Positions 1 through 64,000 of a stretch of 64,000 bases of DNA are shown here, piece after piece. A program made the position numbers and the translations under genes. The notes under the pieces were generated by a model. It had not been told where the DNA came from. It made no database searches and worked only from the letters and a program-made list of their open reading frames with translations. Position 1 is the stretch's first letter; each line of letters starts with the position of its first letter. Source of the DNA: Capillimicrobium parvum (GTDB lineage Bacteria; Actinomycetota; Thermoleophilia; Solirubrobacterales; Solirubrobacteraceae); NCBI RefSeq assembly GCF_021172045.1, contig NZ_CP087164.1, forward strand, positions 3,968,001 through 4,032,000. The letters run 5' to 3'.

Positions 1-421
1 GCAGCAGGGCGGTCGGGTTCGGCCCCGGGCCGGTCGGCCACGCCATCGCGCCCGCCACCGCCAGCCAGGAGAGCAGCGCGAGCCACTCGGGCGTGCCCGC
101 GCGCCGCACGAGGCGATAGGCGAGCAGCGCGACCACCGTGTCGATCGCGACGCGCAGGATCCGCCACCACAGCAGCGACGTGCCGAACAGCTTCTCCGGG
201 GCGGCGAGCAGCAGCGGCTGCCCCGGGCCGTAGTTCCACCAGAAGTCACGGTACGGCCACTGCCCGTCGGCGAGGCGGCCGGCGGCCTGGAGCATCAGCC
301 CCTCGTCGTGCGGGCCGATCTCGCGCAGGATCGTGAAGCCCGACAGCACGGCGCCCGCGATCAGCAGGAGCGGCGTGCGCCAGCGCTCCCAGCGCGCGCG
401 CCAGGACGCAGGACCGTCCAC
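1..421 (-). CDS. Membrane glycosyltransferase, PMT/ArnT-like (partial, runs off the left edge)
   Basis: Only the first 140 codons lie in the window. The frame opens with GTG at 421, one base after the stop of the upstream glycosyltransferase, so it is the third gene of a minus-strand operon. It starts with a hydrophobic helix, followed by a conserved-looking lumenal loop (HDEGLMLQAAGRLADGQWPY, then RDFWWNYGPGQPLLLA), and further hydrophobic segments. An acidic pair (DE) soon after TM1 and a Y-R-D-F motif after it are typical of polyprenol-phosphate-sugar-dependent GT-C membrane transferases (PMT/ArnT/DUF2029 type). Such enzymes move sugars onto lipid or protein on the outer face of the membrane. 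The substrate cannot be read from this fragment. Confidence 0.7.
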   Translation of the reverse strand, partial: MDGPASWRARWERWRTPLLLIAGAVLSGFTILREIGPHDEGLMLQAAGRLADGQWPYRDFWWNYGPGQPLLLAAPEKLFGTSLLWWRILRVAIDTVVALLAYRLVRRAGTPEWLALLSWLAVAGAMAWPTGPGPNPTALL

Positions 422-422
422 C

Positions 423-1376
423 TCAGAACCCCGCCCGCGGGTGCCCGCCCGCCCGCGGCCCGCGCCACGGCCGGTCGTCGACGACGGCCTCGATCGGGAC
501 CACCGCCCCCGCGCGCAGGGCCTGCCGCTCGCGCAGCATGGCCGGCAGCAGCGCCAGCGCCGACGCCAGCCCGCTCAGGTGCGCGCGCAGCGCGCCGCCC
601 CGCGCCGCCGCCACGAGCCACGCCGCCTGCCGGTAGAGCACCGGCCCGGCCCAGCGCGCCGGAAACGCCTTCGCCACGATCAGCAGCGTGTTGCGCGCCA
701 CCCAGCCGCCCACCGGCCGTTCGAGCTGATGGGCCGAGCCGCCGCCCGCATGCCGCGCCACCGCGGGCTCGTAGCGCACGCGCCAGCCCGCGAGCCGCAG
801 CCGCAGACCCAGGTCGACGTCCTCGAGGTAGGAGAACAGCCGCTCGTCGAATCCGCCCACGCCGAGGACCGCGGCCCGCCGGTACAGCGCCGCCCCCGCG
901 CACGCCGCGAACACCTCGCCCGGCGCGTCCCAGCGGCCGTCGTCGCGCCGGCCGCGGCCGCGCTGCTCGCAGACCCCGTCGCGGCGCAGGAAGTCCCCGG
1001 TGTCGTCGAGCAGCCCCGGATCGTCCAACGCCACCATCTTGCTCGCGACGGCCGCCACGCCGTCGCCCAGCGCCCCCGCCGTCCGCGCCAGCCAATCCGG
1101 CGCGAGCACGACGTCGGAGTTCACGAGCGCGACCGCATCGCAGTCCACGGCCGCGTCGATCCCCCGGTTCGCCGCGACCGCGAACCCGCGGTTCTCACCG
1201 AGGCGCACGACGCGGACGTCCGCCCCGAGCCCGTCGGCCGACTCGTCGACCGAGCCGTTGTCGACGACGACGATCGCGTCGAACGGCCGCTCCTGAGCGC
1301 GCAGGGCGGCGAGGCAGCCGGGCAGCCACCGCGCGCCGTTCCAGTTCGGAACGACCGCGGCGACGCGCAGCGTCAC
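423..1376 (-). CDS. Glycosyltransferase family 2
   Basis: A 317-residue GT-A fold transferase. The N-terminus carries the nucleotide-sugar fold (VPNWNGARWLPGCLAAL, then VVVDNGSVDES), a DxD-like metal site in NSDVVL, and the acceptor-side motif with the acidic FSYLEDVDLGLRL. These are hallmarks of rhamnosyl-type GT2 enzymes acting at the cytoplasmic membrane on polysaccharide precursors. The GTG start at 1376 overlaps the stop of the upstream GT4 gene by four bases (GTGA), which points to translational coupling. The C-terminal 70 residues are hydrophobic/arginine-rich and may rest on the membrane. The sugar specificity is unknown. Confidence 0.88.
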   Translation of the reverse strand: MTLRVAAVVPNWNGARWLPGCLAALRAQERPFDAIVVVDNGSVDESADGLGADVRVVRLGENRGFAVAANRGIDAAVDCDAVALVNSDVVLAPDWLARTAGALGDGVAAVASKMVALDDPGLLDDTGDFLRRDGVCEQRGRGRRDDGRWDAPGEVFAACAGAALYRRAAVLGVGGFDERLFSYLEDVDLGLRLRLAGWRVRYEPAVARHAGGGSAHQLERPVGGWVARNTLLIVAKAFPARWAGPVLYRQAAWLVAAARGGALRAHLSGLASALALLPAMLRERQALRAGAVVPIEAVVDDRPWRGPRAGGHPRAGF

Positions 1377-2533
1377 GCTCCGGGCGCCGCCATGCGGGCG
1401 CCGAGACCGCGGGGGCGGACGCGGCGCGGATCGGCGCGAGGGGGGCGCTCCTCGGTGCACGCCTCGGCCACCACGCGGCGGATGCCGTGGCGGAAATGCG
1501 CGACGTCGAAGCGGTCGGCGTTCGCCACGCAGAGCTCCGGGTCGACGCCGAGCGCGTCGAAGCGCAGCACCGCCTCGGCGAGCGCGGCGGGATCCGGCGT
1601 GTCGTAGAAGGCGCCGGTCAGGCCCTCCTGGACCGTCTCGCGCACGCCGCCCTCGGCCAGCGCGATGACCGGCCGGCCGGCGGCCTGGGCCTCGACCGCG
1701 GCGATGCCGAACTCCTCGGTCGCCGTGACGACGAGCGCCCGGGACGCCGACAGCAGCTCGGCCGCTCGCTCGTCGGAGACCCGGCCGGTGAACGAGATCG
1801 TCGGTCCGGCCATCCGCCGCAGGCGCCGCGCGTCGGGCCCGTTGCCGACGACGACGAGCGGCAGGCGCAGGCGGTTGAACGCCTCGACCGCATGGTGGAT
1901 GCGCTTGTGCGGCATCAGCTCCGACAGGACGAGGTAGAAGTCGCCGACCGGCCCGGGCGTGAACCGCGAGGTCTCCACGGGCGGATAGATGACGTCGGAC
2001 TCGCGCCCGAAGTACCGGCGGATGCGCCGCCGGGTGGTCTCGGAGTTCGCGATGTAGCGGTCGACGCGCTGGGCGGCGATCCAGTCCCACTGGCGCCAGC
2101 GCTGGAAGACCATGCTCAGCGCGGCCCGCTGCAGCGCCCCGCGCTGGCCGAGCGTCTCGTCGCGCGCGTTCCACGCGTAGCGGAACGGGTTGTGGCAGTA
2201 GGAGACGTGGACCGCGTCGGGATCGACGATGACGCCGTGCGCCCACGCGCTCGAGCTCGACAGCACGAGGTCGTAGCCCGAGAGGTCCATCGCCTCCATC
2301 GCGTAGGGATAGAAGGGCAGCAGCGGGCGAAAGGTGCGCGCGGTCGGCCGCAACCGTTGAAGGAAGGACGTGTTGACGGTCCGATGCTCGAAACGTCCCT
2401 CCGTCCCGCGCGGGTCGTAGACCGCGGTGAACAGATCCGCCTCCGGATACAGGTCGGCGAGCGCCGCGAAGACCCGCTCCGCGCCGCGGACGTCAAGCAG
2501 GAAGTCGTGGATCAGGGCGACCCGTTGCTCCAT
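1373..2533 (-). CDS. Glycosyltransferase family 4 (mannosyltransferase-like)
   Basis: A 386-residue GT-B transferase. The N-terminal acceptor domain begins MEQRVALIHDFLLDVRGAER, a form seen in GT4 enzymes of O-antigen/capsule clusters. The C-terminal donor domain has LSELMPHKRIHHAVEAFNRL, a glycine-rich VVGNGPDARRL and the E-x7-E motif (TATEEFGIAAVEAQAAGRPV). It is the first gene of the minus-strand glycan operon. The start is chosen at ATG 2533 because TAGACT lies eight bases before it, giving a near-leaderless start. It faces the secreted glycosidase gene at 2600 across a 66-bp divergent promoter region. Confidence 0.9.
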   Translation of the reverse strand: MEQRVALIHDFLLDVRGAERVFAALADLYPEADLFTAVYDPRGTEGRFEHRTVNTSFLQRLRPTARTFRPLLPFYPYAMEAMDLSGYDLVLSSSSAWAHGVIVDPDAVHVSYCHNPFRYAWNARDETLGQRGALQRAALSMVFQRWRQWDWIAAQRVDRYIANSETTRRRIRRYFGRESDVIYPPVETSRFTPGPVGDFYLVLSELMPHKRIHHAVEAFNRLRLPLVVVGNGPDARRLRRMAGPTISFTGRVSDERAAELLSASRALVVTATEEFGIAAVEAQAAGRPVIALAEGGVRETVQEGLTGAFYDTPDPAALAEAVLRFDALGVDPELCVANADRFDVAHFRHGIRRVVAEACTEERPPRADPRRVRPRGLGARMAAPGA

Positions 2534-2599
2534 GCCGAGCGAGTCTATGAGAGCGGCCCGGCGGCACGGCCGGAGGCGACCGCTAGCCTCGTCCGACGC

Positions 2600-3706
2600 A
2601 TGCGCCGCAGCCTCCTGCTCATCGTCGCGCTGCTGGCGCTCGCGCCGGCCGCCGCGCAGGCCGCATCGCCCCCGCCCGGGTTCTTCGGCGTCATGGCCGA
2701 CGGCGTCCTGATGACCCGCGACGACGCCTCCTTCGCCCACGAGTTCCAGGTGATGAAGGCCACCGGCGTCGAGAGCGTGCGGCCGGTCGTCTACTGGGCG
2801 GACATGCAGCCGCAGCGGGACGGCCCGATCCTCTTCGGCAGCCTCGACCGGCTGATGGGCGAGGCGGCGCGCAACGGGATCTCCGTCCTGCCGGTCGTCC
2901 TGCGCGCGCCGGACTGGGCCCGTGAGCACCCCAACGACATCGGCTCGCATCCGAAGCATCCCGCGGACTACGCCGCCTTCTTCACGGCGCTCATCGGCCG
3001 CTACGGCCCGAACGGCACGTTCTGGGCCGAGCATCCGGACATCCCCGCCCGCCCGCAGCGCACGTGGGAGGTCTGGAACGAGCCGAACCTGCAGCGCTAC
3101 TGGTCGCCGTCGATCGTGACCGGCCGGGCATCGGCCCGGGCGTTCGTCAGGCTCACCGAGGTCGCTTCGGCGGCGATCCGGAAGGCCGATCCGGGGGCGC
3201 GGGTCATCCTGTCGTCGTTCGGCGAGGCGGGCCCGCAGAACACGTCGTGGGACGCCATCAAGCTCGTCTTCCGCGCCGGCCTGAAGGCCTCGGCGTTCGA
3301 CGCGGTCGCCGGCCACCCGTTCTCCGGGCGGGTCGCGAACGTCCTGAAGATCGTGAGGTTCGAGCGCGCGGAGTTCGCCCGCCACGGCGCGGCGCGCAAG
3401 CCGATGATCATCTCCGAGCTGTCGTGGCCGTCGGCGAAGGGCAGGACGAACAACTTCACGACCGGCTTCGAGACCACCGAGAAGGGCCAGGCCGCGAAGC
3501 TGCGCCAGGCGTACACGCAGCTGCTGAAGGTGCGGTCGCGCTACCGGATCGAAAGCGTGTTCTGGTCGACGTGGCTGACGACCGACTGCTGCTCGTCGAA
3601 CAACTTCGACTGGTCCGGCCTGCGCAAGGTCAACCGCAGGAACCCCGGCGCCGAGCCGATCAGCAAGCCCGCCCTGCGCGCCTTCCGCGCTCTCGCGCGA
3701 CGTTGA
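2600..3706 (+). CDS. Secreted glycoside hydrolase-like protein (GH39/clan A type)
   Basis: A 368-residue protein with a classical signal peptide (RRSLLLIVALLALAPAAAQA). The mature part begins PPPGFFGVMADG and is a TIM barrel. The sequence TWEVWNEPNLQRYW contains the Asn-Glu pair that carries the acid/base residue of clan A glycosidases, and the second glutamate is probably in MIISELSWPS. The family acts on beta-linked polysaccharides; the substrate here is unknown. TAGCCT lies ten bases before the ATG. The stop overlaps a TTG start of the next gene. A truncated relative of this protein lies at 32521-33015. It sits among glycosyltransferases, so a role in trimming an exported glycan is plausible inference. 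Confidence 0.82.
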   Translation: MRRSLLLIVALLALAPAAAQAASPPPGFFGVMADGVLMTRDDASFAHEFQVMKATGVESVRPVVYWADMQPQRDGPILFGSLDRLMGEAARNGISVLPVVLRAPDWAREHPNDIGSHPKHPADYAAFFTALIGRYGPNGTFWAEHPDIPARPQRTWEVWNEPNLQRYWSPSIVTGRASARAFVRLTEVASAAIRKADPGARVILSSFGEAGPQNTSWDAIKLVFRAGLKASAFDAVAGHPFSGRVANVLKIVRFERAEFARHGAARKPMIISELSWPSAKGRTNNFTTGFETTEKGQAAKLRQAYTQLLKVRSRYRIESVFWSTWLTTDCCSSNNFDWSGLRKVNRRNPGAEPISKPALRAFRALARR

Positions 3707-4305
3707 GCGCCGACCGCCGCGTCCTGTTCCTGGGCGACTCGTTCGTCGCGGGCGCGGGCGACCCCGCCGCGCTCGGCTGGGCCGGGCGCGTGGCCGCCGC
3801 GGCCTGGGCGGCGGGGGTGCCCGTGACCCCCTACAACCTCGGCGTCCGGGGCGAGACCTCCGAGCAGGTCGCCGCGCGCTGGCGTGCGGAGGCCGGGCCC
3901 CGGCTCGTCACGGACGCCGGCTGCCGGCTGACCGTGGCCTTCGGGGCCAACGACATGTTGTGGGAGGACGGCGGGCCGCGCGTGGCGCCGGAGCGGTCGG
4001 CGACCGTGCTGGAGGGGCTGCTGACCGAAGCGGGCGCGCTGGGGCTGCGGCCGTTCGTCGTGGGGCCCGCTCCGGTCGGCGACGCGGCCGCGGACCGCCG
4101 CATCGTCGCGCTCACGGCGGCGCATGCCCGGGTCGCGTCCGCGGCCGGGGCGCCGTTCGTGCCGGTCGCCGAGGCGCTGATGGCCACGCCGGCCTGGACG
4201 GCCGAGGCGGCCGCGGGCGACGGCGCGCATCCCGGCGCGGGCGGCTACGAGGCGCTGGCCGGGCTCGTGCTCGCCGCGGGCTGGATCGACTGGTTGCGCA
4301 ACTAA
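3703..4305 (+). CDS. SGNH/GDSL-family hydrolase
   Basis: A 200-residue esterase-type hydrolase. Block I is FLGDSFVAGAG with the nucleophilic serine; the block III Asn is in FGANDM; block V, GDGAHPGAGGYEAL, supplies the Asp and His of the triad. There is no signal peptide, so it is predicted to be cytoplasmic. The start is inferred as TTG at 3703, overlapping the TGA of the glycosidase gene, because no ATG or GTG lies closer to the conserved RRVLFLGDS. Its stop codon TAA is part of a TAACCT element that precedes the next gene. It may de-acylate sugar or lipid intermediates of the local glycan pathway (inference). Confidence 0.82.
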   Translation: MSADRRVLFLGDSFVAGAGDPAALGWAGRVAAAAWAAGVPVTPYNLGVRGETSEQVAARWRAEAGPRLVTDAGCRLTVAFGANDMLWEDGGPRVAPERSATVLEGLLTEAGALGLRPFVVGPAPVGDAAADRRIVALTAAHARVASAAGAPFVPVAEALMATPAWTAEAAAGDGAHPGAGGYEALAGLVLAAGWIDWLRN

Positions 4306-4314
4306 CCTTCGGCC

Positions 4315-5430
4315 ATGCGCGTCGGCATCGATGCCCGGCACCTGCCCGAGGGGCGCGGCGTGGCCCGCTACCTCCAGCGCACGCTGGCCGCGCTGGCGCA
4401 GGGGTTTCCGCAGGACGAGTGGGTGGCGCTCGTGCCGGGCCGTGCGGCGGTGGCGGCGCCCGGCGGCGTGGAGGTCGTGCGCACGCGGCTGCCCGGGCGG
4501 GCGCTGTTCGCCGCGGGTGCGCTGGCCGGGCGCCCGACGCTGCAGCGGCTGCTCGGCGGCGTCGACGTCGTCTGGCTGCCCGCCCCCGCTCCGGTCGCGC
4601 TCGAGCCGAACGCGCCGTACGTGCTCACCGTGCACGACCTGTCGTTCGAGCAGCGCCCGTCGGACTACACGGCGTACGAGCGGCTGTGGCACCGCGCCGG
4701 GCGGCTCGGCGCGCTGGCCCGCGGTGCGAGCCAGGTGGTCGCCGTGTCGGGGCCGACGCGTGACGCCGTCATCGAGCGCTGGGGGGTGCCGGCGAGACGG
4801 GTCGAGGTCGTGCACCCCGGAGCGGGCGCGGTGACGAACCAGGGCCGGGCGGGCGTCGCCCCGGCGCCCGACGCCCACCGCTACCTGCTGTTCGTCGGCG
4901 CCCTCGAGCCGCGCAAGGCCCCGGAGCTCCTGGCGGGCGCCTACGCCCGTGCCCGCGCGCAGGGCCTCGACGCCGAGCTCGTCCTCGCCGGCGCCGGGCG
5001 GCTCGCCCGGCGCCTGGAGGGCCGCCCCGGCGTGCGGCTGCTGGGCCGCGTGGACGGGGCCCGGCTCGACGCCCTGTACCGAGGCGCGCTGGCCGTCGTG
5101 CTGCCGTCGTGGGCCGAGGGCTTCGGCCTGCCGCCGCTCGAGGCGCTGTCGCGCGGCGTGCCGCCGGTCGTCTCCGACCTCGCCGTCTACGACGAGACGC
5201 TCGGGTCCGGCGCGCTGCGCTTCCCGCGCGGCGACGCGGAAGCGCTCTCCGCGGCGCTCGTGCAGATCGGCGCGGATGCCGAGCTGCGCGCCCGGCTCGT
5301 CGACGAGGGCCGCCGCGCGATGGCCCCGCTCAGCTGGGAAGCCACGGCGCGGGGCGTCCGCGATGCGCTGGCCGCCGCAGTCGCGCCGGCCGGCCGCCCG
5401 CACGCCGTCGCGGCGGGAGCCGTGCCGTGA
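4315..5430 (+). CDS. Glycosyltransferase family 4
   Basis: A 371-residue GT-B enzyme beginning MRVGIDARHLPEGRGVARYL, the usual opening of actinobacterial GT4 proteins. The donor-domain signatures are LLFVGALEPRKAPELLAGAY, LVLAGAGRLARRL and SWAEGFGLPPLEALSRGVPP (E-x7-E). TAACCT six bases before the ATG suggests its own leaderless promoter despite the nine-base gap to the upstream gene. The last 16 codons lie in a 65-bp tandem duplication, so the natural C-terminus (AVAAGAVP) is repeated immediately downstream. It is coupled to the following GT2 gene through GTGA overlaps. Confidence 0.9.
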   Translation: MRVGIDARHLPEGRGVARYLQRTLAALAQGFPQDEWVALVPGRAAVAAPGGVEVVRTRLPGRALFAAGALAGRPTLQRLLGGVDVVWLPAPAPVALEPNAPYVLTVHDLSFEQRPSDYTAYERLWHRAGRLGALARGASQVVAVSGPTRDAVIERWGVPARRVEVVHPGAGAVTNQGRAGVAPAPDAHRYLLFVGALEPRKAPELLAGAYARARAQGLDAELVLAGAGRLARRLEGRPGVRLLGRVDGARLDALYRGALAVVLPSWAEGFGLPPLEALSRGVPPVVSDLAVYDETLGSGALRFPRGDAEALSAALVQIGADAELRARLVDEGRRAMAPLSWEATARGVRDALAAAVAPAGRPHAVAAGAVP

Positions 5431-5512
5431 GCTTCACCGCCGTGGTCGCGCCGGCCGGTCGCCCGCCCGCCGTCGCTGCGGGAGCCGTGCCGTGAGCTTC
5501 ACCGCCGTGGTC
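5383..5512 (+). repeat. 65-bp tandem duplication across a gene junction
   Basis: Bases 5383-5447 and 5448-5512 are two adjacent copies that differ at only three of 65 positions. Each copy holds the last codons of the GT4 gene, the GTGA stop/start overlap and the first eight codons of the GT2 gene. The duplication leaves both flanking genes intact and creates a 22-codon hybrid frame between them. Confidence 0.95.
5427..5495 (+). other. 22-codon hybrid mini-ORF created by the duplication
   Basis: GTG at 5427 overlaps the GT4 stop and runs to TGA at 5493-5495, which overlaps the GTG start of the GT2 gene. The product would join the first eight residues of GT2 (VSFTAVVA) to the last 14 of GT4 (PAGRPPAVAAGAVP). 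It is probably not a functional protein, but it keeps an unbroken chain of stop/start overlaps so that ribosomes can still pass from GT4 to GT2. Confidence 0.55.
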
Positions 5513-6418
5513 GCGCTGCACGACTCCGCGCCGGACCTGCGCCGGCTGCTGGCCTCCATCGACCGCCATCTGCGCGGCAACGGCCACGAGGTCTGCGTCG
5601 TCTGCGTCGACAGCGGATCGACCGACGACGGGCCGGAGATCGCCTGCGACTGGGGCGCGGACCTCCTCGTCCTGGACGGCAACCCGGGCTTCGGCGCAGC
5701 GAACAACGCCGGGCTCGAGCGTGTCGGCACGCCGGTCACCGTGCTGCTGAACCCCGACGTCGAGCTGCTCGACGACGGGCTCGCCCGCCTCGCCGCGCTC
5801 GCGGCACGGCGCCCCGCGCTGCTCGCGCCCCGGCTGCTCGAGCCCGACGGCCGCGTCCAGCGCAGCGCGCATTCCACGCCGGGCCGGCCCGGCGGCCTGC
5901 TGGCCGCGGCGGTGCCCCCGGCCGTCCTGCCGCGCCCCCTGCGCGAGCGCCTCGAGCCCTACCGGGCCGCCGTGCCGCGCCGCGTCGGCTGGGCCATCGC
6001 CGCCGTCCTCGCCGCGCGGACCGACCTCCTGCGCCGCCTCGGCCCGTTCGATGCCGATGCGTTCCTCTTCTACGAGGATCTCGACCTCTGCCTGCGCGCC
6101 GCGGCCGCCGGCGTGCCGACCGAGCTGCATCCCGGCGTCGAGCTGCTGCATCGCGGCGGGCACAGCACGGGCGCGCATTTCGGCGGCGAGCCGTTCGACC
6201 TGCTCGCCCGGCGCCGGAGGGAGGTGGTCGGGGGCAACCTCGGAGACCGCGCGTTGCGCCTCGACGACGCCGCGCAGGGCCTGACGTTCGCCCTGCGCGC
6301 GGCCGCCAAGCGCGACGGCCGCCGCGAGCGGGCGCAGCTGACCGCGCTGCGGCGAGCCCGCGACGCGGCAGGCGATTGCGCACGGGTGACCGGCCGCACG
6401 GCACAATCCTCGCCGTGA
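5492..6418 (+). CDS. Glycosyltransferase family 2
   Basis: A 308-residue GT2 enzyme: VSFTAVVALHDSAPDLRRLL, then VDSGSTDDGPEIA, the NPDVELL metal-binding site and DAFLFYEDLDLCLRA near the acceptor site, matching rhamnosyltransferase-like proteins. The GTG at 5492 is used because the frame opens there inside the second duplication copy. It is translationally coupled upstream (through the mini-ORF) and downstream (GTGA overlap with the membrane gene at 6415). It has the same family and layout as the minus-strand GT2 at 423-1376. Confidence 0.88.
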   Translation: MSFTAVVALHDSAPDLRRLLASIDRHLRGNGHEVCVVCVDSGSTDDGPEIACDWGADLLVLDGNPGFGAANNAGLERVGTPVTVLLNPDVELLDDGLARLAALAARRPALLAPRLLEPDGRVQRSAHSTPGRPGGLLAAAVPPAVLPRPLRERLEPYRAAVPRRVGWAIAAVLAARTDLLRRLGPFDADAFLFYEDLDLCLRAAAAGVPTELHPGVELLHRGGHSTGAHFGGEPFDLLARRRREVVGGNLGDRALRLDDAAQGLTFALRAAAKRDGRRERAQLTALRRARDAAGDCARVTGRTAQSSP

Positions 6419-6924
6419 CCGACCCGCCGCCGCGCTCCCGCCTGCCGCTGAGCCGCCTGCTGCCGACCGGCAACCTCGCCGCGACGCTCTACGGGACGAT
6501 CCTCATCACCTCGGTCATCGCGACGCTGCCGCCGACCATCGGGCCCGGGTACGCGATCGCATCGCTCGTCGTCACCGCCTTCATCTTCGCGCTGGCCCAC
6601 AGCTGGGCCGACGGGATGAAGGCGAGCTTCGACGAGGGCGTGCCGCTGTCGGTGCGTCACCTGCTGCGCACGTTCCGCCACGAGTGGCCGATCGTCCGCT
6701 CCGCCTTCCCCTCGTGCCTGGCCCTCCTGCTCGCCGTCGCCGGCCTCTACAGCACCGCGACGGGGTTCTGGGTGGCGACGATCGTCAACGTCCTGCTGCT
6801 CATGCTCTGGGGCGCCGAGATGCGCCACCTGACCGGCGGAACGACCCTGCAGATCATCCTCGCCGGCCTGTTCAGCAGCGTGCTCGGCCTGATCCTGGCC
6901 GCGTTGAAGGTCGTCGTCCACTGA
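6415..6924 (+). CDS. Small integral membrane protein of unknown function
   Basis: A 169-residue protein with about four hydrophobic helices (LYGTILITSVIATLPPTIG; YAIASLVVTAFIFALAHSW; CLALLLAVAGLYSTATGF; ATIVNVLLLMLWGAEM; IILAGLFSSVLGLILAALKV). I do not recognise a family. The GTG start at 6415 overlaps the GT2 stop (GTGA), so it is the last gene of the glycan operon. The stop TGA is part of a palindromic TGATCA, which is repeated 37 bp downstream where the opposing DNA glycosylase gene ends. Confidence 0.7.
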   Translation: MTDPPPRSRLPLSRLLPTGNLAATLYGTILITSVIATLPPTIGPGYAIASLVVTAFIFALAHSWADGMKASFDEGVPLSVRHLLRTFRHEWPIVRSAFPSCLALLLAVAGLYSTATGFWVATIVNVLLLMLWGAEMRHLTGGTTLQIILAGLFSSVLGLILAALKVVVH

Positions 6925-6973
6925 TCAGAACAGGCCCGTGCTGAAGGTCGTCGTGCACTGATCAGAACAGGCC
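6905..6973. repeat. 37-bp tandem duplication at a convergent gene junction
   Basis: Bases 6905-6936 and 6942-6973 are 32-bp near-identical copies (one mismatch) with a 37-bp period. The first copy holds the stop of the membrane gene; the second holds the stop of the opposing uracil-DNA glycosylase gene. Each copy contains TGATCA, which reads as a stop codon on both strands. Confidence 0.9.
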
Positions 6974-7741
6974 GAGCTGCTCGGGGTTGGGCGGCTGCGG
7001 GTCCGCCTCGGCCTGCGGCTCGGACCGCAGCTCCGAGGTCGGTTCGCGGTCGGGCTCCGCGCCGGCGGAGCTCTCCGGCGCGGGCACCGCTCGCGGCGCC
7101 GTCTCGGACTCGATCGGCACCATCGGCTCGTCCGCGAACGCCGGCTGCGGCGGCACCGGCAATGCGAGCAGCTCGGGGATGCGCCGGAAGTCCTCGCGCA
7201 GCACGTCGAGCATGCGCGGCGTGTACAGCGCCGCCGCCGGATGGAACAGCGGGTACAGCCGGACCGCGCGCCGCCCGATGACCCGCACCTCGTCGGTCCC
7301 GTGCACGCGCGTGATCCCCGCCGGGTCGCCGCGCAGCAGCTTCGTGGCGAAGTTGCCGAGCGTGCACACCACCCGCGGCTCGATCAGCTCGAGCTGGCGC
7401 ATCAGGTAGTCCTGGCAGTTCTCGATCTCGACCGGGTGGGGGTCCCGATTGCCGGGAGGCTGGCATTTGAGCGTATTCGCGACGAACACCTCGCGCCGGC
7501 TCAGGCCGATCTCCCCCAGCAGCTGATCGAGCAGCTTCCCCGCCTGTCCGACGAACGGCAGGCCCTGGCGGTCCTCGTTGGCGCCGGGCGCCTCGCCGAC
7601 GAACATGAGGTCCGCGTCGGCGTCCCCCGCCCCGAAGACGACCTTCGTCCGCGTCGACGCGAGCTGCGGGCAGCGGGTGCAGCCGCGGGCCTGCTCGAAG
7701 ACGGCCAGGAGCTCCTCGCGGCGCTGCTCGGGGGTCGCCAT
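6962..7741 (-). CDS. Uracil-DNA glycosylase, family 4 (iron-sulfur type)
   Basis: A 259-residue enzyme that removes uracil from DNA. The N-terminal CTRCPQLA gives the first two [4Fe-4S] cysteines; the others are in NTLKCQPPG and ENCQDYL. Motif A is [17 protein letters not shown] and motif B is near LFHPAAAL, as in the UDGa/family 4 enzymes. About 75 extra C-terminal residues are acidic/proline-rich and probably disordered; core family members usually stop near 200 residues. The start at ATG 7741 has TACGCT exactly six bases upstream, a leaderless arrangement. It is transcribed away from the pantothenate operon. Confidence 0.92.
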
Positions 7742-7877
7742 GACCGCAGCGTAACCGCGGCGCAGGAGGGGTATAGTGGACGGCAGGCCGTCACCGTTCG
7801 GGACGGACCACGCAGGCCGTCCAGGAGTTCGTTTCCACCGTTTCGCGACCGGCATCCCGGCTGGGAGCTGGACCGAC
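7742..7877 (+). promoter_or_regulatory. Promoter and possibly structured leader of the pantothenate operon
   Basis: This is the 136-bp divergent region. TATAGT at 7772-7777 is a good -10 for the plus strand. If used, it leaves a 5' leader of about 95 nt. The leader contains GACGG-CAGG-CCGTC and a second GGACGG...CCGTCC pairing, so it could fold into two hairpins. I cannot match it to a known riboswitch class. The opposing -10 for the DNA glycosylase gene is at 7748-7753. Confidence 0.4.
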
Positions 7878-8639
7878 ATGACAGATATAGCCCTGTCCAC
7901 ACTGCGCTGCGCGGTCATCGGCCGCGGGCGGCTCGGCACCGCGCTGGTTGCCGGTCTGCGCGACGCCGGCCTCGCCGTCGAGGGGCCGCTCGGCCGCGGC
8001 GCCGACCCTGCCGCCGACCTCGTCCTGCTCGCCGTGCCCGACGGCGAGATCGCCGCGGCCGCCGGCGCGCTCACGCCCCGTGCCGGCCTGCTCGCCGGCC
8101 ACTGCTCCGGCGCCACGACGCTCGATGCCCTCGCGCCCCACGAGGCGTTCAGCCTGCATCCCCTGATGACCGTCACGGCCGAGGGCGCCGACTTCGCCGG
8201 GGCCGCCGCCGCCGTCGCGGGCGCCGGCCCGCGCGCGCTCGCCGCCGCCACCGCGCTCGCCCACGCGCTCGGGCTGCGGCCGATCGCCGTCGACGACGCC
8301 GACCGTGCGGCCTACCACGCCGCCGCGTCGATCGCGTCCAACTTCCTCGTCACGCTCGAAGGTGCGGCGGAGCGCCTGGCGCGGACCGCCGGCGTCGATC
8401 GCGCCGCCCTCGCCCCGCTCGTCCGCGCCGCGGTCGAGAACTGGGCCGGGCTCGGAGCCGAGCGCGCGCTGACCGGCCCGATCGCCCGCGGCGACGAGGC
8501 CACCGTCACCCGGCAGCGCGATGCCGTCGCCGACCGCGCACCCGAGCTGCTGACCCTCTTCGACGCGCTGACGGATGCGACGCGCGACCTGGCCCACGCA
8601 CACGCCGCCGCCCACGCCCACGCCGCGAGCGCCGCCTGA
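7878..8639 (+). CDS. Rossmann-fold / DUF2520 protein, candidate ketopantoate reductase
   Basis: A 253-residue two-domain protein resembling ketopantoate and pyrroline-carboxylate reductases. The N-terminal NAD(P) fold is CAVIGRGRLGTALVAGLRDAG; the C-terminal DUF2520 helical domain follows from about residue 125 (DDADRAAYHAAASIASNFLV). The start is taken at ATG 7878, just before the Rossmann strand. Its stop overlaps the panC start by one base (TGATG). Mycobacterial genomes also have a DUF2520 gene directly before panC-panD. No panE is present in this cluster, which holds the other three pathway genes, so assignment to the NADPH-dependent ketopantoate step is reasonable inference but not proven by sequence. 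Confidence 0.8.
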   Translation: MTDIALSTLRCAVIGRGRLGTALVAGLRDAGLAVEGPLGRGADPAADLVLLAVPDGEIAAAAGALTPRAGLLAGHCSGATTLDALAPHEAFSLHPLMTVTAEGADFAGAAAAVAGAGPRALAAATALAHALGLRPIAVDDADRAAYHAAASIASNFLVTLEGAAERLARTAGVDRAALAPLVRAAVENWAGLGAERALTGPIARGDEATVTRQRDAVADRAPELLTLFDALTDATRDLAHAHAAAHAHAASAA

Positions 8640-9502
8640 TGCGCACGATCCGTACCGTGGCCGAGCTGCGCGCGGCGCTCGCCGGGGCCCGGCGCGACGG
8701 CCGCTCGATCGGGCTCGTCCCCACCATGGGCGCGCTGCACGAAGGCCACCTGTCGCTCGTCCGCCGCGCGCGCGCGGCCACCGACGTCGTCGTCGTCTCG
8801 CTCTTCGTCAACCCGGCGCAGTTCGCCCCCACCGAGGATCTCGCGAGCTACCCCCGCGACGAGGCGCGCGACGCCGAGCTCGCCGCGGCGGCGGGCGCCG
8901 ACCTGCTGTTCGCCCCGCCGGTTCGGGAGGTCTACCCCGACGGCTTCTCCACGACGGTCCACGTCGGCGGCGTCAGCGAGCCGCTCGAGGGCGCCGAGCG
9001 GGGCGCGACGCACTTCGACGGCGTGGCGACGGTCGTGACGAAGCTGCTGAACATGGCCGGCCCCGACGTCGCCTTCTTCGGCCAGAAGGACGCCCAGCAG
9101 GCGGCGGTCATCCGGCGCGTGGTGCGCGACCTGAACCTGCCGGTGCGCATCGAGACCTGTCCAACGGTGCGCGAGCCCGACGGCCTGGCGATGTCGAGCC
9201 GCAACGCCTACCTCGGCGCGGACGAGCGCCTCCGCGCCGTCGCGCTCAAGCGCGCGCTTGATGCCGCCCACGCGGCCGTCCGCGCCGGCGAGCGCGACGC
9301 CGGGGCCATCGCCGCCGCCGCCCGCGCGCGGATGGCCGAGCTGGACGTCGAGCCCGAGTACCTCGCGCTCGTCGACCCCGACACCTTCACCCCGGTCCAG
9401 CAGATCGGCGACCGGGACGTCCTCGTGGCCGTCGCCGCACGCATCGGCAGGGCCCGTCTCATCGACAACCACACGATCCACTCCAACGGGAGAGCCGGCT
9501 AG
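8639..9502 (+). CDS. panC: Pantothenate synthetase
   Basis: A 287-residue ligase that joins pantoate and beta-alanine using ATP in the cytoplasm. The ATP-binding HIGH-type motif is seen in [15 protein letters not shown]; the pantoate site is in [28 protein letters not shown] and the KMSKS-like [12 protein letters not shown] follow. The length is normal. ATG 8639 overlaps the upstream stop, and panD starts two bases after its end, so the three genes are one transcript. Nothing is odd in the catalytic motifs. Confidence 0.97.
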
Positions 9503-9504
9503 CG

Positions 9505-9888
9505 ATGCAGCGCACGATGCTGAAGTCCAAGATCCACCGCGCGACCGTCACCGACTGCGACCTGCACTACGTCGGCTCGCTCACGATCGATCCCGACCTG
9601 CTGGAGGCCGCCGACATCCTCGAGCACGAGCAGGTCCACGTCGTCGACGTGGACAACGGCGCGCGGTTCGAGACCTACACGATCTCCGGGGAGCGCGGCT
9701 CCGGCGAGATGAAGGTCAACGGCGCCGCCGCGCGCCTCGTGCACCGCGGCGACACCGTCATCGTCATCTCCTACGCGCAGTACGACCGCACCGAGATGGA
9801 GTACTACGAGCCGCGCGTGGTGCACGTCACGGCGGGTAGCAACGAGATCATCCAGACCGACGCCCAGGTGGCGACCCTCCTCAGCTGA
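9505..9888 (+). CDS. panD: Aspartate 1-decarboxylase proenzyme
   Basis: A 127-residue pyruvoyl enzyme that makes beta-alanine from aspartate for PanC. The self-cleavage site is Gly24-Ser25 in [10 protein letters not shown]; Ser25 becomes the pyruvoyl group. The Tyr/Arg active-site region is in [21 protein letters not shown]. It sits between panC (two-base gap) and panB (29-base gap), completing both branches of pantothenate synthesis in one operon. Confidence 0.97.
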
Positions 9889-9917
9889 GGGCGTCAACCG
9901 ACCAAGGAGCAAACGTC

Positions 9918-10805
9918 ATGTCCGCAGCACCGCACGCCCCCGCCCCGGTCCTCGACTCCCTGCCGATGACCCTCCCGCGCCTGGCCGAGAAGAAGCGCCT
10001 CGGCGAGGCGATCGTGATGGTCACGGCCTACGACTACCCGTCGGCCCAGGTCGCCGAGGCGGCGGGCGTCGACATGGTCCTCGTCGGCGACTCGGGCGCG
10101 ATGACCGTCCTCGGCTACCCGTCGACCGTGCCGATCTCGCTCGACGAGATGGTGATGCTCACCGCGGCCGTGCGCCGTGGGCTGCGCACGCCGTTCCTGG
10201 TCTCCGACCTCCCGTTCGGGTCCTACGAGGGCAGCGACGAGCTGGCGATCGCCACCGCCCAGCGCTTCGTCAAGGAGGCCGGCGCGGACGCGGTCAAGCT
10301 CGAGGGCGGCGGCGTCATGGTCGACCGGGCGCGCGCCATCATCGCCGCGGGCATCCCGGTGATGGGGCACGTCGGCCTCACGCCGCAGACGTCGACCGCG
10401 CTCGGCGGCTACAAGGCGCAGGGACGGACCGCCGACGCGGCGCTCAAGGTCGCCGCCGACGCCGTCGCGCTCCAGGAGGCGGGCTGCTTCTCGATCGTCT
10501 GGGAGGCGATCCCGGCCGCGGTCGCCGAGGAGCTCATGCCGCGGATGGAGATCCCGGTGATCGGCATCGGCGCCGGAGGCGCGACCGACGGGCAGGTCCT
10601 CGTGTTCCACGACCTGCTCGGGATCCGCGAGGGCGTCGGCGCCCGCTTCGTCAAGCGCTACGGCGACGTCATGGACGAGATGGTGCGCGGCGTGCGCGCC
10701 TACGCGGACGACGTGCGCACCCGCCGCTACCCGGCGGCCGACCACACGTACTCGATCGATCCGGGCGAATTGACCGATTTCCGGGGGCGCCTGCAAGCGC
10801 AATAG
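9918..10805 (+). CDS. panB: 3-methyl-2-oxobutanoate hydroxymethyltransferase
   Basis: A 295-residue TIM-barrel enzyme that transfers a hydroxymethyl group from methylene-tetrahydrofolate to 2-ketoisovalerate, giving ketopantoate. Signatures are VMVTAYDYPSAQVAEAAGVD, VLVGDSGAMTVLGY (metal-binding Asp), LPFGSYEG, KLEGG and GHVGLTPQ. A strong AAGGAG lies eight bases before the ATG, unlike the coupled genes upstream. It is the last gene of the pan operon and is followed at once by a hairpin. Confidence 0.96.
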   Translation: MSAAPHAPAPVLDSLPMTLPRLAEKKRLGEAIVMVTAYDYPSAQVAEAAGVDMVLVGDSGAMTVLGYPSTVPISLDEMVMLTAAVRRGLRTPFLVSDLPFGSYEGSDELAIATAQRFVKEAGADAVKLEGGGVMVDRARAIIAAGIPVMGHVGLTPQTSTALGGYKAQGRTADAALKVAADAVALQEAGCFSIVWEAIPAAVAEELMPRMEIPVIGIGAGGATDGQVLVFHDLLGIREGVGARFVKRYGDVMDEMVRGVRAYADDVRTRRYPAADHTYSIDPGELTDFRGRLQAQ

Positions 10806-10824
10806 CGGGGCTCCGTAACCCCGC
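10805..10824 (+). terminator. Hairpin at the end of the pan operon
   Basis: GCGGGG (10805-10810) pairs with CCCCGC (10819-10824) around an eight-base loop, directly at the panB stop codon. There is no clean T-run after it, so it may be a weak terminator or an mRNA-stabilising end. Confidence 0.55.
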
Positions 10825-10869
10825 GCCTTCCGTTGCATCAGCAGATGGAGAGGGGTAGCGGTATCGGAC

Positions 10870-11805
10870 ATGCGTCCACCGCTTCTCCTCCCCATCGCGC
10901 TTCTGACCGCCGTTCTGACCGTCCCCGCGGCCGCCGGTGCCGCCGTCCCCCACACCGTCGCGCCCGGCGAGTCGCTGTGGTCGCTGGCCGCGGCGCAGAA
11001 CATGACGACGCGCGCGTTCGCCGCCGCCAACGGCCTGTCGCCCGACGCCCAGATCGTCGCCGGGCAGACGATCGACGTGCCATCGGTGTCGGAGGCCGCG
11101 GTGGCGCTGCAGTCGGCGCCCGCCGCGCCCGCCGCGCCCGCCGCGACGACGGCGACATCGACGTCGACCGCCGCCGCCCCGCCCCCAATGGGCGGTTACA
11201 CCGTCCGCCCCGGCGACACCCTGAGCAGCCTCGCCGCCCAGGCCGGGGTCTCCGTCAGCCAGATGGCGTACATGAACGGCCTGGACCCGAACGGCCTCCT
11301 GGTCGCCGGCACGGTCGTCAAGCTGCCGACCGGAGCCCCCGCCCCGGCGGCGTCTTCGCAGCCCGCCCCGGCGCCCGTCGTGCCCGCCGCCAGCCCGGCC
11401 CCCACCTCGAGCACCGTGACGTCCGGCGACATCGCCGCCGTCGCCTCGCGCAACGGCGTCCCCGGCGACCTCTCCGCCGCGATCGCCTGGCAGGAGTCGG
11501 GGTTCAACAACGCGATGGTCTCGTCGGCCAACGCGCGCGGCGTCATGCAGGTCATGCCCGGCACCTGGGACTGGGTGCAGAGCAACCTGGCGGCCCGGCA
11601 CCTCGATCCCAACTCGGCCATCGACAACGTCGGCGCGGGCGTCCTCTACCTCGGCCATCTCCTGCGCGAGACGGGGGGCGATCCGTCGATGGCGGCGGCG
11701 GCCTACTACCAGGGCCTCAGCTCCGTCCAGCGCATCGGGATGCTGCCCGAGACCCAGCGCTACGTCGCCAACGTGATGGCGCTGCGCTCGCGCTTCGGCG
11801 GCTGA
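10870..11805 (+). CDS. Secreted LysM / lytic transglycosylase
   Basis: A 311-residue exported peptidoglycan enzyme. A signal peptide (about residues 1-25) is followed by two LysM wall-binding modules (HTVAPGESLWSLAAAQNMTT and YTVRPGDTLSSLAAQAGVSV), an Ala/Pro linker, and a C-terminal SLT domain. Within the SLT domain AIAWQESGFNNAMVSSANARG holds the catalytic glutamate, and GVMQVMPGTWDWV and AAAYYQGL follow. It cleaves glycan strands to anhydro-muropeptides. It has its own promoter region after the pan terminator; the 45-base gap is too short for the long riboswitch leaders often found before such genes. Confidence 0.92.
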   Translation: MRPPLLLPIALLTAVLTVPAAAGAAVPHTVAPGESLWSLAAAQNMTTRAFAAANGLSPDAQIVAGQTIDVPSVSEAAVALQSAPAAPAAPAATTATSTSTAAAPPPMGGYTVRPGDTLSSLAAQAGVSVSQMAYMNGLDPNGLLVAGTVVKLPTGAPAPAASSQPAPAPVVPAASPAPTSSTVTSGDIAAVASRNGVPGDLSAAIAWQESGFNNAMVSSANARGVMQVMPGTWDWVQSNLAARHLDPNSAIDNVGAGVLYLGHLLRETGGDPSMAAAAYYQGLSSVQRIGMLPETQRYVANVMALRSRFGG

Positions 11806-11824
11806 ACCGGTCCGTCCGGAGCCC

Positions 11825-12064
11825 GCGCGCGGCCGGCCACAGCTCGAGCAGCGCGAGCTGCCAGAGCTTGCCCGCACCCGACGGCGTCCGGTGCGCGTTG
11901 GGCTCGGCCCGGAGCCGGCCGACGTAGGCCGGCTCCCACAGCCGCGCGACCGGACGCGCGGGTCGGTCATCGCGTCCCGTACGAGCTCGAGGTACGGCCC
12001 TCGAGCTCGACGAGCGCGGGCACCGGGAAGTAGCCCTTCGGCCGGTCGATGACCTCGGCCCTCG
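11825..12064 (-). pseudogene. Decayed C-terminal fragment of an asparagine-synthase-like amidotransferase (N-acetylglutaminylglutamine type)
   Basis: This lies in the 335-bp gap between two plus-strand genes. On the minus strand three frames join to read AEVIDRPKGYFPVPALVELE, then PYLELVRDAMTDPRVRSRG, then LWEPAYVGRLRAEPNAHRTP and GKLWQLALLELW. That order matches, from memory, the C-terminus of the asparagine-synthase-family amidotransferase of the NAGGN osmolyte pathway. One base is missing near 12000 and one near 11940; the rest of the gene (about 500 residues) is gone and no stop is preserved. The remainder of the gap shows only the promoter of the next gene (TACGCT at 12125-12130). Confidence 0.65.
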
Positions 12065-12140
12065 ACGCGCACTCTCCCGTGATTGCGCGCATCCCGGTCC
12101 CCGGTTCCCGGCGGCAGCGCCCGCTACGCTCGACCCCGCC

Positions 12141-12911
12141 ATGACCGAGCCGCTTGTCGGGATCTCCACGTCGGAGCTGCGCACGCCTCCGCACGTCGAA
12201 CCGCTCGCCGAGAGCGACCCGGTGCGCCGCGAGCTCGCGCTGGGGCTCGACTACCCGCGCGCCGTCGACGCGGCGGGCGCGATCCCGGTCGTGATCCCGC
12301 CGATGGCGGCGGGCGACCTGAACTCGCTCGTCGGCCGGCTGGACGGGCTGCTGCTCTCCGGCGGACCGGACCTCCACCCGTCGCTCTACGGCGCCGAGCC
12401 GCACGCGTTCCTGGGCCCCACGGAGCCGCCGCTGGACGCCTTCGAGCTCGAGCTCCTGCGCAGGGCCGACCAGGCTCAGCTCCCCCTGCTGGCGATCTGC
12501 CGCGGGCAGCAGGCGCTCAACGTCGGGCGCGGCGGCACGCTCTACCAGCACCTGCCCGAGGACGTCGGGGGCGAGATCGAGCACCGCCAGCGCCAGCCCG
12601 GCCGGGTCGCGACCCACACGGTGCGCATCGAGCCCGACAGCGCGGTGGCGGACGCCCTCGGTGCCACCGACATCGAGGTCAACTCGTTTCACCACCAGGC
12701 GATCCGCGACCTCGGGCGGGGGCTGCGCGCCGTCGCCTGGGCGCGCGATGGGGTGATCGAGGCGATCGAGGCGACCGATCGCCGGTTCGCGATCGGCGTC
12801 CAGTGGCACGCGGAGAGCCTCGTGGCCCGCGACGACCACCAGCGCCTGTTCCGGCGGTTCGTGGACGCCGCGGCGCAGACGCGCGCGGGCGGCGCTCGGG
12901 CCGCGGCGTAG
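12141..12911 (+). CDS. Gamma-glutamyl hydrolase-type class I amidotransferase (peptidase C26, PuuD-like)
   Basis: A 256-residue stand-alone class I glutamine-amidotransferase fold. The nucleophile is the Cys of LLAICRGQQALNVGRGG, the oxyanion region is LLLSGGPDLHPSLYG, and the His-Glu pair is in IGVQWHAESL. The family cleaves gamma-glutamyl amides. Two amide-forming ligases follow on the same strand, suggesting that it hydrolyses or trims their product. TACGCT ten bases before the ATG is the likely promoter -10. The gene ends in a repeated hairpin that carries its TAG stop codon in the loop. Confidence 0.9.
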   Translation: MTEPLVGISTSELRTPPHVEPLAESDPVRRELALGLDYPRAVDAAGAIPVVIPPMAAGDLNSLVGRLDGLLLSGGPDLHPSLYGAEPHAFLGPTEPPLDAFELELLRRADQAQLPLLAICRGQQALNVGRGGTLYQHLPEDVGGEIEHRQRQPGRVATHTVRIEPDSAVADALGATDIEVNSFHHQAIRDLGRGLRAVAWARDGVIEAIEATDRRFAIGVQWHAESLVARDDHQRLFRRFVDAAAQTRAGGARAAA

Positions 12912-12963
12912 CCGCGGTGCAGACGGCGGGAAGGCGCTCGGGCCGCGGCGTAGCCGCGGTGCA
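12875..12963 (+). repeat. Tandem duplication of a gene end containing a stop-codon hairpin
   Basis: Bases 12891-12921 recur exactly at 12933-12963 (31 bp), with related bases before each copy, giving a unit of about 42-44 bp. Each copy contains the palindrome CCGCGGC-GTA-GCCGCGG. In the first copy the palindrome's loop contributes to the TAG stop of the C26 gene. The rest of the gap to 13081 shows nothing recognisable. Confidence 0.9.
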
Positions 12964-13081
12964 CCGCTTTCCGGCCCCGGCGCCGGCGGCGGTCGACCTG
13001 CCCGCCGACCCACCCGAGCGCCCGGTCCGTCGTGACGGGGGTCGATTGCGATGCGGCGGACCGTGGGTAGGTGCAACGGTG

Positions 13082-14494
13082 ATGATCGTCCAGGAACGAC
13101 GGTCGCCCCCCCACCCCTACGAGCCCACCCCCGGCAGCTGGGACGAGGCGTTCGATGCCGACGGGCGGGTGCGACCGCTGTATGCCGAGCTCATGGCCGC
13201 CATCGAGGCGGCCGACCTCGCCGGCCTGCTGCGCCGCGTCAGCGACCACGCGGCCGCGGAGGGCGCGACGTTCGGCGGCGACGAGGCGTTCCCGGTCGAC
13301 CCGGTCCCGCGGCTCATCGGCGCCGCCGAGTGGGCCGAGCTCGAGGCCGGCCTGGGCCAGCGCCTGCGCGCCCTCGACGCGTTCGCCGGCGACATGGCGG
13401 GCGCCGAGCCGCGCATCGTGGCCGCGGGCGCCGTGCCCGAGCGCCTGACGGCGACGCTGCCGTTCCGCGAACCCGACCTCGCCGGCGTGCCGGCCCCGCC
13501 GGGCGCGCGCATCGCCATCGCGGGCCTCGACGTCGTCCGCGACGCCGACGGGACGTTCCGGGTCCTCGAAGACAACGTGCGCACGCCATCGGGGATGGCC
13601 TACCTGCTCGCGGCCCGCCGGGCGGTCAAGGCGCACGTGGCCGAGACGGGCCCCCGCCGGCAGGTCCGCGCGGCGCTGGCCAACCTGCTCGGCGGCGTGC
13701 TCGCCGCCGCCCGGCCGCACCCGGAGTCCGACGGCCACGTGGTCGTGCTCTCCGACGGGCCGTCGAACTCCGCGTTCTTCGAGCATCGCGTGCTCGCCGA
13801 CCTTGCGGGCGTCCGGCTCGTGCGGCCCGACGATCTGCGCCGCGACGGCGGCCGGCTGCTGCTGCGCGACGACGGCCGCCCCGTGCAGGTCGCCTACCGG
13901 CGCACAGACGAGGATCGGCTGCGCGACGCGGACGGGCGGCTCACGCCGATGGGCGAGCTCCTGCTCGAGCCGCTGCGGGCGGGCACGCTCGTGGTCGTCA
14001 ACTCGTTCGGCGCCGGCGTCGCGGACGACAAGCGCATCTATCCGTACGTGGACGAGATGATCCGGTTCTACCTCGGCGAGGCGCCGCTCGTGCCCTCGGT
14101 GCGGACGTACGACCTCGAGGAGCGCGCGCAGCGCGACGACGTCCTGGACCGGCTCGGCGAGCTCGTGCTCAAGCCGCGCGACGGCCACGGGGGCCGCGGC
14201 GTGCTCGTCGGCCCGTCGGCCGGCACGGACGAGCTGCGCGAGGCGGCGGAGGCGGTGCGTGCGGATCCGGGCGGCTGGGTCGCCCAGGACACCCTGCGGC
14301 TCTCGACGCACCCGACGGTCGTCGGCGATCGCCTCGAGCCCCGCCACGTCGACCTGCGCCCGTTCGTCTTCTTCGACGGCGTCCGGACGGTCGCCCTGCC
14401 CGGCGGGCTGACCCGGGTGGCGCTCGAGGCGGGCAGCATGATCGTCAACTCCTCACGAGGCGGCGGAGGCAAGGACACATGGGTGCTTCCCTGA
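13082..14494 (+). CDS. Circularly permuted ATP-grasp ligase (COG2308 type)
   Basis: A 470-residue ligase of the circularly permuted ATP-grasp type 2 family (formerly DUF404/DUF407). Landmarks are PTPGSWDEAFDADGRVRPLY, RIAIAGLDVVRDADGTFRVL followed by EDNVRTPSGMAYLL, LSDGPSNSAFFEHRVLA, PYVDEMIRFYLGE, ELVLKPRDGHGGRGVLVGP (ATP-binding Lys/Gly loop) and the end GSMIVNSSRGGGGKDTWVL. These enzymes form amide bonds between a carboxylate and an amine; the substrate is unknown. The ATG at 13082 is preceded by an in-frame GTG at 13079. It overlaps the following GCS2-type ligase by 16 bp. Confidence 0.9.
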   Translation: MIVQERRSPPHPYEPTPGSWDEAFDADGRVRPLYAELMAAIEAADLAGLLRRVSDHAAAEGATFGGDEAFPVDPVPRLIGAAEWAELEAGLGQRLRALDAFAGDMAGAEPRIVAAGAVPERLTATLPFREPDLAGVPAPPGARIAIAGLDVVRDADGTFRVLEDNVRTPSGMAYLLAARRAVKAHVAETGPRRQVRAALANLLGGVLAAARPHPESDGHVVVLSDGPSNSAFFEHRVLADLAGVRLVRPDDLRRDGGRLLLRDDGRPVQVAYRRTDEDRLRDADGRLTPMGELLLEPLRAGTLVVVNSFGAGVADDKRIYPYVDEMIRFYLGEAPLVPSVRTYDLEERAQRDDVLDRLGELVLKPRDGHGGRGVLVGPSAGTDELREAAEAVRADPGGWVAQDTLRLSTHPTVVGDRLEPRHVDLRPFVFFDGVRTVALPGGLTRVALEAGSMIVNSSRGGGGKDTWVLP

Positions 14495-15621
14495 GCGCCG
14501 AACGGCCCGCGTGGGCGCAGTGGGGTGGCGGCGGCGGGCCGGCCACCGCCTTCACGGTGGGCGTCGAGGAGGAATGCATGCTCGTCGCGCCCGAGTCGTG
14601 GAACCTCGCCGGGGCGATCGACGAGGTGCTGCCGCGCCTGCCCGCCGACGTAGCGGCCCACGCCAGCGCGGAGACGCACGCGGCGGCGCTGGAGCTCGCC
14701 ACCGGCGTGCACGGGACCGTCGACGCGGCGATCGAGGAGCTCGCCGACCTCCGGGCCGCGCTGCGCGAGACGACGGAGTCGTGCGGCCTCGCCGCGGCCG
14801 CGGCGGGCACGCACCCGTTCGCCGTGTGGCGCGACGTGTCGGTGTCGACGGGCGCGCGCCAGGCGCTCGTGTACGGCTCGATGCGCGAGCTCGCGCGCCG
14901 CGAGCCGACGTTCGCACTGCACGTCCACGTCGGCGTACCGGACCCCGAGGATGCCGTCCGGGTGGCCAACCGCCTGCGCGTGCATCTGCCGGTCCTGCTG
15001 GCGCTGTCGGCGAACTCGCCGTTCTGGCAGGGCCGCGACACGGGCCTGGCCTCGGCCCGCACGCCGCTGTTCCAGGCGTTCCCGCGCGTCGGGATCCCGC
15101 GCGCGTTCGACAGCTACGAGGATTGGCTGCAGACCGTCGGCCTACTCATCCGCTGCGAGGCGTTCCCGGAGCCGACGTTCCTGTGGTGGGACGTGCGGCT
15201 GCAGCCGGCGCTGGGGACCGTCGAGGTGCGGATCATGGACACGCAGACGACCGTCGAGGACAGCGGCGCGCTCGTCGCGCTCGTGCAGTGCCTCGCGCGG
15301 CTGGAGGCGCTCGAGGGCTTCGCCGACCCGCTCGCGGTCCGCAGCGACGAGGTCCTCGCCGAGAACCGCTTCATCGCCGCCCGCGACGGCACGACGGCCG
15401 CGCTCATCGACCCCTCCGTCGAGATGCGCATCCCGCTCGGCGAGGTGGTGGAGCGGCTGCTCGCCGCGTGCCGGCCGCACGCCGAGGACCTGGGCTGCGC
15501 GGACTGGATGCACGGCGTCGAGCGCCTGCTCGCGGATCCCGGCGCCGAGCGCCAGCTCGCCCTGGGGCGCGAGCCGGACCGCCTTCCCGGGCTCATGGCC
15601 GCCCTGGCGGGCGTGTACTAG
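14479..15621 (+). CDS. Carboxylate-amine ligase, glutamate-cysteine ligase family 2 (YbdK-like)
   Basis: A 380-residue GCS2-fold ligase: FTVGVEEECMLVAPESWNLA carries metal-binding glutamates, then ETHAAALELATGVH, ALHVHVGVPD, LLALSANSPFW and the C-terminal ALGTVEVRIMD. The family makes gamma-glutamyl-type amides, but the YbdK branch rarely has a proven substrate. A GGAGG sequence precedes the ATG within the end of the ATP-grasp gene, so both ligases are translated together. With the upstream C26 amidase this looks like a small pathway for an amide-linked metabolite. The stop at 15619 is followed within a few bases by the inserted element. Confidence 0.92.
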   Translation: MGASLSAERPAWAQWGGGGGPATAFTVGVEEECMLVAPESWNLAGAIDEVLPRLPADVAAHASAETHAAALELATGVHGTVDAAIEELADLRAALRETTESCGLAAAAAGTHPFAVWRDVSVSTGARQALVYGSMRELARREPTFALHVHVGVPDPEDAVRVANRLRVHLPVLLALSANSPFWQGRDTGLASARTPLFQAFPRVGIPRAFDSYEDWLQTVGLLIRCEAFPEPTFLWWDVRLQPALGTVEVRIMDTQTTVEDSGALVALVQCLARLEALEGFADPLAVRSDEVLAENRFIAARDGTTAALIDPSVEMRIPLGEVVERLLAACRPHAEDLGCADWMHGVERLLADPGAERQLALGREPDRLPGLMAALAGVY

Positions 15622-15694
15622 TTCTGATATGTCCGTCGTGTTGTCAAGTGGGCGTGCGTGATCGCCGTCCGCTTGGCGGCCGTCGGGCGGGGTT

Positions 15695-15887
15695 GGTCGG
15701 TGGGCCGGGACGCCGGGCTCGGTGTCGGCGTTGCCAGTCTGAGATGCGAGGGTTGGGTACCTCAGGGCCCGGTTTCGTGCTGCCGGCTTTTGCTGTCTAG
15801 GAACGAGCGTGCCGCCCACCGAGGGGGTGCTCATAGAACGTTCGCGCGTGCCGGCCGCTGATGGCCCGGCGCCCCGGCCCACCGACC
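15695..15887 (-). ncRNA. Candidate bridge RNA / structured noncoding RNA of the IS110 element
   Basis: Two 24-base arms (15695-15718 and 15864-15887) are inverted copies with one mismatch. Read as minus-strand RNA, the mismatch becomes a G-U pair, so all 24 positions can pair; read as plus-strand RNA it would be A-C. The arms enclose 145 nt that can form smaller hairpins (for example GAGG...CCTC and CTGAG...CTCAG with a 17-base loop). The 193-nt unit begins 20 bases after the transposase stop. IS110-family elements are known to encode a bridge RNA in a noncoding end that guides recombination; in the IS1111 branch it lies downstream of the transposase. The assignment is inference from position and fold. 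Confidence 0.45.
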
Positions 15888-15907
15888 GTGATGTTCTCAG
15901 CCGCGGG

Positions 15908-16993
15908 TCAGTCGGCGGTGGCGGCGGCCCAGAGGAACCCGGCGAGCTGCCGTGCGCAAGCGACCACCACGATGTTGTGGGGCTTGCCGCGGGCCTTCAT
16001 CGTGCGATGGACCTTATAGAGGCGCTGCTGGGCGCGGTTGCTGATCGCGAGGATGTGGTCGGGCTGTCCGGCCTGGCGGTTGGCCAGTGTCGCGCCCAGC
16101 CGTGGTTCGCGGCCGTAGTGCCAGGCCGACTCGACCAACAACCTGCGGGCGAGCGTCGAGCCGGTCTTGGTGATCGAGCCCTGGCGCGAGGACTCACCGG
16201 ACTGGTTGAGCGTCGGTGTCAGTCCCAGCCACGCGCCCAGCGCGGCGGCGCGCTCAAAGCGGCGCCAGTCGCCGCCGAGCTCGAGGTGGATCGACAGGGC
16301 GCTCAGCGTGTCGATGCCTCTGAACGCGCGCAGCCGGGCGACGGTCGGCCACCACCGCTCATCCGTCGCAAGCTGGGCGAGTTGCAGTGCGACCGCCTGC
16401 TTGCGCGCCGTCAACCCGTCGACCGCCGCGATGAGATCGGCGAAGACCAGGGCGCTGGCCGGCTCGCCGAACTGCTGACGCGACAACCAGCGACGGTGCT
16501 CGGTGGTCCAGGTCGTCGGCTTGGGATAGACCCGCCCGTGGCGCAACAGCATCTTGCTCACGCGATGGCGGGCGTCCATCAGATCGCGCCGGCACGCATC
16601 GTGGGCGCGGGTCATCTCTCTGGCGGCCTCGATCTCCGGCGGCGGCACCACGACCCGCGTCAGCGACCCGGCCAGCAACAACCGGGCCAGAAGCTCGGCG
16701 TCCTTGCGGTCGCTCTTGACTCTGTCAGACGATCCCCGCGGGGTCTTCCCGGGCGCGATCACCTGCATCGCGATCCCCGCTGTCGTCGCCGCTCGGTAGA
16801 GCCCGAAACCGGTCGACCCGGCCTCATAGCACGCGCGTGCCGGACCGGGCTGCTGGAGCATCCACGCGATCGGTGCCTCCAACCCAGGGCCGAACTTCGC
16901 GCGTCGCAGCTCGCCGGTCATCGTGTCGATCGCTGCCGCGTGCGTCGAGCGGGCATGGACATCGAGACCGACCCACGTCATCGTTCCGGTCAT
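15908..16993 (-). CDS. IS110-family transposase (DEDD recombinase)
   Basis: A 361-residue transposase. The N-terminal RuvC-like DEDD domain is visible as WVGLDVHARSTHAAAID (first Asp), CYEAGSTGFGLYRAATTAG (Glu) and SDRKDAELLARLLLAG (paired Asp). The C-terminal Transposase_20 domain has LRAFRGIDTLSALSIHLELG and the conserved serine region SGESSRQGSITKTGSTLARR. The length and both domains look complete, so the element may be active. A GGAGG seven bases before the ATG at 16993 is a good ribosome site; ATG 16981 is an alternative. Confidence 0.95.
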   Translation of the reverse strand: MTGTMTWVGLDVHARSTHAAAIDTMTGELRRAKFGPGLEAPIAWMLQQPGPARACYEAGSTGFGLYRAATTAGIAMQVIAPGKTPRGSSDRVKSDRKDAELLARLLLAGSLTRVVVPPPEIEAAREMTRAHDACRRDLMDARHRVSKMLLRHGRVYPKPTTWTTEHRRWLSRQQFGEPASALVFADLIAAVDGLTARKQAVALQLAQLATDERWWPTVARLRAFRGIDTLSALSIHLELGGDWRRFERAAALGAWLGLTPTLNQSGESSRQGSITKTGSTLARRLLVESAWHYGREPRLGATLANRQAGQPDHILAISNRAQQRLYKVHRTMKARGKPHNIVVVACARQLAGFLWAAATAD

Positions 16994-17120
16994 GGCCGGA
17001 CCTCCTCACTCATCTGGGGTCAGCCAGAGGCCATCCCTCTGGTCAGACAAACCCCCGCGAGGAGCGTCCGGCCATCAGCCTCGGCAGTCAACCCCTTCCG
17101 GGCCGACCGCCTCATAGGGT

Positions 17121-17708
17121 CTAGTATTCGAGCGTTCGCACCACCCGGGCGGGCGCGCCGGCCGCGATCGAATACGGCGGCAGGTCGCTCGTCACCACGC
17201 TGTTGGCGCCGACGACGCAGCGCTCGCCGATCGTCACGCCGCTCGTGACCACGACGTGGGCGCCGAGCCACACGTTGTCGCCCAGGCGGGTCGGGCCCTT
17301 CGACGTGAACCCCTGCCACGGCACCGGCTTGCCGGGGTCGTCGAAGCGGTGGTTGGCGTCGGTGACGAAGCAGCCGTTGGCGAGCATGCAGTGCTCGCCG
17401 ATCTCCACGAGCTCGTGGGCGGCGACCATCACGCCGAGGTTCAGGAAGCTGCCGGCACCGATGCGGATGCGACCGGGAGCCGGCGCGGTGAGCCAGACGC
17501 CGGGCTCGAGGAGGGCGTTCTCCCCCAGCTCCAGGCGGCCCTCGTCGAACATCTCGAGCACGTTGCCGTGCACCGGCCAGCGGATGAACGCGCCGCGGCG
17601 CAGGGCGTGCAGGTGGATGCGCCCGCGGTTCCACGGCAGCGTGCTGCGCTCGTACCAGCGCCACTTCTGCGCCCAGATCCGGGCGCGGGCGGCCAGGCGG
17701 TGGTCCAT
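17121..17708 (-). CDS. Left-handed beta-helix acyltransferase (hexapeptide family)
   Basis: A 195-residue acetyl/acyltransferase with hexapeptide-repeat turns: ELGENALLEPGVWLTA, IRIGAGSFLNLGVMVAAHE, EIGEHCMLANGCFVTDANHR, RLGDNVWLGAHVVVTSGVTI, and GERCVVGANSVVTSDLPPYS before AAGAPARVVR, the classic end of maltose/galactoside acetyltransferase relatives. The likely catalytic histidine is in DANHRF. It transfers an acyl group from acyl-CoA to a sugar or similar hydroxyl. ATG 17708 is preferred; GTG 17726 is possible. The insertion element lies directly past its stop codon. The 241 bp upstream (17709-17949) hold no gene I can support. Confidence 0.88.
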   Translation of the reverse strand: MDHRLAARARIWAQKWRWYERSTLPWNRGRIHLHALRRGAFIRWPVHGNVLEMFDEGRLELGENALLEPGVWLTAPAPGRIRIGAGSFLNLGVMVAAHELVEIGEHCMLANGCFVTDANHRFDDPGKPVPWQGFTSKGPTRLGDNVWLGAHVVVTSGVTIGERCVVGANSVVTSDLPPYSIAAGAPARVVRTLEY

Positions 17709-17949
17709 CGCGTGATCTTCGCGCACGGAGCGCGCCGAAGCGGTGCTCAGGACGATCGCGAGGATGCGGCGACGAGTCGCCGACGCTCTCAGTCGCGCGC
17801 GAACGCCGGACGCAGCAGCGCTCGCGCGGCAACGACGCGACGCGCGCGGTCGCCTTCGGCACGGCGGGCGCCGGTCCCGACCGGGACGGAGGCGAGGCGG
17901 CGCCGAGCGACGATGGCGGCCGGCACCGAGCGGCTGGCGCGCGGCACCG

Positions 17950-18219
17950 TCAGAACTGGCGCCCGGGGATCCGCACCAGCGTCGACATCCCGGCCCACGG
18001 CGGGCGCAGCTGAACGCGCAGCGACTGCTCGGCGGTCAGGTCCACCCGCCAGTCCAGGCCGCAGCGGTGACAGTGGCAGTCGACGGTGGCCGAGTCGCTG
18101 CTGAGCTGCACCGTCGCGTGCGTCGGCTCGCACAGGCAGCCCGAGCAGGCGAAGCTGGCGTGGACGAGCTCGTCGGGATCGTCGGGGCGGAAGCGGGCGA
18201 TCTCGCTCGCGACCTGCAT
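17950..18219 (-). CDS. Small cysteine-cluster (zinc-ribbon-like) protein, unknown function
   Basis: An 89-residue protein with two cysteine knuckles, ACSGCLC and DCHCHRCGLDW, about 24 residues apart, which probably bind zinc. The rest is short beta-rich sequence, and I do not recognise a family. The ATG at 18219 overlaps the TGA of the dehydrogenase gene (TGATG), so the two are co-translated and probably act together. No signal peptide is present, so it is predicted to be cytoplasmic. Confidence 0.72.
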   Translation of the reverse strand: MQVASEIARFRPDDPDELVHASFACSGCLCEPTHATVQLSSDSATVDCHCHRCGLDWRVDLTAEQSLRVQLRPPWAGMSTLVRIPGRQF

Positions 18220-19307
18220 CACGCCGCCGCCAGCCCGATCTCCGCGCCGATGGCGCCCGCGTCCTCGCGCAGCGCCGGGACCCGCCCCCAGCGCGTGGCC
18301 TCGGCGTAGTCCATGAGCCGCTCGAACAGCGCGTCGAGCGGCGCGGCGACGATCCCCTGCGCCTCGAGCAGCTCGCGCGCCTGGCGGTCGTCGAACGTCG
18401 TGCGCACGTCGAAGTACGGCACGAGTGCGTCGGCCTTGCCGGCGCGGCGTAGCGGGGCGAACGTGGGCTCGGGCTGCTGGAAGCGCGTCTGCGCGAGCCC
18501 GAGGACGTCGCCCACCGTCGCCGCGCGGTCGCCGGCGACGAGGTTGAACGTCCGGCCCTCGATGCCGGGAGCGTCGAGCAGATGCACCAGCGATGCCGCG
18601 ACGTAGTCGAGCGGGACGGCGTCCACGATGCCCGCGGGATCGGCGGGCACCCTGTCGAGCAGCCCGCGGGCGAACGCCCGCAGCGGCAGATAGAGCGCAC
18701 TGAACGCGGGCGTCCATCCGGTGTCGGCCGAGCCCACCACGATCGACGGCCGGGCGATGACGACCGGCAGCTCCGAGCTCGACACGAGCCGCTCGGCGAG
18801 GTGCTTGCTCTGCTCGTAGGTGTTGCGGAAGCCCTGGCCGGCGATGAGCTGCGTCTCATGGAAGCAGCCGTCGTAGCGGCCGGAGACGAACGCGGTCGAG
18901 ACGTGGACGATGCGCCGCAGCTCCGGCATGTCGCGCCCGAGCTCGAGCACGCGCTGGGTGCCGAGCGCGTTGATGGCGAGCGCGTCCGGGAGCGGCTGGT
19001 CGAAGCCGACCGCCGCGGCGCAGTGCACGATCCGATCCGCGGTCGCGGCGATCTCATGGCGGTCGCCGGCCGACAGGCCGAGGCGCGGCGTGGTGACGTC
19101 GGCGGGCATCGCCCGGACGCGGTCGCGTGCCGGGACCGTGCGCCACAGGCGACCCAGGATGGTGTGCAGGCGGCGGTCCGCCTCGTCGGCGTCAGCCGCG
19201 CGCAGGAGGACGATGACGTCGTCCTCGCCGCGTTCGAGCAGGCGCGCCAGGACCTCCATCCCCACCACGCCGCTGCCGCCGGTCAGAACGATCGCGCCTT
19301 GAGTCAT
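18219..19307 (-). CDS. NAD(P)-dependent reductase, thioester-reductase / male-sterility (NAD_binding_4) family
   Basis: A 362-residue extended SDR. The cofactor loop is IVLTGGSGVVGMEVLARLL; VHCAAAVGFDQPL follows; the catalytic Tyr-Lys pair is in NTYEQSKHLAERLVSS; and ARPSIVVGSADTGW marks the fatty-acyl/thioester reductase branch. Members reduce acyl-CoA or carrier-bound thioesters, or act as sugar epimerases. GGGAGGG lies about nine bases before ATG 19307. A C6/G6 dyad lies 41-58 bases upstream of the start and matches one before the two-component system genes, so the neighbouring response regulator may control this gene (inference). Confidence 0.82.
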   Translation of the reverse strand: MTQGAIVLTGGSGVVGMEVLARLLERGEDDVIVLLRAADADEADRRLHTILGRLWRTVPARDRVRAMPADVTTPRLGLSAGDRHEIAATADRIVHCAAAVGFDQPLPDALAINALGTQRVLELGRDMPELRRIVHVSTAFVSGRYDGCFHETQLIAGQGFRNTYEQSKHLAERLVSSSELPVVIARPSIVVGSADTGWTPAFSALYLPLRAFARGLLDRVPADPAGIVDAVPLDYVAASLVHLLDAPGIEGRTFNLVAGDRAATVGDVLGLAQTRFQQPEPTFAPLRRAGKADALVPYFDVRTTFDDRQARELLEAQGIVAAPLDALFERLMDYAEATRWGRVPALREDAGAIGAEIGLAAA

Positions 19308-19347
19308 GCCATCACCCTCCCGTGGTCCACGGGAGCCCGCCACCACA

Positions 19348-19365
19348 ACCCCCCGCCCGGGGGGT
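19348..19365 (-). promoter_or_regulatory. C6/G6 inverted repeat upstream of the reductase gene (candidate regulator site)
   Basis: ACCCCCC-GCCC-GGGGGGT is an 18-bp dyad, 41-58 bases before the reductase start. A sister site with the same arms is at 21264-21280 before the sensor kinase gene. It could also act as an RNA hairpin in a leader. Confidence 0.45.
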
Positions 19366-19429
19366 GCAGATGTGACCGGCAGGTGACCATGCCCCGGGAT
19401 CGGGCCGATCTGCCGGTTTGGGGCGTGGC

Positions 19430-20053
19430 TCAGGCGAGCAGACCGAGTCGTTGCGCGCGCACCACGGCCTCGGCCCGGTTGCGCACGTCGAGCTTGCGGT
19501 ACAGCGAGCTCGTGTGCTCCTTGACGGTGTGCGGCGACAGGAACAGCATGCCGGCGATCTCGCGGTTCGTGGCGCCGCTGGCGATGAGCGACAGCACCTC
19601 GCGCTCCCGCGGGCTGAGCATCGCGCCTGGAAGCTCCTCCTGCGGCGGGAAGACGCTGCGGCCGAGCCCGACGGCGCGGACGGCGCGGGCGATGTCCTGC
19701 GCCGGCAGGTCCTTGGACACGAAGCCGACCGCGCCGGCCGCCCGTGCGGCGTTCGGCGAGATCCGCCCCGCGCCCGAGATGAACAGCACCCGCGTTCTCG
19801 GCACCGCGAGCCGCAGCCGCTCGCAGATCTCCGCGCCGGACTCCTCCCCCACGAACAGGTCGACGAGGGCGACGTGCGGCTCGTAGCGGCGCGCATGCGC
19901 GAGTGCCTCGTCGCCGTCGTGGGCGGCCAGGCAGCGCTCGACCCAGGGCTGCTCGCCGAGCATGAGCCGCAGGCCCCAGTGCACGACCTCGTGGTCGTCG
20001 ACGACGAGGATCGACAGGCGCCGGTCGTCGCGCACGTCGTCAGGCCGGGTCAT
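19430..20053 (-). CDS. NarL/LuxR-family response regulator
   Basis: A 207-residue two-domain regulator. The receiver domain has acidic VVDDHE, phospho-acceptor Asp in VALVDLFVG, Ser/Thr in LFISGAG and Lys in GFVSKDLP. The C-terminal LuxR-type HTH is LSPREREVLSLIASGATNRE followed by IAGMLFLSPHTVKEH. Its start overlaps the kinase stop by 14 bp, so the pair is one system. A likely target is its own operon and the reductase operon, both preceded by the C6/G6 dyad (inference). Confidence 0.93.
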   Translation of the reverse strand: MTRPDDVRDDRRLSILVVDDHEVVHWGLRLMLGEQPWVERCLAAHDGDEALAHARRYEPHVALVDLFVGEESGAEICERLRLAVPRTRVLFISGAGRISPNAARAAGAVGFVSKDLPAQDIARAVRAVGLGRSVFPPQEELPGAMLSPREREVLSLIASGATNREIAGMLFLSPHTVKEHTSSLYRKLDVRNRAEAVVRAQRLGLLA

Positions 20054-21152
20054 CGGGCACCATCAGCTTGACGCGCCAGGCTCCGGCCTCGCCGCCCGGC
20101 CCGTACTCGACGATGCCGCCGCTCTGCAGCGCCTCGAAGGCGACGAGGCGCAGGCCCATGCCGGTCGGGCCGGTGTGCCGGCGCACGCCGTCGTTGACGA
20201 CCTCCATGACGAAGGCGCCGTCGGTGCGCCGCAACGCGACCGCGATCCGGGTGGGCTGCGCGTGCTTGTGGGCGTTGCGGACCGCTTCGGCGAGCACGGA
20301 CTGCGCCAGCGACTCGAGCCGCTCGGGCACGTCGGCGGGGTCGCCGTCGGACACGGCGATCTCGAGGTCGGCGTGCTCGCGGGCGAGGCGCTCGAGCTCG
20401 GCGCCGAGCGACGTGCGGCTCGGCCGGGGCGCGCGTCCGAGCGGCCGCTGGATGGTCGCCCGCAGCTCGCCGAGCGCGGCCTGCACCTCCTCGGCGCAGC
20501 GCTGGCGGGCGCGCGCGCTGAGCTCGCCGTCGCCCGCGAGCGCCAGCGAGACCCCGAACAGCCGCTGGATGACGTTGTCGTGGACCTCGCGGGCCAGGTC
20601 GATGCGGTGCTCGAGCTGCGCCGCGCGCTCGCTCTGGCTCGTCGCGATGCGCGCCACCGCCGCGAGGGCCGCCGCCTTGCCGAGCGTCCACAGGAGATCG
20701 CGGTCGCCGTCGTCGAGGCGGGTCGCGTCGGCGTGCCGGTCGCCGACGATCACGCCGACCCAGCGCCCCGCGGCGGCCATCGGGATGCACACCACCTGCG
20801 CGGGGCGCAGCAGCTCGACGTACTTCGGCGGCAGCTGCTCGGCGTGCCGCGCGAAGACCTCGAGCACCCGGTCCTCCTCGAGGCTGCGGCGCGCCAGCGG
20901 GGCGGTCTCGACGCTGAAGCGCTCGCCGGCGAACAGGTCCAGGGAGATGCCGTGTGAGCCCGCGGCCCGGACGCGGCGCATCGCACCGTCGTAGCGGAAC
21001 AGGATGGCGCGCTCCATCCCCGCGAGCCGGCAGATGGCTTCGCACAGCCCGCCGTAGAAGGCGTCGGTCGTCTCCGCGGCGTCCGACTGCGAGAGGACGT
21101 CGACGAAGACCTCGAGGGCGGCGACTGGGGTTCCGGGGACGCCGGTGCTCAT
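20040..21152 (-). CDS. GAF-domain sensor histidine kinase (NarL-type, HisKA_3)
   Basis: A 370-residue soluble kinase without membrane segments. An N-terminal GAF-like sensor (about residues 10-170) is followed by the HisKA_3 dimerisation helix with the phosphorylated His in DLAREVHDNVIQRLFGVSLA. A HATPase domain (AVRNAHKHAQPTRIAVAL; NDGV; GMGLRLVAFEAL) comes last. It should sense a small ligand or redox cue in the cytoplasm and phosphorylate the adjacent regulator. ATG 21152 is chosen for its GGGAGGA ribosome site; GTG 21188 is also open. Confidence 0.9.
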   Translation of the reverse strand: MSTGVPGTPVAALEVFVDVLSQSDAAETTDAFYGGLCEAICRLAGMERAILFRYDGAMRRVRAAGSHGISLDLFAGERFSVETAPLARRSLEEDRVLEVFARHAEQLPPKYVELLRPAQVVCIPMAAAGRWVGVIVGDRHADATRLDDGDRDLLWTLGKAAALAAVARIATSQSERAAQLEHRIDLAREVHDNVIQRLFGVSLALAGDGELSARARQRCAEEVQAALGELRATIQRPLGRAPRPSRTSLGAELERLAREHADLEIAVSDGDPADVPERLESLAQSVLAEAVRNAHKHAQPTRIAVALRRTDGAFVMEVVNDGVRRHTGPTGMGLRLVAFEALQSGGIVEYGPGGEAGAWRVKLMVPDDPA

Positions 21153-21529
21153 GGCGCCATCCTCCCGCACCGGGGCGGGCGCTACCACCGGCGGCGCATG
21201 GGCGGTCGTGGCGGGCGGTCGTGGCGGGCGGGCGCAGCGGCCATCCTCCCGGGCGCAGCGACCACCCCCATGTGGGGGGTCGTGAGCGACCGATGCTTGG
21301 CCCGGGCGATTCGGCCTGCCTATGGTCGGCGTGACCCCGGGCCTTCGGTGATGGATTGTTCCTCGGGGTCACCCTCCAGGGAGGTCCCGGCGCTGAGAAT
21401 GCGCCGGGGCCCCGGAGAGGGCGCCGCCCTCCCGCCGCCCCGGCGGACGTGCAGCGAGACGCCTCGAAACGAGCCGTGCCGAGGATGATCGACGGGTCCG
21501 TGTCGCGGTCATGCGCCAGCATCTGCGCC
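21153..21529. other. 377-bp divergent intergenic region
   Basis: It lies between the sensor kinase gene (minus) and the phosphotransferase gene (plus). It holds the C6/G6 dyad at 21264-21280 and a short direct repeat (GCGGTCGTGGCGG twice near 21200-21227). It presumably contains both promoters. I see no RNA gene or small ORF that I can support. Confidence 0.5.
21264..21280 (-). promoter_or_regulatory. C5/G6 inverted repeat upstream of the two-component operon (candidate autoregulatory site)
   Basis: ACCCCC-ATGT-GGGGGGT lies 112-128 bases before the kinase start, with the same arms as the site at 19348-19365. LuxR-type response regulators bind such dyads, so autoregulation is plausible but untested. 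Confidence 0.45.
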
Positions 21530-22438
21530 ATGGCCGACGACGTCCTGACCGGCGCGGGCGCCGACCTCGATGCGCGCGCGGTCGCCGCGGCGGTGGCCAT
21601 CTCCCGCGAGCACGGCATCCGCGTGCGCGAGCCGCGCGTCCTCGGCGCCACGAGCAACGTGCTCGTGCACCTGCGGCCGGCCCCGGTCGTCGCGCGCGTC
21701 GCCACGACGACGGCGACCGTCCGACCCCGCGCGGGCGCGCTCGCGCTCGAGCGGGAGATCGCGGTGGCGGAACATCTCGCCGCGACCGGCGCCGCGGTCG
21801 TGGCGCCGAGCCGCGAGCTCCCGCCGGGGCCCCACCGCCACGACGGCCTCGCGCTCAGCTTCTGGACGCACGTCGAGCACGACGGCGCGGCGCCCGAGAT
21901 GACGGAGGTCGGCCGCTCGCTCGCCGAGCTGCACGAGCGCCTGCGGAGCTTCCCCGGCCGCCTGAGCTACCTCGAGCCCTGCGTCGCCGAGGTCGGCCGC
22001 GCCATCGGCGTCCTCGAGCGCGACCACGCGCTCGACCCACGCGACATCGCCGAGCTGCGCGAAGCGGCCGCGCACGTCGAGCGCGCGCTCGCGCCGCTGC
22101 GCGACGCGGCCCAGCCCGTCCACGGCGACGCCCACCCCGGCAACGTCATCGTCACGCGCGACGGCCTGCTGTGGACCGACTTCGAGGACACGTGCGCCGC
22201 GCCCCGGGCGTGGGACCTCGCCTGCCTGGCGGCCTCGTCGCGCTTCGCCGCCGAGCCGGCGCTCGCCGGCTACGCCGAGGCGCTGGGCGCGGATCCGGCC
22301 GGCGACGGGGAGCTCGAGCCGTTCGTCACGGCGCGCATGCTGCAGGGCACCGTGTTCCTCGCCGTGCTGGCGCGGCGGTTTCCGGAGCGGCGCCGGCAGG
22401 CCGAGCAGTACCGCCGCGCGCTGCGCGACCGGTTCTGA
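21530..22438 (+). CDS. Aminoglycoside phosphotransferase-family (APH) kinase
   Basis: A 302-residue protein-kinase-like small-molecule kinase. The catalytic loop is VHGDAHPGNVIVT (HGDxHxxN) and the metal-binding loop is WTDFEDTCAAPRAWDLAC. The N-lobe lysine region is near VVARVATTTATVR. The family phosphorylates antibiotics, choline, homoserine or sugars; nothing here tells which. Start ATG 21530 opens just before the conserved core. It converges on uvrA with a 12-bp gap. Confidence 0.85.
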   Translation: MADDVLTGAGADLDARAVAAAVAISREHGIRVREPRVLGATSNVLVHLRPAPVVARVATTTATVRPRAGALALEREIAVAEHLAATGAAVVAPSRELPPGPHRHDGLALSFWTHVEHDGAAPEMTEVGRSLAELHERLRSFPGRLSYLEPCVAEVGRAIGVLERDHALDPRDIAELREAAAHVERALAPLRDAAQPVHGDAHPGNVIVTRDGLLWTDFEDTCAAPRAWDLACLAASSRFAAEPALAGYAEALGADPAGDGELEPFVTARMLQGTVFLAVLARRFPERRRQAEQYRRALRDRF

Positions 22439-22450
22439 CGCCCGGTCCGG

Positions 22451-25360
<2,910 letters not shown>

Positions 25361-25395
25361 TCCTCCACTATAGGTAACCGAACAGACGTTCCCCC
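25361..25395 (-). promoter_or_regulatory. uvrA promoter with LexA (SOS) box
   Basis: GAACAGACGTTC on the plus strand (25380-25391), read GAACGTCTGTTC toward uvrA, fits the Gram-positive/actinobacterial LexA consensus GAAC-N4-GTTC exactly. The -10 TATAGT is at 25372-25367, so the box covers the expected -35 area. DNA damage should therefore derepress uvrA. The uvrB gene at 32504 has no such box nearby. Confidence 0.85.
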
Positions 25396-25439
25396 GGCGC
25401 GCGGCCCTCCTCGGCCGCAAAGTGCGTGACTTCGCGGCG

Positions 25440-26006
25440 TCACGCGTCCGCCCGCTCGTAGCGGGTGTAGACGACCTTCGACCCGAACGTGAGGGTCTCG
25501 GTCAGCCGCAGTGCGATCCGGTCGTCCGTCGGCGGGAAGAACGGGATCCCGCGCCCGAGGATGACCGGGTTGACGAACAGGCGGTACTCGTCGACGAGGC
25601 CGGCGCGGACCAACTCCGAGGCGAGCCCGGCGCCGCCCACCGCGAGCGGCTTGCCCGGCTGCTCCTTCAGCCGCGTGACCTCCTCGACCGCGTCGCCGCG
25701 CACGAGCATCGCGTTGCCCTCGACGCGCTGCAGCGTCGTCGAGAAGACGAGCTTCGGCAGCGCCCGCCAGATCTCCGCGAACTCGAGCTCGGCGCCGCTG
25801 GGCTCGGAGCGGACCTGCTCCCAGTCGTCCCACGGACGCATCGTCTCGTAGAGCCGGCGACCGCAGAGCTGGATGCCGAGCTCGCGGGCCTGCTCGTTGT
25901 GGAAGCGGTGCAACTCCTCGTCGGGCGCGGACCAGTCGATCTCGCCGGACGGCCCGGAGATGAAGCCGTCGAGCGACACCCCCATCGAATAGATCAGCCT
26001 GCGCAT
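25440..26006 (-). CDS. Dihydrofolate reductase-like / RibD C-terminal domain protein
   Basis: A 188-residue protein with [20 protein letters not shown] at the N-terminus, [11 protein letters not shown] (NADPH-binding region), [20 protein letters not shown] and [19 protein letters not shown]. This is the stand-alone RibD_C family of actinobacteria, NADPH-linked reductases whose substrates are mostly unknown; it is not the true folate enzyme. GGGAGGA before ATG 26006 gives a clear ribosome site. It is divergent from the DUF899 gene. Confidence 0.88.
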
Positions 26007-26137
26007 GCGCGGTCCTCCCGTCGGGTCATTGCGGATCACAGACCGCCCGGCGCACCGGATCTCATCGGCGGCCGATGACTTCGCGCGCCCGCCGCAGTCT
26101 GCAGTGTCGGAACGACGGCGGGACAGGAGGCGATCGG

Positions 26138-26884
26138 ATGGCGAGACGGCACCGGACGGGAACGCGCGAGGAGTGGCTGGCCGCGCGGCGGCGGCTGCTC
26201 GAGCACGAGCGCCAGCTCACGCACCTCAGCGACGAACTGGCCCACCAGCGGCGGCAGCTGCCCTGGGTGCCGCTCGACACGGAGTACGAGTTCGACACGG
26301 CCGACGGGACGCGGACGCTGCGCGAGCTCTTCGAGGGCCGGCCGCAGCTGCTCGTCTACCACTTCATGTTCGGCCCGGGGGAGCGCGCAGGGTGCCCGAG
26401 CTGCTCGATGGCCGCCGACCACTTCGACGGGCCGCTGCCACACCTCAACGAGCGGGGCGTCAGCTTCGTCTGCGTGTCCCGCGCCCCGCTGGACGCGATC
26501 GAAGCCTACCGGCGCCGGATGGGCTGGCGGTTTCGGTGGGTGTCATCGCTGGACAGCGACTTCAACGTCGACTTCGGCGTCTCCTTCACACCCGAGCAGC
26601 AGGCCACGAGCGGCGAGTACGGCTACGCGCCGATCGAGCATCCGCCGGCGGACCTGCCGGGGTTCAGCGCCTTCGCCCTCGAGGACGGGGTCGTGCACCA
26701 CACGTACTCGTGTTACGGACGCGGCGGCGACGCGCTGCTGGGCGTCTACCAGCTGCTCGATCGAGCGCCGTTCGGGCGCGACGAGGACGATCTGCCGTGG
26801 CCGATGGCGTGGGTGCGCCGCCGCGACGAGTACGGGCCGGCGCCGCCGCCGCGGCGCGGGGCCGCGTTCCTCAGGACGCTCTGA
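26138..26884 (+). CDS. DUF899 family thioredoxin-like protein
   Basis: A 248-residue protein of the DUF899 group: EWLAARRRLLEHERQLTHLS, LPWVPLDTEYEFDTADGTRT, QLLVYHFMFGPG, GCPSCSMAADHFDG (a CxxC in the thioredoxin-like position), VSRAPLDAIEAYRRRMGWRF and HTYSCYGRGGDALLG. The fold suggests a redox or dithiol function, but no reaction is established for the family. GGAGG eight bases before ATG 26138 marks the start. It converges on the DivIVA-like gene. Confidence 0.88.
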   Translation: MARRHRTGTREEWLAARRRLLEHERQLTHLSDELAHQRRQLPWVPLDTEYEFDTADGTRTLRELFEGRPQLLVYHFMFGPGERAGCPSCSMAADHFDGPLPHLNERGVSFVCVSRAPLDAIEAYRRRMGWRFRWVSSLDSDFNVDFGVSFTPEQQATSGEYGYAPIEHPPADLPGFSAFALEDGVVHHTYSCYGRGGDALLGVYQLLDRAPFGRDEDDLPWPMAWVRRRDEYGPAPPPRRGAAFLRTL

Positions 26885-26899
26885 ACCAGGCCGGCTCGG

Positions 26900-27721
26900 C
26901 TACCCGGTCTCGATCGTCGCGTAGACCTCGTCGAGGAGCTGCGCGCGGTCGGGCAGGTCGAAGTTCTCGGCGAGGTAGCGGTCCGCCTCCTCGCGGGCCT
27001 GGCCGTTGAGCGCCATGTTCAGCGCGATGAGGCGGGCGCCCTCGGCGTCGGCGACGCGGTCGGGCTCGGGTTCGGCGGGAGCGGCAGTGGGCGCGGGCGG
27101 GGCGGGCTCGGCGGCCGCGGCCCGCGTGCCGGCGCCGTTCTCGGACGGCTCGGCCTCGGGCGGGCGCGACAGGCCGGCCGCCGGGTCGGGCTCGGGGACC
27201 GCCACGGCCGCCGCGACCTCGGGCGGCCGCTCCCCGGCTGCGGTCCGCAGGTCGCCCATGTTGGAATCGAGCAGCGTCAGGTCCGCGTTCACGCGCGCGG
27301 CGCCCGTCCGCAGCGTGTCGACCAGCCCGCCGAGCTCCTCCTGCATCGCCTCGACCCGGCGCAGCATCTCGCCGCTGGCCTCCGCCACGCGGCCGACGTG
27401 GTCCTCGGCGCGCTCCAGCGCATCCGCCCGGGTGCGCTCGGCGTCGCGCGCCGCCTCGGCCCGCACCTGCTGGGCCTCGTCCTCGGCCGAGGATTCGATC
27501 GCCGCGGCGCTGGACTCGGCGGCCTCGACGATCGCGCGCACGCGCTCCGACGCGGCCTGCGCGAGCGAGTCGCCCGAGCGCCGCTTGAGCTGGCGCTGCA
27601 GCGCCTCCATCTCGTCGGCCAGGCGCGCGAGGTGGGCATCGACGGCGGCGGTGTCGTAGCCCCGGCGGCCGATGGGGAAGTCCCGCTTCTCGATGGCTTG
27701 GCGGTCGAGGGGCACGCGCAT
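26900..27721 (-). CDS. DivIVA-domain coiled-coil protein
   Basis: A 273-residue protein. The N-terminal DivIVA motif is FPIGRRGYDTAAVDAHLARL, followed by a long Ala/Glu/Arg coiled coil (about residues 35-165) and an acidic Pro/Ala-rich linker. It ends in a conserved-looking helix (ARLIALNMALNGQAREEADR, then YLAENFDLPDRAQLLDEVYA) seen in actinobacterial septum/cell-shape DivIVA relatives. It is predicted to be cytoplasmic and membrane-peripheral at curved membrane or the septum. ACGGAGGA precedes ATG 27721. It is probably cotranscribed with the membrane gene upstream (13-bp gap). Confidence 0.85.
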   Translation of the reverse strand: MRVPLDRQAIEKRDFPIGRRGYDTAAVDAHLARLADEMEALQRQLKRRSGDSLAQAASERVRAIVEAAESSAAAIESSAEDEAQQVRAEAARDAERTRADALERAEDHVGRVAEASGEMLRRVEAMQEELGGLVDTLRTGAARVNADLTLLDSNMGDLRTAAGERPPEVAAAVAVPEPDPAAGLSRPPEAEPSENGAGTRAAAAEPAPPAPTAAPAEPEPDRVADAEGARLIALNMALNGQAREEADRYLAENFDLPDRAQLLDEVYATIETG

Positions 27722-27734
27722 GTCCTCCGTGGGG

Positions 27735-28595
27735 TTAGCGATCGACAGCAGCGTACGCCATCGACCCGTCGACGGAGGACCGCTGCGGGCCGTCGGACGG
27801 CCCCGACGCGCGCCGCTCGCGCCAGCGCCGCACGCCCCACGCCAGCTCGTCAGCGACGAGGGCCACGACGACCGGCACGGTCGCCGGATACGGGCCCTCG
27901 CCGGCGAGCAGGCCGGCCTCGAGGAGCATGAGCCCGGCCGTGAGCGTCGCGACCCGGCGCTGGCCTCCCGGACGCCGCGCGGCGATCGCCCCGGCGACGC
28001 CCGCGACGAACAGGTCGCCGTACCCGAGCGTGAAGGTCCCGAGCGAGACGTGCGAGAGCTCCGGCAGGCCGCCGATGTCGGCCTGCGAGAGCGCCGCGGC
28101 CGCCGCGCCGACCCGCCCGTCCGCGACGAGCACGACGTCCGCGACGCACAGCACCACGATCCCGGCCGCGACCCACAGCGGCCCGCCCAGCCGGACGAGC
28201 AGCGCGCCGATCGCCACCGCGCTCAGCGCGCACAGGAGCGTCGTGCCGATCTGCCCGGCGAGCGTGTCCGGCGCGCCGAGGATGACGATGAGCATCACCG
28301 GGACGGCGGCAGCGAGCGCCGGGCGGCTTCCCCGGGCCATGCAGGCGGCGGCCAGCGCCGCGAGCGCGGGGACGGCGAGCGCCGCCAGGCCCGTGAGGAC
28401 CTGCGCGGAGCGCGGATTGGCGGCAAGGATGAAGACGGCGGCAGCGAACAGGACGGGCGGGGCAAGCCACAGACCGCGGGCGCGAGGGCGCGACACGTCG
28501 ACCCGGGGAAGGGCGACGGTAAGTCCCTGCACAGCCGCGAGGCCGGCACACGACGACACGTCCACGGCGCTGAGGCCATGGAAGAAGATCTGCAT
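27735..28595 (-). CDS. Polytopic membrane protein with GxGD-type intramembrane protease-like motifs
   Basis: A 286-residue protein with about eight hydrophobic helices. One helix has a buried aspartate (IVVLCVADVVLVADG, Asp153), the next carries LGTFTLGYGDLFVAGVAG with a GYGD (residues 191-194), and the last has PATVPVVVAL (237-246). Order and spacing recall presenilin/signal-peptide-peptidase enzymes (Asp, GxGD, PAL). No family was recognised with certainty and the usual Tyr before the first Asp is missing. ATG 28595 is the working start, but it lies at the edge of an AT-rich patch, so a downstream GTG is possible. Confidence 0.6.
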   Translation of the reverse strand: MQIFFHGLSAVDVSSCAGLAAVQGLTVALPRVDVSRPRARGLWLAPPVLFAAAVFILAANPRSAQVLTGLAALAVPALAALAAACMARGSRPALAAAVPVMLIVILGAPDTLAGQIGTTLLCALSAVAIGALLVRLGGPLWVAAGIVVLCVADVVLVADGRVGAAAAALSQADIGGLPELSHVSLGTFTLGYGDLFVAGVAGAIAARRPGGQRRVATLTAGLMLLEAGLLAGEGPYPATVPVVVALVADELAWGVRRWRERRASGPSDGPQRSSVDGSMAYAAVDR

Positions 28596-28600
28596 CGGAC

Positions 28601-28686
28601 GGGGTTTATGGATACCCCATCAAACCTTTTGCTATCTCAAGGGAAGCTAAGCGAGCCCTTTATGAGAGACTTCTGTCTCATCTAGA
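28601..28686. other. AT-rich patch, about 86 bp, unlike its surroundings
   Basis: About half of the bases are A/T against roughly a quarter in the flanks. It contains the last 12 codons of mutY, the gap to the membrane gene, and two small hairpins (GGGGT...ACCCC at 28601-28618 and GAGAC-TTCT-GTCTC at 28666-28679). It looks like foreign or reshuffled DNA; no gene is seen in it. Confidence 0.6.
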
Positions 28687-29393
28687 CGGATGAGCCCGTC
28701 GCGGGCCAGGCCCTCCAGCGCCCGCTCGATCCGACCGCGCTCGAGGGCGTCCGGCCACGGCTCGCGACCGACCATCGCCGCCAGCACCCGTCCGCGCGCG
28801 TAGCGGTCGGTGTCCTCGAAGCGCTCACGCCGCCCGCGCGCAGGCCGCACGACCGGCCGGCCCCGCGCTGCGCAGCGCGACACCGGGCACTCGGCGCAGC
28901 GCGCCTCGTGGGCCCGGCACAGCGTCGCGCCGAGCTCCATGACCGCCTGGTTGACCCCCGCCGACGGCCGCGGGCGGAACCCCCATCGCTCGTAGACGCG
29001 CCGCGCGTTCGTGTCGATCGCCAGCACCTCGTGGCCGAACGCGAACGAGCCGACCGCCGCCGCCGTGTACGGCCCCACCCCGGGCAGCGTCCGCAGGTCC
29101 TCGGGCCACCCGCCGGCGGCGACGATCCCCGCCGCCTCCCACAGCGCCTTCGCCCGCCGGTTGTAGCCGAGCCCGATCCACTCGGCGAGCACGTCGCCGA
29201 GCGGCGCGGCCGCGAGTGCCTCGGCCGTCGGCCAGCGCTCGAGCCACGCCTCGTAGCGCGGGACGACCCGGGCCACCTGGGTCTGCTGGAGCATGACCTC
29301 GCTGACGAGGATCGCGTAGGGGTCGGTCGTGCGCCGCCACGGAAGGTCGCGGCGGACGCGGTCATACCACTCGAGGAGCTCGTCCATGGGCAT
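28647..29393 (-). CDS. mutY: A/G-specific adenine glycosylase
   Basis: A 248-residue HhH-GPD base-excision enzyme that removes adenine opposite 8-oxoguanine. Signatures are LPWRRTTDPYAILVSEVMLQ (catalytic Glu), GLGYNRRAKALWEAA, the hairpin LPGVGPYTAAAVGSFAFG, the catalytic Asp in VLAIDTNARRV, and the iron-sulfur loop CRAHEARCAECPVSRC. It lacks the C-terminal NUDIX-like domain of longer MutY proteins. The last dozen residues are encoded in AT-rich DNA unlike the rest, so the original C-terminus may have been replaced. Start ATG 29393 (or 29387). Confidence 0.94.
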   Translation of the reverse strand: MPMDELLEWYDRVRRDLPWRRTTDPYAILVSEVMLQQTQVARVVPRYEAWLERWPTAEALAAAPLGDVLAEWIGLGYNRRAKALWEAAGIVAAGGWPEDLRTLPGVGPYTAAAVGSFAFGHEVLAIDTNARRVYERWGFRPRPSAGVNQAVMELGATLCRAHEARCAECPVSRCAARGRPVVRPARGRRERFEDTDRYARGRVLAAMVGREPWPDALERGRIERALEGLARDGLIRLDETEVSHKGLA

Positions 29394-29439
29394 CGAAGAC
29401 TGACGCGGATCTGACGACGAGGGTGCTAAGACAGGGGAC

Positions 29440-30465
29440 ATGCGCGTTTCCCGCAGGCTGATCCTCGCGGCCGGGGTCGCCGTCGCCGCCGCCGGCGGCG
29501 CCGCCGCCGTCGCCGCCACGCAGAGCGGGTCGTCGTCCGCCTCGACGACCCACGACCCCGCGTCGCACGCCGCGCGTGCTCACGCGCGCGGCGGCCCCGG
29601 CGGTCCGGGGCGGATGCGCGGCCCGCGGCTCGACGCGAACGCCCGCGCCGTCGTCGACGCCATCCGCACGGCGGTCGTCGCGCGCGCGGTCACCGTGGCC
29701 GGGCCGATCGTCGACCAGGCCGTCAAGGACGGCGAGCTGACCCAGGCCCAGGCGGACACCGCCAGGCAGGCGCTCGCCGACGCGCAGGCGGGCAAGCGGC
29801 CCTCCGCCGACGCGTTCGCGCTCCTGCGCGACGCGAAGGTCCGCGCGGTCGCCCAGAAAATGCTCAGGGCGGTCGCGCCCGACGTCCCGGGGATCGCGGG
29901 GCCGATCATCGACCAGGCCGTCAAGGACGGCAAGCTCACCCAGGTCCAGGCCGACGCGTTCAAGCAGCGCGTCCAGGCGCTCTCCGACCGGGCCGCGCAG
30001 GCCGACCTCGGCCGCATCGGACCGCGCGGTCCGGGTCACCGCACGGGGCCCGGTCCCGGCCACCGCCCCGGCCCGGCCGGTCCCGGGTTCAGCCGCCAGG
30101 ACATGAGCGTCCTGCGCGACGTCTGGCAGGCGGTGCGCAGGCAGGCGCCCGCGGTCGCCGCCCCGATCGTCGACCTGGCCGTCAAGGACGGCAAGATCAC
30201 CCAGGCCCAGGGCGACGAGCTGAAGACGGTCGCGGCCGAAGCCGCGAAGGACGGGCGCCCCCACCTCTTCGAGCACCGCGACCTGCTGCGCGACGAGAAC
30301 GTCCGCGCGGTGGCCGGCGACATCAGCCGCGGCCTCGCCAGGCAGGCGCCGTCGATCGGCGGCCCGATCGTCGACCAGGCCGTCAAGGACGGCAAGCTCA
30401 CCCAGGCGCAGGGCGACCGCGCGAAGCAGCGCCTGGCCGAGATGGCCAGGCGCGCCGGCGGCTGA
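29440..30465 (+). CDS. Exported four-repeat protein (PIVDQAVKDGKLTQAQ repeats), unknown function
   Basis: A 341-residue protein with an N-terminal signal/anchor helix (RRLILAAGVAVAAAGGAAAV). Four copies of a 19-residue motif of the type GPIVDQAVKDGKLTQAQGD occur at residues 88-106, 154-172, 241-259 and 308-326, separated by Ala/Arg helices and a Gly/Pro/His stretch (about 196-216). The repeats are also very alike at DNA level, indicating recent internal duplication. The DGxLTxxQAD pattern resembles short helical repeats of secreted DUF2680-like proteins. It is divergent from mutY with only 46 bp between starts. Confidence 0.75.
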   Translation: MRVSRRLILAAGVAVAAAGGAAAVAATQSGSSSASTTHDPASHAARAHARGGPGGPGRMRGPRLDANARAVVDAIRTAVVARAVTVAGPIVDQAVKDGELTQAQADTARQALADAQAGKRPSADAFALLRDAKVRAVAQKMLRAVAPDVPGIAGPIIDQAVKDGKLTQVQADAFKQRVQALSDRAAQADLGRIGPRGPGHRTGPGPGHRPGPAGPGFSRQDMSVLRDVWQAVRRQAPAVAAPIVDLAVKDGKITQAQGDELKTVAAEAAKDGRPHLFEHRDLLRDENVRAVAGDISRGLARQAPSIGGPIVDQAVKDGKLTQAQGDRAKQRLAEMARRAGG

Positions 30466-30478
30466 GGCGCATCGGAGC

Positions 30479-30498
30479 GGGCGCGCTACGACGCGCCC
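30479..30498 (-). terminator. Hairpin with the uvrB stop codon in its loop
   Basis: GGGCGCG (30479-30485) pairs with CGCGCCC (30492-30498); the six-base loop CTACGA contains the uvrB TAG read on the minus strand. It lies between convergent genes and could end transcription from both sides, though no T-run follows. Confidence 0.5.
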
Positions 30499-32504
30499 GC
30501 CGCCGCCCGCAGGTTGACCAGGTCGCGCTGCAGCTCGCGGATCTCGTCGCGCAGCCGCGCCGCGTACTCGAACTTCAGCTCGTCGGCCGCGGCGAGCATC
30601 TCCTCCTCGAGCTCGACGATCGTCCGCTCGAGCTCGGCGGCGTCCATCGGCGCCTCGGACTTGCGCCGCCGTTTGCCGCGGCGGTTGGACGGCACCTTCG
30701 ACTCGCCCTGCAGGAACTCGGTGATGTCCGAGATGCCCTTGACGATCGTCGACGGCGTGATGCCGTGCTCCTCGTTGTAGGCGACCTGGATCGCCCGGCG
30801 GCGGTCGGTCTCCTCCAGCGCCGAGCGCATGGCCGCCGTCTCCTTGTCGGCGTACATGATCACCATGCCCTCCTGGTTGCGGGCGGCGCGGCCGATCGTC
30901 TGGATCAGCGACGTCTCCCCGCGCAGGAAGCCCTCCTTGTCGGCGTCGAGGATCGCCACGAGCGAGACCTCGGGCAGGTCGAGCCCCTCGCGCAGGAGGT
31001 TCACGCCGACGAGCACGTCGTACTCGCCGAGGCGCAGGTCGCGGATGATCTGGATGCGCTCCAGCGTGTCGATCTCCGAGTGCAGGTAGCGCACGCGGAA
31101 GCCCATCTCGAGCAGGTAGTCCGTGAGGTCCTCGCTCATCTTCTTCGTGAGCGTTGTGACCAGCACGCGCTCCTCCCGGTCGACGCGGATGCGCACCTCG
31201 TTCATGAGGTCGTCGATCTGGTTGCGCGTCTCGCGCACCTCGACGGCCGGGTCCACGATGCCGGTCGGCCGGACGATCTGCTCGACGATCCGCCCGCTGT
31301 GCGCGCGCTCGTACTGGCCCGGCGTCGCGGAGACGAACACCATCTGTGGCGTGATCGACAGGAACTCGTCGAAGGTCTGCGGCCGGTTGTCGAGCGCGCT
31401 CGGCAGGCGGAACCCGTAGTCGACCAGCGTCTGCTTGCGCGACCGGTCGCCCTCGTACATGCCGCCGATCTGCGGCACCGTCTGGTGCGACTCGTCGATG
31501 AAGACGACGAAGTCGTCGGGGAAGTAGTCGAGCAGGCAGTAGGGCCGCGCCCCGGGCGGGCGCCCGTCGAGGATGCGCGAGTAGTTCTCGATGCCGTTGC
31601 AGAAGCCCATCTCGCGCAGCATCTCCATGTCGTACTGCGTGCGCTGGCGCAGCCGGTGCGACTCGAGCAGCTTGCCCTCCGCCTCGAGCTGGGCGCAGCG
31701 CTCGTTGAGCTCGCGCCCGATCTCCGCCACGGCGCGGTCGATCGTGCCCTCCTTGACGTTGTAGTGCGTCGCGGGCCAGATCGCAATGTGCTCGAGGTCG
31801 TCGGCGAGCAGCTCACCCGTGAGCGGGTCGAACCGCTGCAGCCGCTCCACCTCGTCGCCGAAGAACGTCGCGCGGTAGGCGGTCTCCTCGTAGGCCGGGA
31901 ACACCTCGAGGGTCTCCCCCCGCACCCGGAACGTCCCGCGGCCGAGGGCCGTGTCGTTGCGCGTGTACTGGATCGAGACGAGCTTGCGCAGCAGCGCGTC
32001 GCGGTCGCTCTCGTCGCCGCGGCGCAGCACCTGCATGTTCATCTCGTACGTCTCCGGCGAGCCGAGGCCGAAGATCGCCGAGACGCTCGCGACGATCAGC
32101 ACGTCGCGCCGGGCGAACAGCGCGGCCGTCGCGGCGTGGCGCAGGCGGTCGATCTCCTGGTTGATCGCCGAGTCCTTCTCGATGTACAGATCGCGGCTCG
32201 GGACGTACGCCTCGGGCTGGTAGTAGTCGTAGTAGGAGACGAAGTACTCGACCGCGTTCTCCGGGAAGAACGTCCGGAACTCGTTGCAGAGCTGCGCTGC
32301 GAGCGTCTTGTTGTGGGCGAGGACGAGCGTCGGCTTCTGGACCGACTCGACGGTCGCGGCCATCGTCATCGTCTTGCCGGTGCCGGTCGCCCCGAGAAGG
32401 GTCAGGCCGCGTTCTCCGGCCAGGATGCCCTCGGCGAGGGAGGAGATCGCCTTCGGCTGGTCCGCTGTCGGCGTGAAGGCGCTGTCGAGCTTGAAGGGCG
32501 GCAC
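30486..32504 (-). CDS. uvrB: UvrABC excinuclease subunit B
   Basis: A 672-residue helicase-like DNA-damage protein. Walker A is [14 protein letters not shown]; the beta-hairpin region is [20 protein letters not shown]; helicase motifs include [20 protein letters not shown] and [20 protein letters not shown]; the C-terminal UVR coiled coil is [20 protein letters not shown]. It works with UvrA to verify the lesion and recruits UvrC. The GTG start at 32504 lies six bases after TACGGT, a leaderless layout like uvrA, but no SOS box is visible. Confidence 0.97.
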
Positions 32505-32520
32505 CCCTTCACCGTACCGG

Positions 32521-33015
32521 CTAGGGGTGCCGACGCCGGCCCGCGGCGCACAAGGTTGGCTTGCAGCGGCGGCCGGCGAGAGGCGGGCCCCGTGGGCTGT
32601 CCCCTGCCCAGTGAGGCGCCGTGATCACGACCGGATGGACCTGCAGCCGCGCCCGGGCGGCGGCGAGCACCAGGCGGTCGAGCGACCGGAAGTCCGTCGG
32701 CACCGCCGCCGGGCCCATCTCGGAGAAGTGGACCCGGTCGCGGTGCGGCACCTCGCCCATCGTGCGAAACGGCTGCGCCCCGGCCCACGACAACGTCAGC
32801 CCGACGGCCTCGGCGCCGTCGCCGTGCATCCGGAGCATCTGGCGGCCGACCGGCACCGTGCCGTCCGTGGCCGCGCGGTCCGCCACGACGCCGAGGAAGC
32901 CGGGCGGCACGGTGGGGGCCGCGAGGGCACCGGCGGGCCCGGCCAGCCCGCATGCGAGGAGCGCGGCGAGCGTGCCGACCGTCCGCCGACCCCGGAGCAT
33001 CAGGCGACCCTGCAC
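32521..33015 (-). pseudogene. Truncated paralogue of the secreted glycosidase at 2600
   Basis: An open frame of 164 codons with a signal peptide (RTVGTLAALLACGLAGPAGA) and then PPGFLGVVADRAATDG, LTLSWAGAQPF, SLDRLVLAAARARLQVHPVV and APHW. These align in order with the first 130 residues of the 368-residue glycosidase-like protein at 2600-3706. The catalytic Asn-Glu region and the rest of the barrel are absent. The tail after APHWAG is unrelated Arg/Pro/Gly-rich sequence up to the uvrB promoter, so this is most likely a broken gene. It could still be a secreted fragment. Confidence 0.6.
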
Positions 33016-33041
33016 ACCGGGATCGGGTCGGATGCGGAACG

Positions 33042-33674
33042 CTACAAGCCGAGCTCGTCGGGGTAGGTCGACCGGTAGTCGTCGCGCGCCTGCAGCACGC
33101 GATCGATGTACGCCCGGGTCTCCGCGAACGGGATGTCCTTCACGGTCAGGTCGCGCTCCTGCTCACGCGCGCGCGCGATCCACTTGTCGACGTTGCCCTG
33201 CCCGGCGTTGTAGGCGGCGAGCGCGAGCACCACGTTGTCGCCGTAGCGGTCGAGCATGTGCCGCAGGTACCACGCGCCGTAGCTGATGTTCACCTGGGGG
33301 TCGGCGAGGTCCTCCTGCTTGAAGTTCACCCCGCCGGTGCGCTGGGCGATCGCGTCGGCCGTGTCGGGCGTGATCTGCATCAGCCCGCGCGCGCCGGCGT
33401 GCGACGTCTGATCGGAGAACTTCGACTCGGCGTAGATGACCCCGGCGATCAGCGCGGCGTCGAGGTGCTTGTCCGCGGCCTGCTGGCGGATGATGTCCTC
33501 GTGGTGCAGCGGCAGCGTGATCTCGCGCGCCGCGTCCTTCATCGACGGCAGGAAGACCACGAGCAGGGCCCCGATGAGCGCGAGCAGGCCGACGGCCGCC
33601 AGCCGGCGGCGGCGAACGGCGGTGCGGCGCCGCGCCTGGGCGCTGCGACGCTGGGGGGCGGCTCGCGTGCTCAC
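33042..33674 (-). CDS. Membrane-anchored lytic transglycosylase (SLT domain)
   Basis: A 210-residue enzyme with an Arg-rich cytoplasmic tail, one membrane helix (LAAVGLLALIGALLVVFLPS) and a Slt70-like domain: VIYAESKFSDQTSHAGARGL carries the catalytic Glu, then MQITPDTADAIAQ, YGAWYLRHML, ALAAYNAGQGNVDKW and YIDRVLQARDDYR. It cleaves peptidoglycan outside the membrane. The GTG start is one base after the coaE stop, so it is cotranscribed with coaE. Confidence 0.93.
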   Translation of the reverse strand: MSTRAAPQRRSAQARRRTAVRRRRLAAVGLLALIGALLVVFLPSMKDAAREITLPLHHEDIIRQQAADKHLDAALIAGVIYAESKFSDQTSHAGARGLMQITPDTADAIAQRTGGVNFKQEDLADPQVNISYGAWYLRHMLDRYGDNVVLALAAYNAGQGNVDKWIARAREQERDLTVKDIPFAETRAYIDRVLQARDDYRSTYPDELGL

Positions 33675-33675
33675 G

Positions 33676-34266
33676 TCAGGGACTCAGCTTGGCAAGGATG
33701 GCCGACAGCTCCAACTCCAGATCGGCAACCGTCCCTGCATTGACGAGCGCAAACGTCGCACGTTGCGCCTTCTCGTCCTGTGACAGCTGGCGTGCAGCGC
33801 GCTCGTCGACCGCATGATGGCCGCGGGCGGCCGCCCGGGCGGCCCGCAGATCCTCGGGTGCGACGACGGCGATCGTGGCGTCGTACATGCCCTCGAGCCC
33901 GGCCTCGAACAGCAGCGGCGTCTCGACGACCGCCGCGCGCGGCGGGGGCCGTCGCCGTGAGACGTCCTCGCGCCACTCCGCGACGCGCCGGCCGACCCGC
34001 GGCCACAGCAGCCCCTCGAGCCAGCCGCGCTCCTGAGGGTCGGCGAACGCGTGCGCCGCCACCGCGCGGCGGTCGACGACGCCGCCGGGGGCCACCTCGG
34101 GCCCCCACCGTTCGACGACCGCGTCGCGCACCTCGTCCGTCGCGTACAGCTCGTGGACGACCGCGTCGGTCGACAGGGTGGCCGCGCCGAGATCCTCGAG
34201 CGCGGCCAGTGCCGTCGACTTCCCGGCGCCGAGCCCGCCGGTGAGACCTACGAAGGGCACCGCCAC
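33676..34266 (-). CDS. coaE: Dephospho-CoA kinase
   Basis: A 196-residue P-loop kinase for the last step of coenzyme A synthesis. Walker A is GLTGGLGAGKSTALAALEDLG, followed by STDAVVHELY (Asp base), VVETPLLFEAG and VVAPEDLRAARAAARG; all family landmarks are in place. GTG start at 34266. It lies 12 bp after rpsA and directly before the transglycosylase, an rpsA-coaE order common in actinobacteria. The pan operon at 8-11 kb supplies its pathway. Confidence 0.94.
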   Translation of the reverse strand: MAVPFVGLTGGLGAGKSTALAALEDLGAATLSTDAVVHELYATDEVRDAVVERWGPEVAPGGVVDRRAVAAHAFADPQERGWLEGLLWPRVGRRVAEWREDVSRRRPPPRAAVVETPLLFEAGLEGMYDATIAVVAPEDLRAARAAARGHHAVDERAARQLSQDEKAQRATFALVNAGTVADLELELSAILAKLSP

Positions 34267-34278
34267 AGGCGGTCGGCC

Positions 34279-35766
34279 CTACGCGTCTTCGGTCTGGCCC
34301 GCCGGCCGCGCCTCGTCGGCCGCGGACTCCTCGGACTCATCGGCGGCGGCCACCGGCTCGTCGGCCACGACCTCGTCCGCCACGTCGGCCACGGCCACCG
34401 GCTCATCGGCCGGGGGCTCATCCGCCACCGCCGGCTCGTTTGCCACGACCTCGTCCGCCACGTCGGCCACGGCCACCGGCTCGCCGGCCGGGGGATCCTC
34501 GGCCGGCGCCTGCTCGGCGAACACGTCCTCGGACAGCCCCAGCGACGGGAGGTCGTCGAGGTCGCCCGCCTCGCCGCCGACCGGGTCCTCCTCGGTCGCC
34601 AGCTCGGACTCGCTCGGCGAGCGCAGCGGCAGCACCTGGCCCTCGACGCGCTTCACCGACAGCGACAGCCGCCGGCGCTCGGAGTCGATCTCCAGGATCT
34701 TCACGCGAACGTTGTCGCCCGGCTGCACGATCTCGCGCGGGTTCTCGACGTGATGGGCCGCGAGCTCGGAGATGTGCACGAGGCCCTCGACGCCGTCGAG
34801 GATCTCGACGAACGCGCCGAACGTGACGACCTTCGTCACGGTGCCCTCGAGCTCGTCGCCGACGTGGTAGGTGTCGACGACCCGCTGCCACGGGTCCTCC
34901 TGGGTCTGCTTGAGGCCCAGGGAGATGCGCTGGCGGTCGCGGTCGATGTCGAGCACCTTGACCTGGACGGTCTGGCCGATCTCGAGGATCTCGCTCGGGT
35001 GGTTGACGTGCGACCACGACAGCTCGGAGATGTGGATGAGCCCGTCGATGCCGTCGAGGTCGACGAACGCGCCGAAGTCGACGATGTTCGAGATCGATCC
35101 CTCGACGACGAGGCCCGGCTGCAGGCGCTCGAGGATCCGCTCGCGGTCCTCCCGGCGCTGCTCCTCGAGCACGGCGCGGCGCGACAGCACGACGTTGTTG
35201 CGCGACCGGTTGAGCTCGATGACCTTGCACTCGATCTGCTGGCCCATGTACTCGTCGAGGTTCGGCACGCGCCGGATGTCGACGAGGGAGGCGGGCAGGA
35301 AGCCGCGGACGCCGAGGTCGATGATCAGGCCGCCCTTGACGACCTCGATGACCGTGCCGATGACCGGCTCGCCGGACTCGGCGGCAGCCTCGATGCGGCG
35401 CCAGGCGCGCTCGAAGCGGGCGCGCTTCTTGGAGACGATCAGCCGTCCGTCCTGGTCCTCCTTGGTGAGGACGAGGGCGTCGACCTCCTCACCGAGCTCG
35501 ACCTCTTCGTGCGGGTCGACGGACTTGCGGATCGAAAGCTCGTTGGAGGGGATGACCCCCTCGCTCTTGTAGCCGACGTCGACGAGGACCTCGTCGTTGT
35601 CGATGCGCACGACGCGGCCGGTGAGGACGTCGCCCTCTTCGAAGTGCGTGAACGTCGCGTCGTAGTTGGGGACGACCTGCCCGTCGATCTCGAGCAGGAG
35701 CCCGTCGGAGCCTTCAACCACCGTGGCGTTGGGGTTGTCAGGCGGGGTCTGGACTGTGGTGGGCAT
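34279..35766 (-). CDS. rpsA: 30S ribosomal protein S1
   Basis: A 495-residue protein with four S1 RNA-binding domains (about residues 40-110, 130-195, 215-285, 300-370), for example LVVEGSISNIVDFGAFVDLD followed by GIDGLIHISELSW, and ELEGTVTKVVTFGAFVEILD. Four domains are normal for actinobacterial S1. The C-terminal 110 residues are acidic and contain a repeated 26-residue unit (EPVAVADVADEVVA twice) encoded by a 78-bp DNA repeat (34364 and 34442). TAACCT nine bases before ATG 35766 is the likely -10. It shares a 54-bp divergent promoter region with the flavoprotein gene. Confidence 0.96.
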   Translation of the reverse strand: MPTTVQTPPDNPNATVVEGSDGLLLEIDGQVVPNYDATFTHFEEGDVLTGRVVRIDNDEVLVDVGYKSEGVIPSNELSIRKSVDPHEEVELGEEVDALVLTKEDQDGRLIVSKKRARFERAWRRIEAAAESGEPVIGTVIEVVKGGLIIDLGVRGFLPASLVDIRRVPNLDEYMGQQIECKVIELNRSRNNVVLSRRAVLEEQRREDRERILERLQPGLVVEGSISNIVDFGAFVDLDGIDGLIHISELSWSHVNHPSEILEIGQTVQVKVLDIDRDRQRISLGLKQTQEDPWQRVVDTYHVGDELEGTVTKVVTFGAFVEILDGVEGLVHISELAAHHVENPREIVQPGDNVRVKILEIDSERRRLSLSVKRVEGQVLPLRSPSESELATEEDPVGGEAGDLDDLPSLGLSEDVFAEQAPAEDPPAGEPVAVADVADEVVANEPAVADEPPADEPVAVADVADEVVADEPVAAADESEESAADEARPAGQTEDA

Positions 35767-35820
35767 GAACGGCTCAGGTTAGCGACCTTCGGGGGTGTGG
35801 GCGGCTACCCTGCCCCACGC

Positions 35821-36966
35821 ATGCCCGTCCGTGCCACCAAGCGGGGCGCCGAGCGTACGCCGCTCCACGCCGACGCCGACGTCGTCATCTGCGGCGCCAG
35901 CTTCGCCGGCCTGGCCGCCGCGCGCGAGCTGCTCGGCACCGGCGCGCGCGTCGTCGTGGTGGATCGCTACGAGATCGGGGAGCGCCAGACGTCGGCCTGC
36001 GCCGCCCCCACCCCGTGGCTGCAGCACCTCGGGCTGGGCGCCGCGATCCGCCAGACGTTCGGCGATCTGCTCGTGCACACGCAGCGCGAGGACATCCGCT
36101 ATCGGCTGCCGTGGACCTTCTCCACGTTCGACTACCGCGAGCTGTGCGCGCTGCTCGCCGGCCAGGGCGACTTCACGTTCGACACCGCGAAGGTCGAGGG
36201 CATCACGCGCGGCGCGGTCCACACGGTGCACACCGATCGCGGCAACCTGCGCGCGCCGCTGGTCGTCGACGCGCTCGGCTGGCGCCGGGTCCTCGGTCGC
36301 GACGTGCGCATCCAGCCGCCCGAGGCGCGGCTCTCGCGCGGGCTGGAGGTCCACCCCGCGGGCCGCGGGGACGACCTCGAGCTCTGGATCGACCCGAAGG
36401 TCATCCGCTCCGGGTACGGCTGGAGCTTTCCCGCGGGCGACGAGGTCCGCGTCGGCGTCGGCTCGTTCGATCCGCACGACCACGTCAAGGACCCGACCGT
36501 CGAGCTCGCCGAGGAGGTGGGCGTCCCGCCGATCGGCTACCAGGGCAACTGGATCCCGCACGAGCTGCGGCCCGCGACGAGCGAGGGCGTGTTCTTCGCC
36601 GGCGACAGCGCCGGCCACTGCCTGCCGCTGACGGCGGAGGGCATCCGCACCGCGTTCTACTTCGGCATGGCGGCGGGCCGCGAGCTGCGCGCCGTCGTCG
36701 AGGGCCGGCGGACGCGGGAGCAGGCGCTCGGCGGCTACGGCGCGTTCTCCGCCTCCCATGCGCGGGCGTACCGGTGGCTGCTGCACTGCCAGCGGATGGT
36801 GGGGCCGCTGAACGACCGCGGCCCGCTGCTTGGATTCGTCATGCGCGGGGTCAACCGCGGCTGGTGGATCGAGTACTTCTTCAACCGCTATCTCGCGGTC
36901 GCGCCGCCGCAGTTCGCGCTGACCTCGCCGGTGGCCCGGAGCGCTCCGGCCCGCGCGGCCGCGTAG
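35821..36966 (+). CDS. FAD-dependent oxidoreductase, geranylgeranyl reductase-like
   Basis: A 381-residue flavoprotein. The FAD fold is DVVICGASFAGLAAARELLG (GxGxxG-type) with VVVVDRYEIG; the second FAD motif is GVFFAGDSAGHCLPLTAEGI followed by RTAFYFGMAAGREL. This matches the geranylgeranyl reductase/halogenase-like flavin group; the substrate is not evident. TACCCT nine bases before ATG 35821 mirrors the rpsA promoter opposite. The gene ends with an Ala-rich tail and a TAG that sits in a CGCGGC/GCCGCG hairpin (36955-36971). A LysR gene follows after 14 bp. Confidence 0.85.
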   Translation: MPVRATKRGAERTPLHADADVVICGASFAGLAAARELLGTGARVVVVDRYEIGERQTSACAAPTPWLQHLGLGAAIRQTFGDLLVHTQREDIRYRLPWTFSTFDYRELCALLAGQGDFTFDTAKVEGITRGAVHTVHTDRGNLRAPLVVDALGWRRVLGRDVRIQPPEARLSRGLEVHPAGRGDDLELWIDPKVIRSGYGWSFPAGDEVRVGVGSFDPHDHVKDPTVELAEEVGVPPIGYQGNWIPHELRPATSEGVFFAGDSAGHCLPLTAEGIRTAFYFGMAAGRELRAVVEGRRTREQALGGYGAFSASHARAYRWLLHCQRMVGPLNDRGPLLGFVMRGVNRGWWIEYFFNRYLAVAPPQFALTSPVARSAPARAAA

Positions 36967-36980
36967 CCGCGGCGGCGCAC

Positions 36981-37919
36981 ATGGACCTCGCGCTGCTGCG
37001 GACGTTCGTCACGGTCGCGCGCGCGGGCAGCGTCACCGTGGCGGCGCGCGACCTGCACCTCTCCCAGGCCAGTGTGTCGCGCCATCTCCAGCGCCTCGAG
37101 TCCGACCTGGGCACGCCGCTCTTCCTGCGCCGTGACGGCCGGCGGCTCGAGCTGACCGACGCGGCGCAGCGCATCCTCGTTCCGGCGACGGAGCTCGTCG
37201 CCACGGCCCAGGACCGCTGGGAGCGGCTGCGCGAGCTCGCCGCGGGACGACCCGAGCACATCGCGGTCGTCGTGGGGCCGATGGTGACGTCGATGCCCGA
37301 GACGGTCGAGACGCTGCGGCGCTTCCACGCCGAGCACCCGGACGTCGACGTGCGTCTCTCCGAGGAGGTCAACTCGGAGGCCGCGGGACGTGCGCTGCGC
37401 GCCGGCGACTTCGACCTCGCGATCCGCGGGCTGCGCGACGAGGACGTCACCGCCGACCTCGAGTGCCGCGAGATCGCGCCGCTGACCATGCACGCGGTCC
37501 TGCCCAACGACCATGCCCTGGCCGGGCGCCACCGCATCGGTCTCGCCGACATCAGCCGCGAGACCTTCGTCTTCCGCGAAGGCAGCGATGCCCTGCGCGA
37601 CTTCCTCGCCGCGTGCGCCGACGCGTGGATCGACCCGCACGTCGCGCACCTCGTCGAGGAGCCGATGGCGGCGATCCGGCTGCTCACGGCCGGCGAGGCG
37701 ATCACGGTCGCCTGGGCCCCGGTCGGCCGGGCCCCCGGGCCGCTCGCCCACAGCTTCCGGATGATCCCGATCGAGACCGCCGCGCCGCGGACGACGCTGA
37801 CCGCCTACTGGCTGAGCGAGCGTCGCCCGCCGCGCCCCGCGCTCGATCTCGTGGAGGACGCTCGCGCGCAGCTCAGGACCTGGGGCGAGCCGACCACGGA
37901 CCCATCCAGAAATGGATGA
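36981..37919 (+). CDS. LysR-family transcriptional regulator
   Basis: A 312-residue regulator. The N-terminal winged HTH is MDLALLRTFVTVARAGSVTV, then LSQASVSRHLQRLESDLGTP, then LFLRRDGRRLELTDAA; the effector domain covers residues 90-300. LysR genes usually diverge from their target; here it follows the flavoprotein in the same direction, so the target may be that gene or another locus. The upstream stop-codon hairpin may limit read-through. No ribosome site is obvious before the ATG. Confidence 0.92.
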   Translation: MDLALLRTFVTVARAGSVTVAARDLHLSQASVSRHLQRLESDLGTPLFLRRDGRRLELTDAAQRILVPATELVATAQDRWERLRELAAGRPEHIAVVVGPMVTSMPETVETLRRFHAEHPDVDVRLSEEVNSEAAGRALRAGDFDLAIRGLRDEDVTADLECREIAPLTMHAVLPNDHALAGRHRIGLADISRETFVFREGSDALRDFLAACADAWIDPHVAHLVEEPMAAIRLLTAGEAITVAWAPVGRAPGPLAHSFRMIPIETAAPRTTLTAYWLSERRPPRPALDLVEDARAQLRTWGEPTTDPSRNG

Positions 37920-37973
37920 CCCGGGTGCGCATCGGGATAGGCGCGAAGGGCCCTCACCTGCTCAAATGACGCC

Positions 37974-38324
37974 GTGTCCGCAGACGACCGTCATGTTGCG
38001 CTCTGGGGCGACGCCGTCGTCGCCCTCTCGGTGATCACGCTCGTCGCGCTCGCCTGGTGGCCGACGCGAACGGTGGCGCTGCAGATCGCCGTCACCGCGA
38101 CCGGCGTCATCGCACTCGCCGGCCGGGTCGCCCTGGGCGTGCGCCGGCGCCGGGCCCCTCGGCCGCTCGCGTCAGAACCCCCGGCGTTCACGTGCGTGGA
38201 TGAGCCGTGGGTCGCGTTCCTGCGGTGCACGGCGCCGGATCCAGACGTGGCCGGTCCAGAGCACCACGAGGACGCCCATGGCGATGGTCAGGGGAAGCAC
38301 CTCGCCGGGGTCCCAGGCGCCTAG
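37974..38324 (+). CDS. Possible small membrane protein (doubtful, overlaps a better gene)
   Basis: The first 65 codons from GTG 37974 encode two hydrophobic helices (VVALSVITLVALAWWPT; TVALQIAVTATGVIALAGRV) ending in an Arg cluster, which looks like a real membrane protein. The last 50 codons overlap the convincing minus-strand gene at 38172 and look non-natural. Either the gene has lost its stop by frameshift or the frame is chance. There is no ribosome site. Confidence 0.35.
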   Translation: MSADDRHVALWGDAVVALSVITLVALAWWPTRTVALQIAVTATGVIALAGRVALGVRRRRAPRPLASEPPAFTCVDEPWVAFLRCTAPDPDVAGPEHHEDAHGDGQGKHLAGVPGA

Positions 38325-38390
38325 CGCGACGAAGAACGCGTACACGCCGAGGACGAGCAGCGAGACCACCCAGAACGCGTTGCGGAGCAT
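38172..38390 (-). CDS. Small two-helix membrane protein, unknown function
   Basis: A 72-residue protein starting MLRNAFWVVSLLVLGVYAFF, with a second helix VLPLTIAMGVLVVLWTGHVW and a basic C-terminus (RRRAPQERDPRLIHARERRG). AAGGAG seven bases before ATG 38390 is a strong ribosome site. No family was recognised; small two-helix proteins of this kind are common in actinobacteria. Confidence 0.72.
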   Translation of the reverse strand: MLRNAFWVVSLLVLGVYAFFVALGAWDPGEVLPLTIAMGVLVVLWTGHVWIRRRAPQERDPRLIHARERRGF

Positions 38391-38482
38391 CGCGGCACTC
38401 CTTCCGGGTCGGTATGGGTGCCGTCCCGGCAGATGGTACGACGCGAGGCGGGTCCGCTCAACGGGCATGCCACCATTCGCGC

Positions 38483-39289
38483 ATGGCCTCCACCGACGCA
38501 GCCGCCGTCACCGTCCAGACGATCGGCGGGCCCACCGCCGTGCTCGAGATGGGCGGCCTCCGCATCATGCTCGACCCGACCTTCGACCCGCCGGGCCGCT
38601 ACGAGCGCGAGGGCGCGCCGGCGCTCGTCAAGACGCGCGGCCCCGCGGTCGAGGCCGACGCGCTCGGGCCGCTCGGCCTCGCGCTCGTCTCCCACGATCA
38701 TCATCCGGACAACCTCGACGCCGCCGGGCGCGAGCTGCTGAGCACCGTCCCGCTCGTGCTGACGACGGTCGCGGGCGCGCAGCGGCTCGGCGGCACGGCG
38801 CGCGGCCTGGAGCCCTTCGAGTCGACCGACGTCGACCTGCCCGGCGACCGCAGCCTGCGCGTCACCGCGATCCCCGCCCAGCACGGCCCGGACGGCACGG
38901 ACCACCTGACGGGCCCCGTGATCGGCTTCCACCTCACCGGCGACGGGCTGCCCACCGTCCACGTCAGCGGCGACAACGCCTCGCTCGACGTCGTCCGGCG
39001 CATCGCCGACCGCCTGGGCCCCGTGGACGTGGCGGTCCTCTTCGCCGGCGGGGCCTGCCTCGCGGGCCGCTTCGACGGGGCGCTGCTCACGCTCGGCAAC
39101 CGCGAGGCGCCCGAGGCCGCGCAGATCCTCGGCGCGCGGGTTGTCGTGCCCGTCCACCATGACGGCTGGGAGCACTTCTCCGCGCCCCTCGACGGCCTCG
39201 TCGAGGCGTTCACCGCCGCCGGGATCGGCGACCGGCTGCGTGTCGTGGAGCCCGGCGCGGGGCCCGTTCGCGTCTGGCCGCCTACTTGA
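38483..39289 (+). CDS. Metallo-beta-lactamase-fold hydrolase (UlaG-like)
   Basis: A 268-residue MBL-fold protein: VQTIGGPTAVLEMGGLRIML (N-terminal sheet), the metal motif SHDHHPDNLD (HxHxDH variant), AIPAQHGP, VHVSGDNASLDVV and VVPVHHDGWEHFSAPLDGLV. UlaG/L-ascorbate-6-phosphate lactonase relatives have this layout; the substrate is unknown. The 3' end overlaps the convergent sigma-factor gene by eight bases. Confidence 0.87.
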   Translation: MASTDAAAVTVQTIGGPTAVLEMGGLRIMLDPTFDPPGRYEREGAPALVKTRGPAVEADALGPLGLALVSHDHHPDNLDAAGRELLSTVPLVLTTVAGAQRLGGTARGLEPFESTDVDLPGDRSLRVTAIPAQHGPDGTDHLTGPVIGFHLTGDGLPTVHVSGDNASLDVVRRIADRLGPVDVAVLFAGGACLAGRFDGALLTLGNREAPEAAQILGARVVVPVHHDGWEHFSAPLDGLVEAFTAAGIGDRLRVVEPGAGPVRVWPPT

Positions 39290-40166
39290 GCGACGGGCGC
39301 AGCGCGAGATCCGACAGCGGACCGAGGTGGTGGAGCTTGTCCGGGTTGAGGATCGAGTGCACGCGGCGGATGCGGCCGTCCTCGACGTCGAGGCCGACCA
39401 CGTTGACCAGCCGGCCGTCCGGGCCGCGCGAGCGAAAGCCCGGCTGCCCGTTGACCAGGACAGGCTCGAGCGTGATGCCCATGTCGACGCCCGCCCGGTA
39501 GAACGCCGCCAGCGCCCGGGCCACCTGAGCGCCGCCGGCCATCGGCTTCGGGATCGAGCGCGCCTTGCCCCCGCCGTCGCCGACGAGCACCGCGTCGGGC
39601 GCGAGGAGCGCGACGAGCCCGTCGAGATCGCCGTCGCGGGCGGCGTCGAGGAAGCGGGCCGCAAGGGCGCTGCGCTGCGCCGGGTCGGGATCGAAGCGGG
39701 GGCGCTCGTCGCCGATGCGCCGCCGCGCGCGGCTGAGGATCTGGCGGCAGTTCGCCTCGCTCTTGCCGACGATGCCGGCGATGTCCGCGAAGCGGTAGTC
39801 GAACGCGTCGCGCAGGACCAGGACGGCGCGCTCCTCCGGCGTCAGGCGCTCGAGCAGGACGAGGAACGCCAGCGAGATCGTCTCCTCGTCCTCGACGCGC
39901 CCGACCATCGCGTCCTCGACGAGCGGCTCGGGCAGCCAGTCGCCGACGTAGGTCTCGCGCCGCACGCGGGCGGAGCGCAGCACGTCAATCGCCAGGCGGG
40001 TGGTGACCGTCGTGACGAACGCCTCGTCGTTGGCGACCGCATCGGTCGAGTGCAGGCGCAGCAGCGCCTCCTGCACCACGTCCTCGGCCTCGGCGACGCT
40101 GCCGAGCATCCGGTAGGCGACGGCGAAGGAGAGCGGGCGGAGCTCCTCGACGGTGGACACTGTCAC
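39282..40166 (-). CDS. ECF41-group RNA polymerase sigma factor with SnoaL-like C-terminal domain
   Basis: A 294-residue sigma factor. Region 2 is LRPLSFAVAYRMLGSVAEAE then DVVQEALLRL; region 4 is LTPEERAVLVLRDAFDYRF with SEANCRQILSRARRRI. The ECF41 hallmarks are visible: WLPEP in the linker and, in the C-terminal SnoaL_2 domain, DGGGKARS and NGQPG. In ECF41 this extension regulates sigma activity in place of an anti-sigma factor. The GTG start at 40166 falls inside the -35 element of the divergent target promoter; a second GTG at 40160 is also possible. Confidence 0.93.
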   Translation of the reverse strand: MTVSTVEELRPLSFAVAYRMLGSVAEAEDVVQEALLRLHSTDAVANDEAFVTTVTTRLAIDVLRSARVRRETYVGDWLPEPLVEDAMVGRVEDEETISLAFLVLLERLTPEERAVLVLRDAFDYRFADIAGIVGKSEANCRQILSRARRRIGDERPRFDPDPAQRSALAARFLDAARDGDLDGLVALLAPDAVLVGDGGGKARSIPKPMAGGAQVARALAAFYRAGVDMGITLEPVLVNGQPGFRSRGPDGRLVNVVGLDVEDGRIRRVHSILNPDKLHHLGPLSDLALRPSLK

Positions 40167-40187
40167 AGGGTGGCACGCCGTCTCGTC
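40161..40187 (+). promoter_or_regulatory. ECF41-type promoter of the epimerase gene
   Basis: TGTCACA (40161-40167) and CGTC (40184-40187), 16 bases apart, match the known ECF41 -35/-10 pattern. The epimerase ATG is eight bases after CGTC. The sigma factor's own start codon lies within the -35 on the opposite strand. Confidence 0.8.
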
Positions 40188-40195
40188 GGAGGGGC

Positions 40196-41143
40196 ATGCA
40201 CATCTTCCTCGCAGGAGCGACCGGCGCGGTCGGCCGCTCCCTCATCCCCCTCCTGATCGAGAACGGCCACACCGTCGCCGGGCCCACCCGCAGCGCCGCG
40301 AAGGCGGACCTGCTGCGCTCGCTCGGTGCCGCGCCGGTCGTCGTCGACGGCCTCGACCGCGATGCCGTGCGCTCCGCGGTGGCGGCCGAGCGCCCCGACG
40401 CGATCGTCCACCAGATGACCGCGCTCACGGGCATGGCGGACCTGCGCAGGTTCGAGCAGGCGTTCGCGGTGACCAACCGCCTGCGCACCGAGGGCACCGA
40501 TCACCTGGTCGCCGCGGCCCGCGACGCGGGCGTCGAGCGGATCGTCGCGCAGAGCTACACCGGCTGGCCGTACGCGCGCACCGGCGGCCCGGTGAAGACG
40601 GAGGACGATCCGCTCGACGCCGACCCTCCGCGCCAGATGCGCTCGACGCTCGACGCCATCCGCCATCTCGAGCAGGCGGTGACGGGCGCCGGCGGCGTCG
40701 TGCTGCGCTACGGCGGGTTCTACGGTCCCGGCACCGGGCTGGTGCCCGGCGGGGAGCAGTGGGATGCCGTGCGGGCGCGCAGGTTCCCGCTCGTCGGAGA
40801 CGGCGGCGGCGTGTGGTCGTTCACCCACATCCAGGACGCCGCGGGCGCGGTGCTCGCCGTGCTCGAGGACCACCGGCCCGGAGAGCTCTACAACGCCGTC
40901 GACGACGACCCGGCGCCGGTGCGCGAGTGGCTGCCCGCGCTGGCCGCCGCCGCGGGTGCCCCGCCGCCCCGCCACGTGCCGCGCTTGGTCGCGCGGCTGA
41001 TGGGCGAGCACCTCGTCACGCTCATGTGCGAGGTCCGCGGTGCGTCGAACGCGAAGCTCCGCCACGAGCTGGGCTGGACGCCGCGGTGGCCGACGTGGCG
41101 CGAGGGGTTCGCCGCGCTCGAGCGCTCGCGGGCGGCCGCCTAA
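40196..41143 (+). CDS. NAD-dependent epimerase/dehydratase, likely ECF41 target
   Basis: A 315-residue extended SDR. Cofactor loop: MHIFLAGATGAVGRSLIPLL; then GTDHLVAAARDAGVERIVAQ, active-site Tyr in SYTGWPYARTGG, RYGGFYGPGTG and FTHIQDAAGAVLAVLEDHRP. ECF41 sigma genes are typically next to a carboxymuconolactone decarboxylase, oxidoreductase or epimerase; this is the epimerase case. GGAGGGG precedes ATG 40196. Its stop overlaps the convergent SnoaL-like gene. Confidence 0.9.
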   Translation: MHIFLAGATGAVGRSLIPLLIENGHTVAGPTRSAAKADLLRSLGAAPVVVDGLDRDAVRSAVAAERPDAIVHQMTALTGMADLRRFEQAFAVTNRLRTEGTDHLVAAARDAGVERIVAQSYTGWPYARTGGPVKTEDDPLDADPPRQMRSTLDAIRHLEQAVTGAGGVVLRYGGFYGPGTGLVPGGEQWDAVRARRFPLVGDGGGVWSFTHIQDAAGAVLAVLEDHRPGELYNAVDDDPAPVREWLPALAAAAGAPPPRHVPRLVARLMGEHLVTLMCEVRGASNAKLRHELGWTPRWPTWREGFAALERSRAAA

Positions 41144-41526
41144 CCGGCGACGAGCGTGTTGTGGAAGGCGGCGACCCGGTGGCCGTCGCCTTCCGCCACG
41201 AGGACGATGCTCGCGAGGGCATCGAGGTCGCCGGCGAGCGGGCCGGAAGGCACGTGCAGCGCGCCGCTGACCTGGGCCAGGATGACGCGCTCGTCGAGTG
41301 CGCGGGCCCCGATCAGGGCGTAGCGCACCGTGCTGCCCCGGTAGATCGTGTCGAAGATGCCCTGGTGGCCCGCGGCGATCGCCTCGGTGCCGGAGTGCAG
41401 CTCGCCGCGGATGTTCACGAAGTCCGCGTCCCGCGCGAACGCCCGGGCGAAGGCGGCGCCGTCGGCGGCGTTCCAGGCCGCCTCGAGCTGCTCGATCACG
41501 GCCTGGCTGATGGTGGTCGGGTCCAT
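41140..41526 (-). CDS. SnoaL-like / SgcJ family protein (NTF2 fold)
   Basis: A 128-residue NTF2-fold protein: ISQAVIEQLEAAWNAADGAA, FARAFARDADFVNIRGELHS, GTEAIAAGHQGIFDTIYRGS and VAAFHNTLVAG, the layout of SgcJ/EcaC-type proteins. The function is undefined. It is transcribed divergently from a TetR gene, and both promoters have their TTGACA inside the same operator pair, so it is very likely repressed by that TetR. Confidence 0.85.
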   Translation of the reverse strand: MDPTTISQAVIEQLEAAWNAADGAAFARAFARDADFVNIRGELHSGTEAIAAGHQGIFDTIYRGSTVRYALIGARALDERVILAQVSGALHVPSGPLAGDLDALASIVLVAEGDGHRVAAFHNTLVAG

Positions 41527-41551
41527 GGTGGGGCCTCTCGATCGGTCGCTG

Positions 41552-41603
41552 CTTGACACCTGCCAAGACGCACGTATATCCGATACACTTGACACGTGTC
41601 AAG
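41552..41603. promoter_or_regulatory. Two TetR operators over divergent promoters
   Basis: CTTGACACGTGTCAAG (41588-41603) is a perfect 16-bp palindrome, and CTTGACACCTGCCAAG (41552-41567) is a copy with two changes, 36 bp apart. Each holds a TTGACA that can act as -35: plus strand 41553 with -10 TATATC at 41575; minus strand 41602 with GATATA downstream. The perfect operator covers the TetR GTG start. Confidence 0.85.
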
Positions 41604-42195
41604 CACGGACGAGCGGATCCTCGAAGCGGCGCGCCGGCTGGTCGGGTCGCAGGAGGCGCTGCCGACGATGTCGGACGTCGCCCGGGCGACCGGCATCTCG
41701 CGCCAGGCGCTCTACCTGCACTTCCCGGATCGCGCCGCGCTCCTGCTCGCCCTCGTGGAGCACGTCGACGATCGGGAGGGGCTCGCGGCCGCGCTCGCCA
41801 CGGTCGAGGCGGCGGCGGACGGGCCGGCCCAGCTGCGCGCGTGGGTCGAGATGCAGGCGCGGCGCAACCCGCGCATCGCCGCCCTGGCGCGGGGCCTGGA
41901 CCAGACCCGGCACGAGGACGGGCCGACGGCCGCGGCGTGGCGCGACCGGGCCGGCAACCGGATGCGCGGGGCGACCGCCATCGTGCGGCGGCTGCGCGGC
42001 GAAGGGCTCGTGCATCGCAGCTGGACCACCGCCGAGGCATCGGCGCTCGTGTGGGAGCTCGTCTCCTTCCGGGTGTGGGACGACCTCGTCAACGAAGCGG
42101 GCCTCGCCCCCGCGCGGTACGCCGAGATCGTCACCACGGCCGTGCTCGCGGCCCTCGGCTCCCCGGTGCGCCGCCGCGCGCGACGGGCGGGCTGA
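41596..42195 (+). CDS. TetR-family transcriptional regulator
   Basis: A 199-residue repressor. The HTH is ERILEAARRLVGSQEALPTM then SDVARATGISRQALYLHFPD RAALLLALVEH in the usual TetR position (residues 7-55). The C-terminal ligand domain is all-helical and gives no ligand clue. The GTG start at 41596 lies inside the perfect operator, so it should repress itself and the divergent SnoaL-like gene. Confidence 0.92.
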   Translation: MSSTDERILEAARRLVGSQEALPTMSDVARATGISRQALYLHFPDRAALLLALVEHVDDREGLAAALATVEAAADGPAQLRAWVEMQARRNPRIAALARGLDQTRHEDGPTAAAWRDRAGNRMRGATAIVRRLRGEGLVHRSWTTAEASALVWELVSFRVWDDLVNEAGLAPARYAEIVTTAVLAALGSPVRRRARRAG

Positions 42196-42224
42196 CCGGG
42201 CGCTCAGGCGGCCGCGCCCCGTGC

Positions 42225-43061
42225 TCAGCGCCGGCCGCCGGCGACCAGCGTCAGCCCGGGGATCTCGACGCCGTGCGGGCCGGCGTAGGCGGCGAGCTCG
42301 GCGATCGCCCGCTCGCGGATCGCGCCGACCGCATCCGCCGGCATCCCCGCGAGCATCTTCGCGACGGGCCCGGCGATGTTCGGCACCCGCTCCCACCATG
42401 CGTCGAGCGACCGGGGCCGGAACGGCGCGTCGACCTCGCGGCCGCGGACGTTCTCCAGGCCGGCGCCGCGCAGGAGGCCGACGAGGACGTCGAGGCTCGG
42501 CAGCGAGAACGGGCCGGGGACGCCGGGCGGCGGGATCGGGGCGCTCAGCTGCTCGCCGACCGCGTCGAACAGCGTGCCGAGCCACGGGTTGCGCTCGCGC
42601 GCGCCCCACACCGCGATCGACGCGCGCCCGCCGGGCCGCAGCACGCGCGCGATCTCCCGCGCGGCGCGGGCGGGATCGACGACGAGCATCAGCCCCTCGC
42701 GGCACAGGACGACGTCGTAGGCGGCGTCGGGCTCGTCGATCGCCTCGAGGTCGAGGACGCGCGTCGTGACGTTGGTCAGCCCGCGCGCCGCCGCGCGGGC
42801 CGCCGCGATCTCGGCCATCTCGACCGCGACGTCGGAGAGGACGACCTCGCCGGGGTCCGCCAGCGGCGCCGCCTCGAGGCCGACGCCGCCCGGGCCGCAC
42901 GCGAGCTCGAGGACGCGCTCCCCGGGCCGGATCTTCGCCAGCGCGAGCATGGCCGCGGCGGTGCCCGCGTTGTGCTCGTCGATCTCGTCGGCGCCGTCGC
43001 TCCACGCCGGCGCGACCCCGGCCCACTGCTGGTGCAGCGCGGCGCGCAGATCGTCGCTCAT
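42225..43061 (-). CDS. Class I SAM-dependent methyltransferase
   Basis: A 278-residue methyltransferase of the Methyltransf_11/25 type. The SAM site is GERVLELACGPGGVGLEAAP, with DVAVEMAEIAAARAAARGL and LDLEAIDEPDAAYDVVLCRE; then ARVLRPGGRASIAVWG. The substrate is unknown; UbiE-like soluble enzymes look similar. It stands alone between the TetR gene (convergent) and the transporter gene upstream on the same strand. Confidence 0.9.
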   Translation of the reverse strand: MSDDLRAALHQQWAGVAPAWSDGADEIDEHNAGTAAAMLALAKIRPGERVLELACGPGGVGLEAAPLADPGEVVLSDVAVEMAEIAAARAAARGLTNVTTRVLDLEAIDEPDAAYDVVLCREGLMLVVDPARAAREIARVLRPGGRASIAVWGARERNPWLGTLFDAVGEQLSAPIPPPGVPGPFSLPSLDVLVGLLRGAGLENVRGREVDAPFRPRSLDAWWERVPNIAGPVAKMLAGMPADAVGAIRERAIAELAAYAGPHGVEIPGLTLVAGGRR

Positions 43062-43108
43062 GGCTCGATGATCGCACGCCGCGGCCCCTCCGCGGGACGG
43101 ACCGCCCG

Positions 43109-43558
43109 TCAGCGGCCGGGCTGCGTGATCAGCAGCGTGCCGATCACGAGCAGGCCCATCCCGACCAGCCGCGGCGCGGTCAGGCCGATCTTGTCGAGGC
43201 CGAGCACCCCGGCGCGGTCGAGCGCGGCGGAGACGATGAGCTGGCCCGCGACGGTCGCGGCGACGACGCCGCCCGCCCCCAGCGTGCGCACCGTCACGAG
43301 CGACACGGTCACGAGCACCGCGCCCAGCAGGCCGCCCGTCAGCTCGTACCAGTGCGCGTCGCGCAGGCCGCTCAGCTCGCCGAAGCCGCCCTTCAGCGAG
43401 ACGTACAGGACGAGCAGCACGATCGCCGAGATGCCGGTGCTGACGAACGCCGCGCCGATGACGCTGACGTGCTTGCCGAGCTGCGAGTTGACCGGCGGCT
43501 GGAAGGCGATCAGACCGCCGACGAAGATCGTCGCGACGATGGCGAGGGCGCGGTCCAT
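43109..43558 (-). CDS. DMT-superfamily transporter half protein (YdcZ/DUF606)
   Basis: A 149-residue protein with five hydrophobic helices: AIVATIFVGGLIAFQPPVNS, LGKHVSVIGAAFVSTGISAI then VLLVLYV, TGGLLGAVLVTVSLVTV, GAGGVVAATVAGQLIVSAAL and PRLVGMGLLVIGTLLITQPG. The five-helix DUF606 proteins form dimers within the drug/metabolite transporter group; cargo is unknown. ATG 43558 follows the polA stop by eight bases, so it is cotranscribed with polA. Confidence 0.9.
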   Translation of the reverse strand: MDRALAIVATIFVGGLIAFQPPVNSQLGKHVSVIGAAFVSTGISAIVLLVLYVSLKGGFGELSGLRDAHWYELTGGLLGAVLVTVSLVTVRTLGAGGVVAATVAGQLIVSAALDRAGVLGLDKIGLTAPRLVGMGLLVIGTLLITQPGR

Positions 43559-43566
43559 GGCCGCAC

Positions 43567-46158
43567 CTACTTCGCCTCCAGCCACGTCCTCCCTGCGCCG
43601 ACGTCGACCTCGAGCGGCGGGTCGCGGTCCTCCCAGGGCGCCAGCATCTCGCGCTCGATCAGCTCGCGCACCGCGGCCTCCTCCTCCGGCGGGCCCTCGA
43701 ACAGCAGCTCGTCATGGATCGTGAGGATGAGCCGGGAGCGCAGGGGTGGGTGCGATCCCGACAACGAACGCGCAGCGCCGATCATCGCCAGCTTGATGAC
43801 GTCGGCGGCGGTGCCCTGGATGACCGTGTTGACCGCTAGCCGCTCGCCGAGCGTGCGCACCTGGTAGTTGCGCGCCCGCAGCTCGGGGATCTGGCGCCGG
43901 CGGCCGTAGAGCGTCGTCACGTACCCGAGCTCCTTGGCCTGCTCGATCGTCCCCTCGATGAACGCGGCGACGCGCGGGAAGCGGGCGAGGTACGCGTCGA
44001 TGACCGCCTTGGCCTCCTCGCGCGGGATGTTCAGCCGGTCGGCCAGGCCGTAGTCGCTCAGGCCGTAGACGATCCCGTAGTTGATCATCTTGGCCTTCGA
44101 GCGGTCCATCGGGGTGAGGTCCTCCGGCGCCTTCTCGAAGACCTGCGACGCCGTGGCCGTGTGGACGTCCTCGCCGCGGACGAAGATCTCCTTGAGCACG
44201 GGCTCGTCGGCGACGTGGGCGAGCACGCGCAGCTCGACCTGCGAGTAGTCGGCGGAGACGAGGACGTTGCCGGGCGCCGCCTCGAAGCAGCCGCGGATCT
44301 CACGGCCGAGCGGGGTGCGGACCGGGACGTTCTGGACGTTCGGGTTCGTCGAGGCCAGGCGGCCGGTGGTCGCGGCCGCCTGCACGAACGTGGTGTGCAG
44401 GCGCGACTGCTCGTCGACCATCTGCGGCAGCACGTCGAGGTAGGTCTTGGCGAGCTGGTTGAGCTCGCGCCAGCGCTCGATCTTCGGCACGATCGGATGC
44501 TCGTCGCGGATCTGCTGCAGGACGCGTGCGTCGGTGGAGAAGCCGGTCTTGCCGCGGCGCTTCTTCGACAGGCCGAGCTTGACGAACAGGACCTCCCCCA
44601 GCTGCTGGGGCGAGCCGATCGTGAACTCCGTGTCCGCGAGCCGGTAGATGTCGTCCTCGAGGTCGCGCAGCTCGCCGTGGACGCGGTCGGCGACCTCGGC
44701 CAGCTGGTGCGTGTTGAGCCGGATGCCGTCGATCTCCATCGCGCGCAGCACCGGGACGAGCGGCAACTCGACGTCGCGCATGAGCAGCGTCAGCCCGCGG
44801 TCCTGCAGCTGCTCGCGCTGCCAGGCCGCGAGCGCGGCGGCCTCGACCGCGCGCGCGGCGAGCGGGTCCTCGAGGTCCGCGGCCAGGCCGCGCTCCTCGA
44901 CGAGCTCGCGCAGCGGGTAGCCGCGGCGGGCGGGCTCGAGCAGGTACGCGGCGAGCAGGGTGTCGTGGACGAGGTTCGCCGGGACGGCGCCGAGCGCCTT
45001 GGCGTCGTGGGCGATGACGGGCCGGTCGCCGAGTGCGGCGACGACGGCGGCCGGGCTGTCCGTGCCGCCGGCCACCACCGCTCCGCCGGCGCCCGCGACG
45101 GCGAACCGCCACGGCGCGGCGGCGAGCAGCTCGCCCTCGGGCGGCTCGGCCTCCTCCACGAGAACCGTGAGCTCGCCCTTCAGGGACACCGTGTCGGCGA
45201 GCGTGCCCTCGCGCAGCGTGGCGGGCAGCGTCGTCTCGGCCACCGGCGCCGGCGCGGCGGCGTCCGGGTCGCCGAGCGCCTCCTCCAGGCGGCGCAGCGG
45301 GTCGCGCAGCTCGAACTCGCGGAAGACCTCGCGCAGCCGTGAGCGGTCCGGCTCGCGCGCGAGCGCCGCCGTGATGTCGAGCTCGACGCCCGGCACCTCG
45401 CGCTGCGCGGTCGCGAGCTGCTTGGAGATGCGCGCGGCGTCGGCGTGCTCGCGCAGGTTCTCCTGGCGCTTGGCGCCCGAGACGTCGTCGACGTGGTCGA
45501 GGACCTCCTCGAGCGTGCCGAAGCGCTGCAGCAGCTGGGCGGCCGTCTTGTCGCCGATGCCCGGGACGCCGGGGATGTTGTCGGACGTGTCGCCCTTCAG
45601 GCCGTAGAAGTCGGGGATCAGCTCGGGCCCGATGCCGTAGCGCTCCTCGACGTCCTCGGGGCCGTAGAGCTTCGTCTCGGTGATGCCGCGCGACGTCGCC
45701 ATGACGCGCACGCGGTCGTCGACGAGCTGGAAGGCGTCGCGGTCGCCCGTGACGATCGTGACCGCGAGACCGGCGTCCTTGGCCCGCTCGGCGATCGTGG
45801 CGATGACGTCGTCGGCCTCGTAGCCGTCGACGCCGTAGTTCGTGTAGCCGAACGCCTCGACGAGCGGCTCCATGTGCGGGTACTGCTGGCCGAGCAGGTC
45901 GGGCTTCGTCGGCCGGTGGCCCTTGTACTCGCCGTAGAGCTCCTTGCGCCCGCTCGATCCCCGGTCCCACACGACGACGGTGGGGACGACGCCGTGGTCG
46001 GTGATGAGCTTCACCAGCATCGACGCGAACCCGAAGATCGCGTTCGTCGGAAAGCCCGTCGAGGTGGCGATCGACTCCGGAAGCGCGAAGAACGCCCGGT
46101 AGACGAGCGAGTTGCCGTCGATCAGGTAGAGCTCGCTCGCAGCGCCGTCGGTGGACAC
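43567..46158 (-). CDS. polA: DNA polymerase I
   Basis: An 863-residue polymerase. The 5' nuclease domain (about 1-290) has YLIDGNSLVYRAFFALP, GYEADDVIATIAERA and GVPGIGDKTAAQLL. The central proofreading domain is present in length but lacks the catalytic Asp/Glu motifs (LTVLVEEAEPPEGELL in place of DxE), so it is inactive. The polymerase domain has DYSQVELRVLAHV (motif A), RSKAKMINYGIVYGLSDYGL (motif B, with Tyr where E. coli has Phe762) and LTIHDELLFE (motif C). The GTG start at 46158 has TAGCGT eight bases upstream. It is divergent from the malic enzyme gene. Confidence 0.96.
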   Translation of the reverse strand: MSTDGAASELYLIDGNSLVYRAFFALPESIATSTGFPTNAIFGFASMLVKLITDHGVVPTVVVWDRGSSGRKELYGEYKGHRPTKPDLLGQQYPHMEPLVEAFGYTNYGVDGYEADDVIATIAERAKDAGLAVTIVTGDRDAFQLVDDRVRVMATSRGITETKLYGPEDVEERYGIGPELIPDFYGLKGDTSDNIPGVPGIGDKTAAQLLQRFGTLEEVLDHVDDVSGAKRQENLREHADAARISKQLATAQREVPGVELDITAALAREPDRSRLREVFREFELRDPLRRLEEALGDPDAAAPAPVAETTLPATLREGTLADTVSLKGELTVLVEEAEPPEGELLAAAPWRFAVAGAGGAVVAGGTDSPAAVVAALGDRPVIAHDAKALGAVPANLVHDTLLAAYLLEPARRGYPLRELVEERGLAADLEDPLAARAVEAAALAAWQREQLQDRGLTLLMRDVELPLVPVLRAMEIDGIRLNTHQLAEVADRVHGELRDLEDDIYRLADTEFTIGSPQQLGEVLFVKLGLSKKRRGKTGFSTDARVLQQIRDEHPIVPKIERWRELNQLAKTYLDVLPQMVDEQSRLHTTFVQAAATTGRLASTNPNVQNVPVRTPLGREIRGCFEAAPGNVLVSADYSQVELRVLAHVADEPVLKEIFVRGEDVHTATASQVFEKAPEDLTPMDRSKAKMINYGIVYGLSDYGLADRLNIPREEAKAVIDAYLARFPRVAAFIEGTIEQAKELGYVTTLYGRRRQIPELRARNYQVRTLGERLAVNTVIQGTAADVIKLAMIGAARSLSGSHPPLRSRLILTIHDELLFEGPPEEEAAVRELIEREMLAPWEDRDPPLEVDVGAGRTWLEAK

Positions 46159-46246
46159 GGGCCCGCACGCTAGCGAGGCCGGTTGCGCCACGTCCACCGG
46201 GCAACCCGCTGCCCGTCCCGGCACCGCCGCGCCATATGCTCGGGGC

Positions 46247-47716
46247 ATGTCCGCAACCCTCTCAGCCCAGTACTCGCTGACCATCCGGGTCGAGATCGAC
46301 CACCGGCCGGGAATGCTCGGGCAGGTAGCGACCGCCATCGGGCACGCGGGAGGGACGATCGGGGCGGTAGACCTGGTCGACGTGACCGACGCGCACACGC
46401 TGCGCGACATCACCGTCGACGCCGCCGACCAGGACCACTGGCAGGGCATCCTCGAGGCGATCGAGGCGCTGCCCAGCGCGCACGTCGTCGACACCACGGA
46501 CCGCACGTTCCTGCTGCACATGGGCGGCAAGATCGAGCAGCGCAACAAGGTGCCGATCGCCACGCGCGACGACCTCTCCATGGCGTACACGCCGGGCGTC
46601 GCGCGGGTGTGCAGCGCCATCGCCGCCGACCGCGACAAGGCCTTCCAGTACACGATCAAGCGCAACACCGTGGCGGTCGTCAGCGACGGCACGGCGGTGC
46701 TCGGCCTCGGCGACATCGGCCCGGAGGCGGCCATGCCGGTCATGGAGGGCAAGGCGATGCTCTTCAAGGAGTTCGCCGGCGTCGACGCCTTCCCGATCTG
46801 CCTCGCCACGAAGGACCCCGACGAGATCGTCGCCACGGTCCGGGCGATCGCACCCGGCTTCGGCGGGATCAACCTCGAGGACATCTCCGCGCCGCGCTGC
46901 TTCGAGATCGAGGAGCGCCTGAAGGCCGACCTCGACATCCCGGTCTTCCACGACGACCAGCACGGCACCGCGATCGTCACGCTCGCCGCGCTGCTGAACG
47001 CCACGCGGTTGATCGGCAAGGAGATGGTCGCCCTGCGCGTCGTCGTCGTGGGCCTGGGCGCGGCGGGGGTCGCGGTGACGAAGATCCTGCTCGAGGCGGG
47101 CGTGGAGCACGTGATCGGCTGCGACTCGCGCGGCGCGGTGCACACCGAGCGCGGCGACTACCTCGACGGCTCGATGACGCCGATCAAGCGCTGGTACGCG
47201 GAGCACTCCAACCCCGAGCGCCGCGACGGCGGGCCGGCCGACGTCGTCGACGGCGCGGACCTGTTCGTCGGGCTGTCGGGCGCGCGAGTCATGCCGCCGG
47301 AGGCGCTGGCGCGCATGAACCGGGACGCGATGGTCTTCGCGATGGCCAACCCGACCCCGGAGGTCTCCCCCGAGGAGGCGGCGCGCTACGCGCGCATCGT
47401 CGCGACCGGGCGCTCGGACTACCCCAACCAGATCAACAACGTGCTCGCCTTCCCGGGCATCTTCCGCGGCGCGCTCGACGTCCGCTCGCCGCAGATCACC
47501 GAGGAGATGAAGCTCGCCGCCGCGCGCGCGATCGCGGCGATCGTCGCGGAGAACGAGCTGCGCGAGGACTACATCATCCCGTCGGTGTTCAACCGCGACG
47601 TCGCGCCCGCGGTGGCGTCCGCGGTGGCCGAGGAGGCGCGGCGGGCCGGGATCGCGACCGCCGGCGAGCAGATCGGCTTCGCCGCGGCCGACGCGGGCCG
47701 CATCCACGCCATCTGA
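46247..47716 (+). CDS. Malic enzyme with N-terminal ACT domain
   Basis: A 489-residue oxidative decarboxylase of malate to pyruvate. The N-terminal ACT domain (SLTIRVEIDHRPGMLGQVAT, about 1-85) should bind an amino-acid effector. The catalytic part has MAYTPGVARVCSAIA (Tyr), VMEGKAMLFKEFAGVDAFPI then CLATKDPDEI (Lys), metal ligands in NLEDISAPRCFEIEERL and PVFHDDQHGTAIV, and the NAD(P) fold VVVVGLGAAGVAVTKILLE. TATGCT is exactly six bases before the ATG, a leaderless layout. Its 3' end and stop are duplicated downstream. Confidence 0.95.
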   Translation: MSATLSAQYSLTIRVEIDHRPGMLGQVATAIGHAGGTIGAVDLVDVTDAHTLRDITVDAADQDHWQGILEAIEALPSAHVVDTTDRTFLLHMGGKIEQRNKVPIATRDDLSMAYTPGVARVCSAIAADRDKAFQYTIKRNTVAVVSDGTAVLGLGDIGPEAAMPVMEGKAMLFKEFAGVDAFPICLATKDPDEIVATVRAIAPGFGGINLEDISAPRCFEIEERLKADLDIPVFHDDQHGTAIVTLAALLNATRLIGKEMVALRVVVVGLGAAGVAVTKILLEAGVEHVIGCDSRGAVHTERGDYLDGSMTPIKRWYAEHSNPERRDGGPADVVDGADLFVGLSGARVMPPEALARMNRDAMVFAMANPTPEVSPEEAARYARIVATGRSDYPNQINNVLAFPGIFRGALDVRSPQITEEMKLAAARAIAAIVAENELREDYIIPSVFNRDVAPAVASAVAEEARRAGIATAGEQIGFAAADAGRIHAI

Positions 47717-47812
47717 CGGCGGCGCCCCGCCCGTCGCACCCAGCGTCGAGTTTCTGCTCCACGCCATGTGACGGCGGCGCCCCGCCCGTCGCATCCAGCG
47801 TCGAGTTTCTGC
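47704..47812. repeat. 55-bp tandem duplication of a gene end, with an adjoining inverted copy
   Basis: Bases 47704-47758 and 47759-47812 are near-identical (two mismatches). Each holds the end of the malic enzyme gene with TGA, then GC-rich palindromic DNA and GTCGAGTTTCTGC. The sequence TGAGAAAGTCGAC just after (about 47823-47835) is an inverted, slightly altered copy of GTCGAGTTTCT, so the second copy can form a hairpin. The layout resembles REP-type palindromic repeats. Confidence 0.85.
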
Positions 47813-47866
47813 GGCTCCGGCTGAGAAAGTCGACGGTCGGCGCCCGCGGGGTGGGGCGCCGGGCGC

Positions 47867-49135
47867 TCAGGCGAACAGCGGCTGCCCGACGTACCCGCCC
47901 GGCTGCGTCCCGCCCGGCACCGCGAACACCGCGCTGCCGACGTGCTTGATGTACTCGTTGAGCGCGTCGCGCGCGAGGCTGCTCTGGACCTTGACGAACG
48001 CGTCCGGGTCGCGCTGGAAGGAGATGAAGAACAGCCCGGCGTCGAGCTGGCCGAGCTGATCGTCGAGGCCGTCGGTGAACGAGTAGCCGCGGCGCAGCAG
48101 CGCCGCCCCGCCGTTGCTCTCCGGCCGCGCCAGCCGGACGTGGCTGTCGGCCGGCAGCCGCGCGGGGTCGACCGCGTCGAACTCGGCCCGCCCGCCGAAC
48201 GGCGCGCCGCTGACCTTGTGGCGGCCGAACGTCTGCTCCTGGTCGCCCAGCGACGCGCGGTCCCATACCTCGATCAGCATGCGGATCCGGCGCGCGACGA
48301 GGTACGTGCCGCCGCGCATCCAGTCCGGCGCCTCGCCGCCCACCCACACCGACTCGGCGAGCGCGGCGCGGTCCTCGGCCTTGAGGTTGTTCGTCCCGTC
48401 CTTGAAGCCCATCAGGTTGCGGGGCGTGTCCTGCGCCCGACTCGTCGACGACGTGCGGCCGAACCCGAGCTGGGACCAGCGGATGACCGCGGTGCCGCGA
48501 GCGATCCGGGCGAGGTTGCGCACGGCGTGGAAGGCCACCTGCGGGTCGTCGGCGCACGCCTGCACGCACAGGTCGCCGCCAGAGCGCGCGCCGTCGAGCT
48601 CATCGCCGGGCAGGGCCGGCAGGTCGCGCAGCGCCGCGGGCCGGCGCGCCGCCAGGCCGAAGCGGCCGTCGAACAGCGACGGCCCGAAGCCGATCGTCAC
48701 CGTGAGCCGCGCCGCGGTGAGGCCGAACGCCTCGCCCGTGTCGTCGGGCGGCGCGAGCTCCACGGCGTTCGCCGGGCCCGGGGGGCGGCCGGCCGTCATG
48801 CGCCGCGCGGCCTCGGTCCACGCCCGCAAGAGGCCGGCGACGTCCTCGCGCCGGTCGGACACCACGTCGAAGGCCGCGAAGTGCAGCCGATCCTGGGCGG
48901 CAGTGGCGATCCCGGCCTGGTGCTCGCCGTCGAACGGCACGACGTGGTCGCCGGCGCCGGAGGAGCTCGAGGACCCGGAGTCCGCGCTGCCGATCGCGAT
49001 CCCGACGCCCCCCGCCGCGAGCGCGGCGGCGCCGGCGCCCGCCCCGCCCAGCAGCGCCCGGCGGCTGAGCCGCCGCCGCGGCCGAGCGGGCTCGGCGGGC
49101 TGCGACTCCGAGGTCGGGTCGGTCGGCTCGCTCAC
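47867..49135 (-). CDS. efeB: Dyp-type heme peroxidase / deferrochelatase, Tat-exported
   Basis: A 422-residue peroxidase. A twin-arginine leader (RRRLSRRALLGGAGAGAAAL) exports the folded heme protein. Dyp signatures are GFKDGTNN (catalytic Asp region), the proximal His in ADSHVRLARP, the distal Arg region LLRRGYSFTDGLDDQ, and QRDPDAFVKVQSSLARDALN. In the EfeUOB system it oxidises ferrous iron or releases iron from heme. The GTG start at 49135 has TAGGCT seven bases upstream, giving it a promoter of its own in addition to read-through from efeUO 32 bp upstream. Confidence 0.94.
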   Translation of the reverse strand: MSEPTDPTSESQPAEPARPRRRLSRRALLGGAGAGAAALAAGGVGIAIGSADSGSSSSSGAGDHVVPFDGEHQAGIATAAQDRLHFAAFDVVSDRREDVAGLLRAWTEAARRMTAGRPPGPANAVELAPPDDTGEAFGLTAARLTVTIGFGPSLFDGRFGLAARRPAALRDLPALPGDELDGARSGGDLCVQACADDPQVAFHAVRNLARIARGTAVIRWSQLGFGRTSSTSRAQDTPRNLMGFKDGTNNLKAEDRAALAESVWVGGEAPDWMRGGTYLVARRIRMLIEVWDRASLGDQEQTFGRHKVSGAPFGGRAEFDAVDPARLPADSHVRLARPESNGGAALLRRGYSFTDGLDDQLGQLDAGLFFISFQRDPDAFVKVQSSLARDALNEYIKHVGSAVFAVPGGTQPGGYVGQPLFA

Positions 49136-49167
49136 GGCGCCCAGCCTAGTCGCCCCGTGAGGGTGCC

Positions 49168-51216
49168 CTAACCGCCGGAGCCACCGGACCCGCCGGAGCC
49201 ACCGGGGCCACCAGAGCCACCGGAGCCAGCGGAGCCACCAGAGCCACCAGAGCCACCGGGGCCACCCGAGCCGACCGCCAGCGCCGGTGCCCGCGACAGC
49301 GGCTCGGCGAGCTGGTCGATGAGGCGGCTGAGCTCGCGCACCTGTGCCTTCGTCAGGTCGTCGTAGCTGACGAACCGGGCGCCGCGTCCGAACGGCTTCA
49401 GCCCGGCGTACACCGCGTCGAAGCGGCGCTCGATCGTCGCCACCAGCTCCGGATCGTGGCGCTGCAGCGCGGGCTTGATCGCGTCGAACGCCGCCTGGGC
49501 GCCCGCCACGTTGGCCTCGAAGTCGACGAGGTCGGTCCGCGAGTAGCGCTCCTCCTCGCCGGTGATCTTCGACTTCGAGACCTCGTTGAGCAGCTCGTTG
49601 GCGCCGTTGCCGACCTGCGCGGGCTCGAGCTCGATCCTCGGCATCGTGGCCTGCAGCTCCCGCGTGTCGGCGACGAGCTGCTCGGCGAGGGCGCGCGTGC
49701 CGCGCGTCGTCCCGGCCTCCCACAGCCGCCGCTCGATCGGGTGGAAGCCCGTCCATGCGTGGCCGGGCTCGACGTCGTTGACGCGGGCGTCGATGCGCGG
49801 GTCCAGATCGCCGAGCGACTCCGCGATCGGCTCGATGCGCTCGTACGGGATGCGCGCCTCGACGTACGCGCGGCGGGCGGCGCCCAGGTCGCCGGAGGCC
49901 AGGGCGTCGCGCAGGCGCGCGGTGCCGTCGACGAGCGCGCGGGCCTGCGCCTCGGCGTACGCCCGGTAGCCCTTCATGCCGGCCGCCAGCTCGGGCGAGA
50001 GCCCGGACGCGGCGCGCGCGCCGGTCACCACCAGCGTGCCGGACTCGTCCGTGCCCCCCGGACACAGCAGCTCGTAGCGGCCCGGCTGCAGCGTCAGGGA
50101 GAACTTGCCGGTCTGGCCGTCGGTGAGGTGCTCGGCCTCGGCCAGGACCCGCGTGCCGCTGAGGATCTCGTACTCGGTGACGCTTCCGTTGTCCTTGGCC
50201 GTGACGATGAAGTTCGCCGGCCCGGCCGCGACCCGCAGGTCACGCGGGCTGCATCCCTCCTTCGTCACGGACACGTCGATGTCGCGCGCGCCCGCCCGAG
50301 TCCCGCTGCTGGCCAGCGACTCGCTGCTCGAGCCGCCCGCGACGACGCCGATGACGACGGCCACCGGCGCGACGATCGCGGCCGCGGCCGCGACCGCGTT
50401 GCGGATCGCCCGGTGGCGGCGGGCCGGGACGAGCACGAAGACGAGCATCGGCACGGCGTAGACGAGCCAGCCGACGACCTCGATCACGGTCGGCTCGGGC
50501 TGCAGCCCGAACATGCCGGTCAGCAGGGCGCCCGACACGGCGCCCGGGTCGACGAGCCAGGAGAGGTCGAACGCCACGCCCTGACCGGCGGTCACCCAGC
50601 CGGCCTCCGCCGCGGCGTGCAGCGCGCTGGCCACGAGGCCGGCCGCGACGAGGACCAGCAGCGCGCCGGTGATGCGGAAGAAGCGCGAGAGGTTCAGCCG
50701 GACGCCCCCCTTGTAGATCGCCCAGCCGAGGACGATCGCCACCGCGAGGCCGAGGAGCGCCCCGGCGCCGGCGGCCGACGTGTTGCTCGAGTCCTGGAAG
50801 ACGGCGACGAGGAAGACCGCTGTCTCGAACCCCTCGCGCAGCACGGCGAAGAACGCGAGGGTGACGAGCGCCCACGTCGAGTTGCGCTCGAGCGCGGCGG
50901 CCGCCTCGCCGTGCAGCTGCGACTCGAGCGCCGCCGCATGGTTCGTCATCCAGACGATCATGTAGGTGACCATCGCGACGGCGACCATCGCGACGATCGC
51001 CGCGAGGGCCTCCTGCTGGCGGTGCGGCAGCTCCTCGCCCGCGAGGCGCAGGCCGATGCCGACGCCGAGACAGAGCAGGACGGCGAGCCCGACGCCGAGC
51101 CACATCGGGCGCAGCGCGTCGCGCCGGCCCTCCTGGCGCAGGAACGCGGCGATGATGCCAACGATCAGGGCGGCTTCGAGGCCTTCACGCAGGGCGATGA
51201 CGAAAGTCGGCAGCAT
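49168..51216 (-). CDS. EfeU-EfeO fusion: iron permease plus cupredoxin/M75 periplasmic domain
   Basis: A 682-residue fusion. The N-terminal 280 residues are an FTR1-type permease with seven helices and iron motifs REGLEAAL (10-17) and REGFETAVF. A cupredoxin domain follows (about 300-390; TKEGCSPRDLRVAAGPANFI, YELLCPGGTDESG) and then an M75/imelysin-like EfeO domain (about 395-645) with HPIERRLWE (HxxE). In E. coli EfeU and EfeO are separate proteins. The last 34 residues are a Gly/Gly/Ser repeat encoded by short DNA repeats (49170-49270). efeB follows. ATG 51216 places the REGLE helix at the very start as in the family. Confidence 0.94.
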   Translation of the reverse strand: MLPTFVIALREGLEAALIVGIIAAFLRQEGRRDALRPMWLGVGLAVLLCLGVGIGLRLAGEELPHRQQEALAAIVAMVAVAMVTYMIVWMTNHAAALESQLHGEAAAALERNSTWALVTLAFFAVLREGFETAVFLVAVFQDSSNTSAAGAGALLGLAVAIVLGWAIYKGGVRLNLSRFFRITGALLVLVAAGLVASALHAAAEAGWVTAGQGVAFDLSWLVDPGAVSGALLTGMFGLQPEPTVIEVVGWLVYAVPMLVFVLVPARRHRAIRNAVAAAAAIVAPVAVVIGVVAGGSSSESLASSGTRAGARDIDVSVTKEGCSPRDLRVAAGPANFIVTAKDNGSVTEYEILSGTRVLAEAEHLTDGQTGKFSLTLQPGRYELLCPGGTDESGTLVVTGARAASGLSPELAAGMKGYRAYAEAQARALVDGTARLRDALASGDLGAARRAYVEARIPYERIEPIAESLGDLDPRIDARVNDVEPGHAWTGFHPIERRLWEAGTTRGTRALAEQLVADTRELQATMPRIELEPAQVGNGANELLNEVSKSKITGEEERYSRTDLVDFEANVAGAQAAFDAIKPALQRHDPELVATIERRFDAVYAGLKPFGRGARFVSYDDLTKAQVRELSRLIDQLAEPLSRAPALAVGSGGPGGSGGSGGSAGSGGSGGPGGSGGSGGSGG

Positions 51217-51234
51217 GTGGTGTGAGAGGTGCGG

Positions 51235-51253
51235 CTTAGGGGCCCCGAATAAG
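51235..51253 (-). promoter_or_regulatory. Palindromic element upstream of efeUO (possible iron box)
   Basis: CTTAGGGGCCCCGAATAAG is an imperfect palindrome 19-37 bases before the efeUO start, where an iron repressor would act. It only partly resembles the TTAGGTTAGGCTAACCTAA IdeR/DtxR box, so the assignment is weak. A second inverted pair (GGTGCCCGA/TCGGGCACC) spans 51254-51312. Confidence 0.3.
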
Positions 51254-51328
51254 GGTGCCCGAACTGTATCGCGCCATCCATGTCTGCCCCGGAACGCGGA
51301 CTCTCGGGCACCGACCAGGAGCGATCGC

Positions 51329-52228
51329 ATGAAGATCACCATCAGCGGAGCCAGCGGCCTCATCGGCCGGCGCCTCGTGAAGCGGCTGCGCGACCGCGGC
51401 GACGACGTCACCGTCCTCACGCGCGACCCGGCGCGGGGGCAGTCGCTGGGCGTCCCCGCCGTCGCCTGGGACCCGTCCGCCGGCCCCGCGCCCGCGAGCG
51501 CACTCGCCGGCCGCGACGCGGTCGTGCACCTCGCGGGCGAGAACGTGGCCCAGCGCTGGACCGACGACGCCAAGCAGCGCATCCGCCGCAGCCGGGAGCT
51601 CGGCACCCGCAACCTCGTCGCCGGCCTGGCCGCCGCCGATCCGGCACCCCGGGTGCTCCTGTCGGCCTCGGCCGTGGGCATCTACGGCGGGCACGGCGAC
51701 GAGCGCGTCCCCGAGTCCACGCCGCCCGGCCACGGCTTCCTCGCCGAGGTCTGCGTGGCCTGGGAGCGCGAGGCGCGCGCGGCGGCCGAGCGCGGGACGC
51801 GCGTGGTGCTCGTGCGCACCGGCGTGGTGCTCGACGCCGAGGGCGGCGCGCTGGGCCGGATGCTGCCGTTCTTCAAGCTCGGCGTCGGCGGACCAGTGGC
51901 GGGCGGGCGCCAGTACCTCCCGTGGATCCACGCCGACGACGTGACCGGCATCTACCTCACCGCGCTCGACGACGACGAGTGGGACGGTCCGGTCAACGCG
52001 ACGGCGCCCGAGCCCGTGACGAACCGCGACTTCTCCCACGCGCTCGGCCGTGCGCTGCGGCGGCCCGCGTTCGCCCCGGTGCCCGCGTTGGCCATCCGCA
52101 CCCTGTACGGCGAGATGGCGGAGATCGTCACCGAGGGCCAACGCGCGGTGCCCGAGCGCACGCAGGCGCTCGGCTACACGTTCGCCCACCCGCAGCTGGA
52201 CGAGGCGCTGCGGTCCGCGCTGCGCTGA
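51329..52228 (+). CDS. TIGR01777-family epimerase (YfcH-like SDR)
   Basis: A 299-residue SDR: MKITISGASGLIGRRLVKRL, VVHLAGENVAQRWTDDAKQR, LLSASAVGIYGGHGDERVPE, VCVAWEREARAAAERGTRVV, PWIHADDVTGIYLTAL and FTNRDF-like PEPVTNRDFSHALGRALRRP. The family contains YfcH and plant SulA and is widespread with no settled function. CCAGGAG lies eight bases before the ATG. It is divergent from efeUO and convergent with the small membrane gene after livF. Confidence 0.9.
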   Translation: MKITISGASGLIGRRLVKRLRDRGDDVTVLTRDPARGQSLGVPAVAWDPSAGPAPASALAGRDAVVHLAGENVAQRWTDDAKQRIRRSRELGTRNLVAGLAAADPAPRVLLSASAVGIYGGHGDERVPESTPPGHGFLAEVCVAWEREARAAAERGTRVVLVRTGVVLDAEGGALGRMLPFFKLGVGGPVAGGRQYLPWIHADDVTGIYLTALDDDEWDGPVNATAPEPVTNRDFSHALGRALRRPAFAPVPALAIRTLYGEMAEIVTEGQRAVPERTQALGYTFAHPQLDEALRSALR

Positions 52229-52239
52229 CGCTCAGCGCG

Positions 52240-52524
52240 TCAGGCGGTCGGCCGGCTGTCGATGTCGATCTCGGCGGCCTTGCGGCGCTTGGGGATCACG
52301 CCGTCGACCCGGCGGCGCGAGCCCGGGCGCGGGATGGCGAGGTAGATGACCAGCCAGATCGGGATGGCGGCCACGGTCACGAGCAGGCCGGTCGCCAGCC
52401 CCCAGCGCTCCCCGTATCCGGCGCGGTCCGAGAGCCACGAGGCGATGATGGCCGAGGCCAGCCACAGCAGAAGGAGGTACAGCGCCTTGGCGCCCAGCAG
52501 GGCGAAGATCGCGGTGACGGTCAT
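52240..52524 (-). CDS. Small membrane protein at the end of the liv operon
   Basis: A 94-residue protein with two helices (IFALLGAKALYLLLLWLASA; GLATGLLVTVAAIPIWLVIY) and a basic cytoplasmic tail (SRRRVDGVIPKRRKAAEIDI). ATG 52524 overlaps the livF stop (ATGA), so it is co-translated with the transporter ATPase. It is not a standard Liv component, and its role is unknown. Confidence 0.8.
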   Translation of the reverse strand: MTVTAIFALLGAKALYLLLLWLASAIIASWLSDRAGYGERWGLATGLLVTVAAIPIWLVIYLAIPRPGSRRRVDGVIPKRRKAAEIDIDSRPTA

Positions 52525-53228
52525 GCTCCGAGGTAGGCCTTCTGGACGTCGGGGTTCTCGCGCAGGCTGCTCGACACGTCCGCGAGCGCGACGGCGCCGG
52601 TCTCCAGCACGTAGCCACGGTTCGACACGCCCAGCGCGTAGTTGGCGTTCTGCTCCACCAGCAGGATCGTCGTGCCCTGGCGGTTGATCTCGGCGATGGT
52701 CTCGTAGATGCGCTCGACGAGGATCGGCGCGATGCCCATCGACGGCTCGTCGAGGAGCAGCAGTCGGGGCCGGCCCATCAGCGCACGCCCGATGGCGAGC
52801 ATCTGCTGCTCGCCGCCCGACATCGTGCCCGCCTTCTGGCGCTCGCGCTCCTGCAGCCGCGGGAACAGGGTGAACACGCGCTCCATGTCCTCCCCGACCT
52901 CGTTGTCGCGCCGCAGGTAGGCGCCGAGCTCGAGGTTCTCCCGCACCGACATCCGCTGGAAGCAGTGGCGGCCCTCGGGCGACTGCAGGATCCCGAGCCG
53001 GACGATCTCCTGCGGCGCCATCAGCGAGATGTCGCGGCCCTCGAAGCGGATCGCGCCGTCGCGCGGCGGCGTGAGCCCCGAGATGGACCGCAGCGTGGTC
53101 GACTTGCCGGCGCCGTTGGAGCCGATGAGCGTGACGATCTCGCCCTCGTTGACCTCGAGCGAGACGCCCTTGAGGGCCTCGATGTTGCCGTAGTACGTGT
53201 GGATGTCGTCGACCTCGAGGAGGCTCAC
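52521..53228 (-). CDS. livF: Branched-chain amino acid ABC transporter, ATPase LivF
   Basis: A 235-residue ABC ATPase: Walker A LIGSNGAGKSTTLRSISG, LivF-typical ILQSPEGRHCFQRMSVRENL, signature MSGGEQQMLAIGRALMGRP, Walker B LLLLDEPSMGIAP and H-loop region LLVEQNANYAL. It pairs with LivG to power LivHM. GTG start at 53228; a 26-bp repeat shared with the trp operon lies in the 56-bp gap to livG. Confidence 0.95.
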   Translation of the reverse strand: MSLLEVDDIHTYYGNIEALKGVSLEVNEGEIVTLIGSNGAGKSTTLRSISGLTPPRDGAIRFEGRDISLMAPQEIVRLGILQSPEGRHCFQRMSVRENLELGAYLRRDNEVGEDMERVFTLFPRLQERERQKAGTMSGGEQQMLAIGRALMGRPRLLLLDEPSMGIAPILVERIYETIAEINRQGTTILLVEQNANYALGVSNRGYVLETGAVALADVSSSLRENPDVQKAYLGA

Positions 53229-53252
53229 GATGAAACCGCCTTGCGGCTCGCG

Positions 53253-53278
53253 GCCGTCCGGTGTGAGAACGCGCGGGG
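53253..53278 (-). repeat. 26-bp intercistronic repeat, copy in the livG-livF gap
   Basis: It differs from the segment at 59950-59975 (trpB-trpA gap) at only three of 26 positions; the shared core on the plus strand includes GCCGTCC, GTGTGAG and CGCGGGG. Both copies lie just past the stop of the upstream gene in a same-strand operon. Confidence 0.75.
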
Positions 53279-53284
53279 CTCCAT

Positions 53285-54072
<788 letters not shown>

Positions 54073-54076
<4 letters not shown>

Positions 54077-55233
54077 GTGTGGCTCACCTCCACCAGGTCC
54101 GCCTCCGTCCCGGCGCCCACCCCCTCGCGCAGTTCGAGCTGCCTTCGTCGCTCGGGTATCAGCCCCTCGGGCCGCAGGATCATCATGATCACGAGCAGGA
54201 AGCCGAAGATGCCGAACGACAGGTCGGCGAGCTGGAAGTTGAGCCCCAGCTTGGCGGGGACGTCGTTGAGCACGTCGGGGATCAGGCGGTAGTTGATGAG
54301 CGACAGCGCCACCGCTCCGACCACGACGCCCCACACCGACCCGAGGCCGCCGAGGATGATCATCGCGAGGATGAAGATCGAGAACGAGAAGGCGAACTGG
54401 TCGGCGTTGACCGTGTTGAGGTAGGAGCCGAGGAACGTGCCCGAGATGCCGCCGAACGCGGCGCCGGCCGCGTAGGCCAGCAGCTTCGTCTTCACGAGCG
54501 GCACGCCCATCGACGCCGCCGCCACCTCGTCCTCGCGGATCGCGATCCACGCCCGCCCGAGTCGCGAGTCGCGCAGGCGGATGTTGACGAACAGCACGAC
54601 GAGCACCATCGCCAGCGCGGTCCAGTACCACGGCCTGAGGTTCAGCGGATTGAACGGATCGAGGCCGGGCAGCTTGATGGGGTCGATCGGCGTGATCCCC
54701 TGGCGCCCGGCGGTGAGCTTCGCGTCGTTGGTGAACGGCAGCGTGATCTCGTCGCCGTTGATGGCGAACACGCGCACGATCTCGCCGAACGCGAGGGTGA
54801 CGATCGCGATGTAGTCGCCGCGCAGGCGCAGCGTCGGCAGGCCGATGACGATGCCCGCGACCGCGCAGACGATGATCGCGATGACGACGACGATCAGCCA
54901 GTTGAGGTGGATGCCCGGCAGCACCTGCGCGAACTTGCTCACGCCCACGTGGACGTCCGCGTTGGCGAAGAAGCCGGACATGAACCAGCCGGTGCAGTAG
55001 GCCCCGAACGCGAAGAAGGCGACGTAGCCGAGATCGAGCAGGCCCGCGTAGCCGACGACGATGTTCAGGCCGAGCGCCATGACGACGTACGCCAGCGACA
55101 GCGTCATGTCGTCGACCCAGCCGTCGGCCTTGCCGAAGAACAGTGGGAAGACGATCGCCAGCGCGATCACGGCGCCGGCGAGCGCGCGGTTGCCCCACTT
55201 GCCGAGCTTCAGCGCTCCGAAGCGGTTGCTCAT
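54073..55233 (-). CDS. livM: Branched-chain amino acid ABC transporter permease LivM
   Basis: A 386-residue permease with about nine to ten helices: TLSLAYVVMALGLNIVVGYA then GLLDLGYVAFFAFGAY, LPTLRLRGDYIAIVTLAFGE, the EAA-like coupling loop around RLGRAWIAIREDEVAAASMG, and FAFSFSIFILAMIILGGLGS. An inserted loop (about 160-195) carries INGDEITLPFTNDAKLTAGR. ATG 55233 overlaps the livH stop (ATGA). Confidence 0.95.
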
Positions 55234-56303
55234 CCGGCCTCCCTCGTCTCCTCGCCCAGAAGGCCCTGGGGCCGGAAGACCATGATCAGGATCAGGTAGG
55301 CGAACACGACGGCCGGGGTCCACTCGGGGCCGATGCGGTTGTCGGAGATCTGCTGGATGCACCCGATGATCAGGCCGCCCAGCACAGCGCCCTTCAGGTT
55401 GCCGATGCCGCCCATGACCGCCGCGGTGAACGCCAGCAGGCCGGCCTGGAAGCCCTGGAAGAACCAGATCGTCGTCTGGTAGAGCGCGTAGACGAGGCCG
55501 GCGGCGCCGGCCAGCATCCCGCCGATGAGGAAGGTCAGCGCGATCGTCGTGTCGACGTTGATGCCCATCAGGCGCGCCGCCTCGGGGTCCTGCGCGGTGG
55601 CGCGCATCGCCCGCCCCAGCCGCGCCCGGCTGACGAACAGCGTCAGCAGGATCACCAGGGGGATCGTCACGGCGAACGCCAGCAGGTCCGCGCGCGACAC
55701 CACGATGCCGAAGACGCTGAAGACCTCCTGCTGGGCGTGGATGACGTCGTCGACGGAGGCCGGTGAGCCGCCGAGCCAGAGCAGGCCGACGTTCTGCAGC
55801 ACGAACGACATGCCCACGGCGGTGATCAGCGGGGCGAGCTTGGGCGCCGCGCGCAACGGCCGGTAGGCCACGCGTTCGATCATCACGTTGAGCAGCCCGC
55901 AGACCACCATGGCCACGATGAGCGACGCGGCGAGCCCGAAGACGATGCCGGCGACGCCGGTGGCGAGGCCCACGCCGATCAACGCCCAGAACTGCGACGC
56001 GGTGAACGAGCCGATCATGAAGACCTCGCCGTGGGCGAAGTTGATCAGCTCGATGATGCCGTAGACCAGCGTGTAGCCCAGCGCGATCAGCGCGAGGATC
56101 GAGCCGTTGGACAGCCCGGAGAAGAGGTTGTTCGCGATGCGAGTGAGATTGCCGTCCTGACTGAGGTCCTGGATGCCGTAGACGACCGGCAGGACCAGCA
56201 GGAGGATGATCAACCCGTACTTGTTGAGCCACGCGCGGATGCGGCCGCCGGCGCTCACGGAGAGCGCGGTGGGCGGTGGTGGCGCCTGAGAGCTGGCTTC
56301 CAT
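55230..56303 (-). CDS. livH: Branched-chain amino acid ABC transporter permease LivH
   Basis: A 357-residue permease: NLFSGLSNGSILALIALGYT then LVYGIIELINFAHGEVFMIG, AYRPLRAAPKLAPLITAVGM, the coupling loop RLGRAMRATAQDPEAARLMG and AGLLAFTAAVMGGIGNLKGA. The first 30 residues are a Pro/Ala-rich cytoplasmic tail longer than usual. A strong hairpin stands between it and the binding-protein gene. Confidence 0.95.
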   Translation of the reverse strand: MEASSQAPPPPTALSVSAGGRIRAWLNKYGLIILLLVLPVVYGIQDLSQDGNLTRIANNLFSGLSNGSILALIALGYTLVYGIIELINFAHGEVFMIGSFTASQFWALIGVGLATGVAGIVFGLAASLIVAMVVCGLLNVMIERVAYRPLRAAPKLAPLITAVGMSFVLQNVGLLWLGGSPASVDDVIHAQQEVFSVFGIVVSRADLLAFAVTIPLVILLTLFVSRARLGRAMRATAQDPEAARLMGINVDTTIALTFLIGGMLAGAAGLVYALYQTTIWFFQGFQAGLLAFTAAVMGGIGNLKGAVLGGLIIGCIQQISDNRIGPEWTPAVVFAYLILIMVFRPQGLLGEETREAG

Positions 56304-56337
56304 TCGCTGTGTCGACGTGGTGAGTGAGCCGTCGCGT

Positions 56338-56364
56338 CCGGGGCGGGCTACGCGCCCGCCCCGG
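56338..56364 (-). terminator. Strong intercistronic hairpin between livJ and livH
   Basis: CCGGGGCGGGC (56338-56348) pairs perfectly with GCCCGCCCCGG (56354-56364) around a five-base loop. Without a T-run it is more likely an attenuating or mRNA-protecting stem, which would make binding protein in excess over permease, as is usual for such operons. Confidence 0.7.
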
Positions 56365-56378
56365 TCGCGTTGCCTGCT

Positions 56379-57662
56379 CTACTGCTGCGCCTTGACGGCC
56401 TTGCTGAACGTCGGGTTCCCGTCGGGACCCACCGTGTAGATGCCGTAGTCGGTCAGCGTGGTGTCCCCGTTCTTGTCGAACGAGTACGTCCCGAGAACCG
56501 AGCTGCGGTCCTTCGTGGCGAACAGGGCGTCGAGGACGGCCTGCTTGTCGTCACCCTTGTCGCCGAGCCCCTTGATCGTGTCGATGAACAGCTGCATGCC
56601 TTCGTACCCGTAGATCGCGTACGGGTCGGGGGTCGCGTTGCCGTACTTCGCCTTGAACGCATCCAGGAACTTCCTGCCGCCCGGATACGCCTTGAGGTCG
56701 AGCGTCGCGACGGTGCACTTGAACCTCGGTGCCAGCGACTTCGGGATGCCCTGCTTGGAGGGGTTGGTGAAGCCGGACTCGCACACGCCGTCGGGGCCGT
56801 AGAGCTTCGCGTTCGGAAGCGCCGCCGCGACGTCCTTGTTGATCTGCACCGCACCGTTGGCGGTCACGCCGGAGAACACGAAGCAGTCCGCGCCCTGGCC
56901 CTTGATCTTCGAGGCGTAGGAGCGGAAGTTCGGCGCCGACTTGTCGATGCCCTCGTTCGAGACGATGTTGACGCCGACGTTCTTCGCCTGGATCTCCATC
57001 AGGCGGGCCAGGCCCGCGCCATAGGTCTCCTTGTCGTTGGCGATCGCGACCTTCGTGCAGCCGTCGTTCTTCATCAGCGTCAGCAGCGCCGCCGACTGGA
57101 TCGTGTCGCGCGGCACGATGCGCAGGTACGTGCGCTTGCCCGTCGGGTAGTACTTGTCGGGCTCACCCTTCTCAGAGCCCGGCTCGCTGGTGGTCAGGCC
57201 GACGTACGTGTTCGCCGGTGAGACCTGCGGGATCCCGGCCTGGTTGAGGATCGGGATCGAGATCGCGCTCGCACCCGAGTTGAACTCACCGATGTAGCCG
57301 ACCGCCTTCGGGTCCTGGGCGACCTTCCGCGCGTCCTGCGCGGTGGCTCCCGGATCCCAGTTGCCGGCCTGAGCGGTCGAGTCGTCGAGCGACTCGTACT
57401 TGATCGTCCAGGCCCCTGCCTTGTTCTTCGCCTGGTCGAGCGCCAACTTGATGCCGTCGACCATCGCGGCAGTCTGATCCTTCGACGCGCCCTGCAATGG
57501 CAGGCTCGAGTAGATGTCGACGGTGCCGCCGGCGCTGGCGGTGCTGGCGCCCGTGCTTGCACCGGTGCTTCCTCCGCCGCCGTTGTCGTTGCCTCCGCAT
57601 GCGGCCGCGCCAAGCGCGAGCGCACCGACGCAACCGACGACGGCCATGGAACGTAGCCTCAC
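56379..57662 (-). CDS. Branched-chain amino acid ABC transporter substrate-binding lipoprotein
   Basis: A 427-residue lipoprotein: signal VVGCVGALALGAAAC with the lipobox cysteine, a Gly/Ser/Ala linker, and a type I periplasmic-binding fold (VDIYSSLPLQGASKDQTAAM, VGYIGEFNSGASAISIPILN QAGIPQVSP, CTKVAIANDKETYGAGLARL, YGYEGMQLFIDTIKGLG). GGAGGG precedes the GTG start at 57662. It delivers the amino acid or a related ligand to LivHM. The gene lies first in the liv operon, after the paralogue at 57753. Confidence 0.93.
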   Translation of the reverse strand: MRLRSMAVVGCVGALALGAAACGGNDNGGGGSTGASTGASTASAGGTVDIYSSLPLQGASKDQTAAMVDGIKLALDQAKNKAGAWTIKYESLDDSTAQAGNWDPGATAQDARKVAQDPKAVGYIGEFNSGASAISIPILNQAGIPQVSPANTYVGLTTSEPGSEKGEPDKYYPTGKRTYLRIVPRDTIQSAALLTLMKNDGCTKVAIANDKETYGAGLARLMEIQAKNVGVNIVSNEGIDKSAPNFRSYASKIKGQGADCFVFSGVTANGAVQINKDVAAALPNAKLYGPDGVCESGFTNPSKQGIPKSLAPRFKCTVATLDLKAYPGGRKFLDAFKAKYGNATPDPYAIYGYEGMQLFIDTIKGLGDKGDDKQAVLDALFATKDRSSVLGTYSFDKNGDTTLTDYGIYTVGPDGNPTFSKAVKAQQ

Positions 57663-57752
57663 GTAATTCCCTCCAGTCAGAGTGAAGCTGATGTGCGGGC
57701 GGGATAGTACGCCCCCACGAGGTCGGAGAGCAATCGACAACTGGTCCTGCAG

Positions 57753-58904
57753 TCAGTCGACCACGAGCTCGCGGTCGTACGCCAGGCCCGTCGGCGAGGC
57801 TCGCCAGAGCGCCAGGCGCTCTGGCGGGTCGGGCAGAGCGAGGTAGGCGTCGACCACCGCGCGACGGTCGTTGCCGTCCTGCCCCGCCCGCTCGATCGCC
57901 TCCAGCACGCGGCGCATCGCGTCGCGCCCGTACGGCGCCCACGGTCCCGGCGGCCGGCCGAACTGCCGCGCGAAGCGGGCGGTGAACGCGGCGTCCGGCT
58001 GCGGCGGGCCGACGATGACGACCGAGGAGGCGGCGGGGCCGAGCGAGCGCGCGACGCCGTCGTCGGACAGCGCCGCCGGCGCCACCATCCACAGCCCGGG
58101 CATCTCGTGGTGCAGCGCGCGGAACAGGCCGGCCGGCGCGTCGTGGACGGTTGCCGCGAACGTCGCGCAGTCGGGCCCGCGCTGCGCGACGTCCTGCGCG
58201 GCGCGCTCGCGCGCGTCGGGCTCGGTCCGGACCTGGTCGTCATAGACGACGCGCATCCCGAGGCGGTCCGCGGCCTTGCCGACGAGCTCGGCGAGGCTGG
58301 CGTCGAAGGCGCTGGGCGCCCGCAGGAGCGCGATGCGCCGGCAGCCGTGCTCGTGCATGAGCTCCGCGATCGCGCGCGACTGGGTGGCGTCGCGCGGGGC
58401 CATGCGGCTGAACGTGGCCTCACCCGACGGCCGGTACTTGGCGGGCTCCCCCGCGCCCGACCCGTCGCCACCGGTGAAGCCGTCGTAGGTGGCGCCCGGG
58501 CTGACCTGCAGGATGCCCTGCTCGTTGAGCGGCGGCAGCGAGAGCGCGGTCGCCGCGGCGTCCTGCCCGCCGACGTAGGCGATGGCGTGTGGGTCCGCGG
58601 CGGCGACCTTGGCGGCCTCGAGCGTCGCGTCGGGCTTGAACTCGCCGGCGGGCCCCGCATCGTCGAGCGTACGGAGGCTGACGGGATAGGTGCGCGGGGT
58701 GCCGGCGATCTCCCCGATCGCCATCTGCTCGCCGTCGAGCACGTCGCGGGCGCGCTCGGCGGCGGCGCCGCGCAGCGGCAGGGCGGAGTAGATCGTCAGG
58801 TCGTCGGGCGGCGTCGTCGTCTGCGGGCCGGAGCTGCCGCAGGCGAGGAGGACGCACGCCAGCACCCCGGCGGTGAGGACGCAGATGATGGCCCGCGAAC
58901 GCAC
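57753..58904 (-). CDS. Second substrate-binding lipoprotein, diverged LivJ-like paralogue
   Basis: A 383-residue lipoprotein (lipobox VLLACGSSG) with the same plan as LivJ: LTIYSALPLRGAAAERARDV, IAYVGGQDAAATALSLPPLN EQGILQVSPGATYDGFTGGD, RMAPRDATQSRAIAELMHEH and APYGRDAMRRVLEAIERAG. It is shorter and much diverged, so it probably binds a different ligand for the same permease, or works as a sensor. It lies 90 bp upstream of the LivJ-type gene and has no permease of its own here. Confidence 0.85.
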   Translation of the reverse strand: MRSRAIICVLTAGVLACVLLACGSSGPQTTTPPDDLTIYSALPLRGAAAERARDVLDGEQMAIGEIAGTPRTYPVSLRTLDDAGPAGEFKPDATLEAAKVAAADPHAIAYVGGQDAAATALSLPPLNEQGILQVSPGATYDGFTGGDGSGAGEPAKYRPSGEATFSRMAPRDATQSRAIAELMHEHGCRRIALLRAPSAFDASLAELVGKAADRLGMRVVYDDQVRTEPDARERAAQDVAQRGPDCATFAATVHDAPAGLFRALHHEMPGLWMVAPAALSDDGVARSLGPAASSVVIVGPPQPDAAFTARFARQFGRPPGPWAPYGRDAMRRVLEAIERAGQDGNDRRAVVDAYLALPDPPERLALWRASPTGLAYDRELVVD

Positions 58905-58917
58905 GGCGGGCCGGGAA

Positions 58918-59082
58918 CTAGTCGGTGCGGTTGCCCGGAAGCGAGGGAAGGACGATGCGTACCGTCGCGGCCAGGAAGAGGACCAGCGCGGTCAGCATGA
59001 AGGCGTCGAACCCCTTGACGCCGATCGACCAGAGGACGATCCAGATGACGAGCCCGAACGTTGCGGCAACGGTGAGAAACAT
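58918..59082 (-). CDS. 54-residue membrane protein downstream of trpA
   Basis: The frame reads MFLTVAATFGLVIWIVLWSI, then GVKGFDAFMLTALVLFLAAT, then VRIVLPSLPGNRTD: two helices with a short turn. TAGGAT nine bases before ATG 59082 may give it its own promoter although it follows trpA by only 12 bp. This size and layout are common among actinobacterial small membrane proteins; no function is known. Confidence 0.7.
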   Translation of the reverse strand: MFLTVAATFGLVIWIVLWSIGVKGFDAFMLTALVLFLAATVRIVLPSLPGNRTD

Positions 59083-59094
59083 GCGAGCGGGATC

Positions 59095-59925
59095 CTATCC
59101 GACGGGGGCGGCGGAGTCGGTGTGGGCGGGCGGCGCCGCCAATCCCGCGGCCAGCTCGGCCACGAGGCGCCCGACCTCCGTCGCCGGGTCCTGCGCCTCG
59201 GCGGCGGCGCGGACGAGCCGCGAGCCGACGATGACGCCGTCGGCGCCATCGGCCGCCGCCCGTGCGGCGTCCTCGGGGGTCGAGATGCCGAAGCCGAGCG
59301 CCACGGGGACGCTCGTCGACCGCTTGACCCGGGCCAGCAGCTCCGACGCGTCGCCGCCCCGGCGCTCCCCGGTCGTGCCGGTCACCGCGACGGTGTAGAC
59401 GAAGCCGCGCGCCAGCGCCCCGATGCGCGCCAGGCGGTCGTCCGGCGTGGTCGGCGCCACCAGCGCGACGAGGGCGAGGCCGGCGGCATCGCACGCGTCG
59501 CGCAGCTCGGCGGACTCCTCGAGCGGGACGTCGGGCACGATCAGCCCGGCCGCCCCGGCCCGCGCCGCCTGGTCGACGAAGCGTTCGATCCCGCGCGCGA
59601 GCAGGATGTTCACGTAGGTCATGAGCACGACGGGCGCCCGGGGCGCCAGCGCCGCGCAGACCTCGAGGACGCCGTCGGTCGTCGCCCCGGCGGCCAGCGC
59701 GGCGGTGCCGGCGGCCTGGATCACGGGCCCGTCGGCGAGCGGGTCGGAGAACGGGATGCCGAGCTCGAGGAGGTCGGCGCCCGCGTCGATGCAGGCGTCG
59801 CCGATGCGCCGCGACGTGTCGAGATCCGGGAAGCCGCCCATGAGGTACGGCATGAGCGCGGCGCGCTTGTCGGCGCCCGCGAAGGCGGCCGCGATGTGCT
59901 CGATGCCGGTCATGTGCCCGCTCAC
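59095..59925 (-). CDS. trpA: Tryptophan synthase alpha chain
   Basis: A 276-residue TIM barrel that cleaves indole-glycerol phosphate. LMPYLMGGFPDLDTSRRIGD, ADLLELGIPFSDPLADGPVI (catalytic Glu and the Asp after it), VLMTYVNILLARGIERFVDQ, LIVPDVPLEE, VTGTTGERRGG and LGFGISTPEDAARAAADGAD are all family landmarks. The start is GTG 59925 or the in-frame ATG 59913. The 52-bp gap after trpB contains the 26-bp repeat shared with the liv operon. Confidence 0.96.
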   Translation of the reverse strand: MSGHMTGIEHIAAAFAGADKRAALMPYLMGGFPDLDTSRRIGDACIDAGADLLELGIPFSDPLADGPVIQAAGTAALAAGATTDGVLEVCAALAPRAPVVLMTYVNILLARGIERFVDQAARAGAAGLIVPDVPLEESAELRDACDAAGLALVALVAPTTPDDRLARIGALARGFVYTVAVTGTTGERRGGDASELLARVKRSTSVPVALGFGISTPEDAARAAADGADGVIVGSRLVRAAAEAQDPATEVGRLVAELAAGLAAPPAHTDSAAPVG

Positions 59926-59949
59926 GATCCGATCCGTCCCAGGGTCGAA

Positions 59950-59975
59950 GCCGTCCTGTGTGAGGACCCGCGGGG
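59950..59975 (-). repeat. 26-bp intercistronic repeat, copy in the trpB-trpA gap
   Basis: Partner of 53253-53278 (23 of 26 identical). This copy extends into an imperfect palindrome, GTGAGGACCCGCGGGGTC followed by TCAC, so the RNA could form a hairpin between the trpB stop and the trpA start. Confidence 0.75.
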
Positions 59976-59977
59976 TC

Positions 59978-61156
59978 TCACTCGATGCCCAGCCGCTCGA
60001 GCGCCTCGGCCAGGTCCTTGTCGCCGCGACCGGACAGGCAGATCAGGTCCAGCTCGCCCGCGCCCTCGCCGAGGACCCAGGCGACCGCGTGTGAGGACTC
60101 GAGCGCCGGGATGATGCCCTCGAGCTCGGCCAGGGTCCGGAACGCGTCCAGCGCCTGCACGTCGGTGACCGCCTCGTAGCGCGCGCGCCCCGTGTCGCGC
60201 AGATGCGCGTGCTGCGGGCCGGTGCCGGGGTAGTCGAGCCCCGCCGAGATCGAGTGCGCCTCGCGGATCTGGCCGTCCTCGGTCTGCATGAGCGCCGACA
60301 TCGCGCCGTGCAGGACGCCCGCCCGGCCGCCGACGGTCAGCGGGGCGCCGTGGCGCATGGTCGCCAGGCCGTCGCCCCCGGCCTCGACGCCGATCAGCTC
60401 CACACCGGGGTCGTCGAGGAACGCGGCGAAGGCGCCGAGCGCGTTGGACCCGCCGCCCACGCAGGCGACGACGCGACCCGGCAGGCGGCCGTGGCGCTCG
60501 AGGATCTCGGCGCGCGCCTCGTCACCGATGCGGCGCTGCAGGTCGCGCACCATCGCCGGATACGGCGCGGGCCCGACCACGGAGCCGATGACGTAGTACG
60601 TCGTCGCGACGTTCGTCACCCAGTCGCGGATCGCCTCCGACGTGGCCTCCTTCAGCGTCCGCGCGCCCGCCTCGACGGGATGGACGCTCGCCCCCAGCAG
60701 CTGCATCCGCAGGACGTTGGGCCGCTGGCGGCGCATGTCCTCGGTGCCCATGAACACGACGCACTCGATCCCGAGCAGCGCGCAGGCCGTGGCGGTGGCG
60801 ACGCCATGGGAGCCGGCCCCCGTCTCGGCGATGATCCGCTCCTTGCCCATCCGCCGGGCGAGCAGCGCCTGGCCGAGCGCGTTGTTGAGCTTGTGCGAGC
60901 CGGTGTGCATGAGGTCCTCGCGCTTGAGCAGGACCGTGCGGCCGACGCGCTCGCTCAGGCGCTCGGCGTGGTAGAGCGGGGTCGGGCGCCCGCAGTAGTC
61001 GCGCAGCAGGCCGTCGAGCTCGGCATGGAAGGCGGCGTCGCCGCGCGCCTGCACCCACGCCGCCTCGAGCTCCTCGAGCGCGGGCATGAGCGTCTCGGGG
61101 ACGTACTGGCCGCCGTAGGGGCCGAAGCGGCGCTCGACGGCCTCGGCGGGCGTCAT
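59978..61156 (-). CDS. trpB: Tryptophan synthase beta chain
   Basis: A 392-residue PLP enzyme that joins indole with serine. [20 protein letters not shown], the PLP lysine in [40 protein letters not shown], the phosphate loop [19 protein letters not shown] and [20 protein letters not shown] are all present. ATG 61156 overlaps the trpF stop (ATGA). Confidence 0.97.
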
Positions 61157-61839
61157 GCGTCGGCCTCCGCGGCCGCGGGCCCGGGCTCGGCGACCGCGGC
61201 CGGCTCCGGGACGGGAGCCAGCGCCGCGTCCGTCTCGGCGACGGCGGCGAAGAACGCCTCGAGCACGTCGGGGTCCTTGCGGCCCGGCTCGGCCTCCACG
61301 CCGCTGGCCACGTCGACCGCGAACGGCTCGGCCGCGACGATCGCGGCGCCGACGTTCTCGGGCGTCAGCCCGCCCGCGAGCAGGAGCGGGATGTCCGCGC
61401 GGCGCGCGCGCAGCAGCACCGGGTCGACGGGCTCGCCGGGGCGCGCGCTGTCGAGCAGGTGGAAGTCCACGGAGCGGTACGCGTCGAGCGCGCGCACGTC
61501 GCCGGCGTCGCCCACGCGCACCGCGCGGATGACCTTCGCCCCGGTGCGCCGCCCGACCTCCGAGCAGAACGCCGGCCCCTCGTCGCCGTGCAGCTGCACG
61601 AGGTCGAAGCCGATGCGGTCGTGCAGGCGCACGATCTCGTCGAGCGGGTGGTTGACGAAGACCCCGGCGACGAGCGTCCGGCGCTTGACCGCGGCGGCGA
61701 TCCGCGCCGCCTCGGCGGGCCGGCACCGGCGCGGCGACGGGCGGTGGAAGATGCAGCCCACCGCCCAGGCGCCGAGCTCCACCGCGCGCTCAGCGTCGTC
61801 GACGTTGGTGATGCCGCAGATCTTCACGTTCGTGGCCAC
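61153..61839 (-). CDS. trpF: Phosphoribosylanthranilate isomerase
   Basis: A 228-residue TIM barrel: [20 protein letters not shown] (catalytic Cys), [48 protein letters not shown], the catalytic Asp in [25 protein letters not shown] and [16 protein letters not shown] 25-residue Ala/Pro tail is extra. Many actinobacteria (Streptomyces, Mycobacterium) lack trpF and use PriA instead, so its presence is informative about lineage. Confidence 0.95.
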
Positions 61840-61922
61840 GCCCCCATTCTCGCAAGGCGGGCCCGGCAGCGATCCGACGTCTCGCGGCCGCCCCCGCCCG
61901 CGGCTGACGCCCCGGCGCCGGC

Positions 61923-63104
61923 TCAGCCCGACTGCTGGGCGCTCGGCCGGTTGCCGAGCGTGATCTCGGCGCTCATCTTGCGCCCGCCGCGCAGGAACGT
62001 CACCTTGATGCGGTCGCCCGGCTTCTTGGAGGAGACGATCGCGGCGACGTCGTCGCTCGTGACGATGCGGCGGCCGTCGATCTGGGTGATGATGTCGCCG
62101 CCGAGCTGCACCGACTCGCCCGTCGCCAGCTGCGCCGAGATGGCGCCCGCCTTCAGGCCCGCCTTGTCCGCCGACGAGCCGCGTTCGACGGTCTGGATGA
62201 GCGCGCCCTGGCGCACCGGCAGCCCGGCGCCGTCGAGCGAGCCGTCGATCGTGCGGGTGCTGATGCCGAGGTACGCGCGCTTGACCGGCTCGCCGCGCTT
62301 GAGCGCCGGCAGGACCTGCTCGGCGGTGTCGATCGGCACCGCGAAGCCGATGCCGACGTTGCCGCCGCCCGAGCCGCCGGTCGCGATCTGCGAGTTGATC
62401 CCGATCACGCGCCCCGCGGCGTCGAGCAGCGGGCCGCCGCTGTTGCCGGGGTTGATCGCCGCGTCCGTCTGCAGCACGTCGCGGATCGCGAAGCCGTTGG
62501 GCGCCTGGATCTGGCGCTGCAGGGCGGAGATCACGCCGGTGGTCAGCGTGCGGTCCAGCCCGTACGGGTTGCCGATGGCGAGGACCGGGTCGCCGACCTG
62601 CACGGACTTCGCGCTGCCGAGCCGCAGCGGGTGGAGGTCGATGCCGTCGGGTTCGACGCGCAGCAGCGCGATGTCGTTGTCGGTGTCCTTGCCGACGACT
62701 CGGGCGTCGACGGTCTTGTCGTTGTCGAACTGGACCGTGATCTTCACCGCGCCGTCGACGACGTGGGCGTTCGTGAGGATGTCGCCGGCCGAGTCGATGA
62801 CGAAGCCGGAGCCGGTCGCCTCCCCCTGCTGGGGCTGGCCGAAGCCGAACGGCGACTGGCTCTGCGCGACGACCTGCGCTCGCACGAAGACGACGCCCGG
62901 CGCGTCGCGCTTGTAGATGTCGCGGGCGGTCAGCCGCTCGCCGGCGTTCGCCGAGCGCGTGCTCGGCGAGTCCTGCAGCGCGGCCTGCTCGATCACCGTG
63001 GTCGTGGTGTGGTCGGTGCCGCCGACGCCGAGCAGGACCGCCACGGCCACGGCCACGGCACCGCCCAGCAGACCGGCGAGGACCGGTATCGCTGCCTTCC
63101 TCAT
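61923..63104 (-). CDS. HtrA/DegP-type membrane-anchored serine protease
   Basis: A 393-residue trypsin-like protease with an N-terminal anchor helix (AAIPVLAGLLGGAVAVAVAV). The triad is His in ILTNAHVVDGA, Asp in DTDNDIALLRV and Ser in INPGNSGGPLLDA; a PDZ domain follows (about 285-380; RAYLGISTRTIDG, GALIQTVERGSSADKAGLKA, GGDIITQIDGRRI). It handles damaged proteins outside the membrane. It sits between trpC and trpF, after the trpC terminator, so it should have its own promoter. Confidence 0.95.
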   Translation of the reverse strand: MRKAAIPVLAGLLGGAVAVAVAVLLGVGGTDHTTTTVIEQAALQDSPSTRSANAGERLTARDIYKRDAPGVVFVRAQVVAQSQSPFGFGQPQQGEATGSGFVIDSAGDILTNAHVVDGAVKITVQFDNDKTVDARVVGKDTDNDIALLRVEPDGIDLHPLRLGSAKSVQVGDPVLAIGNPYGLDRTLTTGVISALQRQIQAPNGFAIRDVLQTDAAINPGNSGGPLLDAAGRVIGINSQIATGGSGGGNVGIGFAVPIDTAEQVLPALKRGEPVKRAYLGISTRTIDGSLDGAGLPVRQGALIQTVERGSSADKAGLKAGAISAQLATGESVQLGGDIITQIDGRRIVTSDDVAAIVSSKKPGDRIKVTFLRGGRKMSAEITLGNRPSAQQSG

Positions 63105-63163
63105 CGCCCTTGATCGTGGGAGCCCTGCCTCAAGGCAGGCTGAAGACGGCCGCAGGCACGGCT

Positions 63164-63184
63164 AAAACCCGCCGGGAACGGCGG
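63164..63184 (-). terminator. Rho-independent terminator after trpC
   Basis: On the minus strand CCGCCG-TTCC-CGGCGG is followed by GTTTTAG; it starts immediately after the trpC stop. This separates trpC from htrA-trpFBA. A second perfect hairpin (CCTGCC-TCAA-GGCAGG, 63124-63139) lies in the htrA upstream region. Confidence 0.85.
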
Positions 63185-63985
63185 TCAGAGCACCTCGTCG
63201 GTCGGCTCGGTGCCCCCGGCGAGCTCGCGCAGCGCCTCCTCGGGGTCAGGCGCGCGCATGAGCCGCTCGCCCACGAGCACGGCGTCGATGCCGACCCGCT
63301 CGAGCTCCTCGAGCTGCTCGCGCGTGTAGAGCCCCGACTCCGAGACCACGAGCTTGCCCGCCGGCACGTCGGAGAGCAGGTCGAACGTGCGGTTGAGGTC
63401 GACCGAGAAGTCGGTGAGATCGCGATTGTTGATGCCGATGACGTCGGCGTCGATCTCCAGCGCGCGCTCGAGCTCCTCCTCGTCGTGGACCTCGACGAGG
63501 ACGTCGAGGTCGAGGTGCATCGCGTCCTGGTGCAGCGCCGCGAGGTCGTCGTCGTCGAGCGCGGCGACGATCAGCAGCAGCGCGTCCGCGCCCGCCGCGG
63601 CGGTCTCGTAGACCTGGTAGCGGTCGACGATGAAGTCCTTGCGCAGGATCGGCAGGTTCGTCGTCCGCCGCGCCTCTCGCAGGTCGTCCAGCGTGCCGCC
63701 GAAGTGCTGGCCCTCGGTGAGGATCGACAGCGCCGCCGCGCCGCCGCGCTCGTAGGCGCAGACGATCTCCTCGACGGTCGCCCCGTCACGGATGCTGCCG
63801 GCCGACGGCGAGCGGCGCTTGTGCTCGGCGATGATCGAGACGCCGGGCCCCGACAGCGCCTCGGAGAACGGGCGGTCCTCGCCCCGGTGCGCCAGGCGCG
63901 CCTCGAGCTCGGACAGCGGGACCTCGCGGCGCCGGCGCTCGACGTCGCTGCGGGTCGAGTCGACGATGCGCGACAGGACGTTCAT
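63185..63985 (-). CDS. trpC: Indole-3-glycerol phosphate synthase
   Basis: A 266-residue TIM barrel, complete in the window: VLSRIVDSTRSDVERRRREV, IIAEHKRRSPSAGSI (catalytic Lys), LSILTEGQHFGGTLDDLREA, LPILRKDFIVDRYQVYETAA, EVHDEEELERAL, DVIGINNRDLTDFSVDL and VVSESGLYTREQ. It converts CdRP to indole-glycerol phosphate for TrpAB. GGGAGA precedes ATG 63985. Confidence 0.96.
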   Translation of the reverse strand: MNVLSRIVDSTRSDVERRRREVPLSELEARLAHRGEDRPFSEALSGPGVSIIAEHKRRSPSAGSIRDGATVEEIVCAYERGGAAALSILTEGQHFGGTLDDLREARRTTNLPILRKDFIVDRYQVYETAAAGADALLLIVAALDDDDLAALHQDAMHLDLDVLVEVHDEEELERALEIDADVIGINNRDLTDFSVDLNRTFDLLSDVPAGKLVVSESGLYTREQLEELERVGIDAVLVGERLMRAPDPEEALRELAGGTEPTDEVL

Positions 63986-64000
63986 CCGTCTCCCAGTCGG

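Follow-up and report, generated by a model that had tools for sequence, protein, structure and literature searches.

The segment of 193 nt that lies downstream of an IS110-family transposase gene in Capillimicrobium parvum is, on the comparison of related sequences, almost certainly the bridge RNA (seekRNA) of an element of about 1.5 kb with an IS1111-type layout. Across many actinobacteria 40 insertions were compared, and at nearly all of them a few bases of the RNA match the adjoining DNA; the identity is assigned because such a match between guide and insertion flank is what a programmable RNA-guided recombinase requires. The initial annotation of the window (the whole stretch of 64,000 nt that was analysed) had proposed a bridge RNA here, and that reading is supported, as the guide bases covary both with the insertion sites and with the donor end. 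This kind of element is already known; the member is new. Relatives were searched across the family and the order, giving close ones with 63–85% amino acid identity and distant ones of the same order with 41–50%; the named records belong to the Solirubrobacterales, including Svornostia abyssi. The viral contigs searched held no relative of the element. The features are collected in Table 1.

Table 1. Predicted features of the element and its bridge RNA, in window coordinates.
Feature	Position	Strand	Basis
IS110-family element	15624..17120	(-)	second copy shares 15621-17124; flanks of relatives diverge at the borders; stops restored if CTAG is target
IS110-family RNA-guided recombinase, 361 aa	15908..16993	(-)	NF033542, PF01548, PF02371; DEDD motifs, GLTPTLNQSG
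Bridge RNA, 193 nt with approximate ends	15695..15887	(-)	fold z -4.75, covariation, guides
Closing stem, 5' arm	15864..15887	(-)	inverted repeat; helices 2-3, 8 pairs changed on both sides
Closing stem, 3' arm	15695..15718	(-)	inverted repeat; covariation
Inner stem-loop of target-binding domain, stem TGRGC/GCYCG	15804..15833	(-)	helices 5 and 6 of covariation model
Putative right target guide GTT-CT, complementary to AG-AAC on the top strand of the target	15835..15839	(-)	52.7/57 vs shuffled 20; hold-out 29/30
Putative left target guide CTAG, same sense as target YTAG	15797..15800	(-)	Y of guide covaries with Y of target
Putative right donor guide region GGGCCCT, complementary to left end (AG-ACCC), mismatch/bulge here	15764..15770	(-)	covariation with left end, 18 pairs
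Putative left donor guide CATCTCAG, 7/8 identical to right end CATATCAG	15739..15746	(-)	8/8 in many relatives of 41-50% identity
Predicted left target half and core, CTAG; holds stop of acetyltransferase gene 17121-17726(-)	17121..17124	(-)	homologue ends ..IEY*
Predicted right target AAC	15621..15623	(-)	matched by guide GTT; AAC in second copy too

The transposase matches NF033542 with an E value of 6e-61 (206.5 bits; cut-off 140) and scores above the cut-offs of PF01548 and PF02371 (the Transposase_20 C-terminal domain). It contains the motifs GLDVH, YEAG, SDRKDAE, and NQSGES, and its sequence similarity to the IS621 and ISCro4 protein chains (structures 8wt6 and 9t56) is weak. The genome of 5.95 Mb holds two copies of the element. 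The second (G000:C1:63591-65093) is identical to window 15621-17124 at 1498 of 1504 positions while its flanks are unrelated, and because the two copies share this whole interval the hairpin lies inside the element. The flanks of relatives lose their similarity directly past CATATCAG at one border and ahead of YTAG at the opposite border, so that both the second copy and the borders of relatives enclose the hairpin, bearing out the earlier view that the segment is part of the element. The left end starts with ACCCTATG at 17120, and the right end consists of CATATC followed by the core AG (15631-15624).

The hairpin was originally described as two arms of 24 nt, 145 nt apart, with one mismatch, and this description is accurate: the arms are complementary at 23 of 24 positions and form the top-scoring inverted repeat within 15000-18000. 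The nearer arm lies 20 nt from the transposase stop. The transposase-strand (minus-strand) RNA, whose folding had been suggested as a check, reaches -131.2 kcal/mol (z of -4.75), with none of 200 shuffles equally low, compared with a z of -2.07 for the opposite strand, where 6 of 200 shuffles were as low. On the transposase strand the lone mismatch becomes a G-U pair, which had been taken as a sign of the transcribed strand; this argument holds, because the same pair is G-C in six, G-U in three, and A-U in one of ten relatives. A search of the whole window against Rfam gave zero family matches. These data bear on the idea that the repeat acts at the level of DNA, as a recombinase binding site or a chance palindrome, with no RNA being made. 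Inverted repeats are frequent in IS elements, and long complementary arms arise more easily in a window of 73% G+C; however, the G-U pair persists in a single strand orientation, the fold z is strand-dependent, and the arms covary in relatives, so that we consider this idea scarcely credible.

Every intact close copy conserves the region 3' of the transposase stop, and an alignment of ten close relatives gave a consensus fold consisting of a long closing stem and two domains. Changes on both sides of a pair, in at least one sequence, were seen at 15 of 54 pairs (6.2 in shuffles); eight of these 15 belong to the closing stem, the arms of which are thus kept by compensatory changes. The covariation score was 0.187 against 0.076 in shuffles, a value reached by none of 500, and paired cells made up 95.2%, compared with 34–42% in slid-structure controls. 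On four of five structure measures the real alignment exceeded every one of the 500 shuffles, and on the fifth it exceeded 496. Within the target domain of most relatives, CTATGAG occurs together with GCTCG and CTATGGG with GCCCG. The absence of a conserved structure in relatives had been named as the outcome that would speak against a bridge RNA; what relatives have is a conserved, covarying fold.

The strongest evidence for guide function comes from the right side of the insertion. In the RNA, the conserved CTATGRG is preceded on its 5' side by three bases whose reverse complement makes up the first three positions to the right of the insertion, as in the guide/target pairs GTT/AAC (window), CAA/TTG (G119), GCT/AGC (G016), ACG/CGT (G062), and GAA/TTC (G114). 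In 19 distinct guides and 30 insertions, taken from assemblies of varied quality, positions RT+1, +2, and +3 matched in 15.7, 18, and 19 of 19 cases, compared with 7.0, 5.9, and 7.1 after shuffling. The joint match was 52.7 of 57, against a mean of 20 and a maximum of 39.7 in 100,000 shuffles; from position +5 onward this set gave no guide-target signal. Ten plasmid elements from Pseudonocardia, Gordonia, Arthrobacter, Rhodococcus, and Microbacterium were held out and read after the rule had been fixed, and here 29 of 30 bases matched, which only 1 of 100,000 shuffles equalled. In this hold-out set position +4 matched in 9 of 10 elements, and four or five contiguous pairs were present in 8 of 10. 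A limit of this evidence is that only three to five target bases follow the guide, so that the specificity open to testing is short. A transcription terminator or an mRNA-stabilising structure behind the transposase gene might account for a very stable hairpin 20 nt past the stop codon, but the 3' arm is not followed by a T run, and such a structure would neither encode the reverse complement of insertion flanks nor keep two loops with conserved unpaired sequence; it is refuted as the sole function and is in our judgement very improbable.

The initial annotation had also pointed to the heptamer CTCATAG, said to occur in the interior of the hairpin at 15831 and in the flank just past the element at 17111. 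The interior occurrence in fact starts at 15830, and the second, near 17111, lies inside the left end, since the copies are shared up to 17124. As a candidate target guide the heptamer was rejected on comparison with relatives, whose left ends read CTATGGC or CTATGTA against CTATGRG in the RNA.

On the left side the putative guide has the same sense as the target. The Y of the RNA guide and the Y of the target agreed in 19.5 of 20 cases against 15.3 expected (P about 0.001), and left-flank bases beyond YTAG gave a weak guide signal at the first base alone (P of 0.016). Because CTAG is palindromic, its strand is assigned from the Y position and the surrounding sequence. In G114, seven copies whose RNA is identical are flanked on the right by TTC (six) or CTC (one) and on the left by YTAG with either C or T, and because the base varies among copies with the same RNA, at least the first base of YTAG is target. 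Taking CTAG as the start of the element instead was rejected; it would leave this C/T variation unexplained, fuse bioF with bioD (L056), and delete the stops of an MFS gene and a trigger-factor gene (L088). With YTAG assigned to the target, the bioF-like protein ends in ..PSYY* ahead of the bioD-like start, the MFS (..AIG*) and trigger-factor (..DTKES*) genes end in a tail-to-tail overlap, and further stops are restored, including that of a thiolase (..ERLS*) and others. Likewise, the window acetyltransferase ends in ..LEY* and its homologue in G023 in ..IEY*. Given the restored stops and the Y variation in G114, the target is best read as YTAG-NNN(N), with AG as the core, CATATC-AG as the right end of the element, and YTAG supplied by the host. 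The empty sites are predicted to read GAATACTAGAACTAGTAC and CACCCCTAGAACGCG; no intact empty site was found in the same genus, and in G024 the acetyltransferase gene and a glutamate-cysteine-ligase-like gene lie about 2.5 kb apart on one contig.

CTAG is depleted in the 64-kb window, with 12 occurrences where trinucleotide frequencies predict 49 and base composition predicts 152, and 6 of the 12 end a coding-like frame in their TAG. Among the insertions, 14 of 30 have a coding-like frame ending at YTAG, the protein being recognised by Pfam in eight; set against the 6 of 12 window CTAGs, these 14 of 30 show no obvious preference for stop codons beyond the distribution of CTAG itself. Aiming at YTAG would nevertheless often bring the element to the ends of genes.

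The second RNA domain appears to carry the donor guides. Its 5' part has a segment complementary to AG-AC(C/G)N; its 3' part contains CATATCAG in most distant relatives and in many plasmid elements, and CATC(A)TCAG in close relatives, of which the window has the form CATCTCAG. The predicted donor junction is CATATC-AG-ACCCTATG. At LE3 the opposing RNA base matches in 17 of 18 distinct pairs (9.3 in shuffles, P about 1e-4), and at LE4 in 12 (5.7 in shuffles, P about 0.002), P values that shared descent may have inflated. In the window copy the right donor guide departs from the perfect sequence GGGTCT by reading GGGCCCT, and one base of the left donor guide is mismatched. Such imperfect guides are compatible with a different working RNA, namely a short seekRNA of 70–100 nt comprising the target loop only, with the second loop and closing stem as parts of a precursor and the donor ends recognised by the protein through subterminal repeats. 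In ISEc11, ISPa11, and ISKpn4, forms of 70–100 nt do outnumber the long form (Siddiquee et al., PMC11187229). Here, however, changes in the second loop track those of the left end across lineages, the loop carries the right-end sequence in distant relatives, and the closing stem is maintained by compensatory changes, all of which make the short form unlikely.

For the full-length bridge RNA we propose the following mechanism. The RNA would probably be co-transcribed with the transposase gene and then trimmed, with the 24-bp stem closing its two loops. By analogy with IS621 and IS1111 members, the recombinase would bind this RNA and hold target and donor DNA together, and strand exchange at the AG core would then insert the circular element into YTAG-NNN(N).

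The core of IS621, a member of the IS110 group, is CT, compared with AG here. As regards overall design, the present element shares with IS621 a DEDD recombinase and an RNA with separate target and donor loops, in each of which a core of two bases is common to both guides (PMC11208160). In IS621, however, the RNA lies upstream of the gene and the bottom-strand guide comes first, whereas here it lies downstream with the top-strand complement first. In both respects the element is like the IS1111 members ISEc11, ISPa11, and ISKpn4, in which the RNA is downstream of the transposase gene and its top-strand complement precedes the bottom-strand one (PMC11187229). The motif GL-P----SG of IS1111 is found here as GLTPTLNQSG, and counting CTAG with the element, in the way the 4 bp of ISEc11 were treated, gives a left extension of 7 nt. 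On the other hand, the transposase has 361 aa compared with 330–350 in IS1111, the target consists of YTAG and three to five variable bases, and the 24-bp stem encloses both loops, unlike in IS1111 members. The subterminal inverted repeats are 4–7 bp, against 7–17 bp in IS1111 (PMC11187229): 4 bp in the window (TATG/CATA) and 7 bp in G139 (TATGGCC) and G114 (ATATGGA). Because the window copy falls below that range, the element is filed as IS110 family with an IS1111-type layout and not as a proven IS1111 member. Another actinobacterial element of the IS110 family, IS900 of Mycobacterium avium subsp. paratuberculosis, rarely disrupts genes (PMC8141618); its target motif was derived separately, and a guide RNA was outside that study.

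The YTAG target seems, tentatively, to be unreported; within the library of papers searched, no report tied an IS110 transposase to a CTAG target site. We regard as evenly balanced the proposal that these elements form a widespread actinobacterial lineage in which one half of the target guide is locked on YTAG and only the three to five bases beyond it are reprogrammed. These G+C-rich genomes contain few YTAG words, many of which form stop codons, so that locking, if true, would amount to RNA-guided landing at gene ends that spares genes; a target as short as YTAG with three to five further bases, often at stops, suggests spread without gene breakage. The matches show, independently and from genome data alone, that guide and target correspond in an actinobacterial lineage of bridge-RNA recombinases that has been little studied. 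This lineage offers many natural guide-target pairs, and its natural reprogramming events are material for testing programmable recombinases.

Several further observations concern individual copies. A TTGAC(A) box lies about 10–11 nt before CATATCAG in 26 elements (window 15624-15650 and relatives); it may represent the -35 half of a promoter created when the two ends join, though no good -10 was seen at the usual distance from it. Three copies in G114 (L073, L075, and L078) have a 3-bp insertion of CTA in the right end relative to four otherwise near-identical copies. At one locus in another genome (L058, G088:C7) the transposase is 85% identical and the RNA region is absent, with only a piece resembling the 3' arm (CGGCCCACCGACC) after the stop. 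The second C. parvum copy (L004, 63591-65093) lies between two flagellar rod/hook-like genes, judged by eye to be of the flgF/flgG type, and in its RNA the apical loop of the target domain is one base shorter. The same genome also has remnants of a diverged relative of the element, a piece with RNA and right end (L005, 1912479-1912738) and a left-end piece (L007, 1918849-1918940), about 6 kb apart in an order impossible for an intact element. A 53-nt orphan copy at 2525430-2525482 (L006) is 96% identical and comprises the 5' arm and the start of the target domain.
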